From positions 1 to 47,939 of the forward strand of contig NZ_JANQVQ010000140.1 in assembly GCF_030730205.1 (NCBI RefSeq): a stretch of DNA of 47,939 nucleotides, given 5' to 3'. Numbering within the stretch: position 1 is the first letter of the stretch; every line of letters begins with the position of its first letter. This document shows positions 1 to 47,939 of the stretch, piece by piece. The position numbers were made by a program, and so were the translations under genes. This DNA comes from Paraglaciecola sp. GTDB lineage: Bacteria > Pseudomonadota > Gammaproteobacteria > Enterobacterales > Alteromonadaceae. The notes under the pieces were generated by a model that saw nothing but the letters and a program-made list of their open reading frames with translations, was not told the DNA's origin and did not search any database.

Positions 1-1
1 A

Positions 2-208
2 ATTAATCTTGTAAGACGAGATGAGTACAAAAGCGAGTATCACGCCATACACACTAAAGATATATCTATCCATACTCTAAACACCGAGACACTCAACGCA
101 AAGGAAAAGCCTAATCTTAAACGGGCAAAAAAAGTTTCAACACAGTCTTCAAATCAAACGCTGAACTTAGGTCATTATTTGATTATTGCAAAAGGCTGTG
201 AGCACTGA
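2..208 (+). CDS. C-terminal end of an unidentified protein (5' end outside window)
   Basis: A reading frame is open from the left edge to a TGA at 206-208, giving 68 residues with no start needed inside the window. The peptide is polar and lysine/asparagine rich in the middle and ends in a short hydrophobic stretch (LIIAKGCEH). I do not recognise a family. It points towards the sialate O-acetylesterase, but a good promoter lies between the two, so a shared transcript is not required. The open frame could be chance; only the upstream sequence would settle it. Confidence 0.45.
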   Translation: MNLVRRDEYKSEYHAIHTKDISIHTLNTETLNAKEKPNLKRAKKVSTQSSNQTLNLGHYLIIAKGCEH

Positions 209-210
209 TT

Positions 211-239
211 TTGACCTGATAATTTTTATCAAAAATAAT
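211..239 (+). promoter_or_regulatory. Sigma-70-like promoter for the sialate O-acetylesterase gene
   Basis: TTGACC at 211-216 and AATAAT at 234-239 each match the sigma-70 consensus at five of six positions and are separated by exactly 17 bases. The start codon lies about 110 bases downstream. No regulator site is recognised in the 209-347 intergenic region. Confidence 0.5.
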
Positions 240-347
240 CCACCGACCATTTACGAAATCTTCCAAAACACTAATCATTATTATCAGTCGGGCTCAGCCT
301 CCGATAGACAGTGATAGACTGCTTAAAAATTATCGAGTGAGAGTCAC

Positions 348-2276
348 ATGCTAAGACCACTAATTGTTCTGTGTATTATTGTTAGTCAGTGCGCCGTTGC
401 TGATGTTAGCGTACCCAAACTCATTAGCGATCATATGGTGTTGCAACGCGATATCACTATTCCTATTTGGGGTTATGCTGATGATGGCGAGTCTGTTTTA
501 GTTAAACTAAACGGAAAACCGATTGGACATTCCATAGGTAATAAGGGGAAGTGGCAAATCAGTTTGCCAGCCCAAGCAGCCAGTGGCCCTCATCAACTCG
601 ACATCATCGCGAATAATCGCCTCACCATCAAAGACGTGTATTTCGGTGATGTTTGGCTGGCCTCGGGCCAATCCAATATGGAATTACCCATGAGACGGGT
701 CGCAGAAGATTACCCTGCTGATATTGCCGACGCTGACTACCCCTTGATACGCCAATTTAAAATACCGCAAATATATAATTTTAAAACGCCGCAAGAAGAC
801 TTTGCTTCAGGTTCTTGGTCGCCTGTTACACAAGACAATATCAGCGACGTATCTGCTGTTGCCCTGTATTTCGCTAAAGCGCTGTACAAACATAATGGTG
901 TTGCCATTGGTATATTAAACAATGCATTGGGCGGGTCACCGGTGGAAGCATGGATGAGTGAAGAAGCCTTACAAAAATTCCCCGAATCACTTGCCGAAGG
1001 CATACGCTTTCGAGACGATGAGCTAATTGCCACAATTACCGCCGCCGATAAGGCCAAGGATGGACGTTGGTACACTGAATTGAATAAAAAAGACCAAGGC
1101 TTAGTGGCAAGCACTCCTTGGTATAGTCCTGAACTTGACGACAGTGAGTGGGATAAATTCACCATTCCAGGTAAAAGACTGCTGACAGAAGGAGAGAACT
1201 TCAACGGTGTTTGGTGGTTTCGCAAAACCATCACACTCACTGCCGAGCAAGTCGCCAACGCCAATACCTTACGTTTAGGTCGAATCGTTGATGCAGATGA
1301 AGCCTACATCAATGGCATTAAGGTGGGTAACACTACCTATCAATATCCACCTCGGCGTTATTCAATTCCAAACGACTTACTTAAAGAGGGTCAAAACACC
1401 CTTGCTGTGCGTGTAATTGCTAACAGTGGGCGCAGCGAATTTGTCGCTGATAAACCTTATTGGTTGGGTACAGACCAACAGCATATTAATATCGCGGGCG
1501 ACTGGAAGGTAAAAACCGCTGCTGTAATGCCACCTTTAGCAGGTGGTACGTTTATTCGTTGGAAGCCCATGGGTTTGTATAACGGACTAACCGCACCCCT
1601 TACCCATTTACCCATAAAAGGCGTCATTTGGTTTCAGGGTGAGTCTAACGTAGGGCAGTGGCATGATTACCACACAAAATTTAGCACCATGATTCAAGAT
1701 TGGCGCACGAAGTGGGGCCAAGGTGACTTTCCCTTTATTTTTGCTCAGCTAGCCAATTTTATGGAGAAACAAGCGAAACCAATTGACAGTGCTTGGGCAC
1801 AATTGCGCCAAGCCCAAAGTCAAACCCTCAGCGAACCCAACACCGCGATGGCAGTCACCATTGATATTGGCGAGTGGAACGACATTCACCCAACCAATAA
1901 AAAGACCGTAGGTAAGCGCCTAGCGTTGGCAGCACGAGCATTGGCTTTAGGCGAAGACGTGGTTTACCAAGGACCTGAAGTCGCATCAATACAGGTCCAA
2001 AATAATGATTTACTGCTAGGTTTTAAACATATTGCTGATGGTTTAGTTCTTAAAAGCACAGATGATCACAGCTTTGCGATTGCTGGGGCAGACGGCCACT
2101 TTGAATGGGCCAACGCTGCTTTGATTAATGATAAAATTCGTCTTTCAAGCCCTAATATCAAACAGCCGGTAAGAGTTCGCTATGCGTGGGGTGATAATCC
2201 GGATGCCGCTTTGTACAACAGCGAACAACTACCGGCAGTGCCTTTTGATGAAAAAGTGAGTACAAACCCATTGTAA
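348..2276 (+). CDS. Sialate O-acetylesterase family protein (SGNH hydrolase), exported
   Basis: The 642-residue protein begins with a signal peptide (residues 1-19, ending CAVAD), so it should act in the periplasm. The SGNH fold is visible in three blocks: GQSNM with the nucleophile Ser109, the WFQGES block near 428-433, and DIHP with Asp512 and His514 as the remaining catalytic residues. A stretch around residues 255-385 (W-W-F-R-K-T, then LRLGRIVDADEAYING) resembles the jelly-roll sugar-binding domain of GH2 enzymes inserted between the SGNH blocks, as in family sialate O-acetylesterases. The family removes O-acetyl groups from sialic acids, but many environmental members act on acetylated xylan, pectin or other glycans, so the true substrate is unknown. 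It stands alone, with a good promoter upstream. Confidence 0.85.
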   Translation: MLRPLIVLCIIVSQCAVADVSVPKLISDHMVLQRDITIPIWGYADDGESVLVKLNGKPIGHSIGNKGKWQISLPAQAASGPHQLDIIANNRLTIKDVYFGDVWLASGQSNMELPMRRVAEDYPADIADADYPLIRQFKIPQIYNFKTPQEDFASGSWSPVTQDNISDVSAVALYFAKALYKHNGVAIGILNNALGGSPVEAWMSEEALQKFPESLAEGIRFRDDELIATITAADKAKDGRWYTELNKKDQGLVASTPWYSPELDDSEWDKFTIPGKRLLTEGENFNGVWWFRKTITLTAEQVANANTLRLGRIVDADEAYINGIKVGNTTYQYPPRRYSIPNDLLKEGQNTLAVRVIANSGRSEFVADKPYWLGTDQQHINIAGDWKVKTAAVMPPLAGGTFIRWKPMGLYNGLTAPLTHLPIKGVIWFQGESNVGQWHDYHTKFSTMIQDWRTKWGQGDFPFIFAQLANFMEKQAKPIDSAWAQLRQAQSQTLSEPNTAMAVTIDIGEWNDIHPTNKKTVGKRLALAARALALGEDVVYQGPEVASIQVQNNDLLLGFKHIADGLVLKSTDDHSFAIAGADGHFEWANAALINDKIRLSSPNIKQPVRVRYAWGDNPDAALYNSEQLPAVPFDEKVSTNPL

Positions 2277-2411
2277 GCGATGGCTTGGCCGCTTGATTTG
2301 CTCAGGCTTTGAGCGTTTGCAATCGAATGCATCAGTAGAACCACGCAATAAATAATGTAGCATGGTAATATTCTCCGTCTTTTTTCACATATACATTAAG
2401 GATTGGTTTGA

Positions 2412-4847
2412 ATGGCATGGCTGCATAACTTGTTGCTGGTTCTGATTTCAATACCGGTAAAATGGCTGGTTAAAGCCAACACGATCCCCTCGGATTTAGC
2501 CCAAGAGCTTGGTATTGATCCGACCAAGCCTATTCTTTATTTATTACGCAGCCACTCAGCTACCGATCAAATTGCCCTGAGTATGTCCGCTGAATCGCTT
2601 AATTTGCCCAAGCCCAATAGCCGTATCACCATCGCAGGTGAGCAGCATCGATCCTGTTTATTTTTACTCGAACCAAAATCAGTATTAACGCGAAAAGTAA
2701 AAAACACCGATATTGCCCAACAATTTACCCATTTATTTCAACTTCATCGCCTCGATCCCGCCCTTGATATCCAAATCGTACCTGTTTCAATCTTTTGGGG
2801 TAGAGCACCAGGTAAAAAGTTTTCAGGTTGGTCAGACGTTATTGCTAATCAAGTATCGCCCAGTTGGTTACGCAAATTTTTTATTGTGTTGTTTTTAGGC
2901 CGAGACAACTTTGTTTGTTACAGCAAAGCCGTTTCATCCCGATCGATGGCCGATTTACCGGGCACAGATGCCGAACTCGCCCACAAGCTTATTCGCTTGG
3001 CTGGTACGCACTTTCATCGCAGGCGCCAAGGCATTACCGGTCCTTATCTGCTTGAAAAACAAGAACTGTACAACACCGTACTCGGTTCGCAGTCAGTGCG
3101 TTCGGCCATTAATGATGAAGCCACCAGTAAAAATATCACTTATCAAAGCGCGCAGACCCAAGCAAAAAAATATATCGATGAGATAGCCGGTGATTACCGA
3201 GAAGGCTTGATTCGCTTAGGCGATCGAGTACTGACAAAAATTTGGAATAAAATTTATAACGGCATAGAAGTCCAACACGCACAAAAAGTACGTACCTTAG
3301 CGCAAAATGGCCACGAGATTATCTATGTGCCTTGCCATCGTAGTCATATGGATTATTTGTTGCTGACCTATGTCATCTATCACGAAGGCCTTGTTACCCC
3401 ACATATTGCAGCAGGCATTAACCTTAACTTCTGGCCAATAGGCGGAGTACTGCGTAAAGCCGGGGCGTTTTTTTTGCGCCGCAGTTTTGCTGGCAACAAA
3501 TTGTATACTGCGGTATTTCGCGAATACCTTGAGTTGCTATTTAACAAAGGCTATTCGGTTAAGTATTATCCCGAAGGCGGGCGCAGTCGCACCGGGCGTT
3601 TATTGCCACCTAAAACAGGTATGCTCGCCATGACCTTACAAGGGCTCATAAAAGGGATTAATCGACCCGTTAGTATCGTACCTGTGTATATTGGTTACGA
3701 ACATGTCATGGAAGTCTCAAGCTATTTGCAAGAGCTCACGGGCTCTGCCAAAAAGAAAGAGTCTATCTTTCACATTTTTTCTGCTATCCGTAAATTAAAA
3801 AACTATGGCTACGGTTATCTCAATTTTGGCGACCCAATTAACCTCAGCAATTACTTAGATAAAAACGTGACCAACTGGCGAGAACTGCAACAAGCTGAGC
3901 CCGATAAAAAACCGCAGTGGTTGACTCCGGTGGTAAACGATTTGGCTAATAATGTGATGGAGCGCATCAACCAAGCTGCAGCCATTAGCGGCATGTCATT
4001 GTGTGCAATTTGTTTATTGTCTGCCAAAAAACACGCCATGACAGAAGATGAGTTACTGCTTGCCATCGAACATCTACTTACTCTGTTGGCGAAGTCGCCC
4101 TACAGCGAGGTGTCTACCATTCCAGATATCAGTGCCAAACAGCTGTTGGAAAACACCCTGAAGCTGAAAAAATTTGAAGTCAGTGAAGATACCTTTGGGC
4201 GCATCATTAGCCTAAGGGATAAAAACGCAGTACCGCTGACGTATTATCGCAACAACATTCTGCATTTATTCGCGATGCCGGGCTTAATCACCGCCATAAT
4301 TTTTGCACGCCACAGTATCAGCCGCAGCGATATAAAGCAGCTCATTGCTAAGCTCTACCCATTGTTGCAACGCGAATTATTTATTTATATGTCTCTTGAA
4401 CACGCCATCGACTATTCAGATTCACTTATTGAAAGCATGTTAGATATGGGCTTGCTCAGCAACCTGGATGACCAACTGACTCCACCAGCACCAAGTAGTA
4501 AGGCCTATTATTCAGCGTGGTTACTCAATCGCAGTATTCAAGAAACCTTACATCGTTACGCCGTGGTACTCACCTTGCTTGAGCGTGAGGGTTCGATGAG
4601 CCGCGCCGTGTTAGAAAAACGCAGCCAGCAATTTGCTCAGCGTTTATCCTCGTTACATGGCATAAGCTCACCGGAGTTTTTTGATAAAAATGTACTGGGT
4701 ACCTTTATCAATGCCTTAAAAGAAAATCACCTTGTACAAAGCAACGAAGAAGGCCAATTGCAACATTGTGATGTTAGCGAGGCCTTGCGATTAGACGTGA
4801 TCAGCTTAATTTCACCTGAAATTGCGCAGCGTATTCAACAAATATAA
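2412..4847 (+). CDS. plsB: Glycerol-3-phosphate 1-O-acyltransferase PlsB
   Basis: PlsB transfers an acyl chain from acyl-ACP or acyl-CoA to sn-1 of glycerol-3-phosphate, the first step of phospholipid synthesis at the inner membrane. The 811-residue length is close to the E. coli enzyme (about 807). The acyltransferase HX4D motif is at His309-Asp314 (HRSHMD), nearly the E. coli position, followed by the glycerol-3-phosphate-binding block GGRSRTGR. The N-terminus (WLHNLLL...IPVKWLVKANTIP) aligns with E. coli PlsB and supports this start, which has AAGGA upstream. The gene ends six bases before the convergent cation exporter, with no obvious terminator between them. Confidence 0.95.
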   Translation: MAWLHNLLLVLISIPVKWLVKANTIPSDLAQELGIDPTKPILYLLRSHSATDQIALSMSAESLNLPKPNSRITIAGEQHRSCLFLLEPKSVLTRKVKNTDIAQQFTHLFQLHRLDPALDIQIVPVSIFWGRAPGKKFSGWSDVIANQVSPSWLRKFFIVLFLGRDNFVCYSKAVSSRSMADLPGTDAELAHKLIRLAGTHFHRRRQGITGPYLLEKQELYNTVLGSQSVRSAINDEATSKNITYQSAQTQAKKYIDEIAGDYREGLIRLGDRVLTKIWNKIYNGIEVQHAQKVRTLAQNGHEIIYVPCHRSHMDYLLLTYVIYHEGLVTPHIAAGINLNFWPIGGVLRKAGAFFLRRSFAGNKLYTAVFREYLELLFNKGYSVKYYPEGGRSRTGRLLPPKTGMLAMTLQGLIKGINRPVSIVPVYIGYEHVMEVSSYLQELTGSAKKKESIFHIFSAIRKLKNYGYGYLNFGDPINLSNYLDKNVTNWRELQQAEPDKKPQWLTPVVNDLANNVMERINQAAAISGMSLCAICLLSAKKHAMTEDELLLAIEHLLTLLAKSPYSEVSTIPDISAKQLLENTLKLKKFEVSEDTFGRIISLRDKNAVPLTYYRNNILHLFAMPGLITAIIFARHSISRSDIKQLIAKLYPLLQRELFIYMSLEHAIDYSDSLIESMLDMGLLSNLDDQLTPPAPSSKAYYSAWLLNRSIQETLHRYAVVLTLLEREGSMSRAVLEKRSQQFAQRLSSLHGISSPEFFDKNVLGTFINALKENHLVQSNEEGQLQHCDVSEALRLDVISLISPEIAQRIQQI

Positions 4848-4853
4848 TGCATA

Positions 4854-5837
4854 TCAATGGGCTTGCGTGCAGTGCTGAACTTCAATCGTTACATGCACCA
4901 GCCCCAGATCATCAGGTAATTGCGACTTGTATTCGGTAGCGGTTTTCAGTTGATGAGTCACCACCGATATCGCCGCAGAATAAATATTGGGGCCGATAGA
5001 CCAAACATGTAAGTCGGTGATCTGGCTGTCGCCGTCTTCTTCTATAAAAGATGTCACTTGCTGCGTAAGCGGTTTAGCCGCTTGATGATCTAGGAGTACA
5101 TTACTGGTTTCTTTTAATAAACCAATTGACCAACGTGCTACCAGCAAACCACCCACTATCCCCATAATAGGGTCCATCCATACCCAACCAAAGTATTTAG
5201 CAGCAAGCAGTGCCACAATCGCTAACACCGAGGTCAGCGCATCGGCTATTACATGCAGGTAAGCAGATTTAAGATTGTGATCATGGGAGTGTGCCACTGA
5301 AGTTGGTTTATGAGCATGGCCATGCCTGTGATGTTCCCCATGGTCATCAGAGTGAGAGTGACCGTGGTGATGATCATGTTCATCACCGCCCAATATAAAT
5401 ACGCAGATACCGTTAACCACTAAACCGGCAATGGCCACCAATATGGCTTGATTAAACACAATCTCTACCGGGTTGAGTAAACGATGCACACTCTCAACCG
5501 CCATAAACACCGCAAACAAACCAAGTAAAATCGCCCCTGAATAACCACCCAAGGCATTCACTTTGCCTGTGCCAAAACTAAATTTTCGATTTTTAGCATT
5601 GCGCCGCGCATAAATATAAGCAAATACCGTAATAGTTAGGGCTACCGCATGTGAGCCCATATGCAAACCATCTGCCAGCAAGGCCATAGAGCCAAATACA
5701 ATGCCGCCGATAATTTCTACCAACATCATTACCAAGGTAATCGCAATGACTAAAATGGAGCGATTTTCACCAGCGCGTTTTTTATCTTGCTCAAAAGTGT
5801 GATCGTGTTGTAAGTGCGAATGTTGTTCGGCTTGCAT
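4854..5837 (-). CDS. dmeF: Cation diffusion facilitator, DmeF-type Co/Ni(/Zn) exporter
   Basis: This 327-residue inner-membrane exporter belongs to the cation diffusion facilitator family, which exchanges divalent metal for protons. It has about six membrane segments. The metal-site residues are visible as ADGLHMGSH (Asp56, His59, His63) and HVIAD (His195, Asp199). A histidine-rich cytoplasmic loop at residues 153-187 and a histidine-rich N-terminus should gather metal. The whole sequence, especially FSFGTGKVN and the GWVWMDP block after HVIAD, resembles the DmeF subgroup (Co2+/Ni2+), though Zn2+ specificity cannot be excluded. No metal regulator of the RcnR or CsoR type is adjacent. Confidence 0.85.
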   Translation of the reverse strand: MQAEQHSHLQHDHTFEQDKKRAGENRSILVIAITLVMMLVEIIGGIVFGSMALLADGLHMGSHAVALTITVFAYIYARRNAKNRKFSFGTGKVNALGGYSGAILLGLFAVFMAVESVHRLLNPVEIVFNQAILVAIAGLVVNGICVFILGGDEHDHHHGHSHSDDHGEHHRHGHAHKPTSVAHSHDHNLKSAYLHVIADALTSVLAIVALLAAKYFGWVWMDPIMGIVGGLLVARWSIGLLKETSNVLLDHQAAKPLTQQVTSFIEEDGDSQITDLHVWSIGPNIYSAAISVVTHQLKTATEYKSQLPDDLGLVHVTIEVQHCTQAH

Positions 5838-5998
5838 AGTAAATTCGTGTCAGGCTGTCATACCTGCCACCTTAATCGAGGCTCGAGTACGCGACAAGTT
5901 GCTACAGAAATTAAATGACTATTTAGCGTTTTGATAAAATCATTTCATCTGTAATTCTGCTAGAATCGTCAACAAATCCGTCAGTCTTTTTTCGTCCT

Positions 5999-7444
5999 AT
6001 GTCTCTTGTTACTCTCGCACAATACCAATGCATCTTTGCTGAACATTTCACATTACACATCAAGTACCTCACGATTAAGGCCTTACAACATACGGTTATC
6101 TTAGGTGCCAATGGCAGCGGCAAATCAGCCTTAGCGGCATGTCTTGCTGGGCAGGGCGAATATGTCAGTGGCGAACGAGCAGTGAACGCACCTTATGCGT
6201 GGGTGTCAGTTGAGCAACAACAGGCCTTGATCGCGGCTGAGCGCCAAAAAGACTGCAGCGATATACTCGATATCATCCCCATCCCCAGCACAGTAGAAGA
6301 AATCTTATTTGAAGGCCTTGATTTGCCATATCAAGATCCCGCTTTGCTTGAACATGTACTCTCACTGTTTTCACTCAATACCATGCTGAAAAGACCATTT
6401 CGCGCGCTTTCAACTGGAGAAACCCGCAAGTTGCTACTGGCCAAAGCCATACTCAGTAAAGCGCAGTTGTTGATACTCGATGAGCCGTGGGACGGTTTAG
6501 ATCAGCAAGCCTGCCATGAATTATCAGTCTTGTTTAATACCCTGGCCGAGTACACCACCTTGGTCTTTGTATTAAATCGACTAAGTGAAGTACCTAGGTA
6601 CTGCCAACAAGTGGTATTAATGCAGGCAGGTGAGATCCAGTGGCAATCATCGAGTAATAGTAGCTTAAGCGAAACCATTCGCCATATTGAACAAGTGCGG
6701 CACATGCAGCAAAGTGATTTGAGCTTACCCTCACGCGATGAAGAGCGTTTTGCCCCGCACCCACTTGATGCTTCTGCGCCCTTAGTCAAACTGACTCAGG
6801 TTAAAGTCAGTTATGGCGATCACATCGTTTTTCAAGGACTGAACTGGACGATTAGACCAAACCAACATTGGCAGATCACTGGCCCCAATGGTTCAGGCAA
6901 AACCTGTTTACTGAATTTAATTACCGGCGACCATCCCCAATGTTACGTAAATGACATTCACGTATTTGGTTTTAAACGTGGTAGTGGCGAGAGTATTTGG
7001 CAGATTAAACAATACATTGGCTACATGTCGAATGCCTTGCATTTAGACTATCGGGTTAATTGCTCGCTGTTACAGGTCATTTTGTCTGGCTTCTACGACA
7101 GCATCGGGTTATATCAAACCCCAAGTCCCAAACAAAAAGCGCTGGCACAGCAATGGTTAGCCTTGATGTCGCTCACTCATCTTGAAAACACCCCCTTTTT
7201 GCAACTGTCTTTTGGTGATCAACGCATGGCTTTAATCGCCCGCGCGATGGTAAAACATCCCGCGTTGCTGATCTTAGATGAACCCTGCAATGGCTTAGAT
7301 GATATTAATCGCATAAAAGTATTAGCCTTGATTGACTTACTCGCCCGCGAAGGCAACACGACATTACTGTACGTTAATCATCATCAAGAAGATGCAATAC
7401 CCAGTATTGAACATCATCTGTGTATGACCGACTTTCAGGCCTAA
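5999..7444 (+). CDS. modF: ModF-like protein with two fused ABC ATPase domains
   Basis: The 481-residue protein is a tandem of two ABC ATPase domains and has no membrane segment. The first domain has Walker A GANGSGKS (36-43), signature LSTGE and Walker B LLILDEPWDGLD. The second has GPNGSGKT (295-302), a looser signature LSFGD and LLILDEPCNGLD. Fused architecture and length match ModF/PhrA (photorepair protein) of enterobacteria. That protein is encoded with molybdate transporters in E. coli, but its biochemical role is poorly defined. No modABC gene is nearby; instead it is followed after six bases by a pseudouridine synthase, so the two are probably co-transcribed. Confidence 0.75.
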   Translation: MSLVTLAQYQCIFAEHFTLHIKYLTIKALQHTVILGANGSGKSALAACLAGQGEYVSGERAVNAPYAWVSVEQQQALIAAERQKDCSDILDIIPIPSTVEEILFEGLDLPYQDPALLEHVLSLFSLNTMLKRPFRALSTGETRKLLLAKAILSKAQLLILDEPWDGLDQQACHELSVLFNTLAEYTTLVFVLNRLSEVPRYCQQVVLMQAGEIQWQSSSNSSLSETIRHIEQVRHMQQSDLSLPSRDEERFAPHPLDASAPLVKLTQVKVSYGDHIVFQGLNWTIRPNQHWQITGPNGSGKTCLLNLITGDHPQCYVNDIHVFGFKRGSGESIWQIKQYIGYMSNALHLDYRVNCSLLQVILSGFYDSIGLYQTPSPKQKALAQQWLALMSLTHLENTPFLQLSFGDQRMALIARAMVKHPALLILDEPCNGLDDINRIKVLALIDLLAREGNTTLLYVNHHQEDAIPSIEHHLCMTDFQA

Positions 7445-7450
7445 TTTGTT

Positions 7451-9139
7451 ATGTCGCTTGAACCCACCTGTTTTATTAAATTTAGTCAGGCTATCGATGG
7501 CATCGCTTTGCCGGAGCGTTTTACGTTTCCATTTTATTATCAACCCCATCCACTGTGTATTATCGCCGCTGATGAGCTGCAACAACGACTCAGCGCACCG
7601 CAAACTTGGCAACATAACTTTGGATTAACTGACGATCCGAATAACATCATCGGCAAAATGTTTGGTGTGTTATTGGTTAACAATCAGCAAGGGGAATTGG
7701 GATACTTAGCTGCCTTCTCTGGTAAATTAGCCGAACAAAATCACATTGATGGCTTTGTACCACCGGTATTTGATTTGTTAGTACAAGATAATTTTTTTCT
7801 TACCCAGCAAGTGCATATCAATCAGCTCAATGAACAGATACACGCCCATGAAAATAATTCAGATTTAGTCTTATTAAAACACCAGTTGGCCGCGGCTAAA
7901 GCGGCTCGAGATGAGCACATCGCCACGCAGCGAGCAGATATGATAGTTCAGCGCCAAATGCGCAAAGCGCAGCGTATGGCAGGACAAAATGCGCTATCGA
8001 GCGAGGCCTTTGCAGCACTCCAGCACCAGCTTAATCAGCAAAGCATCAGCGATAAACTACAGCTTAAAGCCGTGACCTTAGAATGGGACGGGAAACTGGC
8101 TCACGCCCAAGCTAAATATGATGAGTTACACTTACCCCTCGTTGATCTTAAAAACCAGCGTAAACAAGCGTCGGCGGCGCTGCAACAACAGATATTTGCA
8201 CAATATCAATTTTTAAATGCGCAAGGTAAAAGCCTTAGTTTGCAAGAAATTTTTAGTCAAACCGCTTTGCGCACGCCGCCAGCCGGAGCAGGTGAGTGCG
8301 CTGCACCTAAGTTATTGCAATATGCCTTTAAACACCAAATGCAGCCTTTGGCGTTGGCGGAATTTTGGTGGGGCGCCTCACCTAAGTCTGAAATCAGGCA
8401 GCATAAACATCATTATCCCGCTTGTTTAGGCAAGTGCCAGCCCATACTAGCCCATATGTTAGAGGGCATGGCACTCGACCCCAATCCCATGTTAGTGAAT
8501 CAAGGCGAAGGAAAACACCTTGACCTGATCTACCAAGATGAAGACATGGTGATCATCAATAAACCCGCTGAGTTTTTATCGGTACCCGGCAAAGACGTGC
8601 ATGACTCAGTCTATGCCCGCATGAAAACCCAATATCCGCAGGCAACGGGGTCATTGATTGTGCACCGCTTAGATATGTCAACTTCTGGTTTAATGGTCAT
8701 TGCCCTTAATCCACAAGCACACAAATCGTTACAACGGCAATTTATTCAGCGCACAATTGAAAAATCCTACATCGCCTTGGTTACAGGAATAGTGCAACAG
8801 GATGATGGCGTGATTGAACTGCCCCTAAGAGGCGACTTATATGACAGGCCGCGGCAGCTCGTTTGTCAGGAGTACGGCAAACCGGCTTTGACCGAGTGGC
8901 AAGTGCTTAGCCGAGATCACGTTAGGCAACAAACCAAAGTCCGCTTAAAACCACATACCGGACGCACGCATCAATTGCGGGTACATTGCGCTCATCCCTT
9001 AGGTCTTAATATGCCTATTGTAGGCGATGATCTTTATGGCACTTTAGCTAATCGCCTACACTTGCATGCAGAGCAGTTAACCCTGAATCATCCCCTGAGC
9101 AACAAAACCATGTCATTTAATGTGGCAGCTGAATTTTAG
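7451..9139 (+). CDS. RluA-family RNA pseudouridine synthase with long N-terminal extension
   Basis: The last 200 residues or so are a typical RluA-type catalytic domain that converts uridine to pseudouridine in rRNA or tRNA. It has the motif HRLDMSTSG with catalytic Asp408 and downstream KPHTGRTHQLR. The protein is 562 residues, far longer than RluA itself (about 220). The first 350 residues contain a glutamine/alanine-rich, charged segment around 115-255 that looks like a coiled coil, and then a block with PPAGAGECAAPKLL. I infer a large-subunit or unknown RNA target, but cannot name it. The gene starts six bases after the ModF-like gene. Confidence 0.85.
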   Translation: MSLEPTCFIKFSQAIDGIALPERFTFPFYYQPHPLCIIAADELQQRLSAPQTWQHNFGLTDDPNNIIGKMFGVLLVNNQQGELGYLAAFSGKLAEQNHIDGFVPPVFDLLVQDNFFLTQQVHINQLNEQIHAHENNSDLVLLKHQLAAAKAARDEHIATQRADMIVQRQMRKAQRMAGQNALSSEAFAALQHQLNQQSISDKLQLKAVTLEWDGKLAHAQAKYDELHLPLVDLKNQRKQASAALQQQIFAQYQFLNAQGKSLSLQEIFSQTALRTPPAGAGECAAPKLLQYAFKHQMQPLALAEFWWGASPKSEIRQHKHHYPACLGKCQPILAHMLEGMALDPNPMLVNQGEGKHLDLIYQDEDMVIINKPAEFLSVPGKDVHDSVYARMKTQYPQATGSLIVHRLDMSTSGLMVIALNPQAHKSLQRQFIQRTIEKSYIALVTGIVQQDDGVIELPLRGDLYDRPRQLVCQEYGKPALTEWQVLSRDHVRQQTKVRLKPHTGRTHQLRVHCAHPLGLNMPIVGDDLYGTLANRLHLHAEQLTLNHPLSNKTMSFNVAAEF

Positions 9140-9163
9140 CGGTTGCTTACCCTAACAACAGAC

Positions 9164-9189
9164 AAAAAAACGGGCAGCTAATGCTGCCC
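9164..9189 (-). terminator. Rho-independent terminator of the propeller lipoprotein gene
   Basis: Read on the minus strand, GGGCAGC-ATTA-GCTGCCC forms a perfect 7-bp stem followed by G and seven Ts. It lies 27 bases after the lipoprotein stop codon. On the plus strand only a short T run follows, so it would be weak for the pseudouridine synthase gene. Confidence 0.8.
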
Positions 9190-9216
9190 ATTTACGAAAA
9201 TGATTGCGTAAACCCC

Positions 9217-11322
9217 TTATTCAGTGCGATAGAGGTAAGTCGGAATAATGGCAACTGACTCCGGCGCTGGGTAGGCAATACTGACGTCTGGACTGACATC
9301 ACCACCTGCACTAACTAAGATGTTGTCGAAACGCATGACTAATCCATTTGATTTCTCTGCTACGAATAGGTTTTTACCATCAAACATAATATCCACTGGA
9401 TTACCCAACATCGAATTAGCACCGGCAATATTCACTGCAACATCGGTTAAACCAGAGGCCGCTTTCGCCGCAGGTAATACGTACAGCTTGCCGTCAGTGG
9501 CATCTGCTGCACTGCCTACATCCGATAAAATCAATGAGTCACTCGCAGGATCATAATCAATACCATGAATATTAGTCGGTGCCGCTATCGCGACTCCTGA
9601 TACGGCTGGTGTAATTAAGCGATCTTCACCGCTAATAGTGGTGGTACCTGCAGCAATTTTAGCGCTCACTTGGTCGAATACCGCCACGGTGCCATTGGTT
9701 AGAGCGACAAACGCTTTGTCAGTCAAGGCATCATAATCCACATCCCAAGGGCGGGCAGAATCTGATGGAACCAAGCTTAGTAGTGGGCTTATGTCGCCAG
9801 CAGCACAACTTGAAAAGATTAAGATCCCTGGTGAGGTAGCATTATTCTCAGCTACAAAAATCAGGCCTTTTTCGGAAGACACATCTAATCCTTTTGGTGC
9901 GATTAAACCCGTGCTAGCACCTGCAATCATGCGGTCACGAGAAGGGGTGTAGCTTTCATCATCTCTAAGGGTTGCGACTCGGTTCGCAATAGCGATGCCG
10001 CCCATTGCTGTAGTTGTATCGTCAAAGGTAGTGTAGCTGTCACCTGCTAAATCGAAGGTCACGCTTTCGATGCTAATGCCATGGTCAAAACGAGTGAGCT
10101 GCGCATTTAGCGCTGAGCTAAAACGTCCTACCATACCCGTAGTGGCACTAGCTGAACTTGGGTTGCTGCTCACGGCAACACCTCGCAATGTGGTGTTTGC
10201 TTCCCAGGTATCTGATACATCTGAATAGGTCATTGAAGCAGACATTTCAACCAGAGACTCTGGCTTAGTGGCAGGAGTCACGAGAGAAGGAGCCACATCA
10301 CCGCTTGGTCCAGAAAATATGTTTGAAAAGACTAAAATAGCATCGTTTGATTTTTCAGCAACTCGTAAATCACTGCCAGACAAGACGATATCGACCGGGT
10401 TACCTAATAGGGTTGAAGCGCCAGAAATTGAGCGTTCTACCGTGACATTACCGTCAACACTAGAGGCGTTACCGATGACATAAATAGCTCCATCGCTGGC
10501 TGACGCCGCATCACCCACATCACTCAACACTAATTTATCCCTTGAGCGGTCATAAACAATACCGTGAATATTTACAGACATTGCCATTTGCGTTTCATCA
10601 CTCGGAGTGATGACCCGTGCAGGCATCGCCATAAAACCACCAGTAACATAGTCGTCGTAAACCGCTACCGTACCGTCAGTAAGAGCAACAAATAGACGGT
10701 CATTAATTTCGTCATAACTTAAATCCCATGGCTTCGCCGTTGTCATCGTTTCAGCAAGTGGGGCAACATTACCTGCGGCGGCCGAGCCAAATACACTGAT
10801 ACGCATACCATTAAAATCAGCAATCAAAATCAGTCCAGCACCTTGCACAACCTCAATACCTTTGGGGTTAGTCAGGCCTGTCGCTGCCCCAGTAATATCG
10901 CGATCAGTATTGGCTTGATACATTGCACCATCACTACGACTGGCTACATGACATAGGGTTCTCACACTGCCTAAACTGCTATCCCCTGCGTGAACCAAAT
11001 TAGATAAAGGATCTAAGTCGATACCTTCGTTGTTTGCAGAGCTTAGGGTTTTTAACAGGCCTGCGTTTTGGTCCACGACACTGACTGTTCCAGCATTGTC
11101 TGCCCCATTATTCGATATAAAGAAGGTTGCTGGCGAAAAAGACGGGCTGCCATTTGCGCCATCTTGGCCATTCATCCCATCTTGACCGTTCATGCCTGGT
11201 GCCCCCATATCGCCATCGTCACCATTACAAGCCGTTAGTGCAAATGCAATCGACACACCTAACAAAGTCCTTAAAAATGTTGCTGTAAGGGGCATAGACC
11301 CATGATTTTTAGTTGTTTTCAT
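9217..11322 (-). CDS. Surface lipoprotein with collagen-like tract and duplicated propeller-like body
   Basis: The 701-residue protein has a lipoprotein signal with lipobox LTAC (Cys32). It continues with a short collagen-like Gly-X-Y tract (about residues 34-58, GAPGMNGQDGMNGQDGANG). The rest is an internal duplication: each half carries, in order, NPKG/APKG, KPWDLSYD/RPWDVDYD, FVALT-GTVAV, NIHGI-YD, LVLSDVG/LILSDVG, LLGNPVDI and VAEKSN. These blocks resemble NHL or YVTN-type beta-propeller strands. The start has a strong GGAGAGGAAT. Its function is unknown; a cell-surface binding role is a guess. It is divergent from the tail sheath gene. Confidence 0.7.
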   Translation of the reverse strand: MKTTKNHGSMPLTATFLRTLLGVSIAFALTACNGDDGDMGAPGMNGQDGMNGQDGANGSPSFSPATFFISNNGADNAGTVSVVDQNAGLLKTLSSANNEGIDLDPLSNLVHAGDSSLGSVRTLCHVASRSDGAMYQANTDRDITGAATGLTNPKGIEVVQGAGLILIADFNGMRISVFGSAAAGNVAPLAETMTTAKPWDLSYDEINDRLFVALTDGTVAVYDDYVTGGFMAMPARVITPSDETQMAMSVNIHGIVYDRSRDKLVLSDVGDAASASDGAIYVIGNASSVDGNVTVERSISGASTLLGNPVDIVLSGSDLRVAEKSNDAILVFSNIFSGPSGDVAPSLVTPATKPESLVEMSASMTYSDVSDTWEANTTLRGVAVSSNPSSASATTGMVGRFSSALNAQLTRFDHGISIESVTFDLAGDSYTTFDDTTTAMGGIAIANRVATLRDDESYTPSRDRMIAGASTGLIAPKGLDVSSEKGLIFVAENNATSPGILIFSSCAAGDISPLLSLVPSDSARPWDVDYDALTDKAFVALTNGTVAVFDQVSAKIAAGTTTISGEDRLITPAVSGVAIAAPTNIHGIDYDPASDSLILSDVGSAADATDGKLYVLPAAKAASGLTDVAVNIAGANSMLGNPVDIMFDGKNLFVAEKSNGLVMRFDNILVSAGGDVSPDVSIAYPAPESVAIIPTYLYRTE

Positions 11323-11586
11323 TATTCCTCTCCAATTACCTAGTAAGTGAGTAGTACCAGCAGACGAACTGCACTAACGCTGCCTTTCAAAAAGCCAAAC
11401 GACTCAGGTAGGTGACTGGATGCAAAAAATGAAAATAAATTTAACAACCTTAAAAAGGTTGAAAAAAAATGGCTTTGTATGGCACTTAATTGACTATGAA
11501 CTAGGCTATATACACGGATTTATGATGGTTTTCGCAAACGAAAATTTACACGTTCAGCTGCTCATTCAGCTCAAAAGGATAGGACA

Positions 11587-13125
11587 ATGCCAGAATATTT
11601 AACGCCTGGGGTTTTCATCAACGAAACCCCTCGTTTGCCGCCACACATCGTTTCAGCTTCAAGTCATATTGCGATCTTTATTGGTTATACAGAGCGACAG
11701 AAATTAAACGGCCTTTCTCTTCTGAATATACCCACTAAAATCAACTCACTGCCTGAATTCGAACGCTTTTTTGGGGGTGATGCCCTCCACCAATTTAACA
11801 TCGATACCACGCAAGGGGCTCAGGTTCCTGATCTAACCCTAGCAAATAAGGGTTACAGCCTGAATCAATGCAGTCAAAATTTTTTACTGTATCGCAGCAT
11901 CGTCTTATTTTTTAACAATGGTGGTAGCACATGTTACGTGGTTTCTGTAGGTCACTATGGTGCAAACATAAGCCCAAACTCGCTGCTAAATGGATTAAAG
12001 GCAATCACTCACGATATACCAGCATCGATTGTGTTGATACCTGACGCGGTAGCCTTAGATAATCAAAATGACTGCACGGCAGTGCAACACGCCCTGCTCA
12101 GCCATTGCTCTCAAAAATCTGCTAAACGCTTTGCTATCGTAGATATTTATCAAGGCTATTTAGCATCAAATCGAGCCAATCAAAACGACTGTATCGATTC
12201 GTTTTGCCACAACATAGGCAGCCAAAATCTCAGTTATGCAGCCGCCTATTATCCTTGGATAAATACCAGCATAGTTGGCGCCAACGACCTTCATTTCACT
12301 GCTATTAAAGCTATAGCCAAGCTAAAAACATTGTTATCTGCGGAGCTAAATATACAGTATTCACAACGAGACAAAAAACAGCACATCATGCGGCAATACG
12401 TCCAAGGGATAATTGATATGTTGCCAGAAAACGGCCTTGACCCTCACAAACAAAAACAGAGCGCTCAAACTCAAAAAGCACATCAAATGCTACTTAGTGC
12501 TAGCCCATTTTATCAGGCGCTATTCACCACTATGGCTGAAAAACTGAGCCTTTTGCCGCCAAGTGGCGCGGTGTGTGGGGCTTATGTCTTCACTGACTTA
12601 AGCACAGGGGTATGGAAAGCTCCGGCCAATATTTCGCTAACCTCAGTTATTAGTCCATGCCAGTTGGTGAATAATCAACTTCAACAAGACATGACAGTCA
12701 CGCCGTCGGGTAAGTCAGTGAATGCTATCCGCAACTTTATCGGTCAGGGTGTGCTGATTTGGGGGGCGAGAACCCTTGCAGGTAATGACAATGAATGGCG
12801 CTATATCAATATCAGGCGCACCATGAATATGATCGAAAAATCTATTGAAGAGGCTTTAAAAGGCCTTGCACAAGAGCCTAATGATCACAACCTATGGACT
12901 ACTGCTCGTACCATGATAGACAACTACCTCATGCAACTTTGGCGGACAGGTGCTTTAGCAGGCGCCAAGCCTGACGAAGCTTATTTTGTTAGAGTAGGCA
13001 TCAATCAGACCATGACCTACACCGATATTCAAAAAGGTCACTTAATCGTTGAACTTGGCATCTCTATGCGCAAACCAGCTGAATTTACCTTACTTAAGAT
13101 CATCCAAACCGTATCAGCCAGTTAA
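11587..13125 (+). CDS. Phage/eCIS-type contractile tail sheath protein, solitary
   Basis: The 512-residue protein matches the tail sheath family (COG3497 type) from end to end. The N-terminus is YLTPGVFINE with the EFERFFGGD block at 57-65. A LFFNNGG block lies at 108-113, and LPPSGAVCGAY then GVWKAPAN at 323-348. The conserved C-terminal part has IWGARTLAGNDNEWRY (391-406), LWRTGALAGAKPDEAYFV (451-468) and a final KPAEFTLLKI. This resembles sheaths of extracellular contractile injection systems more than a Mu or P2 sheath. AAGGAT lies eight bases before the ATG. No tube, baseplate, spike, LysM or AAA ATPase gene flanks it, so it cannot build an injection machine from this locus alone. The frame is intact, arguing against simple decay. 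Confidence 0.88.
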   Translation: MPEYLTPGVFINETPRLPPHIVSASSHIAIFIGYTERQKLNGLSLLNIPTKINSLPEFERFFGGDALHQFNIDTTQGAQVPDLTLANKGYSLNQCSQNFLLYRSIVLFFNNGGSTCYVVSVGHYGANISPNSLLNGLKAITHDIPASIVLIPDAVALDNQNDCTAVQHALLSHCSQKSAKRFAIVDIYQGYLASNRANQNDCIDSFCHNIGSQNLSYAAAYYPWINTSIVGANDLHFTAIKAIAKLKTLLSAELNIQYSQRDKKQHIMRQYVQGIIDMLPENGLDPHKQKQSAQTQKAHQMLLSASPFYQALFTTMAEKLSLLPPSGAVCGAYVFTDLSTGVWKAPANISLTSVISPCQLVNNQLQQDMTVTPSGKSVNAIRNFIGQGVLIWGARTLAGNDNEWRYINIRRTMNMIEKSIEEALKGLAQEPNDHNLWTTARTMIDNYLMQLWRTGALAGAKPDEAYFVRVGINQTMTYTDIQKGHLIVELGISMRKPAEFTLLKIIQTVSAS

Positions 13126-13231
13126 GTAATGTTTAGGCGGCAATGCTTGCTATTTGAACTAAACCGCTAACGGCCTTGGTGGTTAAGTATCACCAATGCT
13201 AGCCTTAGGGTTTTATTCAGTCGGTTTGAGT

Positions 13232-14197
13232 ATGCGCCACATCCTTGCTATTTTTCTCAGTGTCTATGTATTTTCATTTTCAATTAGTGCAGAAAACATT
13301 CGCTATCATATGACTGTTGCACAAGATGGCAGCGGTGATTTCAGGTCTATTCAAGCTGCAATTGATGCTAGCAAAACGTTTCCTGATAAACCCATCACCA
13401 TTAATATTAAAAACGGCCTCTACCAAGAAAAAGTGCATGTCTATGAATGGAATCCTCGTGTAAACCTGATTGGCGAAAGTGTAGAGCGTACAATTATCAG
13501 CTTTGATGACCATTTCAACAAAATTGCCAAAGGCCGTAATAGCACCTTTCACACCGCCACATTACAAGTTGATGGCAATGACTTTCATGCGCAAAACCTG
13601 ACTATTCGCAATACAGCTGGGCCCGTGGGGCAGGCCATCGCTCTTGCTGTAACTGCAGACCGCGCAAGTTTTTACCAAACGCGTTTATTAGGCCATCAAG
13701 ATACGGTGTATGTCAGCGGTGAGGATACCCATCAATATTTTAAGGATTGCTACATAGAGGGCACCACTGACTTTATCTTTGGCAACGCCACAGCAGTATT
13801 TGATCACTGCGAAATAAAATCTCTGAGTAATTCTTTTATTACTGCGGCCTCGACGGTGGCGCATAATGACATCGGTTTGGTGTTTTTAAACTGCCGTTTA
13901 ACCGCTAAAGAGGGGGTAAACGAGGTGTATTTAGGTCGCCCTTGGCGCACCTTTGCTAAAACAGTATTCATAAACTCTGATTTTGGTTCGCATATCACGC
14001 CTAAAGGCTGGGATGATTGGAGCAATCAAGCCGCTCATCGTAATAGCTACTACGCAGAATTTAATAATCATGGCCCAGGCGCAAACCCCAAAGGTCGGGT
14101 GAATTGGGCACATCAATTAACGCGTGAACAAGCCAAGCAATATCAATTGTCGACTCTACTGGCCTCACCTCATCATCCAAGTTGGTATAAAAAATAG
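13232..14197 (+). CDS. Pectinesterase (CE8), secreted
   Basis: Pectinesterase removes methyl esters from polygalacturonan, yielding pectate and methanol. I start at the ATG at 13232, which begins a clear signal peptide (MRHIL...SISA); an in-frame start 36 bases upstream would add a poor N-terminus. Family motifs are all present, numbered from this start: QDGSGDF (31-37), VGQAIAL with Gln134, HQDTVY with Asp157, TDFIFGNA with the likely nucleophile Asp180, and LGRPWR with Arg236 and Trp238. The length of 321 residues is normal. No pectate lyase or polygalacturonase is next to it. It follows the sheath gene on the same strand, 106 bases away. Confidence 0.92.
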   Translation: MRHILAIFLSVYVFSFSISAENIRYHMTVAQDGSGDFRSIQAAIDASKTFPDKPITINIKNGLYQEKVHVYEWNPRVNLIGESVERTIISFDDHFNKIAKGRNSTFHTATLQVDGNDFHAQNLTIRNTAGPVGQAIALAVTADRASFYQTRLLGHQDTVYVSGEDTHQYFKDCYIEGTTDFIFGNATAVFDHCEIKSLSNSFITAASTVAHNDIGLVFLNCRLTAKEGVNEVYLGRPWRTFAKTVFINSDFGSHITPKGWDDWSNQAAHRNSYYAEFNNHGPGANPKGRVNWAHQLTREQAKQYQLSTLLASPHHPSWYKK

Positions 14198-14485
14198 CCG
14201 TGCTTGGATAACGTTTACAAATCTAAGCTACTCGAAACTTGCTAATCTTGTTTGCTGCAGTTTCATTATTAATAGCCCAGATTGACGAATTAAAAGCTCA
14301 AGACTCCCACTCAATTATTAGCAATATTTAGATAGACTAACGAGGTAGTTTAGCTACTATTAAGCAGTACTTAGCGCTTTAAAAGTGAGTATTGACTGGT
14401 TAGGTGCAAGATAAAAAGCCTAGATCTGGAGTTTGTTATTCTTGGCAAAATAACGTGAGATACTAACTAAATGAGGTGAGTTTGC

Positions 14486-15616
14486 TTGAAAATTTTTCAA
14501 TCTGTATATCAAAATCAACACTGGCATTCACCCTTGCCACAAAGCGCTAAAGCCCAGTGGTTGCTGGCTTTCGGTGATCATAATGCCATGTCATCTGATG
14601 ACTTTCGCCAAGAGTTAAAAAGCGCTTTCCCTCAGGCGCAAATTATTGGCTGTACAACAAGTGGAGAAATCCAAGGCAACCTTATTTTTGACAACAGCAT
14701 TTGCTTAACCGCAGTAGAATTTTCTAGTTCAAACATACACGTGGTTAGTGACGCGATTGGGAACTACAAAAATTCCGATGATCTTATTAGCCACTTACTC
14801 TGCCAATTACCCGATGACGGGCTAAAGCATGTTTTTATTATTAGTGATGGTCAGTTAGTTAATGGTAGCGAATTAGTCGATGGTTTGCAGCGTCATTTAC
14901 CTGAAGGCGTTACCGCAACAGGCGGATTAGCTGGTGACGGTGACAAATTTGAACAAACTACCGTGTGGCATAACGATAGAGTTGAAAACGGTTTAGTTGT
15001 AGTGGCTGGGTTCTACGGTGACAACCTAAACATAGGGCATGGCAACTTAGGTGGCTGGCATCCCTTCGGTCCTAAACGCATCATAACGAAGTCACAAGCC
15101 AATGTACTGTTGGAGATAGACAATCAACCCGCTTTAGATTTATACAAAAACTTTTTAGGTGAATTTGCTGACGGTTTACCCGCCTCAGCCTTACTTTATC
15201 CTTTAGCACTGCAATTAGAGGGAGAGTCAGAGCAACTTGTTCGCACTATTCTATCGATCGACGAAGAAAGCAAAAGCATGGTTTTTGCTGGCAATATGCC
15301 AGAGGGCTCAAGCTGTCAATTAATGCAATCTAATTATGAAGACTTAATCGATGGCGCTCAAATGGCCGCCAAGCAAGCGTTATCGTCAAACGAACAAATT
15401 CATCCAGAACTCGCCATCCTCATTAGCTGCGTTGGACGACGATTGGTTCTGGGCCAGCGAGTGGAAGAGGAGTTGGAGATTATTGAAGACACCTTTCCTT
15501 CAAATTGCGCTTTTAGCGGGTTTTATTCTTACGGAGAAATATCGCCTATTAAGGCGATTGGCCGCTGTGGTTTGCACAATCAGACCATGACTATCACGCT
15601 TTTTTCAGAAAACTAA
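14486..15616 (+). CDS. FIST-domain sensor protein, NosP-like
   Basis: The 376-residue protein is a FIST_N plus FIST_C protein. Hallmarks are GCTTSGEI near residues 55-62, GGLAGDGDKF around 147-156, GGWHPFGP near 190-197, LPASALL, RVEEELE and the closing FYSYGEISP with a C-terminal LHNQTMTITLFSE. Proteins of this shape include NosP, a haem protein that senses nitric oxide and is often encoded beside kinases or c-di-GMP enzymes; haem binding here is not shown by sequence alone. The start is TTG at 14486 behind GAGGTGAG, since the upstream in-frame ATG at 14471 runs into TGA two codons later. It is the first gene of a three-gene operon and ends four bases before the next gene. Confidence 0.85.
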   Translation: MKIFQSVYQNQHWHSPLPQSAKAQWLLAFGDHNAMSSDDFRQELKSAFPQAQIIGCTTSGEIQGNLIFDNSICLTAVEFSSSNIHVVSDAIGNYKNSDDLISHLLCQLPDDGLKHVFIISDGQLVNGSELVDGLQRHLPEGVTATGGLAGDGDKFEQTTVWHNDRVENGLVVVAGFYGDNLNIGHGNLGGWHPFGPKRIITKSQANVLLEIDNQPALDLYKNFLGEFADGLPASALLYPLALQLEGESEQLVRTILSIDEESKSMVFAGNMPEGSSCQLMQSNYEDLIDGAQMAAKQALSSNEQIHPELAILISCVGRRLVLGQRVEEELEIIEDTFPSNCAFSGFYSYGEISPIKAIGRCGLHNQTMTITLFSEN

Positions 15617-15619
15617 GCT

Positions 15620-17509
15620 ATGCATAAATTGTTACAGCGACAACTTAAGCGCGCACTAAAAGATGAGGCATTTGAAACAGAAAATAATGTTTTGCTGCAA
15701 TCCATATCCGATGCCTATAGTCAAAACGAACAAACCCTCAAAATGCTTGAGCGCTCATTATTTTTGACCTCAAATGAGCTAAATGAACGCAATGAAACCC
15801 TAAAAAACCAACTTGCGTCGATGGAACACGTGCAAGCTCAACTCAAACACTCACTCGGTTTATTGCAAGCCACCTTTGATTCAACTGGCGAAATAGTCTT
15901 AGTGTATGATTTAGAAGGAGAGTTGATTTCGTTTAACAGTATGGGTAAGGCCTTTTTTAACGACATTAATTTGACAGAAGTCACCACCTGGAAAGCCTTT
16001 TTAGATTATTTGCAAGACAGAGATCAGCTCTTATTACTGGTAGAAGAACTCAAAGAAGACCCGTTAAAAGACTTATCAGGCACCCTAGCAATGCGTGATA
16101 CACGATGTTTTAGTTTTCGCTCTTTACCCCAAATTCAAGAAGGGAAACTCACTGGCCGTGTATGGTGCTTTCATGACGTTACGCTGCAAAAACAACACGA
16201 AGCCACCATCCAGTATCAAGCTTATCACGACAGCTTAACTGGCTTACCTAATCGTGCCCTACTACTTGATCGGATTAAACATTCCCTCGCGATTGCTAAA
16301 AGAGAGAAAAATAAATTAGCGATATTGTTTCTTGATCTCGACAATTTTAAAAAGGTTAACGATAGCGAAGGTCATGAAGCAGGCGATAAATTGTTGCAAG
16401 AAGTTGTGCGGCGACTGCAAACGAGACTAAGAGAGCAAGATACACTCTCGCGCCAGGGCGGCGACGAGTTTGTTATTTTACTCGAAAACATCCAGTCCGA
16501 AAACGCCGTGACCTCCATCTGCCAAGATATCCTAGCCTTGTTAAAAATGCCTTTTGATATTGCTACACGCCAGCACTACGTCACTGCCAGTATTGGTATC
16601 GCCGTCTACCCAAGCGATGACGATAACGCATCGGCCCTGATTCGAAAGGCTGACTTAGCCATGTACCAATCAAAAGCAGCCGGAAAAAATGGCCTGCATT
16701 TTTACAGCCACGAAGTTGAAAGTAATGCACTGCAACAGCTAGCCATCGAACAAGCCTTACGCAAGGCTATCAGCAACGGCGAACTGCACTTGGAATACCA
16801 ACCCAAGGTAGATTTAGCGAGTATGCAAATAAGTAGTCTTGAGGCCCTGTGCAGATGGCAACGGCCAAATGGCGACCGAGTATCTCCTGATGTTTTTATT
16901 GCGATAGCAGAGCAGACGGGCTTAATTACTGACATCGGCCAAATGGTGATTACAAAAACTTGTCAGCAAATTGCTAAATGGAATCAATTGGATATTTGTA
17001 AGACGACAGTGTCGATAAATTTAAGCAGCTTAGAGTTTCAAAGCGAAATACTCATTAAGCATCTTATCGACAGCCTAGAACGTTTTAATATTGAGGGTAG
17101 CCAGCTCATTATTGAGTTGACCGAGTCTATTTTTATGGAAGACAAAGACAGTATTAAAGAGACGATGCTGATGTTAAATAAGCTTGGCATTACCTTCGCT
17201 TTAGATGACTTTGGTAAGGGTTACTCTTCCTTTAGCTACTTACAGTTTTTACCGCTGCATTATTTAAAAGTCGACAAGGCGTTTTTACAAGACATTCAGT
17301 CCAATGCGCAATCATCAACTATCGCTAAAACCATTATTGATATTGGTCATAATTTGGGATTAAGTGTTATTGCAGAAGGAATTGAAGACCAGTTTATGTT
17401 GGACTATGTGACGGCTCATAAATGTAACATCGGCCAGGGGTTTTTCTTACACAAGCCGATGATGCCAGAAGCGGTAACGCCACTTTTACCTAAGCTACTC
17501 AATGAATGA
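15620..17509 (+). CDS. PAS-GGDEF-EAL c-di-GMP synthase/phosphodiesterase
   Basis: The 629-residue cytoplasmic protein has a heptad-rich coiled coil (about 1-80), a PAS-like sensor region (about 80-190), a GGDEF domain (about 195-365) and an EAL domain (about 375-625). GGDEF is intact at 280-284 with an RxxD inhibitory site (Arg271, Asp274). The EAL domain keeps EAL (408-410), the INLS asparagine, ELTES, LDDFGKG, LKVDK, AEGIE and the final GQGF glutamine, so both cyclase and phosphodiesterase activity are possible. No membrane segment is visible. It lies between the FIST gene and the BLUF gene, which suggests these two provide its inputs. Confidence 0.93.
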   Translation: MHKLLQRQLKRALKDEAFETENNVLLQSISDAYSQNEQTLKMLERSLFLTSNELNERNETLKNQLASMEHVQAQLKHSLGLLQATFDSTGEIVLVYDLEGELISFNSMGKAFFNDINLTEVTTWKAFLDYLQDRDQLLLLVEELKEDPLKDLSGTLAMRDTRCFSFRSLPQIQEGKLTGRVWCFHDVTLQKQHEATIQYQAYHDSLTGLPNRALLLDRIKHSLAIAKREKNKLAILFLDLDNFKKVNDSEGHEAGDKLLQEVVRRLQTRLREQDTLSRQGGDEFVILLENIQSENAVTSICQDILALLKMPFDIATRQHYVTASIGIAVYPSDDDNASALIRKADLAMYQSKAAGKNGLHFYSHEVESNALQQLAIEQALRKAISNGELHLEYQPKVDLASMQISSLEALCRWQRPNGDRVSPDVFIAIAEQTGLITDIGQMVITKTCQQIAKWNQLDICKTTVSINLSSLEFQSEILIKHLIDSLERFNIEGSQLIIELTESIFMEDKDSIKETMLMLNKLGITFALDDFGKGYSSFSYLQFLPLHYLKVDKAFLQDIQSNAQSSTIAKTIIDIGHNLGLSVIAEGIEDQFMLDYVTAHKCNIGQGFFLHKPMMPEAVTPLLPKLLNE

Positions 17510-17520
17510 GGTGATATTTT

Positions 17521-17973
17521 ATGAATAAGCATGAATCAACAGCATCATTAGTTGAATTAGTGTATGTCAGTGTCGCCAGTGTCGACTTTACTCACCAAGA
17601 TCTTATTGAAATCCTCAAAATCGCGCGAAAAAATAATTACTTAAACGATATTTCTGGTTTGCTGCTATACAACAATAAAGGCAATTTTATTCAAGCCATA
17701 GAAGGCCCTGAAAAAGCGATTAATCTATTGTTCGACAAAATCAAACAAGACCAACGCCATGACCAAGTATATCAGTTAGCGTATCGACCAATCAGCAAAC
17801 GCTGCTTTGCTGATTGGCAAATGGGATTTAAATTACTCGATGATGTGCCTATGCCCGAGGTGCAAGGCTTCTCAGAATTCATGCACCAGGATGCAAATAT
17901 TAATCACTTTGTTGAACATAAAAACTTTGCCTTAGAATTACTCGATTACTTTAGAAAAACCAACACTAATTAG
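17521..17973 (+). CDS. Short BLUF-domain blue-light photoreceptor
   Basis: The 150-residue protein is a single BLUF domain with a short helical tail, which binds FAD and senses blue light. The flavin-site residues are in place: Tyr15 (LVYVS), Asn39 (ARKNN), Gln58 (FIQAIEG), and Trp99 with Met101 (DWQMGF), which correspond to the Tyr21, Asn45, Gln63, Trp104 and Met106 of AppA. No output domain is attached, so it must act on a partner. A GAGGTGA ribosome site overlaps the stop of the GGDEF-EAL gene 11 bases upstream, so the three genes are almost certainly one operon. PapB, a short BLUF protein acting on the phosphodiesterase PapA, is a precedent. Confidence 0.93.
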   Translation: MNKHESTASLVELVYVSVASVDFTHQDLIEILKIARKNNYLNDISGLLLYNNKGNFIQAIEGPEKAINLLFDKIKQDQRHDQVYQLAYRPISKRCFADWQMGFKLLDDVPMPEVQGFSEFMHQDANINHFVEHKNFALELLDYFRKTNTN

Positions 17974-17994
17974 GCCATCCAGCTAATCGAGTAA

Positions 17995-18915
17995 CTACTC
18001 ACCGAAGATTGACCATCCGGTCTTTTGCGCCAATATCTCAAGGGCATGAGTGCCTAACTTACTGTTGCCAATTGCATCAAGTCCAGGCGACCACACCGCT
18101 ATTGATGCTTTACCCGGTGCAATAACCAATATACCACCGCCCACGCCACTTTTACCCGGTAAACCCACTCTAAATGCAAACTCACCCGAACCATCATAAT
18201 GACCGCACATCAACATCAATGAGTTGATGCGCTTCGCACGATTGGGTGACACAACGGCATAACCCGTATGTGGATTGATGCCATTATTGGCTAAAAACAA
18301 ACCCGCTGTGGCAAGTTGCTGAGTATTCATGGCGATAGAGCAATGATGAAAATACGTGCCGAGCACCGCATCAACTGGGTTTTTAAAATGACCGAAAGAC
18401 GCCATAAAATGTGCTAAAGAGGCGTTTCGGTCACCGGTTTCTAACTCTGAGCGCGCCACTTTTTCATCAATGGCAATACTGTCATCATTCGCTAAAAAAC
18501 GCACAAACTGTATAATTTCAGCCAAGGCTTCTTTGGGTTGATGGCCCTGCATAATGGCATCAGCAATCGCGATGGCGCCAGCGTTAATGAAAGGATTTCG
18601 GGGTTTACCGTGCTCGTGTTCCAGTTGCACAATAGAATTAAACGGGTCACCTGAGGGTTCACGACCAACGCGTTGCCAAACCCGCTCCCCTAGTTTGCCT
18701 AGTGCTAAGGTAAGAGTAAAAACTTTAGAAACACTTTGTATGGAGAATAGGGTGTGTGCGCAGCCCGCGTGATAAACCTCGCCATTTGTCAGGGCGATAC
18801 TAATGGCGAACTGGTCTGGGTTAACACTTGCAAGCTGCGGAATATAGGATGCGACAGTGCCCTTGTTAGGCACCAAAGCCATCTGCGCAGCGATATCATC
18901 TATAATAGTTTGCAC
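17995..18915 (-). CDS. glsA: Glutaminase A
   Basis: Glutaminase hydrolyses glutamine to glutamate and ammonia using a serine beta-lactamase-like fold. The S-x-x-K motif is seen in SIQSVSKVF (Ser61, Lys64 from this start), with [11 protein letters not shown] and [11 protein letters not shown] further on. About 306 residues is the usual length. I choose the GTG at 18915 because GGAG sits six bases before it; a TTG two codons upstream is too close to that site. It follows ilvA after a short gap on the same strand, so it may be the last gene of the ilvD-ilvA operon, where both glutaminase and threonine deaminase release ammonia. Confidence 0.93.
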
Positions 18916-18938
18916 AGACAACTCCGGATGACACTTAA

Positions 18939-20486
18939 CTAAAACACACCTTTCAAATCAGATAAAAAGAAACGATAGGCCGGATTATGGGTTTGCTCTT
19001 CGTGTTGATAATTTAGCGCGGCTAAGTGTTGATCAAAATCAGTACGTTGCTCAGGTGGAATTTCAAAACCACACAACACTAAGCCCGCGGCTGCGCCATG
19101 ATTGCGATAATGAAACAAGGTAATGTTCCACGTTTCACCCAAGGTATTTAAAAACTTCATCAGGGCGCCGGGGTATTCAGGAAATTCGAATGAAAAAATA
19201 TGTTCGTTTTGCAAATGTGCTGGGCGACCACCCACCATATACCGCACGTGCAACTTAGCCATCTCGTTTTCACTAAGATCAAAACATTGGTAGTCATGCT
19301 GAGCCAATGTCGTGCTTAATTCTTTGAACTCTGCCCTACCACCACGCAATTTAATACCCACAAAGATATGGGCCTCGCCCTCGGTAGCATAGCGGTAATT
19401 AAATTCGGTAATGATACGACCACCTAATAACTCACAAAACTGCTTGAACGCACCAGCACGCTCTGGAATTTTAACCGCAAATACCGCTTCTTTTTGCTCG
19501 CCTAACTCGCAGCGTTCAGACACATAACGCAAGGTATGAAAGTTAATATTAGCGCCACACAAAATACCGCCGAAGGTATGCCCTTGCATCGGATTTTGTT
19601 GTAAATATTTACGAATACCAGCAATCGACAATGCGCCTGCAGGTTCAGCTATCACGCGGGTGTCATCAAAAATATCTTTAATTGCCGCACAAATTTCATC
19701 AGTAGAAACCGTGATCACCTCATCGATGTATTGTTGGCATAAACGAAAAGGCTCAGTTCCGATGGTTTTTACTGCCACGCCATCTGCAAAGATCCCTACA
19801 GAGGGCAATGGCACAGGCTTACCCGCTTTGATAGCGGCTTGCAAACAAGCAGATTCATCTGATTCTACGGCAATAATTTTTAGATCGGGCTTAAGTTGCT
19901 TCAAAAAAACCGAGATACCCGCTGCCAAACCACCACCACCTACCGCGATAAATAGGGTATCGATATGAGGGTTTTGCTCGAGGAGTTCACGACCAATGGT
20001 GCCTTGGCCAGTAATAACATCTTCATCATCAAAGGGGGCCACCATGGTATATCCATGGACTTGCGATAAGCGTAGGGCTTCATCTTTAGCTTGGTCAAAG
20101 CTGGTGCCATGCAAAATCACATTGGCATACTCACCGCCGAAACTACGCACTGCATCTACCTTGATGTCAGGCGTGGTTTCTGGCATCACAATATGCGCTT
20201 GTATTTTTTTCCGCTGTGCCGAGTAAGCTACTCCTTGCGCGTGGTTACCGGCAGAGGCAGCCACCACGCCAGCTTGCAACTGCTCATCAGATAAGCTGGC
20301 TAACTTATTGTAGGCACCGCGTAATTTAAATGACTTAACGGGTTGTTGATCTTCACGCTTTAACCAAATTTCATTGCCTAAAGTAGCCGACAACTTATCA
20401 AGTTTGACCAAATCACTTTTGACTGCCACATCATAAACGGGTGCCAATAAGATGCGTTTTAAATAATCGTTGGCTGACAGGCTCAT
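18939..20486 (-). CDS. ilvA: Biosynthetic threonine ammonia-lyase
   Basis: IlvA deaminates threonine to 2-oxobutanoate, committing carbon to isoleucine. The 515 residues match the long biosynthetic form: a catalytic PLP domain with Lys54 in SFKLRGAYN and the glycine-rich [10 protein letters not shown], then two C-terminal ACT-like regulatory domains (about 325-515) for isoleucine feedback. The ATG directly abuts the ilvD stop codon with no intervening base, indicating translational coupling. It should share the attenuator upstream of ilvD. Confidence 0.96.
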
Positions 20487-22334
20487 TTAATCTTCCAACA
20501 TGGCAGCATTACGCACTGCGCCTTTATCAGCGCTAGTGGCCAATAAGGCATAGGCTTTCAGGGCTAAGCTGACCTTGCGCTCACGGTTAAGAGGCTTCCA
20601 TGGTTTGTCGCTGGCATTCATTTTTTCACGGCGATGTTGCAATACCTCATCTGAAATATCCACGCCGATAAAACGAGCAGGAATATCAATGATAATGTTA
20701 TCACCTTCTTCTATTAAGCCGATGCCACCACCACTTGCGGCTTCTGGTGAACAATGTCCAATAGACAAACCTGAGGTACCACCCGAAAAACGCCCGTCGG
20801 TGATCAGCGCACACTTCTTGCCCAAACCTTTGGCTTTAAGATAGGTTGTTGGGTACAGCATTTCTTGCATACCAGGGCCGCCTTTAGGACCTTCGTAACG
20901 AATAACGACCACGTCACCTGCTACCACCTGATCACCTAAAATAGCGCTAACGGCCTCATCTTGACTTTCATATATACGCGCACGCCCGGTAAACTTGTGG
21001 ATAGACTCATCCACGCCTGCCGTTTTTACAATACAGCCGTCTTCAGCAATATTACCAAACAAAACAGCCAAACCACCTTCTTCGCTGAAGGCATGTGCTC
21101 GGTCGCGAATACAGCCATTTTCGCGGTCTGTATCGGCAGTCGGGTAACGGCAATCTTGGCTAAAGGCTTTGGTAGTGCGAATGCCAGCAGGGCCCGCTCG
21201 GTAAAAAGTTAAGGCGTGCTCATTGGCCGGATTAGTTATATCCCATTCACTGATCACTTCGCCCATGGTTTTACCCAGTACATGCATGCTGTCGCCATGC
21301 AATAAACCCGCTTTGTTCAACTCATTTAATATACCCAACACGCCACCAGCACGGTGTACGTCTTCCATATGATAAAGTGGTGTAGAAGGCGCAACCTTAC
21401 ATAGGTGTGGTACTTTGCGCGATAAACGGTCGATATCTTCAAGGGTAAAGGGCACTTCACCTTCAATCGCAGCAGCTAACAAGTGTAAAATGGTATTGGT
21501 TGAGCCGCCCATGGCAATATCGAGTGTCATCGCGTTTTCAAAGGCTTTAAAATTAGCGATGTTGCGAGGTAATACGCTTTCATCATCTTGTTCATAATAA
21601 CGTTTACACAGCTCAACAATTTGTTGACCTGCTTTAATAAACAAACTTTCGCGGTCGGCATGGGTGGCTAACATTGAACCATTGCCGGGCAAAGACAAAC
21701 CTAAAGCTTCGGTTAAACAGTTCATGGAATTGGCGGTAAACATACCAGAACATGAGCCACAAGTAGGACAAGCTGAACGCTCTACCTCACCACTTTCTTC
21801 ATCTGATACATTACTATCAACACCCGCTACCATGGCATCAACCAGATCAAGTTTGATAATTTTGTCAGATAGCTTGGTTTTACCCGCTTCCATTGGACCA
21901 CCTGATACAAATATTACTGGCACGTTCAGGCGCATTGAGGCCATCAACATCCCCGGAGTAATCTTGTCACAGTTCGAGATACATACGATGGCATCAGCGC
22001 AATGAGCGTTAACCATGTACTCCACGGCATCGGCAATAATTTCGCGAGAAGGCAAACTGTACAACATACCGCTGTGGCCCATGGCAATACCGTCATCTAC
22101 AGCGATGGTGTTAAATTCTTTTGCCACACCGCCCGCCGCCTCAATACTACGCGCAACCAATTGTCCCATATCTTTTAAGTGAACATGGCCCGGCACAAAC
22201 TGAGTAAAAGAATTAGACACCGCAATAATTGGTTTAGTGAAATCTTTATCAGTCATACCCGTGGCGCGCCATAAGGCTCTGGCACCAGCCATATTTCTGC
22301 CTTGGGTGGAGGTTGCTGAACGTAACTTTGGCAT
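20487..22334 (-). CDS. ilvD: Dihydroxy-acid dehydratase
   Basis: IlvD dehydrates dihydroxy acids to the 2-oxo acids that precede valine and isoleucine, using an iron-sulfur cluster. Cluster and metal motifs include [10 protein letters not shown] and [20 protein letters not shown] start at the ATG at 22334, where the protein reads [10 protein letters not shown] and aligns with E. coli IlvD; AAAGG sits eight bases upstream. An in-frame GTG lies three codons earlier. About 615 residues is normal. The gene is preceded by a leader-peptide attenuator, and ilvA starts immediately after it. Confidence 0.96.
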
Positions 22335-22396
22335 GTTTGACACCTTTTATAATCTGTAATGGAAGCAGTAATATCTGCCTAAAAACCTTTAGAATT

Positions 22397-22430
22397 TTTA
22401 TTGGTGGTGCGGATAATGCCCACCAATAAA
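22397..22430 (-). repeat. Perfect hairpin between the attenuator and ilvD
   Basis: On the minus strand TTTATTGGTGG and CCACCAATAAA form an 11-bp perfect stem around a 12-base loop. The 5' arm begins in the T run of the attenuator terminator, so the two structures compete for a few bases. There is no T run after it. It may be a second regulatory or stabilising element in the ilvD mRNA. Confidence 0.5.
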
Positions 22431-22456
22431 AAACCCCCGGACGGTGGTGCGGGGGT
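22428..22456 (-). terminator. Attenuator terminator upstream of ilvD
   Basis: On the minus strand ACCCCCG, a 10-base loop and CGGGGGT form a GC-rich 7-bp stem followed directly by more Ts. It starts 27 bases after the ilv leader peptide stop and ends about 94 bases before the ilvD start. An intrinsic terminator placed before the gene it serves, behind a peptide with a run of regulatory codons, is the standard attenuator layout. Confidence 0.8.
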
Positions 22457-22482
22457 CTAGTTAGCTAACCTTTATGTCAGCA

Positions 22483-22548
22483 CTATCCCCGCAATGAAAT
22501 AATCACAACTACTATTCTCAGCCACGCTGTTATGAATAAGTTGGGCAC
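22483..22548 (-). CDS. ilvL: ilv operon leader peptide (21 residues, GTG start)
   Basis: The reading frame starts at GTG (22548-22546) with AGGAG nine bases upstream and stops at TAG (22485-22483). Near its end it contains Ile-Val-Val-Val-Ile-Ile followed by Ser-Leu, the type of run found in the E. coli ilvGMEDA leader peptide. No other start is available, because the frame is closed by TAA shortly upstream. The following terminator and ilvDA support a transcription attenuator that reads charged Ile, Val and Leu tRNA levels. Unlike E. coli, ilvG and ilvM do not lie between leader and ilvD. Confidence 0.75.
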   Translation of the reverse strand: MPNLFITAWLRIVVVIISLRG

Positions 22549-22587
22549 AAGATCGCACTCCTGAGAGCTGGGTATAGGGCTTTAAAA

Positions 22588-22617
22588 ATAATAAATCGTC
22601 ACTGCATGTATTGGTAA
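22588..22617 (-). promoter_or_regulatory. Possible promoter for the ilv leader and ilvDA
   Basis: On the minus strand TTACCA (four of six to the -35 consensus) and TATTAT (five of six to the -10) are 18 bases apart. Initiation would fall about 25 to 30 bases before the leader GTG. The match is modest and other placements are possible. Confidence 0.35.
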
Positions 22618-22679
22618 CACGAACCTAAACTAGCAAGCAAGCTCTGTTATATGCTTTTTTGAAGGAGTATATATTCAAA

Positions 22680-22760
22680 ATGGCCAATTATACCCGTGAC
22701 TTGCCACACATAAATCTAAGCGCGTATGATGAGCGCCGCAAAGAGGTGGGGTTAATATGA
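22680..22760 (+). CDS. Possible 26-residue peptide overlapping the TRIC-family gene
   Basis: An ATG at 22680 opens a 26-codon frame (MANYTRDLPH...) that closes at the TGA overlapping the next gene's ATG in an ATGA junction. A GGAG lies 12 bases before the ATG, which is a rather long spacing. Its C-terminal codons include the strong ribosome site (GAGGTGGGG) of the downstream gene. It may be a real small protein or a coupling leader, or a chance frame. Confidence 0.35.
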   Translation: MANYTRDLPHINLSAYDERRKEVGLI

Positions 22761-23380
22761 TCACGTGGTTACATTGGGTAGACTTAGTCGGCGTTGCCGT
22801 TTTTGCTGTATCAGGCACATTGATGGCCTATAAAAAGAACATGGATGGTTTTGGAGTTGTTGTTCTTGCATCTGTAACGGCCATTGGTGGTGGGACATTG
22901 CGCGACATGATACTCGATTTACCGGTGTTCTGGGTTCAAGACCCCAGTTTCTTTTACGCCATACTCGCGGCAGCCCTGATTACCATTATTTGGTTACGTA
23001 CTAAAAATACCTTCCCCTTAGGCTATCTGTTATTTGCCGATGCTATTGGTTTAGCTTTTTTTAACGTGATGGGTTTGCAAAAAGCGCTGACTTACGGCGC
23101 ATCGCCGCTTATTGCCATTGCGCTGGGTACCATGACCGGTGTATTCGGTGGTTTAATTCGTGATGTTATTTGTCGCGAAATCCCTCTGGTGCTAAAAGGC
23201 GAATTATACGCCACTGCCTGTATTCTTGGCGGCGCTTGCTACATGGGTGCGATGTCATTAAATTTGAGCCCGATTTTGTGCTTAAGTACCGGTTTTGCCA
23301 TTACTCTTATTTTTCGGCTTGGCGCCATGAAATGGCATTGGCATTTGCCCGTTTTCCAAGCTCATGACAAAGTAGAATAA
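22757..23380 (+). CDS. TRIC/UPF0126 (YicG-YadS) family membrane protein
   Basis: The 207-residue inner-membrane protein has about seven hydrophobic segments arranged as an internal duplication. Each half has the family glycine/arginine motif: GGGTLRDMI (about 46-54) and GGLIRDVI (about 132-139). Such prokaryotic relatives of trimeric intracellular cation channels are thought to form K+ permeable or related ion pathways, and some have been linked to glycine uptake; the substrate here is unknown. A strong GAGGTGGGG precedes the ATG. It is divergent from the ilv leader. Confidence 0.88.
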   Translation: MITWLHWVDLVGVAVFAVSGTLMAYKKNMDGFGVVVLASVTAIGGGTLRDMILDLPVFWVQDPSFFYAILAAALITIIWLRTKNTFPLGYLLFADAIGLAFFNVMGLQKALTYGASPLIAIALGTMTGVFGGLIRDVICREIPLVLKGELYATACILGGACYMGAMSLNLSPILCLSTGFAITLIFRLGAMKWHWHLPVFQAHDKVE

Positions 23381-23485
23381 GTACTATTGCCATTGCATGT
23401 AATAAATTTCGAATAATGCTGACTATGGAGTATTGCGATCTATCTTGGTCTCAATCAATGCCGTCATTTAAAAAGAGGATAGCAA

Positions 23486-24418
23486 ATGGAACTTGAAGTT
23501 CAGCAAATCTGTAAACAGTACGCTCAGGTGCAGGCGATTAATCGATTATCGTTTGGTGTTAAAAAAGGCGAGATATTTGCACTATTAGGGCCAAATGGGG
23601 CTGGCAAGTCATCACTGATCCGCATGCTGAGTGGTTTTACCCAAGCCGACTCCGGACAAATTAAAGTCAGCATAAACAATCGCTATTATCCCTTTATCCC
23701 TTCTCACGCCTTAGGCTATTTACCAGAAGATCGTGGCTTATACCCCGAAAAGTCAGTGCTCAAAAACATTGTCTATTTTGCCCAACTCAATGGGGTAGAT
23801 AAAACGGCCGCCATTAAAGAAGCTAAGTATTGGTTAGAACGCTTTGATTTATTAGATCGTATCGACGCACAGCTAAAATCCTTATCCAAAGGTAATCAAC
23901 AAAAAGTACAGTTAATTACCGCGGTCATTCATCAACCTAGTTGGGTCATATTGGATGAGCCATTTTCTGGGCTCGACCCTATTAATCAAGAAAAGGTTGT
24001 ACAATTTTTGGCTGAGTTAAAAGCCAAGGGTATGACCGTTATACTTAGCGCTCATCAAATGGCCATGGTGGAAAAGCTAGCTGATAGAATGTTGCTACTC
24101 AATAAGGGCCAGTGCGTTTTTTACGGCACACTACATGCCATCCGCCAACAGGCTAAGGTGTCAGGCGTATTAACCGCAAAATTTTCTGAAAACATAGATG
24201 AAAAGCGTATCACCAGCTTACTTAAAGACTCTGCTTATCAGTTAATCGATTCACACACTTTACGTATTAATTTGAGTAATCAACATGTTTTAAACGACCT
24301 GTTGCTCATTTTGCCTAGACTTGGCGAGTTAGTCAGTTTGCACAGTGAAAAATTAGATCTTCACCAGCTATATCTATCAGCAATTGCTAACCATGGAGAA
24401 GCCAACAGTGATAAATAA
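23486..24418 (+). CDS. ABC exporter ATP-binding subunit, NatA-like
   Basis: The 310-residue protein is a single ABC ATPase with Walker A GPNGAGKS (35-42), signature LSKGNQQ and Walker B WVILDEPFSGLD, followed by a C-terminal extension of about 90 residues. These features fit the CcmA/NatA group of exporters. AAGAGGAT lies well placed before the ATG. The coding end overlaps the start of the permease gene, so the two should form one transporter. The substrate is not evident; NatAB of Bacillus exports Na+. Confidence 0.9.
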   Translation: MELEVQQICKQYAQVQAINRLSFGVKKGEIFALLGPNGAGKSSLIRMLSGFTQADSGQIKVSINNRYYPFIPSHALGYLPEDRGLYPEKSVLKNIVYFAQLNGVDKTAAIKEAKYWLERFDLLDRIDAQLKSLSKGNQQKVQLITAVIHQPSWVILDEPFSGLDPINQEKVVQFLAELKAKGMTVILSAHQMAMVEKLADRMLLLNKGQCVFYGTLHAIRQQAKVSGVLTAKFSENIDEKRITSLLKDSAYQLIDSHTLRINLSNQHVLNDLLLILPRLGELVSLHSEKLDLHQLYLSAIANHGEANSDK

Positions 24419-25625
24419 ACCAAGTAAATGGGCGCAAACATGGTTGGTTACGTCTTGGGAATTCACCCATTTTTTTAAATGGAAACAAGAACTGGTTTCA
24501 AAACTCATTATGCTTGGTATCGGGCTACTGGTTTTTGTATGGCAACAGGTTAAAGACGACACCCAGGACATGTATCGCATTGCCGTATCTGAGCATATCA
24601 ATCTGCCGCAAAACACTGATAACTTTCAGTTTATTCATACCAGTCTCGATTTACAGACGCTAAAAATCGAGTTAAGCGAGCAACAAAAGTGGGACGCTAT
24701 ACTCATTGAACAGGACCTTGCTGACGGCAGTAAACAAGTGAGTATCTACAGCCAAGATAAACAGGCGTGGCTTGAACAACTGCAACAGCAACTCATACAA
24801 CACTACACTCTCAACTTCGCCACTCGCTTAGGTTTACAAGAAAAACAGTTAGCCGTATTAAACGCGCCAGCACGTTTTGATTTCAGCTATTTAGATGAAC
24901 GTATCAAATCAGATGAAAAAACCAGCAGTTCCACCGCAGTGGGTATTTTAGTATTGCTACTGGCAGGCATGTTTACCTCATTTGGCCAACTATTTGCCAG
25001 TGTTACGGGAGAAAAACAACAGCGGGTTACTGAACAGCTTTATGCCTGCATGAGTCCACAAACTTGGATTGATGGCAAGATCCTCGGACAAATGTTGCAC
25101 GCGATAAAAGCCATGACCAGCGCCGCACTTACTGGTTTATTGGGCTATGCCTTTTTCTCTGTCATTATCGGTGGAAATAGCATTGATATGCGTGTTATCG
25201 ACTGGGCAATGCTGCCCTGGTTTGCCTTATTTTCACTCTGCGGGATTTACTTGTGTACAGCCTTCATGGCAGCTATTGCTGCTGCCATCGACGATCCAAA
25301 TCACAGCGCCAAAACCAGCATCATGTTATTACCCTTAGTGCCGATTATTTTAACTTTTTTGGTCATGGATAGCCCATCAGGCTGGGCCTTGCAGTTTTTG
25401 AGTTATTTTCCGCTGACATCTTTTGCGGCTATGCCAGTGAGAATGTCGGTCCTTGAAGTACCACTGTGGCAACCGCTCTTATCATGTGCCATGTTACTCA
25501 TGTTAAACCTGTGGATGAGGGGCGCCGCGGGGAGACTCTTTAAAATGGGCATGAACATGTATGGTAAAGAGCCATCAATGAAACAAATGATTAGCTGGAC
25601 GATTAGCGATCGTTCGACCGGCTAA
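24393..25625 (+). CDS. ABC-2 type permease, NatB-like
   Basis: I start at the ATG at 24393, which gives about 410 residues and overlaps the ATPase gene by 26 bases. There is one membrane segment near the N-terminus (LIMLGIGLLVFVW), then a soluble domain of about 150 residues that should face the periplasm, then five or six membrane segments in the C-terminal half, as in the ABC-2/NatB family. GEKQQRVTEQL between the soluble part and membrane core is the usual conserved stretch. It should be the membrane partner of the preceding ATPase. Confidence 0.88.
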   Translation: MEKPTVINKPSKWAQTWLVTSWEFTHFFKWKQELVSKLIMLGIGLLVFVWQQVKDDTQDMYRIAVSEHINLPQNTDNFQFIHTSLDLQTLKIELSEQQKWDAILIEQDLADGSKQVSIYSQDKQAWLEQLQQQLIQHYTLNFATRLGLQEKQLAVLNAPARFDFSYLDERIKSDEKTSSSTAVGILVLLLAGMFTSFGQLFASVTGEKQQRVTEQLYACMSPQTWIDGKILGQMLHAIKAMTSAALTGLLGYAFFSVIIGGNSIDMRVIDWAMLPWFALFSLCGIYLCTAFMAAIAAAIDDPNHSAKTSIMLLPLVPIILTFLVMDSPSGWALQFLSYFPLTSFAAMPVRMSVLEVPLWQPLLSCAMLLMLNLWMRGAAGRLFKMGMNMYGKEPSMKQMISWTISDRSTG

Positions 25626-25699
25626 AGCTTTAAATTCGCATTTTGCCAAGGATTGGCTAGCCTTATCACTACAGTGTGTGCCTGCAAATGGAGTTGCGT

Positions 25700-27214
25700 A
25701 TGTCCTTAGCCCTTGTCTTTTCGCGAGCCAGTGTTGGCATCGACGCCCCCCTTATTAATGTAGAAGTGCATTTAGCAAATGGCCTACCCTGTTTCAATTT
25801 AGTCGGGTTACCAGAGGCGTCGGTACGAGAAGCAAAAGATCGGGTACGCAGCGCACTCGTTAACTCTGGCTTTGAATTTCCGGCTAAACGTATCACCGTT
25901 AACCTTGCCCCTGCTGACTTACCCAAAGATGGAGGACGCTTTGATCTTGCCATTGCTATTGGTATTATTGCCGCTACTTATCAATTACCCGCTGCGCAAC
26001 TGCAGCAATTAGAGCTGGTCGGCGAGCTAGCTTTATCTGGTGAAATTCGTGCGGTCAGTGGTGCATTACCCTTTGCTTATGCCTGCTCTCAAGCTAAACA
26101 TCATGCCATATTACCTATTGATAACGCCGCTGAAGCCTCACTGATTAAAGACGCTAAAATCATTGGAGCACATCAGCTAGTGGATGTGTTTAACCACATT
26201 ATGGGGCAAAAACCCCTTGCTTACTTTCAAGTTAATACTGCAACACAAGAGGCACAATACGACAACGATTTACAAGATGTCGTAGGCCAAAGTACCGCCA
26301 AACGCGCCTTAGAAATCGCTGCAGCGGGGGCGCATAATTTATTGTTTACTGGGCCACCTGGTACTGGCAAAACCATGTTAGCCAGTCGCTTGATTACCAT
26401 ACTGCCACCCATGAGCGACGAGGAAGCACTCGCTAGTGCGGCCATACATTCAATTGTGGGTAAACCGGTTGACCCTGCTACATGGAAGCAGCGCCCTTTT
26501 CGCCATCCCCACCACACTAGCTCTGCGGTAGCTTTAGTAGGTGGCGGCAGCATTCCACGCCCAGGTGAAATATCCCTAGCCCATCATGGCGTACTCTTTT
26601 TAGACGAATTACCTGAGTTTGATAGAAAGGTACTCGACGTGCTGCGCGAACCCCTTGAGTCAGGCACCGTGTCAATTTCACGGGCAGCACGGCAAGCCCA
26701 ATTTCCGGCGCAATTTCAGCTTGTCGCAGCTATGAATCCGAGCCCCACAGGCAGCCTTAATGATGGCCGCTCAACATCAGACCAAGTATTACGGTATTTA
26801 AACCGTATTTCAGGGCCTTTTTTAGACCGAATAGACTTACAAGTTGATGTGCCCAAATTGCCCGCTAATGATTTTTCAGAACAAGTAAAACAACGAGGTG
26901 AAAGCAGCCGTGAAGTCCGCCAACGAGTATTCGCTGCACGCCAGCAGCAACTGTTAAGAGCGGGAAAAACCAATGCTCAATTAGGGAGCAAAGAAGTAGA
27001 CATACACTGCAAACTTAGCACTGAAGATCAACTCTTTTTACAGCGGGCTGTAGAGAAACTTGGTTTATCACTGCGCACCTATCACCGCGTACTAAAGGTG
27101 GCGCGCAGTATTGCCGATTTAGCGAATAGCCCGCATATACAACGCCCACATTTAGCAGAAGCCTTGCATTATCGGGCCTTTGATAGAATGTTGGCTCAAT
27201 TGGCGAATAACTAA
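25700..27214 (+). CDS. comM: YifB/ComM family AAA+ ATPase
   Basis: The protein has an N-terminal Lon-like domain, a central magnesium-chelatase type AAA+ domain with Walker A GPPGTGKT (218-225) and FRHPHHTSS, and a C-terminal helical domain with SLRTYHRVLKVARSIADL. ComM is a hexameric helicase that helps branch migration during natural transformation. I start at the ATG at 25700 (MSLALVFSRASVG), which matches family N-termini; an upstream GTG would add eight unlikely residues. At about 504 residues it is full length. It follows the ABC permease after 74 bases on the same strand. Confidence 0.93.
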   Translation: MSLALVFSRASVGIDAPLINVEVHLANGLPCFNLVGLPEASVREAKDRVRSALVNSGFEFPAKRITVNLAPADLPKDGGRFDLAIAIGIIAATYQLPAAQLQQLELVGELALSGEIRAVSGALPFAYACSQAKHHAILPIDNAAEASLIKDAKIIGAHQLVDVFNHIMGQKPLAYFQVNTATQEAQYDNDLQDVVGQSTAKRALEIAAAGAHNLLFTGPPGTGKTMLASRLITILPPMSDEEALASAAIHSIVGKPVDPATWKQRPFRHPHHTSSAVALVGGGSIPRPGEISLAHHGVLFLDELPEFDRKVLDVLREPLESGTVSISRAARQAQFPAQFQLVAAMNPSPTGSLNDGRSTSDQVLRYLNRISGPFLDRIDLQVDVPKLPANDFSEQVKQRGESSREVRQRVFAARQQQLLRAGKTNAQLGSKEVDIHCKLSTEDQLFLQRAVEKLGLSLRTYHRVLKVARSIADLANSPHIQRPHLAEALHYRAFDRMLAQLANN

Positions 27215-27249
27215 GCAATTAAAGCCTCAAGGTTGAGAGGCGACCTACG

Positions 27250-28707
27250 TCAGACTCGCTGATGTTTTTTATGGAAAAATACCAATCCAACGAAGCCAAT
27301 TACCGCAACAACGACGCCAATAGGTTTGCCTAATTCACTGGACAAATTAAAGCCAATTGCCGCTGTCATGATGTATGACAGAGTAATAGCCGAGGCGATT
27401 ACCGCAGGAATACTCACAATCCAATGAAAGCTTCCGCGATCAAATACATATTTAGTGGCAAGCCACAACACGCTGGTGGATAACAACATATTTGAAAAAG
27501 CAAAGTAGCGCCAAATAAGCGTAAAATCTAGTTTGGTCATCAGAAAAGCGATGGTCAAAATCGGGATAGACAATAACAAACGGTTACGGATACTTTGTGG
27601 AATATTAAAGGCGTCTACCAAGGTCAAGCGCAGTGAACGAAAGGCGGTATCACCAGATGTAATGGGGAAAACCGCAACGGCTATAATAGCCATAATGCCA
27701 CCAAACAGCCCCAAATAGCTGTTTGCAATATGGTTAACGACCAAGCCCGGCCCACCAATATCTAACATGGCTTTAAGACCCGCATATCCTTCTGGAAACG
27801 CAGCAATACCTGCCAGAGCCCACACACAAGCAACAATACCTTCACACATCATGGCGCCGTAATAGACTGGACGTACGTATTTTTCGTTAGTTAAACAACG
27901 TGCAATGATCGGCGCTTGAGTAGAGTGAAAACCACTGATCGCGCCACAGGTTATTGTGATAAATAACAGCGGCCAAGTGGGCAAACCATCGGGATTTGGC
28001 GCTAAAAAGTCATGGGCGTGCTCGCTTTCAAAATAGGCCCAAAAATCACCAGCAAGGGGAAGATGTGGTGCATCTAACAGTAAGGCTATGGCGATCATAC
28101 TGGTCATAACTATCATCAACAAACCAAAGATTGGATAAAACTTGGTGATGATTTTATCGATGGGTAACAAAGTGGCTAAAAAGTAATAAGCCAAAATCAC
28201 TAAGACCCAAAAGGTATTGTTCGCCAGAATCGTACCTTCAAATGAGTCAAGGTTACTCAGCAGACCCGCCGGACTCATGATAAATACCACGCCGACAAAA
28301 AACAGCAACATCGCGGTAAAAACCAACATTAGTCCTTTGAATACCACGTTGTAATAGTGCCCGGCTATTTCAGGTAAACTTTTTCCATCTTCTTTGATGC
28401 TCATTACACCAGAAAAATAGTCGTGAACGGCTCCACCTAATACATTGCCCAATACAATCCATACTAATGCAACCGGACCATAAAGTGCCCCTAAGATGGG
28501 ACCGAAAATCGGCCCAACTCCGGCAATATTTAAAAACTGAATCAAAAAGGCTCTGACAGGATGAATAGCAACATAATCAACCCCCTCGTTAAAACGTGAT
28601 TGCGGGGTGATAGCATTTGGGTCAATACCCGCCTGTTTTTCAACAAAAGGACTGTAAAATTTATAACCAATGAGCAAAATAGTAATACAGATAAAGAAGA
28701 TGATCAT
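27250..28707 (-). CDS. cstA: CstA-family transporter, short form
   Basis: The 485-residue protein has the CstA signatures near its N-terminus (FNEGVDYVAIHP, FLNIAGVGPIFGPILGALYG, LGGAVHDYFSG) and about 13 membrane segments. CstA proteins take up peptides or pyruvate. E. coli CstA and BtsT are about 700 residues, so this belongs to the shorter branch common in marine bacteria. No two-component regulator and no clear CRP site is seen upstream. The gene is convergent with comM, with 35 bases between them. Confidence 0.88.
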   Translation of the reverse strand: MIIFFICITILLIGYKFYSPFVEKQAGIDPNAITPQSRFNEGVDYVAIHPVRAFLIQFLNIAGVGPIFGPILGALYGPVALVWIVLGNVLGGAVHDYFSGVMSIKEDGKSLPEIAGHYYNVVFKGLMLVFTAMLLFFVGVVFIMSPAGLLSNLDSFEGTILANNTFWVLVILAYYFLATLLPIDKIITKFYPIFGLLMIVMTSMIAIALLLDAPHLPLAGDFWAYFESEHAHDFLAPNPDGLPTWPLLFITITCGAISGFHSTQAPIIARCLTNEKYVRPVYYGAMMCEGIVACVWALAGIAAFPEGYAGLKAMLDIGGPGLVVNHIANSYLGLFGGIMAIIAVAVFPITSGDTAFRSLRLTLVDAFNIPQSIRNRLLLSIPILTIAFLMTKLDFTLIWRYFAFSNMLLSTSVLWLATKYVFDRGSFHWIVSIPAVIASAITLSYIMTAAIGFNLSSELGKPIGVVVAVIGFVGLVFFHKKHQRV

Positions 28708-29303
28708 AATGTTAGGTATCTCTGTGCGTACTTATTTAAACAAGTGTTTAGGATTGTCTTTGATTTACGCCGCTAGATTAACAGAAGCGCTTTGCCAACA
28801 ACAGATAGCAACAAATTTGACTGGCATGCACAATAGTAGTGACTTACAGCCACTTTTTAGGCTTAAGTGTCTTGTCATTATATTAGAGGCTTAACTATCA
28901 GTTTGTTGGGAGAGCCTGTGTTTCATGAAAGCCATTTGTACAAAACCCGCATAATTATCTGTTCAGGCATATTTGTTGCTTTCTAACTATTAGCAGTAGA
29001 AAGTAGATAAAATACTGCATACACACAAGGTCTCTGTATTGGTTGCTTGTTAATGCAAGCAGATAACAAGGGTAACGTTGTGACGATAACTTACAGGGTG
29101 AAATAGCCTAGGAGGGCCAACTTTTGGAGAGTCATGATCAGCACAAAGTCAATGAATGGAAGATGTGCACAACAGTATGTACCCGAGCTAGCCGCTTTAA
29201 AAATATAGATTATTTTTGAATGCCCTTATTTGTATCTAGGGGCGCTTAGTTGTGAGTCACGCTATGTATCATCCCATTTTACTGCACAGCAAGGCCTGTT
29301 GTT
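28708..29303. other. Intergenic region without recognised genes
   Basis: About 600 bases separate cstA from the acetyltransferase remnant. I find no convincing coding frame, RNA gene, repeat or terminator. It should contain the cstA promoter, but no clear -35/-10 pair stands out. The 3' part may hold further unrecognisable remains of the decayed gene that follows. Confidence 0.5.
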
Positions 29304-29563
29304 ATGATCAAGGATGATAGAAAAATCGTGGAGCATAGACCGAAATACCCATACATTGGCGTACAGAAGAGGTACCAATGGCTCTGATGAATGGTGCTTA
29401 TGCCATAGAAACAGTATTTTACTGTGGCGAAGCCGTTCGCTTTCCTCAATATCGCGGTCAGGATTACCAGAAAATAACTGAGATAATCACGAGCTTCGTT
29501 TGGCGAGAGATGGGTAAAACAATTGAAAACCCTAAACTTCTGGCTTACTGGATGAAAACATGA
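29304..29563 (+). pseudogene. Remnant of a GNAT acetyltransferase next to a nitrilase-family gene
   Basis: Two pieces in different frames are seen. The first (from ATG 29304) reads KYPYIGVQKRYQW before a stop. The second, 61 residues from ATG 29378, contains LMNGAYAIETVF, then RFPQYRGQ, which resembles the acetyl-CoA loop of GNAT enzymes. It then jumps to YQKITEIITSFVWREMG...AYWMK, which resembles a GNAT C-terminus. The roughly 50 residues expected between these are missing. From memory of the family, a GNAT gene commonly precedes this amidase type, and the junction with the amidase is still an ATGA overlap. I read this as a decayed, internally deleted gene; it could be a genuine small ORF instead. 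Confidence 0.5.
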
Positions 29564-30441
29564 TCAAAAAAAAATGTAAGGTTGCTGTTGCTCAATATGA
29601 TATTAGCTTTTTTACGCATTTTGACCAATTTACGAGCAAACTGGAAAGTTGGTTTCAACAGGCTTACACCCAAAACGCACAGTTATTAGTGTTCCCAGAG
29701 TATGGCAGTATGGAGCTTGCATCACTCTTTGATGAAACCGTTTATAGTGATTTAAGTCAGCAACTGTATGCGATGCAAGGCCTCTATCAAGCTTATCAAG
29801 CTTGCTATATTGAGTTAGCAAAGCGCTATAACTGCATCGTTCTTGCCAGCAGCTTTCCGGTACTTTTAGCGAATAAAACGTTTCGCAATAGGGCGAATCT
29901 GTTTGGACCGGATGGTTTAATTGGCTATCAAGATAAATTGATGATGACGCGTTTTGAAAATGAGCAATGGATTATTAATCCAGGCGATGAAATTAAAGTG
30001 TTCAGTACTGATATTGGTAAACTCGGAGTCAACATTTGTTATGACTCCGAGTTTCCGTTATATGCGCAACAACAAGTGTCTGCGGGCGCTGACTTACTGT
30101 TAGTACCAAGTTGCACCGACGGATTGGCAGGATTTCATCGAGTACGCATAGGTAGCCAAGCTCGAGCCCTTGAAAACCAATGTTATGTCTTGCATTCGCC
30201 TACTGTTGGCCGGGCAGAGTGGTCTCCTGCCGTTGACTGCAATACTGGCAATGCCAGCATTTATACCCCTGTCGATCGTGGATTTCCTGAAGATGGAATT
30301 TTGCTGCAAATTAAAGATAATTCAGCCCAATGGCTAAACGCTGAGATAGATTTGGCTGAGTTATCCCATATTCGCCAGCAAGGTCAAGTGCTTAACCACC
30401 GAGACTGGAATAAACAACATGCAGCTAAATTGGCCAGTTAA
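29560..30441 (+). CDS. Carbon-nitrogen hydrolase (nitrilase superfamily amidase)
   Basis: The 293-residue protein has the nitrilase-superfamily triad: Glu47 in FPEYGSME, Lys126 in YQDKLMM and Cys160 in NICYDSEFP, so it should be catalytically competent. These enzymes hydrolyse the C-N bond of an amide or carbamoyl compound; the substrate cannot be read from sequence. Its ATG overlaps the stop of the acetyltransferase remnant (ATGA), so it was probably the second gene of a two-gene unit. It ends six bases before a convergent small gene. Confidence 0.9.
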   Translation: MIKKKCKVAVAQYDISFFTHFDQFTSKLESWFQQAYTQNAQLLVFPEYGSMELASLFDETVYSDLSQQLYAMQGLYQAYQACYIELAKRYNCIVLASSFPVLLANKTFRNRANLFGPDGLIGYQDKLMMTRFENEQWIINPGDEIKVFSTDIGKLGVNICYDSEFPLYAQQQVSAGADLLLVPSCTDGLAGFHRVRIGSQARALENQCYVLHSPTVGRAEWSPAVDCNTGNASIYTPVDRGFPEDGILLQIKDNSAQWLNAEIDLAELSHIRQQGQVLNHRDWNKQHAAKLAS

Positions 30442-30447
30442 GCTACA

Positions 30448-30873
30448 TCATTTAGGTAGTGTAGAAGGAAGGCTTTGTAATTCAACTGGATGACGATCCC
30501 AACTTTCATAATCATTAAACCAATAAAATCCGGGGTTTTGCTCTGCTTGTTGTCTGACAACAAATCCCACGCCTTTTCCGGGACCTTTATACAAGAACAC
30601 TTCGCAGGTTTTATGGCTGAGCCGAATAAAATCGATAGACATAAATGCAAAGGGGGATTTTTCAATCATCTTTTTTGACGACTCAATATTAGCCATCAGT
30701 GCATTGCACGTATCGAGTATCTCCACTTTTTGAGGGACAGTAAGACGAGCTAAAATTGCTAAGGCATCTTCATAGGTATTCGTTTTCCAAAAAGAAAAAC
30801 CAGCAAACAACACAATCGGAAAAAGCACGATCCCCACCAAAATAGGCCCTAAGGCTGGCATAGATTTTTTCAT
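30448..30873 (-). CDS. Small membrane-anchored protein of unknown function
   Basis: A lysine-rich start is followed by one strong membrane segment (about residues 8-27, GPILVGIVLFPIVLFAGF), then about 110 soluble residues that should lie in the periplasm. These contain two cysteines and aromatic residues near the end (GFYWFNDYESW). I recognise no family. The ATG at 30873 is chosen over a TTG four codons upstream; neither has a clear ribosome site. It stands alone between the amidase and ilvY. Confidence 0.65.
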   Translation of the reverse strand: MKKSMPALGPILVGIVLFPIVLFAGFSFWKTNTYEDALAILARLTVPQKVEILDTCNALMANIESSKKMIEKSPFAFMSIDFIRLSHKTCEVFLYKGPGKGVGFVVRQQAEQNPGFYWFNDYESWDRHPVELQSLPSTLPK

Positions 30874-31008
30874 GCAAAAAAACAACCCATGTTGGATGAA
30901 GTTAAGCGCTATTTTTGCAAGGCAACAGGATATTAGTCAAAGATTAATGTGCGAAATATAAAAAACGATAAGGGCAGTAAGGCTTAGCGTGTCCAACGTT
31001 GGGGTAAG

Positions 31009-31863
31009 TTAGCAGCTAAATAGGGCCTGTATAGCCGGTTCTGCAGCCCGCTTTTGCAAACAACACAAACCGAGTTTATAAGGTTCAATATCGGGTATCT
31101 CGATGCGGTTTACCTTGTTAGCGACCACTGAATTATCTAAAACCACCTGCGGCACGATCCCCAATCCGCACCCTAGTGCCACCATACTGACTATGGCTTC
31201 ATTGCCTCCCACCGTGGCGTAAACTCTGGGGCGAATCCCTTTTTCAGCAAACCAATGATGCACGATTCGTTTAGTTGGTCCTGATTCAGGCAATATCATC
31301 GAATGTTTGCGCCAATCCACCTGATGCAAGTGCTGTAACAAAGTATCTTTAGGTGCTATCAATACCAGAGGCACATCTTCAAGCGGCAAAAAATGGAGCT
31401 CCACAGGAAAGTCTGGGGTGTAAATCGCAATAGCGGCGTCTGTCTCTTGTTGCATGACCTTGGCAACTGACAATGCAGGATCACCTGTTGATAAGTGAAT
31501 TTCAACTCTGGGGTATTTATGTCTGAAATTATTCACCAGCTTGGGTAGGTGACTATAACTGGCCGTCACCGAACAAAACAAGCTTAGCTCTCCTTGCAAC
31601 AATTGATGATCTTGTTGTAATTCCCACTTTACCTTTTTCCATTCACTAAGGGTTTGTTGACTAAAGTTAAGCAGCTTAAGTCCTGCGGCAGTGATTTTGA
31701 CGCTACGATTATCGCGCACAAATAGCGCCGTTCCACACTCGTCTTCAAGCCGTTGTATGGCTCGACTCAGGGTAGAAGGACTAACAAACAAGGCATCAGA
31801 GGTCTTAGCAAAATGTAAGCTAGTGGCCAGATGTTGAAACAGTTCTAAGCTGCGAATATCCAT
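31009..31863 (-). CDS. ilvY: LysR-type activator IlvY
   Basis: IlvY activates ilvC when acetolactate or acetohydroxybutyrate accumulates. The 284-residue protein has the LysR winged helix-turn-helix at about 15-60 (FAKTSDALFVSPSTLSRAIQRLE) and a substrate-binding domain. It is divergent from ilvC, and the intergenic region carries repeated TTGCAA sites, the same arrangement as in enterobacteria. The identity follows from both sequence type and position. Confidence 0.92.
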   Translation of the reverse strand: MDIRSLELFQHLATSLHFAKTSDALFVSPSTLSRAIQRLEDECGTALFVRDNRSVKITAAGLKLLNFSQQTLSEWKKVKWELQQDHQLLQGELSLFCSVTASYSHLPKLVNNFRHKYPRVEIHLSTGDPALSVAKVMQQETDAAIAIYTPDFPVELHFLPLEDVPLVLIAPKDTLLQHLHQVDWRKHSMILPESGPTKRIVHHWFAEKGIRPRVYATVGGNEAIVSMVALGCGLGIVPQVVLDNSVVANKVNRIEIPDIEPYKLGLCCLQKRAAEPAIQALFSC

Positions 31864-31874
31864 AAAACCTTTTC

Positions 31875-31904
31875 ATTGCAAATTTTGCAACATGACGTTG
31901 CAAA
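31875..31904. promoter_or_regulatory. Likely IlvY operators between ilvY and ilvC
   Basis: Three copies of the palindrome TTGCAA start at 31876, 31885 and 31898. They begin 12 bases upstream of the ilvY start codon and end about 115 bases before ilvC. The third could also serve as the -35 element of ilvC, with a poor -10 (TATGCC) 18 bases later, as expected for an activator-dependent promoter. IlvY in enterobacteria is known to bind operators in this interval and repress itself. Confidence 0.6.
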
Positions 31905-32017
31905 TATATCATTTTAAACAATATGCCATATTCGCTATTATTCTGCCATCACAAGATCGTCACTGACTTGTACGCAATTAGCGCAAACAGCGCAAAAGAA
32001 TTTAAAGGGTTTATACA

Positions 32018-33493
32018 ATGGCTAATTATTTCAATACATTATCTTTACGTCAGCAACTTGACCAATTAGGTCGTTGCCGTTTTATGCAGCGCGCTGAGTT
32101 TGCAAATGGCTGTGATTTTTTAAAAGGCAAAAAAATTGTTATCGTCGGTTGTGGTGCTCAAGGTTTAAACCAAGGTTTGAACATGCGCGATTCTGGCTTA
32201 GATGTGTCTTATACGCTTCGCCAAGCCGCTATTGACGAAAAACGTGATTCTTTTCAACGCGCCACCAGTAATGGTTTCACGGTAGGCACCTATCAAGAAC
32301 TGATTCCTAGTGCGGATATCGTTTATAACCTGACGCCTGATAAGCAACATTCAAGTGTAGTTGAAGCCATCATGCCTTTAATGAAAAAAGGGTCTACATT
32401 GGGTTATTCGCACGGTTTTAATATTGTTGAAGAAGGCCAAAAAATTCGTAGTGACATTACAGTAGTGATGTGTGCACCTAAGTGCCCGGGCACTGAAGTA
32501 CGTGAAGAATATAAACGTGGTTTTGGCGTTCCTACGCTAATTGCGGTACATCCAGAAAATGACCCACAAGGTCAAGGTTGGGATATTGCCAAAGCTCTAG
32601 CGTCTGCAACCGGCGGTGACCGAGCTGGTGTATTAGAGTCGTCTTTTGTTGCCGAAGTAAAATCTGACCTAATGGGTGAGCAAACCATCTTGTGTGGTAT
32701 GCAGCAAGTCGCGGCTATTTTAGGCTACGACCTTATGGTCGATGAAGGTATTGATCCAGCCTACGCGGGTGAACTTATCCAACACGGTTTAGAAACGGTC
32801 ACCGAAGCGTTAAAAATCGGTGGCGTCACTAACATGATGGACAGGTTATCTAATCCTGCCAAGTTAAAAGCCTTTGAATTAGCTGAAGAGTTAAAAGTGC
32901 TACTTGGTCCGCTTTTTGGCAAGCACCAAGACGACATTATCAGCGGCGAATTTTCTCGTACAATGATGGAAGATTGGGCGAATGGCGATGCAAACTTATT
33001 AAAGTGGCGTGAAGAAACCGGCCAAACAGGTTTTGAAAATGCCCCTCAGTTCAATGGCAAAATTGAAGAGCAAGAGTATTTTGACCATGGCGTCTTTTTA
33101 GTCGCGATGATTAAAGCGGGTGTTGAAATGGCATTCGATACGATGGTCGAAGCCGGAATCCTACCAGAGTCAGCTTATTATGAGTCATTGCACGAAACAC
33201 CTTTGATCTCGAATACCATTGCACGTAAGCGTTTATATGAGATGAACGTGGTTATTTCTGATACTGCTGAATATGGTAACTATTTATTTGCAAATGCGGC
33301 CTTACCTATCTTAAAGGAAAAGTTAATGCCCAAAATTGGCACTGAGTTAATTGGCAAAGCCTATGCTGTTGCATCTAACAGCGTGGACAATAAAAAGTTG
33401 GTTGAAGTCAATAAGGCGATTCGTGAGCACGGTGTAGAAACCATCGGTGCTACCTTACGTGGCTATATGACTGATATGAAAGCCATAGTGTAA
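32018..33493 (+). CDS. ilvC: Ketol-acid reductoisomerase (class II)
   Basis: IlvC isomerises and reduces acetolactate and acetohydroxybutyrate with NADPH, the second common step of valine and isoleucine synthesis. At 491 residues it is the long class II form, the same length as E. coli IlvC, with two knotted C-terminal domains. The nucleotide loop is [12 protein letters not shown], and the [17 protein letters not shown] and [12 protein letters not shown] blocks carry metal and substrate ligands. AAAGGG lies eight bases before the ATG. A strong terminator follows. Confidence 0.97.
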
Positions 33494-33542
33494 CCAATTT
33501 GAGACGATTTCTGTCGTAAAGGTGCTTGTTACAAGCCCTCTT

Positions 33543-33571
33543 GCCCAGCCAATTTGGCTGGGCTTTTTTTT
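33543..33571 (+). terminator. Rho-independent terminator of ilvC
   Basis: GCCCAGCC-AATTT-GGCTGGGC forms an 8-bp stem followed by eight Ts, 50 bases after the ilvC stop codon. It isolates ilvC as a single-gene transcript. Confidence 0.9.
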
Positions 33572-33662
33572 GACATTTTGCCTTAGTTGCCCATGTGCGA
33601 CAGTTTTAGGTTACAATTTAGGCTTATTTTAAGTTTGATCGCCGGATTTCACTGGATCAAAT

Positions 33663-33797
33663 ATGGATTTTCGATATTATTTAGCAAGCACAGCGACATC
33701 TGATACCAAAATGCAACGGTTTGAGCAATTATACCAACTAAAAATACCGAGTTCATTGACCTTGCTTGATTGGCGCATAGATTGCTACCGCCCTTAA
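33663..33797 (+). CDS. Possible 44-residue protein, unknown
   Basis: An ATG at 33663 opens 44 codons ending at TAA 33795-33797 (MDFRYYLAST...). It has a weak GGAT upstream, no recognisable family and no predicted membrane segment. It lies between the ilvC terminator and a 110-residue hypothetical gene. It may be a small gene, a truncated end or chance. Confidence 0.25.
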   Translation: MDFRYYLASTATSDTKMQRFEQLYQLKIPSSLTLLDWRIDCYRP

Positions 33798-33834
33798 GGC
33801 CACCACTAGACACCTTCAAAAATATAGGTAAATA

Positions 33835-34167
33835 ATGAAAAAGACACTAGACCGCATATGCCAGTTAGATGACTGGATTTTCGAAGTCAAAATGGTCAGA
33901 GCCCTCAAGGTGCGAAAACATGGCGAACCCTACTCAGCAGTAGCAAATCTCACCGCCAATGGCGAACAAGTTTATATAGATTCTCATTTATCTATTGATA
34001 ATGAAGAGCTCACTAAAGAAGACTTCATGACCATATATCGATTCTGTGAGTTAATGGGCATGAAACATATTAGTTACGATCGTTTTAAAAATGGTACTAA
34101 GACCTCTAAGACGGTAGACATCGTTGAAAATCAAGTTCAAAAACCCACTATTCGGCTAGTAAAATAA
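33835..34167 (+). CDS. Hypothetical cytoplasmic protein, 110 residues
   Basis: The protein is soluble, with no signal or membrane segment. A first half (LDDWIFEVKMVRALKVRKHGEPYSAVANL) reads like a small beta-rich domain, and a second half has an acidic helix (NEELTKEDFMTIYRFCELMGMKH). The last 20 residues are basic and polar. I cannot assign a family. A possible GGTAA precedes the ATG. It stands between the ilvC terminator and the OmpA-like gene facing it. Confidence 0.65.
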   Translation: MKKTLDRICQLDDWIFEVKMVRALKVRKHGEPYSAVANLTANGEQVYIDSHLSIDNEELTKEDFMTIYRFCELMGMKHISYDRFKNGTKTSKTVDIVENQVQKPTIRLVK

Positions 34168-34245
34168 TCAAGTAGCGGACAGTAAAACGGCGCCATGACA
34201 ACCCGCTGAAATACGGTTGACTGCAGCACAGCGCCAAACCCATGA

Positions 34246-34890
34246 TTAACTTTGTAAGGGCATAATCGTCAATTCTACTCGACGATTTTTTTGTCTGCCT
34301 GAGTCCGTATCGTTACTTGCTGCCGGTTGATATTCCCCCATACCTAAGGTCGATACTCGTCTATTATCTACACCATGTTCCGTTAAGTAACCTTTTACGG
34401 CCGATGCCCTGTATTCCGATAGCAACTGATTCTGACTATCACTGCCCACATTATCTGTATGTCCTACCACCTGCAGTGTAGTTTTTTCATACTTATTAAT
34501 TACCAATGCCACATCGTTTAAAACTGGATAAAAACTACTCGAAATATTGGCTTTGCCCGTTTCAAAGGTGATATTTCCTGGCATTAAAAGTTTAAGGTTA
34601 TCTCCGTCTCTCACCACCTCAACACCAGAGTCAGCTAACTCGTCACGAAACTCTTTTTCTTGCTTATCCATGTATTGACCAATCGCTCCACCTGCTATTG
34701 CCCCTACTACTGCGCCCCATGCGTAGCGGCTTTTATCGTTATCACCCGTGCCCTTACCGATCAGAGCACCTACTACTGCACCGATGCCAACGCCCTTTTG
34801 AGTATTCGTTGCGGTGTTTGCACACCCAGTTAAAAGAAAGGCACTGAGTCCAAACGCCATTGCCAACTTTGTATTAACTTGCTTAATCAT
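34246..34890 (-). CDS. OmpA-family outer-membrane lipoprotein with glycine zipper (YiaD-like)
   Basis: A lipoprotein signal ends in lipobox LTGC (Cys23). Residues 33-72 are glycine-zipper repeats (GVGIGAVVGALIG, GAVVGAIAGGAIG) that can insert in or pack at the membrane. The last 110 residues are an OmpA-like peptidoglycan-binding domain with VVGHTDNVG, Asp146 and Arg161 being the likely diaminopimelate contacts. The 214-residue length and order match YiaD-type proteins, which tie the outer membrane to the cell wall. It is convergent with the 110-residue hypothetical gene. Confidence 0.92.
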   Translation of the reverse strand: MIKQVNTKLAMAFGLSAFLLTGCANTATNTQKGVGIGAVVGALIGKGTGDNDKSRYAWGAVVGAIAGGAIGQYMDKQEKEFRDELADSGVEVVRDGDNLKLLMPGNITFETGKANISSSFYPVLNDVALVINKYEKTTLQVVGHTDNVGSDSQNQLLSEYRASAVKGYLTEHGVDNRRVSTLGMGEYQPAASNDTDSGRQKNRRVELTIMPLQS

Positions 34891-35149
34891 GTTTGCTCCT
34901 GATAAAACCGCATTGCTCTTTTATAAAGAACAATATTTATGAAATTAGTATCTGATTAATTAACTGAACCAGAGATGAACATAGCAAGCACTGCACGAAC
35001 TGTTCCAAAACAGATGATTGCAATTTTCCCAGACCAAATTTAGTAAAGGCATAGCTAAATTAGCCGCTTTTAGTAACAATTTTTTAACGTTAATCTTAAT
35101 CTCCAAACGATGATTACAACAACGCGAACGCTCGATTAGGAAATAAAGC

Positions 35150-36721
35150 ATGAAGATGAGAATAACCACGAAAATCAAACAGCTCCTTATATTATCAGCC
35201 TCACTACTGACCTTAAGTGCGACTGCAAAAGAAGACGTTGTCGATATCAGCGTTGATATTACAAAGCCCGGCAGCGAACTAAACAAGAACATTTATGGCC
35301 AATTTATGGAGCATCTTGGCAGAGGAATTTACGAAGGTATCTGGGTAGGTAAAAATTCGTTTATACCCAACAAAGAGGGTTATCGATTAGATGTGTTGCA
35401 GGCGTTAAAAGACTTACAAGTTCCACTGTTGCGTTGGCCAGGGGGATGTTTTGCTGATGAATATCATTGGCAAGATGGCATCGGCCCACGTGAATCAAGA
35501 CCGAAAACAGTGAACAGTAACTGGGGTGGGGTGATTGAAGATAATGCCTTTGGAACTCATGAATTTTTTGCTTTAGCTGAAATGCTTGGCGCAGAAACCT
35601 ATGTAAACGGCAACCTCGGCACTGGTACTGCGCGAGAAATGGCTGAGTGGCTGCATTACATGACATCTGATGCTGATACTACCTTAGTGGCACAAAGACG
35701 CGCTAACGGCCATCCTAAGCCATTTAAAGTTGACTATTTTGCTATCGGCAACGAAGCATGGGGCTGTGGGGGTAATATGACGCCTGACTATTACAGCGAT
35801 CTTTTTAAACAGTATGCTGGCTTTCTGAAGGCTCCAACTGACAATTTTCCGAAAATAATCGCCAGTGGCGGCACTGACACACAAACTATTTGGACAGAAA
35901 CCCTGCTTGAAAAGGTGAAGCCGTCTTGGAGTTTGCGCATGGACGCCATAAGCCACCATTATTATACCTTGCCTACCGGCAAGTGGGACGTCAAAGGCTC
36001 AGCTACCGGTTTTTCTGAGCAAGAGTGGTTTTCAACTTTATATAATACCTTAAAAATTGAAGACTTTATTCAAGCTAATGTCGCCATCATGGACAAATTT
36101 GACCCTGAGAAAAAAATCGGCTTTTATGTGGATGAATGGGGCACATGGTATGACGTAGATAAGGGTACAAATCCAGGTTTTTTATATCAGCAAAATACGC
36201 TTAGAGACGCCGTACTCACCGGTTTGAACATTCATATATTTAATCGATATGCAGACCGAGTACAAATGACGAACATTGCTCAAATGGTAAATGTATTACA
36301 AGCGATGATCTTAACTGATAAAGAAAAAATGGTATTAACGCCGACGTATTACGCTTTCAAAATGCACATTCCCTTTCAAGATGCCGTATCGCTTCCTGTC
36401 AGCTTAAGTGCCACGCCTAGATACCAGTTTGACGATGAGAGCATTCCTGCTCTTAGCGCTTCCGCCGCGAAAGCAAAAGATGGCAATACCTACTTATCAT
36501 TGGTCAATACCAGTGTAAGCAACGAAATGATGCTCAAACTCCAGAATATCAAACAAGCTGAAGGTTGGATGTTAACTGGCGATAAGATGGATACTCACAA
36601 CACCTTTGAGCAACCAAACAACATTGCCCCCACTATGTTCATTGCCGCAGTGTCCGAGGGGAAAACCACCATTACCATACCTGCAAAATCACTCATTGTT
36701 TTAAATCTAGGTAAACTGTAA
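35150..36721 (+). CDS. Alpha-L-arabinofuranosidase (GH51), exported
   Basis: The 523-residue enzyme should release L-arabinose from arabinan, arabinoxylan or arabinogalactan side chains. A signal peptide (ITTKIKQLLILSASLLTLSATA, about residues 5-26) is followed by the (beta/alpha)8 catalytic domain and a C-terminal beta-sandwich. The GH51 acid/base is Glu202 in AIGNEAWGCGG and the nucleophile is Glu329 in FYVDEWGTW. The GGCFADEYHW block lines the active site. An exported GH51 enzyme is less common than a cytoplasmic one. It is a single gene with its own terminator; no transporter or arabinose catabolic gene is adjacent. Confidence 0.95.
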   Translation: MKMRITTKIKQLLILSASLLTLSATAKEDVVDISVDITKPGSELNKNIYGQFMEHLGRGIYEGIWVGKNSFIPNKEGYRLDVLQALKDLQVPLLRWPGGCFADEYHWQDGIGPRESRPKTVNSNWGGVIEDNAFGTHEFFALAEMLGAETYVNGNLGTGTAREMAEWLHYMTSDADTTLVAQRRANGHPKPFKVDYFAIGNEAWGCGGNMTPDYYSDLFKQYAGFLKAPTDNFPKIIASGGTDTQTIWTETLLEKVKPSWSLRMDAISHHYYTLPTGKWDVKGSATGFSEQEWFSTLYNTLKIEDFIQANVAIMDKFDPEKKIGFYVDEWGTWYDVDKGTNPGFLYQQNTLRDAVLTGLNIHIFNRYADRVQMTNIAQMVNVLQAMILTDKEKMVLTPTYYAFKMHIPFQDAVSLPVSLSATPRYQFDDESIPALSASAAKAKDGNTYLSLVNTSVSNEMMLKLQNIKQAEGWMLTGDKMDTHNTFEQPNNIAPTMFIAAVSEGKTTITIPAKSLIVLNLGKL

Positions 36722-36730
36722 TAGCACTCA

Positions 36731-36755
36731 GCCCCTCATCCGAGGGGCTTTATTT
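36731..36755 (+). terminator. Rho-independent terminator of the arabinofuranosidase gene
   Basis: GCCCCTC-ATCC-GAGGGGC is a perfect 7-bp stem followed by TTTATTT, starting nine bases after the stop codon. Its end reaches into the last codons of the convergent exporter gene. Confidence 0.8.
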
Positions 36756-37970
36756 ATGCTCTGCAAACCAGTAAAAACTCAATGATAAGGCGCCAAAAAC
36801 CACAAAACCGATGGCAACCGGCGTTATGGTATCGTTTATAAAACTGCCAACTAATACGGCAGTTGGTACAGAGAACAAGCTACTAAGCGAGCCAATAATC
36901 GCCGCCCCAAGTCCCGCCATATCGCCGAGTGGCTGCATCGCCATTGAATTAACATTGCCAAACAAAATGCCAATACAGAAAAATGCACAAAATAATACTG
37001 AAACAAATTGCCACAACGGAGGTATTCCCTCATAAATAAAGCACAAAATAGTGAGCAATACTGAAAATAACAACCAGCCAAACATCGCCCAATTACAGAG
37101 TAATCGCATACCGAGTCGCATCACTAAGGTGCCATTGATAAACGACGCTAAACCAATCGAAAAAGCCAATAAAGCGAAATACAAGGGAAACATCTCCCCT
37201 GTGTCATAGACATGCTGAAATAAGGTTTGTGAAGCGCTGATATAGGCCAAAAACCCCCCAAAAATCAACCCCATAGCAATGGTATAAAACATCACTAACT
37301 TATGGGTCAAAATAAACTTACTTGAGATCCAAAGTTGTCGCCAACTAAAGGGTTTGCGCTTTTCTTTTGGTAGGGTTTCAGGTTGGCGAATAAAAAACCA
37401 AATACCGGTTAATAAACCAATGACCAAAAATGAAGAAAAAATATGATGCCAAGAAAACATAAATAAAATAGCTTGGCCAAAACTAGGAGCAAGCATAGGC
37501 ACTAAAATAAAGACCATCATGATGAACGACATAACACGCGCCATGGCATCACCCTCATATTGATCTCGGATGACGGCCAAGGCAGCGATACGCGGCCCCG
37601 AAACACCAAATGCCTGAATGACTCGGCCTATCAACATGACGGTTAATGTCTCGGCAAACATACATACCACCGAGCCGATAGCAAAAATAATCAAACCTGA
37701 AATGATGGCATAACGACGACCTTTGTCGTCTGACACAGGACCATAATAAAGCTGACCAAAACCCATACCAATGAAAAACAACGAGACAATTAAATGGGTT
37801 TGCTGAGGATCAACAATAGCGAGATCTCGACCTATTTGGTCGAGTGCTGGCAGCATGGCATCAATGCTTAGTGCAACGAGGGAGGTCATCAGTGCCATTA
37901 ACGACACAAACTCGATTAAACCTAAGGCAGGTTTAATTTTTTTCTTTTTTACTTCTACGGTGGATGACAT
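36750..37970 (-). CDS. MFS multidrug exporter, Bcr/CflA family
   Basis: The protein has 12 membrane segments and the major-facilitator loop motif GPVSDDKGRRYAI between segments 2 and 3, as in Bcr/CflA drug:H+ antiporters. I start at the ATG at 37970 (MSSTVEVKKKK), which has AAAGGG eight bases upstream; a GTG 12 codons earlier would add a tail with no support. About 406 residues is normal. The substrate is unknown. It stands alone and is convergent with the arabinofuranosidase. Confidence 0.9.
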   Translation of the reverse strand: MSSTVEVKKKKIKPALGLIEFVSLMALMTSLVALSIDAMLPALDQIGRDLAIVDPQQTHLIVSLFFIGMGFGQLYYGPVSDDKGRRYAIISGLIIFAIGSVVCMFAETLTVMLIGRVIQAFGVSGPRIAALAVIRDQYEGDAMARVMSFIMMVFILVPMLAPSFGQAILFMFSWHHIFSSFLVIGLLTGIWFFIRQPETLPKEKRKPFSWRQLWISSKFILTHKLVMFYTIAMGLIFGGFLAYISASQTLFQHVYDTGEMFPLYFALLAFSIGLASFINGTLVMRLGMRLLCNWAMFGWLLFSVLLTILCFIYEGIPPLWQFVSVLFCAFFCIGILFGNVNSMAMQPLGDMAGLGAAIIGSLSSLFSVPTAVLVGSFINDTITPVAIGFVVFGALSLSFYWFAEHK

Positions 37971-38121
37971 GAATATAGCCCTTTTCTTGAGGGCAAATTC
38001 TATCACCTTCGAACTTTAGGTCTCATCACTTTATTTACTTTCGGTATAAATTTATTGCTGGCTAAACACGTATATAATCCGCGGCTCGAAACTATTTATA
38101 GTGTTTTTATTATCTATGCCG

Positions 38122-38151
38122 AAAAAAAGGCCAGTCTTAGCCAGACTAGCC
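38122..38151 (-). terminator. Rho-independent terminator of the S9 peptidase gene
   Basis: On the minus strand GGCTAGTCT and AGACTGGCC pair as a 9-bp stem with one G-U pair around a five-base loop, followed by seven Ts. It starts 17 bases after the peptidase stop codon. Confidence 0.8.
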
Positions 38152-38167
38152 TGCGATTCGAAGGGTG

Positions 38168-40099
38168 TTAATGGGTTGTGGGATTAAGGTATTTTTTTAA
38201 AAAAGTGTCCATTTCTGCAAATACACGATGTCTATTTCGTTGAATCGACAAATAATGGTCACCGCTTTTAAGTTCAACGTATTTCACGTTAGCGTCAAGA
38301 TCTTCTAGCTCCTCAGCCATTTCTCGACTTTGCCTGACATCAACGACGCGATCATCTTCACCATGCATCAATAAAATGGGGATTTTAATTTTGTCAGCAT
38401 GGTAATAAGGAGAGCGCGCTTCAAGATCGTCTTCATCTTCACCAATTTGCTTTCTAATAAACTTTTTATTTAAAAAATACCGGCTTTTGCTAACCAACAT
38501 GTCCAAATCCATTACGCCGGCAAAACTCACTGCACATTGAAATAAATCAGGTGTTTTTACCGCGGCCATGATAGCGGCATAACCACCATAACTGGCGCCG
38601 ACTATGCACATCTTCGTTGGATCAGCTATTTTTTGCTCCACCAGCCAATTTGCCGCATCCGTTAAATCGTCTTGCATGGTTAAACCCCAAGCCTGCATTT
38701 GGCTTTCAGCAAACTGCCGACCATAACCAGTGGAACCTCGAAAGTTGGGTCTAAACACCGCATACCCTCGATCAGCAAAATAGGATGTCCAGTAGTCAAA
38801 GCCATCATATTCTCTTGCACCAGGACCACCATGTGGATGCAAAATAGTAGCAATTGGCCCTTCGGTATTTTTAGGCAAGGTCAAATAGCCTTCTATTTTT
38901 GTGCCATCCCGCGTGGCATAAGTCACTAAGTTGTGTTCGCTGAGCTTATCAATCGGCAGGGAAGGATATTGTTCAAAAGCTAAATGGATAGTTCTTTCCT
39001 TTCGATCACCAATAAAATACGCCCCCGGCGTAAAATCATTTTCTGAATAAATCGTGTAAATATTTTCGTCATCGCTAAAATCAACCAGATAATTGCTGGT
39101 ATCAGGCATTGCAGCATTAATGGCTTTTTGAAACTTATCGTAGTTTTCATCCCAGTAAATTCTCCCCCCGTCACTATTAGAATGACGAATGCCTATCACA
39201 TCATTACTTTTTCGTGAATAAATCAGTGAGCCATCAAAATCATAATCAGGATCTGCAAAAACCAAGGTACTAAGCTTTGTCGTTAAATCAATTTTGTACA
39301 AGGCAAGTTTGTCGTCGTTGTAGGCTTTGTAATACAAAATATTGGGATCGTTAGCAAAGCCTAAAGGCCTAATTCCAGGCTCTTCTAGGGCATTATATTC
39401 GAACATTTTATGCCAGGTTTCATCGTCACCGATTTTAATTCGAAACGAAGCTTCACCGGTTTTATAATCTAATGCTTTACCCAAGCGCAAGTTACCCTGC
39501 CTATCAGCCGTCCAATCTATCACATCCATTTTACCGCGTTCTATCCGGGTTTTTCTGCGGCTATAGATATTTAACTTATACACAGAGGGGAGGTTAGGTA
39601 TATCTAAATCTATTGCGACCAAAATGTGATCAGGATCATCAGGCAAAAAAGAGACAACCTCATCTTGAAATTGCGATACATGCTCACTTTTTGAGTTAGC
39701 TCTAATTAGATTACGGGGTTTAATGTCTTTCTCGTCGACATCAATAGCCAATAAACGAGTTTCTTTAAACGCCACTGAGCGGGTTTTGCTGGCATAGCCG
39801 ATACTTACAATAATGGTTTTTTCATTGGCCCACTGAAACCAATTTATCTTTACGTCTTCATTGTCAGACTTAACTAAGCGCTTTTTGTCTCCCGTTTCTA
39901 AATTTAAGGTTGTTAAAAGCGATATTTCTGGATTTTGAATATTTTCAATAAAGGCTATTTGACTACCATTGGGCGATAAATCAAGCCCACTCACACTGGG
40001 TAATTGACTAAAGCTACTGAGTGGTAGCTCTGCAGAAAAAACGCTGTTTAAAAAAATTAAGGCACTGAAAAAACAAAGATTGCTAACACTCCTTGTCAT
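38168..40099 (-). CDS. S9 family peptidase (prolyl oligopeptidase-like), exported
   Basis: A signal peptide (about residues 1-24, FFSALIFLNSVFSA) precedes an N-terminal propeller-like region (about 25-380) and an alpha/beta hydrolase domain. The catalytic triad is Ser503 (GASYGGYA), Asp582 (GEDDRV) and His615 (GDHYLS), with HPHGGPG upstream of the serine. The enzyme should cleave short peptides in the periplasm, possibly as a dipeptidyl or acylaminoacyl peptidase; the exact specificity is open. It is a single gene with its own terminator. Confidence 0.93.
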   Translation of the reverse strand: MTRSVSNLCFFSALIFLNSVFSAELPLSSFSQLPSVSGLDLSPNGSQIAFIENIQNPEISLLTTLNLETGDKKRLVKSDNEDVKINWFQWANEKTIIVSIGYASKTRSVAFKETRLLAIDVDEKDIKPRNLIRANSKSEHVSQFQDEVVSFLPDDPDHILVAIDLDIPNLPSVYKLNIYSRRKTRIERGKMDVIDWTADRQGNLRLGKALDYKTGEASFRIKIGDDETWHKMFEYNALEEPGIRPLGFANDPNILYYKAYNDDKLALYKIDLTTKLSTLVFADPDYDFDGSLIYSRKSNDVIGIRHSNSDGGRIYWDENYDKFQKAINAAMPDTSNYLVDFSDDENIYTIYSENDFTPGAYFIGDRKERTIHLAFEQYPSLPIDKLSEHNLVTYATRDGTKIEGYLTLPKNTEGPIATILHPHGGPGAREYDGFDYWTSYFADRGYAVFRPNFRGSTGYGRQFAESQMQAWGLTMQDDLTDAANWLVEQKIADPTKMCIVGASYGGYAAIMAAVKTPDLFQCAVSFAGVMDLDMLVSKSRYFLNKKFIRKQIGEDEDDLEARSPYYHADKIKIPILLMHGEDDRVVDVRQSREMAEELEDLDANVKYVELKSGDHYLSIQRNRHRVFAEMDTFLKKYLNPTTH

Positions 40100-40164
40100 A
40101 CTAACATTCCAATATTTACATTATATTAACCTGAAGTGTACCACCAAAATTTAACGACAAGAAA

Positions 40165-40641
40165 CTACTTTGCGCGCAAAATTTGACTCTGCAGTTCAAG
40201 TTTACCGTGCACCTTAGATAGAATAAATAATTGACCGTAGTCTTGCTCAGTCAAGTTATCTATCACGCCGCCCATAAGCCTGATAAGTTGCCCAGTGGTA
40301 TTACTGTGTCCAACCACAATAACATGATTGCGTTGCGCTAACTGCTGGGCTAACTGAGCCAATTGAGTGGGGTCATAAAGTATAGGGCTCAAGCCTCTAT
40401 CTACAGCCAAAGGGCTGACAGAGTCCAAGGTACGATTATACGGCGTGGAATAAATGTGACTAATTGGTTTATTGTTGAGAGCCTGCACTAGGGCTTCTGC
40501 GCGTTGTTTACCTAATTCAGATAGCTGGGGGTCATCACCACTTAATTTTTCAAAATGACGAATAAAATACCATGTTTGTTCCTCAGCAAAGCTGCTGAGG
40601 GAATGACAAAACAGCAGGCATAAAATTAAAATCTTAGTCAT
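40165..40641 (-). CDS. Exported histidine phosphatase (SixA/phosphoglycerate mutase-like)
   Basis: A short signal peptide (LCLLFCHSLSSFA) is followed by the histidine-phosphatase motif with Arg28-His29 (YFIRHFEK), then STPYNRTLDS with the second catalytic arginine and VVGHSNTTGQ with the second histidine. At 158 residues it is a minimal domain. Export argues against glycolysis and for a periplasmic phosphatase of unknown substrate. Its ATG overlaps the end of the carbonic anhydrase gene by eight bases, so translation is probably coupled. Confidence 0.85.
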   Translation of the reverse strand: MTKILILCLLFCHSLSSFAEEQTWYFIRHFEKLSGDDPQLSELGKQRAEALVQALNNKPISHIYSTPYNRTLDSVSPLAVDRGLSPILYDPTQLAQLAQQLAQRNHVIVVGHSNTTGQLIRLMGGVIDNLTEQDYGQLFILSKVHGKLELQSQILRAK

Positions 40642-41224
40642 TTATTTTCGCTAAATCTTTTAAACGGCCATTCCGCAAACTGTAAATCCAGCTGTGAATG
40701 GTTAAATCTTGGCCTCGCTTAATGGCATCTTTTACAATATTGCTACGCCGGACGTTGGCGGCTTGTTCTAGTACATTTAATTCACATAAACGAGCGGATT
40801 TGTCATGAGCGCTGAGGTCGGCCAGCTCGGCTCGATGTTTATAGGCGATATCTTTGATATGCCCCAACCAATTATCAATTAGTCCTAACTGCTGATCTTG
40901 TAGCGCAGCATCAATACCACCACATCCATAATGCCCACATACAATGACATGCTTCACTTTTAAAACGTCTACCGCATATTGCAGCACCGACAGACAGTTG
41001 AAGTCTGTATGCACAACCAGGTTAGCCACATTCCGATGAACAAAGATATCACCCGGAATTAATCCAACAATTTGATTAGCGGGAACACGGCTGTCAGAAC
41101 AACCGATCCATAAATATTCTGGCTTTTGCCGCTTAGCTAAACGGTCAAAAAAACCGGGATCGGCTTCATTTGTCGACTCTGACCAATTTTTATTATTTTC
41201 AAGCAGTTGATTAATTTCGTTCAT
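40634..41224 (-). CDS. can: Beta-carbonic anhydrase
   Basis: The enzyme interconverts CO2 and bicarbonate in the cytoplasm with a zinc site. The ligands are Cys42 (CSDSRV, with Asp44), His98 and Cys101 (GHYGCGG), and the HRNVANL block is present. At 196 residues it is slightly shorter than E. coli Can (about 220). It lies between an SbtA-type bicarbonate transporter upstream, 63 bases away, and the coupled phosphatase downstream, all on the minus strand. Confidence 0.95.
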   Translation of the reverse strand: MNEINQLLENNKNWSESTNEADPGFFDRLAKRQKPEYLWIGCSDSRVPANQIVGLIPGDIFVHRNVANLVVHTDFNCLSVLQYAVDVLKVKHVIVCGHYGCGGIDAALQDQQLGLIDNWLGHIKDIAYKHRAELADLSAHDKSARLCELNVLEQAANVRRSNIVKDAIKRGQDLTIHSWIYSLRNGRLKDLAKIND

Positions 41225-41287
41225 ATACCCTCACAGTGAGCGCGCAGTATAAAGAAACACATTATTTGAACAAGTCCAACCATATGC

Positions 41288-42232
41288 CTAATGAAGTAAC
41301 CAGTTAATAATTTGATGATAAAAACTGATGCCTAAAATCACATTAAAGGGAAATGTTACACCTAAAGAAGCCAGCATCGCTAAGCCTATATCCGCCTCCT
41401 TGATACTGCTTTTTATAGCCGCAGGGGCCGCAATATAAGACGCACTGGCCAACAAACTCGCGAGGATAACGATCGTGCCTTCAGATAAGCCTAAAACGAT
41501 CCCAGCACCAATACCCACGAATGCCAGTAACGTTGGCGCTATTAAGGCGAACATCAACAAACGCCAATGTTGAACAGGCAGAGGCCTTAATGTTTCAGCC
41601 GCAACTAAGCCCATTTCCAATAAAAAGATGGCCAGAACCGCTTTAAAAGCGCCGGTAAATAACTCAGTTACCTCAGAGCCTGTTTGATAACCATACATAA
41701 ACCCGATCACCACACCGCCAAGCAACAAAATAACACCGCGATTAGTAAAGGACTCATGCCATAAATTCGTCATGGCAGTTCCGCTCGCTTGAGCTTGAGA
41801 ATAACGACGATATAACAGCAAACCCACTACGATTGCGGGTAATTCAAGCAATACTAAATACAGAGTAACCTGCGCGGCAGTGTCAAGCTGATTAGCTTCT
41901 ATATAGGCGAGGGCGACAGCAAAGGTACCCGCGCTTACTGAGCCATAGTGGGCAGCGATACTGGCACTATCAGCCAAAGAAAGCCGAATTATCTTGGTCA
42001 AAAACGGGAACAAGACCAAAGGAATCACGGCACCTATCGCGCCTACCATGATCAACTCAGGAACCAATTGCCAATGCAAGTTACCATGTAAAGCCATGCC
42101 ACCTTTTAACCCTATGGTTAACATGAGCAATAAGCTCATGGTGTCATAGGCCGCTTTTGGCACTTTAAGGTCAGATCGCACTAGGCCCGCAATAAGGCCT
42201 AGCAGAAAAAACATCACGACAATATCAGGCAT
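41288..42232 (-). CDS. sbtA: SbtA-type sodium-dependent bicarbonate transporter
   Basis: The 314-residue inner-membrane protein has ten or so membrane segments in two inverted halves. The SbtA signatures are clear: AAHYGSVSAGTF in the first half and SASYIAAPAAIKSSIKEADIGLAMLASLGVTFPFN in the second. Cyanobacterial SbtA takes up HCO3- with Na+. No SbtB (PII-like) regulator is adjacent. Its position just upstream of the carbonic anhydrase on the same strand suggests the two cooperate in supplying inorganic carbon to carboxylases; the substrate has not been shown for heterotroph members. Confidence 0.88.
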   Translation of the reverse strand: MPDIVVMFFLLGLIAGLVRSDLKVPKAAYDTMSLLLMLTIGLKGGMALHGNLHWQLVPELIMVGAIGAVIPLVLFPFLTKIIRLSLADSASIAAHYGSVSAGTFAVALAYIEANQLDTAAQVTLYLVLLELPAIVVGLLLYRRYSQAQASGTAMTNLWHESFTNRGVILLLGGVVIGFMYGYQTGSEVTELFTGAFKAVLAIFLLEMGLVAAETLRPLPVQHWRLLMFALIAPTLLAFVGIGAGIVLGLSEGTIVILASLLASASYIAAPAAIKSSIKEADIGLAMLASLGVTFPFNVILGISFYHQIINWLLH

Positions 42233-42288
42233 AAACCGCGGCTTCCATTTTATATGTGCAATAAAGTGCCTACAGAATAAAGCCTATT

Positions 42289-42310
42289 TTGCAGCTTTCA
42301 ATAGCTGCAA
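42289..42310. repeat. Perfect 8-bp hairpin after the sigma factor operon
   Basis: TTGCAGCT and AGCTGCAA form a perfect stem around a six-base loop, just past the 3' end of the membrane-protein gene. On the minus strand no T run follows, so it is not a standard intrinsic terminator. On the plus strand a T run follows after two bases but no gene leads into it. It could mark the end of the sigma operon mRNA. Confidence 0.4.
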
Positions 42311-42315
42311 TGTTT

Positions 42316-42927
42316 TTATAAGAGTGTTTCGGGGTCTGGCTCTAATAAGGCTTGTTCAAGCGCAGCTAACTCCTTACTAAATCGTTTTGCTCGTCTGTCG
42401 GCCCAAATCCAAAAAAGAGGGGTAAAAGCAGCCAAGATAGCCAGCGATATTACGCCTTTTTTTGCCACGACAGCCAATGACACGTCATCAACATAAAACA
42501 TACCGGCATAAAATATAACGATTGCGAGTACCATCCAAAGCGATAAATCGCGATTAAATTTAGCAATTTTTATATTACTCATAAGCTGTTTTTTTAACTG
42601 TTCGATAAATGATTCGGTAATAAGATTTGACCAACTTAAGGCAAAACGCCGTAAATAGCTAAAGTATACCGCGGTAACACCTGCAAAAAAGGTCAGAATC
42701 GCCATCCATGTTTTGGCAAACACGCCCAATTTGTCGAACGCAATATAAAATGCACCTAACATAAAAAGCACACCAATAAGATCAAAAACAAAATACAAAC
42801 GTTGTTTATACTGCACTTTTCGCCATTTCTGTTTAACAGAGCCGAGCCCCACTACCTCGGTTTGCTGTTGTTGCCACATCGAACTCAATATATCGGTTTC
42901 ATCATGAGTTTCATTTTTACTGTTCAT
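42316..42927 (-). CDS. Membrane protein coupled to an ECF sigma factor, candidate anti-sigma factor
   Basis: The 203-residue protein has an N-terminal cytoplasmic part of about 45 residues, two membrane segments (about 46-92), a basic loop and helix (about 93-125), two more segments (about 127-175) and a charged tail. Its start overlaps the end of the sigma factor gene by 11 bases. That pairing is typical of sigma/anti-sigma operons, but I see no zinc-binding HxxxCxxC motif. The anti-sigma role is inferred from position only. Confidence 0.7.
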   Translation of the reverse strand: MNSKNETHDETDILSSMWQQQQTEVVGLGSVKQKWRKVQYKQRLYFVFDLIGVLFMLGAFYIAFDKLGVFAKTWMAILTFFAGVTAVYFSYLRRFALSWSNLITESFIEQLKKQLMSNIKIAKFNRDLSLWMVLAIVIFYAGMFYVDDVSLAVVAKKGVISLAILAAFTPLFWIWADRRAKRFSKELAALEQALLEPDPETLL

Positions 42928-43468
42928 GTTTTATCGCCTCTAGCAATACTTTCTTACTTCGATTTAATATCACGCCAACGTTAGTAACTTTAATACCGCA
43001 CACCTCAGCGATGTCCTGATAGCTCAGGCCTTCCATCGAAAGGGTGACAATTTGACGAGTTTGAATAGGGAGCTTCCGCACTTCGTTGAGCAGAGTTGTG
43101 ACTTGTTGCTGTTGTGCCATCGTGGTTTCAGAACTTGCCGTAGGACTGGGACTAGCTTGTGTCATTTCACAATAGCTGGCGCTTTTTGGTGTTTTAATAT
43201 GATATGCAACATGACTAATTGCACGGTTGTGTGCCACGCGTAATATATAGGTTTTAAGGCTGCTATCCCCTTTGAAAGTGCGCAAAGATTGCCACACAGC
43301 TAAGGATATTTCTTGCAGCAGCTCTTGGCGTAAATGATGGTTTGCTTCGTAACTTGTAGCCACACGACTCAGCAAAGCGCCATATTCGCTTAATATTGAA
43401 TTAAAATCCTGACTCAAACCGTTTCCTACTTTTCCGACTTGTTCATTAGGGTGTAAAGCCTTAGTCAA
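42917..43468 (-). CDS. ECF-family RNA polymerase sigma factor
   Basis: Region 2 is visible as ELLQEISLAVWQSLRTFKGDSSLKTYILRVAHNRAISH and region 4 as SMEGLSYQDIAEVCGIKVTNVGVILNRSKK. The start is uncertain: the annotated TTG at 43468 gives 183 residues, while a TTG 17 codons later with AGGA before it would give MSQDFNSILSEY, a more typical N-terminus for the family. It overlaps the membrane protein gene downstream and is divergent from a PspB-like gene. The regulon cannot be read here. Confidence 0.9.
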   Translation of the reverse strand: MTKALHPNEQVGKVGNGLSQDFNSILSEYGALLSRVATSYEANHHLRQELLQEISLAVWQSLRTFKGDSSLKTYILRVAHNRAISHVAYHIKTPKSASYCEMTQASPSPTASSETTMAQQQQVTTLLNEVRKLPIQTRQIVTLSMEGLSYQDIAEVCGIKVTNVGVILNRSKKVLLEAIKHEQ

Positions 43469-43629
43469 CCATCAATAAAAAAACTTACATCGTTGTGTAA
43501 TAAAAAATCATACAAACTGACTACCACATTTAAGTCCTCTGTAAGTATGGAGCGCCAGCATAGACCTATGGCCACATGTATAGAGACTTTCAAGCAGAAC
43601 TTAACTCTTTACTAATACAGGAAATAAAT

Positions 43630-43902
43630 ATGAGCGTACTCGGAATTATCGTAATAATATCAGGTGTGTTGGCGATGTCTTTACTTGTTGCTTGGCTAGA
43701 TCATGCCAAAGGTTGGCAATTCAGTAAGTGGATAAATGGCACTGTAGATAACCCGTTTAGTCCATCTAAAGCCTCAGCATTAACTAAAAATACCCTAGAA
43801 AACGAGCTGACAATCAGTCAACTTAAAGAACGTATCCAAACCTTAGAAAAAATTGTTACTGAGCCAGCCTATGAGCTTAATAAAAAAATAAACAATTTAT
43901 GA
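43630..43902 (+). CDS. Small PspB-like membrane protein
   Basis: I start at the ATG at 43630, which has AGGAAA upstream; an earlier in-frame ATG would put a soluble tail before the membrane segment. The 90-residue protein has one N-terminal membrane segment (VLGIIVIISGVLAMSLLVAWL), a linker and a C-terminal coiled coil (ISQLKERIQTLEKIV). This order and the KERIQTLEKI stretch resemble the phage-shock protein PspB. No pspA or pspC is adjacent. It is divergent from the ECF sigma factor gene and may be a target of it. Confidence 0.65.
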   Translation: MSVLGIIVIISGVLAMSLLVAWLDHAKGWQFSKWINGTVDNPFSPSKASALTKNTLENELTISQLKERIQTLEKIVTEPAYELNKKINNL

Positions 43903-44796
43903 GAGTTTTGAATGCAGCATGGGTAAAGGGATTTTACCCATGGCTATTGCGTTGCCAAACAATACGATACACACCCCAAAAACTGACTCTATATGCCATT
44001 GATAGCCTTCAAAAAAGGTCGACAATATCAAGGCAACAATAGGGTAGACTAATACTACATAGGCCGCTTTATCAGATCCCATTTGTCTGAGCAGTTTCAT
44101 ATATGCCCCAAAAGCCAATACTGAACCGAATAAAGATAAGTACAGCATCGAAAAATAGTAGTGAGGATTTCGGGGAATACTCCAAACAATATCTTGTGAA
44201 AAAGCAAAAGCGAAAATGCATAACACACCATAACTCATCGCCCAAAAGTTCATTTGGATTACAGGGGTGCCGTGGTCGAGAATGCGTTCAGAAATGACAT
44301 TGCCAAGACCGGCAAAGAAGAAAGAAACAAACGCAAAACCAATACCTAATAACAACAAACGGTCAGCACTAATAAGGGCAAACTCAGGTTTAAATATCAA
44401 GCCTATGCCCACTAAGCCGCAGGTAGCGCCAACAATCACTTCGCTGCGCATGGGCTTTTTCAACAAAACACGGCGTAACACCACATTGATGTACACCATA
44501 CAGGAACTCATTACAGCCACAATCGCACTGATGATATATTGCTGACTTTGGTACAACATCGTGTAATCCAAGGCATACAGACACAAGCCAGCTAAGGCCA
44601 TTTTAAAGTGAATGTGCAGAGGAAGCCGTAAGGATAACTTTTTAAAAAAACAATAAGTGCCGAGGATTACCGCCGCGAAAGAAAAGCGTAAGCCCACAGA
44701 TAAAATCGGATCGATTTCTCCAAATTGAAAAGTAATTGCTAACCACGTTGAGCCCCAAATAAGCACAACAATAGTGAATAAACTTGTATTAGACAC
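43897..44796 (-). CDS. EamA/DMT superfamily transporter
   Basis: The protein of about 300 residues has ten membrane segments in two EamA repeats, typical of RhaT/YdcZ-type drug/metabolite exporters. The N-terminus begins MSNTSLFTIVVLIWGSTWLAI, with the WGSTW motif common in this family. I favour the GTG at 44796; a TTG three codons upstream is the alternative. Its substrate is unknown. Its stop overlaps the end of the convergent PspB-like gene by six bases. Confidence 0.88.
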   Translation of the reverse strand: MSNTSLFTIVVLIWGSTWLAITFQFGEIDPILSVGLRFSFAAVILGTYCFFKKLSLRLPLHIHFKMALAGLCLYALDYTMLYQSQQYIISAIVAVMSSCMVYINVVLRRVLLKKPMRSEVIVGATCGLVGIGLIFKPEFALISADRLLLLGIGFAFVSFFFAGLGNVISERILDHGTPVIQMNFWAMSYGVLCIFAFAFSQDIVWSIPRNPHYYFSMLYLSLFGSVLAFGAYMKLLRQMGSDKAAYVVLVYPIVALILSTFFEGYQWHIESVFGVCIVLFGNAIAMGKIPLPMLHSKLS

Positions 44797-44967
44797 GGCG
44801 CCCAAACCCCGACTTCAAAAAGGATTGTAGAGTAACAAATTGCTAAGTGTGCTGACTATCTGCCTTTCGCTAATTCCTCCTTTGCATCCGATAATGCTTG
44901 CTAGTATTTTGCTCCTTGCTTTGGCTATACTGCCATCACGGTCCGTTAGCTCGCTGATTTACTCCCT

Positions 44968-46428
44968 ATGAAAAAATTTTTTTCGATCATCCTTATTTTA
45001 TTGATTATCGTCGCAGCGGTGTTGCTTTACCGCGCGAATACTCACTTTGCTAATCAGCAGTATCAGGTTAGTCAGCCACTTGAGCCCATTGAGCTAAACC
45101 AATCTGCGGTACTTGAAAGATTTAGCCAAGCAATTCAAATTAAAACGATCTCGTATGACGACCGTAGTCAGTTTGACCATCAGGCGTTTGCGGCATTTCA
45201 TGATTATCTGGCAACATCGTTCCCACTAGTTAATCAGCACACCGAACAAACTCGAATTGATAATTACAGTATTGTTTACCATTTAAAAGGTCAAAACCAA
45301 CAACTACAACCGGCCTTATTTATGGGCCATATGGATGTAGTGCCCATTGAAGAAGCCAGTTTAGCTCAGTGGCAACAGCCTCCATTTAGCGGAAAAATAG
45401 TTGATGACGTGATTTGGGGCCGTGGCACCATTGATGACAAAGTCAGTGTTGTTGCATTAATGGAAGCCATGGAACGTTTAATTTCAGAGGGCATTCAACC
45501 ACAGCGCAGTATCTATTTTGCCTTTGGCCATGATGAAGAAGCGGGCGGAGAAGGCGCCAAAGCCGTAGCACGGTATTTTGCCGAACAGAACGTTCGTTTT
45601 GAATTTATCCTCGATGAAGGAGGAGTAGTAACCGATGGCATTATACCCGGCCCTTCTCAGCCGGTCGCCTTGGTGGGTATTGCTGAAAAAGGGTTTGTTA
45701 ACTTTGAACTAAGCGTTCAAGGTGAAGGAGGCCATTCCTCGCAACCACCCGAGCACACAGCAGCGGGTATAGTAGCCCAAGCCATTGTTAACATTGAAAA
45801 TAATCCTTTTTCGACCAAGCTCGATTTTTTTGAATTAATGTTTGCCCATATTGGTTTTGCTACACCGCTTTCGAGCCGACTACCATTAGCCAACTTATGG
45901 CTACTTTCACCACTAGTTGAAAAAATCTTATTGTCGAAAGCCAGTTCAGCTGCAGGCGTGCGTACTACAACGGCAGTGACCATGCTACAAGGGAGTAATA
46001 AATCTAACGTATTACCCACCGTTGCCAGCGCGGTAGTCAACTTCAGAATATTACCAGGTGACACAATCGACAGTATTCGTCAGCATCTAGAAGAGGTGAT
46101 CGACAACCCTTTAGTGCAATTAGAGGCACAATTGGCAAACGAAGCATCAACAGTTTCATCTACAGAATCCTTAGGATTTAAGCTTATAGAAAGCACAATA
46201 AGACGGCTAGATGACCAGATTTTAGTCGCACCTTACCTTGTACTGGGTGCAACAGATTCTCGTCATTTTCAGGGGCTATCAGACAATATATATCGCTTTA
46301 TGATGGTCAGTTTAAACCCTACAACGCTAAAACAGTTTCACGGCGTAAATGAACAGATTAGCGTGAAAGACTATTTGCAAGCGATTCAATTTTATTACGC
46401 TATAGTAAAACAGGCCGCCGAAGGCTAA
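44968..46428 (+). CDS. M20 family metallopeptidase (carboxypeptidase S-like), membrane-anchored
   Basis: A short N-terminal hydrophobic segment (IILILLIIVAAVLLYRA) anchors or exports the 486-residue enzyme. The dizinc motifs are present: GHMDVVP with His121 and Asp123, GRGTIDDK with bridging Asp156, HDEEAGGEGA with the catalytic glutamate, and ILDEGG. The lid domain lies around residues 240-350, and GATDSRHF gives the final zinc ligand. It should release C-terminal residues from peptides in the periplasm. A secreted amidohydrolase gene follows after 35 bases, so the two may share a transcript for peptide degradation. Confidence 0.92.
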   Translation: MKKFFSIILILLIIVAAVLLYRANTHFANQQYQVSQPLEPIELNQSAVLERFSQAIQIKTISYDDRSQFDHQAFAAFHDYLATSFPLVNQHTEQTRIDNYSIVYHLKGQNQQLQPALFMGHMDVVPIEEASLAQWQQPPFSGKIVDDVIWGRGTIDDKVSVVALMEAMERLISEGIQPQRSIYFAFGHDEEAGGEGAKAVARYFAEQNVRFEFILDEGGVVTDGIIPGPSQPVALVGIAEKGFVNFELSVQGEGGHSSQPPEHTAAGIVAQAIVNIENNPFSTKLDFFELMFAHIGFATPLSSRLPLANLWLLSPLVEKILLSKASSAAGVRTTTAVTMLQGSNKSNVLPTVASAVVNFRILPGDTIDSIRQHLEEVIDNPLVQLEAQLANEASTVSSTESLGFKLIESTIRRLDDQILVAPYLVLGATDSRHFQGLSDNIYRFMMVSLNPTTLKQFHGVNEQISVKDYLQAIQFYYAIVKQAAEG

Positions 46429-46463
46429 GGGTAGTTTTCAAAAGACGCTAAACAGGAAATCAA

Positions 46464-47765
46464 ATGAATATTCGTAAAAAAGGACTCACCTTGGGGCTAT
46501 TTCTTGTTAGCTGCCTTATCCATCACGTCACCCTCGCCAACACCAAAGTACTGCATATCGGCAAACTGCTTGCCGAACCAGGCAAATCCGTCAGCACCCA
46601 ACAAACCATGGTGATTGAAGATAGCGTGATTAAACAAATTATTCAGGGATATCAAGCGCCTGAGTCATTTGGCGAAAATGTTGAATTTATTGATTTAAAA
46701 GATCGCTTTGTTATGCCCGGGCTAATGGACATGCATGTGCATTTACAATTTGAATTGGGTCCTAAAAATGACAGCGAAAGCTTAAAAATGTCAGATCAGC
46801 TTGTCGAAATGCGGTCTCTGATGTTTGCCATGCGCACCCTCAAAGCTGGTTTTACTACCGTGCGCGATGTAGGCTCAATGAGCCAAGAAATGTACGCCAT
46901 GCGTGATGCCATCAATAATGGCTGGGTGGAAGGCCCCCGCATCATTGCAGCGGGTGGTGTTGGCATCACTGGCGGCCACGCTGATGTAAGTGGTGTTAAG
47001 CCTGAACTTATGGAGCTGTATACCCAACCAACAGTGTGTGACGGCCCCTATGACTGTCGGCGAGCCACGCGAAATGCAATTAAATATGGCGCTGATTTAA
47101 TTAAAATCACCTCTACCGGCGGTGTACTCACTGATCGCGCAACAGGTACTGGCCAACAAATGGAGATGGATGAGCTAAAAGAAGTGGTGTTAGCCGCTAA
47201 ACGCATGGGTCGCAAAGTGGCCAGCCACGCTCACCAAGAAGATGGTATTATCGCTGCCCTTGAAGCAGGTGTTGATAGTATTGAACACGGCAGTTACGCA
47301 GGTGAAAAAGCTTTTAGATTGTTTAAGAAAACCGGCGCCTATTTAGTGCCGACTTTACTGGCTGGTTATACCGTAGTTGAAATGGCGCAAAACTCCGACT
47401 TTATGAGCCCCGCCATTAAAGATAAAGCCATTAAGGTCGGAGGTGATATGCAGGGTAACCTTGCTAGAGCCTATAAAGCTGGAGTAAAAATAGCCTTTGG
47501 GACAGACAGCGGTGTGTCACAACACGGCACTAATGCCTATGAAGCCGTGCTCATGGCAGAGGCGGGTATGAACAATGTGGATATCTTAAAATCAGCCACC
47601 ATCAACGCAGCTGACCTAATAGGAATGACAGACAAAATAGGCACTCTGGAGGTGGGCAAACAAGCCGATATGATTGCCACTGATGGCTCACCAATAGACG
47701 ATATCAAACAACTGCTTGATGTGGATTTCGTTATGAAAGACGGCAAGGTTTTTGTAAAAAAATAA
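46464..47765 (+). CDS. Exported metal-dependent amidohydrolase, Xaa-Pro dipeptidase-like
   Basis: A signal peptide (about residues 1-25, LGLFLVSCLIHHVTLA) is followed by an amidohydrolase-superfamily TIM barrel. Metal ligands are visible as HVH (His91, His93) in MDMHVHL, DLIKITSTGG with the likely carboxylated lysine, SHAHQEDGI and IEHGSYA with the next histidines, and FGTDSGV with the aspartate. The sequence belongs with the imidazolonepropionase-like/Xaa-Pro dipeptidase group, some members of which cleave dipeptides. AGGAAAT precedes the ATG. It follows the M20 peptidase closely. Confidence 0.9.
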   Translation: MNIRKKGLTLGLFLVSCLIHHVTLANTKVLHIGKLLAEPGKSVSTQQTMVIEDSVIKQIIQGYQAPESFGENVEFIDLKDRFVMPGLMDMHVHLQFELGPKNDSESLKMSDQLVEMRSLMFAMRTLKAGFTTVRDVGSMSQEMYAMRDAINNGWVEGPRIIAAGGVGITGGHADVSGVKPELMELYTQPTVCDGPYDCRRATRNAIKYGADLIKITSTGGVLTDRATGTGQQMEMDELKEVVLAAKRMGRKVASHAHQEDGIIAALEAGVDSIEHGSYAGEKAFRLFKKTGAYLVPTLLAGYTVVEMAQNSDFMSPAIKDKAIKVGGDMQGNLARAYKAGVKIAFGTDSGVSQHGTNAYEAVLMAEAGMNNVDILKSATINAADLIGMTDKIGTLEVGKQADMIATDGSPIDDIKQLLDVDFVMKDGKVFVKK

Positions 47766-47802
47766 AGCCTTAGCAGGCGAGGTTTATACAACCGTCTGCA
47801 AG

Positions 47803-47939
47803 TTAACGCGGCTGTTCAAACAATCTATTGTGATTAGCATACAGCCACGTTAAGCCACACAGGACTAAGGTCAGCGGCACAAAGACTAACTCAAATTGAT
47901 CACCTAGTATGGCTCGGTACTTTACTGACCAAAATAAAG
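47803..47939 (-). CDS. C-terminal end of a membrane protein (5' end outside window)
   Basis: A frame runs from the right edge to TAA at 47805-47803, giving 44 residues with a membrane segment (VFVPLTLVLCGLTWLYA) and a short polar tail. The family cannot be told from this part. It is convergent with the amidohydrolase gene. Confidence 0.5.
   Translation of the reverse strand, partial: LFWSVKYRAILGDQFELVFVPLTLVLCGLTWLYANHNRLFEQPR

Follow-up and report, generated by a model that had tools for sequence, protein, structure and literature searches.

Among the systems described so far, those closest to the locus reported here join a FIST, haem or light sensor to c-di-GMP control. According to excerpts of two papers (PMC12570481, PMC8846402), NosP, together with NahK/NosK and NarR/NosR, is encoded by a stand-alone FIST gene beside its presumed target and has a c-di-GMP output, features that the present locus shares. 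Excerpts of the second paper also describe CdpA of Vibrio cholerae, a haem-inhibited protein combining FIST-FIST_C with EAL; H-NOX proteins working with c-di-GMP enzymes (SwH-NOX/SwDGC and Hnox1/Lpg1057); and PapB-PapA, a short BLUF protein with a solo EAL protein (PMC8846402). The locus lies in a 47,939-nucleotide stretch of Paraglaciecola sp. DNA, which was analysed as a whole and is here called the window. It shares with CdpA a putative FIST input to an EAL enzyme, although CdpA is one polypeptide and the window has two genes; with the H-NOX systems a separate, here putative, haem sensor on a c-di-GMP enzyme, although the sensor is of another type and those systems have no light sensor; and with PapB-PapA a short BLUF protein alongside an EAL protein. 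A literature search, with most subscription journals lying outside it, returned no paper containing both "FIST domain" and "BLUF domain", and the titles searched within the same limits included none on a FIST/GGDEF-EAL/BLUF trio or on a BLUF-chemoreceptor pair.

Gene arrangement and the c-di-GMP enzyme

Three genes with intact reading frames lie on one strand, separated by 3 nt (FIST to enzyme) and 11 nt (enzyme to BLUF), which bears out the close-packed arrangement reported in the first-pass annotation. A scan for promoters and terminators gave a site count no higher than in shuffled sequence. The features are as follows.

4848-17994, no strand: stretch of about 13 kb whose right end holds the trio, between a plsB-type gene (2412-4847) and a glutaminase gene (17995-18921)
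14486-15616, + strand: FIST-FIST_C sensor protein, 376 aa, TTG start (Pfam FIST/FIST_C)
15620-17509, + strand: c-di-GMP enzyme, N-terminal segment - PAS-like - GGDEF - EAL, 629 aa (Pfam GGDEF and EAL, alignment A2, model, fold search, motifs)
15620-15868, + strand: conserved N-terminal segment, enzyme residues about 1-83 (HMM), proposed FIST docking site
15893-16177, + strand: PAS-like fold, enzyme residues about 92-186 (AlphaFold secondary structure; alignment to PAS-GGDEF-EAL structures)
16220-16690, + strand: GGDEF domain with GGDEF motif and RxxD I-site (Pfam, alignment A2, motifs)
16751-17458, + strand: EAL domain with metal/catalytic positions present and loop DDFGKGYSS (Pfam, alignment, motifs)
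17521-17973, + strand: stand-alone BLUF protein, 150 aa (Pfam BLUF)

The enzyme scores 174 bits for GGDEF and 224 bits for EAL in Pfam, and the same scan returned no PAS match; of the PAS-GGDEF-EAL architecture first assigned to it, the latter two domains thus stand in Pfam, whereas the first is seen only as a PAS-like fold in the AlphaFold model. The best solved matches of that model include the PAS-GGDEF-EAL chain of PA0861 (5xgb, rank 3), aligned over 553 columns and nearly the whole length, albeit with a different arrangement of the domains (rmsd 29.5). By sequence, the enzyme has the residues of a bifunctional GGDEF-EAL protein, namely the GGDEF motif, the I-site and the EAL metal/catalytic residues, which we take to have their usual roles here. 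Loop 6 of active EAL phosphodiesterases typically reads DFG[T/A]GYSS. In the enzyme, K occupies the T/A position (DDFGKGYSS), unlike the T of most relatives; K is found in 5 of 27 rows compared (the window, L051, L052, L054 and L103), 3 of the 27 being second copies of the same locus. The view that both active sites are intact therefore holds for the motif and metal/catalytic positions but has to be qualified at this loop.

The FIST protein, its partners and the N-terminal segment

The FIST protein matches PF08495 (156.3 bits) and PF10442 (124.8 bits), both above the gathering score. Initially described as being of NosP shape, it does adopt the FIST fold and carries, as do NosP-like proteins including those of the NosP systems, a His-(x)-Asn or His-(x)-Asn-Gln motif at the C-terminus (the His in 9 of 10 of the NosP-like proteins). 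However, it reaches 72.5 bits against the NosP model NCBIfam NF041558, far under the cut-off of 450, which rules out NosP equivalog identity on score; the FIST-MCP fusion of its own genome scores higher on this model. It could be argued from the fold, the motif and the association of NosP proteins with c-di-GMP pathways (excerpts of PMC12570481 and PMC8846402) that a regular NosP is encoded here and that the pair is a standard NosP system for sensing NO, but this is unlikely given the score and given that the FIST protein is paired directly with the c-di-GMP enzyme, with no phosphorelay between them, and not with a histidine kinase. Kinase partners do occur elsewhere in this FIST subfamily. 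A profile comparison (hhalign) between the enzyme's N-terminal segment and the helices at the N-termini of kinases adjoining NosP-like proteins gave a probability of 9.8% and an E value of 0.0033. The label "NosP-like" is only loosely right. The AlphaFold model of the FIST protein (pLDDT 95) has human FBXO22 as its best solved match (E 4e-11) and also matches, weakly, Toblerone-fold hydrolases; no haem site could be read from these fold matches. His 364, kept in 53 of 53 rows of alignment A3 and 22 of 23 rows of A1, is on conservation alone a candidate haem ligand.

Members of this FIST subfamily are present in 28 of 395 family genomes, that of the window included, and the next gene encodes a GGDEF-EAL enzyme in 17 cases and a histidine kinase in 11, one of the kinases (L070) being split over two frames. 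The adjacency of FIST and c-di-GMP enzyme genes that had caught attention at the outset is well founded, as the gene order of the pair is kept across genera and phyla. The BLUF gene is distributed differently: it was found in none of the 112 fetched FIST neighbourhoods (109 distinct), the window alone having one. Comparing genome lists by eye, we found a BLUF in 17 further family genomes that have this FIST subfamily. A class-wide search gave a BLUF match in 46 of 369 genomes, with no FIST gene beside the match at the three places inspected (L097-L099). Matches in plasmid records (172 for BLUF, 31 for FIST) were all less than 60% identical, and the two regions inspected held a BLUF-MCP pair (Vibrio) and a FIST gene followed by a kinase gene with the segment described below (Azospirillum). 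A conserved trio is ruled out within the searched set (family genomes, database loci and the 112 FIST neighbourhoods). The first-pass annotation had itself named lack of co-occurrence across genomes as evidence against its reading, and for the BLUF gene this is what was observed. By these comparisons, FIST and GGDEF-EAL are an old pair with a history distinct from that of the BLUF.

The plsB-type and glutaminase genes that flank the 13 kb stretch stand side by side in two congeners (L209, L212), and all 21 congeners searched lack the FIST subfamily. Together with the absence of the BLUF from FIST neighbourhoods, this makes the trio, as far as seen, a one-genome addition and no conserved system.

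The enzyme's N-terminal segment, which is unannotated, is modelled as short helices followed by most of a long helix (residues 23-87), the first 20 residues having a pLDDT of about 64. Of 80 database FIST loci, 72 have the segment according to an HMM built solely from GGDEF-EAL partners (56 kinase, 11 GGDEF-EAL and 5 with the segment alone), three of the 72 (L104, L107, L163) having been inputs to the HMM; the other 8, some of them truncated at contig ends, show none. Alignment A6 of the segment places a match beside all 28 FIST-subfamily genes of the 395 family genomes, by construction in 4 of them, since the rows of A6 include the locus of the window and those of L104, L107 and L163. Away from such a FIST gene it matches at three places in these genomes (G165, the second in G170, and G254), and the segment is found in 0 of the 21 congeners searched. 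The 11 family kinases match partly, the main match beginning at frame residue 34-65 with 24-36 bits and the first motif being mostly missing. The FIST protein probably docks on this segment, and as the segment also precedes histidine kinases, the output is interchangeable. FIST coupling need not use the segment, as two weaker FIST relatives adjoin a kinase gene (L081) or a GGDEF-EAL gene (L082) without it. In NosK, the partner kinase of NosP, excerpts of one paper describe about 130 N-terminal residues without a recognised sensory domain (PMC12570481).

The BLUF protein and its kin

The BLUF protein is the sole BLUF match of its genome and, at 97.1 bits, lies over the Pfam cut-off. Its flavin-pocket Tyr, Asn, Gln, Trp and Met align with those of AppA (2iyg), and its description as a short stand-alone BLUF is sound. 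The analogy drawn with PapB extends to this format but not to the company kept: the partner here is no stand-alone EAL protein, having the N-terminal segment, a PAS-like fold and GGDEF and standing beside a FIST gene, and the nearest BLUF relatives go with a chemoreceptor. Seven of the ten nearest sit 0-119 nt upstream of a gene for a protein of 561-567 aa; the three downstream proteins scanned are HAMP-MCP, and all seven are 45-60% identical. The arrangement also occurs in Vibrio sp. THAF191d. In these pairs (L083, L084, L086-L090 and Vibrio L219) the BLUFs are related to that of the window (39.7-44.1% identical), whereas the partner is a HAMP-MCP and not a c-di-GMP enzyme. In a midpoint-rooted tree the window BLUF falls inside a 13-row group (96/96) with all 7 receptor-linked rows, and the fork joining it to L088 and L092 is weak (83/67).

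It has been proposed that the FIST and BLUF proteins both act on the one enzyme, such that NO/haem and blue light enter a single c-di-GMP decision. The BLUF start lies 11 nt past the enzyme stop with GAGGTGA directly 5' of it, and the genome yielded no receptor ortholog (best match 184 bits, N-terminal third uncovered), compared with 450-557 bits in four other searched genomes having the BLUF-receptor pair; the BLUF would thus need another target. BLUF control of EAL enzymes is described for BlrP1 and PapB-PapA (excerpts of PMC8846402), and in the fetched set a more distant BLUF adjoins an EAL gene (L011) and another is separated by 120 nt from an opposite-strand GGDEF gene (L094). However, the trio is missing from every other FIST neighbourhood examined, the C-terminal part of the BLUF still resembles that of receptor-linked BLUFs (by eye), and the enzyme has no conspicuous insertion relative to BLUF-less relatives (A2, by eye), so that we regard joint control as doubtful. 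Alternatively, the BLUF may be a mere neighbour, co-transcribed with the pair but serving another target (some other chemoreceptor, its own oligomer or nothing at all) or heading to loss. The tree group also takes in five BLUFs without an adjoining receptor (L085, L091, L092, L093 and L094), no full-length receptor ortholog was found in the genomes of the first four, and the G+C of the BLUF gene (0.369) is below that of the enzyme (0.417) and FIST (0.434) genes, all consistent with such a state. Yet the BLUF frame is unbroken, the pocket residues are in place and the end branch (0.53) does not exceed the tree median (0.55), and we give this alternative somewhat less than an even chance.

Proposed mechanism and its meaning

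The model that we consider likely is one of a conserved FIST-enzyme module with N-terminal docking and swappable output and, confined to this genome within the set searched, a BLUF behind it from a lineage often paired with chemoreceptors. In this module, the FIST protein would most likely dock on the enzyme's N-terminal helical segment, and its ligand state would then be relayed through the long helix and the PAS-like domain to both catalytic domains, changing c-di-GMP. The ligand is haem/NO in characterised kin and may be the same for the FIST protein of the trio. The BLUF is expected to be co-expressed with the FIST-enzyme pair, and it is plausible, if on the doubtful side, that light acts on the enzyme. 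It is a tentative and rather improbable further step that the locus is a recently assembled three-part c-di-GMP switch, in which a chemoreceptor-type BLUF left without its receptor has been re-employed and one enzyme both docks the FIST protein and answers blue light; if true, a light input would have been added to an existing gas/haem-type switch through gene relocation.

Little is known of how FIST proteins communicate with their partners. A segment of about 85 residues that accompanies a single FIST subfamily with few exceptions, and fronts kinases at some loci and c-di-GMP enzymes at others, offers a concrete docking hypothesis. The history of the BLUF suggests a route by which a photoreceptor may pass from chemotaxis to second-messenger control, and the BLUF-chemoreceptor pairs are candidate blue-light taxis systems. 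The proposed docking segment and these pairs are more general leads than the trio itself.

A FIST subfamily and the shared segment of its partners

The first-pass annotation had placed three reading frames on one strand, and their positions were borne out, with spacings of 3 nt (FIST/enzyme) and 11 nt (enzyme/BLUF):

14486-15616, +, FIST protein (Pfam FIST and FIST_C, both above cut-off)
15620-17509, +, enzyme (Pfam GGDEF and EAL, both above cut-off)
17521-17973, +, BLUF protein (Pfam BLUF above cut-off)

When 395 family genomes were queried with the FIST protein, 28 matched at E <= 3.7e-62, the window included, the next match (E 2e-32) being a FIST-GGDEF fusion. Next to FIST in the 27 non-window loci lies a GGDEF-EAL enzyme in 16 cases and a kinase in 11, of which three scanned with Pfam (L067, L074, L076) are hybrid histidine kinases and one (L070) is split across two frames; the kinase HMM derives from four kinases, three of them belonging to these 11. 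The partners have an N-terminal segment in common, present in full in the FIST-adjacent enzymes and in part in the 11 family kinases (main match from residue 34-65). An HMM of this segment, built from GGDEF-EAL partners alone, was positive in 72 of 80 database FIST loci, which are the best 80 of at least 585 confirmed FIST matches and include three of the HMM's own source loci (L104, L107, L163); the positives comprise 11 GGDEF-EAL, 56 kinase and 5 segment-only loci. It was not found by HMM in eight (L108, L121, L125, L137, L146, L161, L173, L181), some of which end at contig ends. A search of the 395 family genomes with the segment alignment (A6) returned 31 places in 30 genomes, 28 of them adjoining the 28 FIST-subfamily genes (four of these being rows of A6), and the other three lying in genomes G165 (5e-11), G170 (a second place, 2.7e-5) and G254 (6e-4). 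The G165 place (G165:C1:806170-806352) falls within a ~1113-aa open frame in a genome that has no FIST-subfamily match, perhaps because the FIST partner was lost or has decayed.

In the AlphaFold model the enzyme begins with short helices followed by a single long helix (23-87), the first 20 residues having a pLDDT of ~64. The segment is probably a FIST docking site, and most likely FIST would dock onto these N-terminal helices and so set the balance of cyclase and phosphodiesterase activity. The segment is absent beside two weaker FIST relatives, from a kinase (L081 5127-7951) and a GGDEF-EAL protein (L082 3561-6523), which counts against it as a general FIST rule, and FIST coupling may take place in more than one way. 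At L197 (727-4713, -), a 1328-aa single chain combining kinase, GGDEF and EAL follows a NosP-like FIST gene.

Relation of the FIST protein to NosP

The "NosP shape" proposed earlier holds at the level of the FIST and FIST_C domains but not on the NosP model, where the window protein scores 72.5 bits, far short of the 450 required; of 369 class genomes, 60 have a match to this model and 3 exceed its cut-off. The AlphaFold model of the protein (pLDDT 95) has human FBXO22 as its top match (E 4e-11), followed by Toblerone-fold hydrolases. Residues were compared in an alignment of 12 subfamily rows with ten NosP-like proteins, three of the ten above cut-off, among which Cys315 and Tyr349 are kept in 10/10 and Tyr220 and His364 in 9/10. 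The conserved His is followed by different residues in the two groups (H-[IV]-N in NosP-like proteins, H-N in the window subfamily), and the kinases beside NosP-like proteins also start with helices, whose possible relation to the enzyme segment has an hhalign probability of 9.8%. Haem and NO are the ligands of characterised FIST proteins (PMC8846402, PMC12570481), and by analogy the window protein may bind one of them; conservation alone marks His364, kept in 53/53 rows of one FIST alignment (A3) and 22/23 of another (A1), as a candidate haem ligand. The own genome's second FIST is a 668-aa FIST-FIST_C-MCP fusion (L205 2801-4807, -; G000:C68) that scores 114 bits on the NosP model, above the window FIST.

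Domains and EAL loop 6 of the enzyme

Of the PAS-GGDEF-EAL architecture claimed for the enzyme, GGDEF and EAL stand; Pfam finds no PAS, and residues ~92-186 form a PAS-like strand/helix run in the AlphaFold model (mean pLDDT 86.5, pTM 0.52). Foldseek aligned this model with PA0861 PAS-GGDEF-EAL structures over 547-558 columns, although the domain arrangement differs (rmsd 29.5). Both active sites had been called intact, and the GGDEF motif, RxxD and the EAL catalytic positions are indeed kept, but EAL loop 6 reads DDFGKGYSS (17207-17233). Degeneration of loop 6 is a rule bearing on EAL phosphodiesterase activity, so that this activity should not be presumed here; the Thr-to-Lys change could possibly affect it. 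Lys occurs in 5/27 enzyme rows of A2 and A4 (the window counted once; L104, L107 and L163 being the same loci as L053, L057 and L063), namely the window, L051, L052, L054 and L103, a small group whose EAL domains are otherwise complete.

The BLUF gene and the origin of the trio

Conservation of the trio did not hold up: six-frame translations of 112 other FIST neighbourhoods (32 from the family, five with weaker FIST relatives, and 80 from the database, three loci being common to both) contained no BLUF, compared with one in the window, some neighbourhoods ending at contig ends. A BLUF does occur somewhere in at least 17 other family genomes having the FIST subfamily (genome lists compared by eye). 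Seven of the ten nearest BLUFs among the matches listed (L083, L084, L086-L090; not seen at L085, L091 and L092) have a 561-567-aa protein 0-119 nt downstream on the same strand; these proteins are 45-60% identical, and the three scanned carry HAMP and MCP signalling domains. No such receptor neighbours ten further BLUF loci (L093-L102) or, in short flanks only, 18 other congener loci. A Vibrio megaplasmid BLUF (L219, Vibrio sp. THAF191d; 43.9% identical) overlaps a receptor gene of the same type. Two bacterial families therefore have a short BLUF with a ~564-aa HAMP-MCP-type gene, a combination that is a candidate for blue-light taxis. Ahead of it, five of the loci (L083, L087-L090) encode a protein of 155-166 aa that looks exported and carries, by eye, the motif H-x-P-G-[IV]-F-[LV]-G; it is small.

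In a midpoint-rooted BLUF tree (39 rows) the window falls inside a 13-row group (support 96/96) with all seven receptor-linked rows, L085 and L091-L094, its closest fork being weak. The own genome holds no receptor ortholog (best 184 bits, residues 182-564 only; 450-557 bits in the other four pair-bearing genomes searched). Elsewhere a congener BLUF (L011) adjoins an EAL gene and the L094 BLUF lies 120 nt from a GGDEF gene on the opposite strand. The window BLUF could well be a neighbour with its target elsewhere or none; its action in trans on the enzyme is plausible but somewhat less likely.

Neither the FIST subfamily nor the segment occurs in any of 21 congeners. Glutaminase matches were found in 17 other congeners, and among the 12 regions compared the plsB-type gene directly adjoins glutaminase in two (L209, L212) and lies ~3 kb off in L211, eight continue with other genes, and L207 reaches a contig end after 544 nt. 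In the window the two genes keep their relative orientation ~13 kb apart, with the trio in the gap. Gain in the window's species is the simplest reading, although losses in the other congeners may account for the pattern instead. The window also encodes, at 11587-13125, a phage tail-sheath-like protein that matches the PHROG tail sheath (E 2e-52) and has the Pfam sheath C domain. Among its scanned neighbours there are no tail genes except a weak tail-protein match (9217-11322).

The component types of the trio are already known and their grouping is a variant; the conserved coupling of FIST to the segment and the BLUF-chemoreceptor pairs are broader leads than the trio itself.
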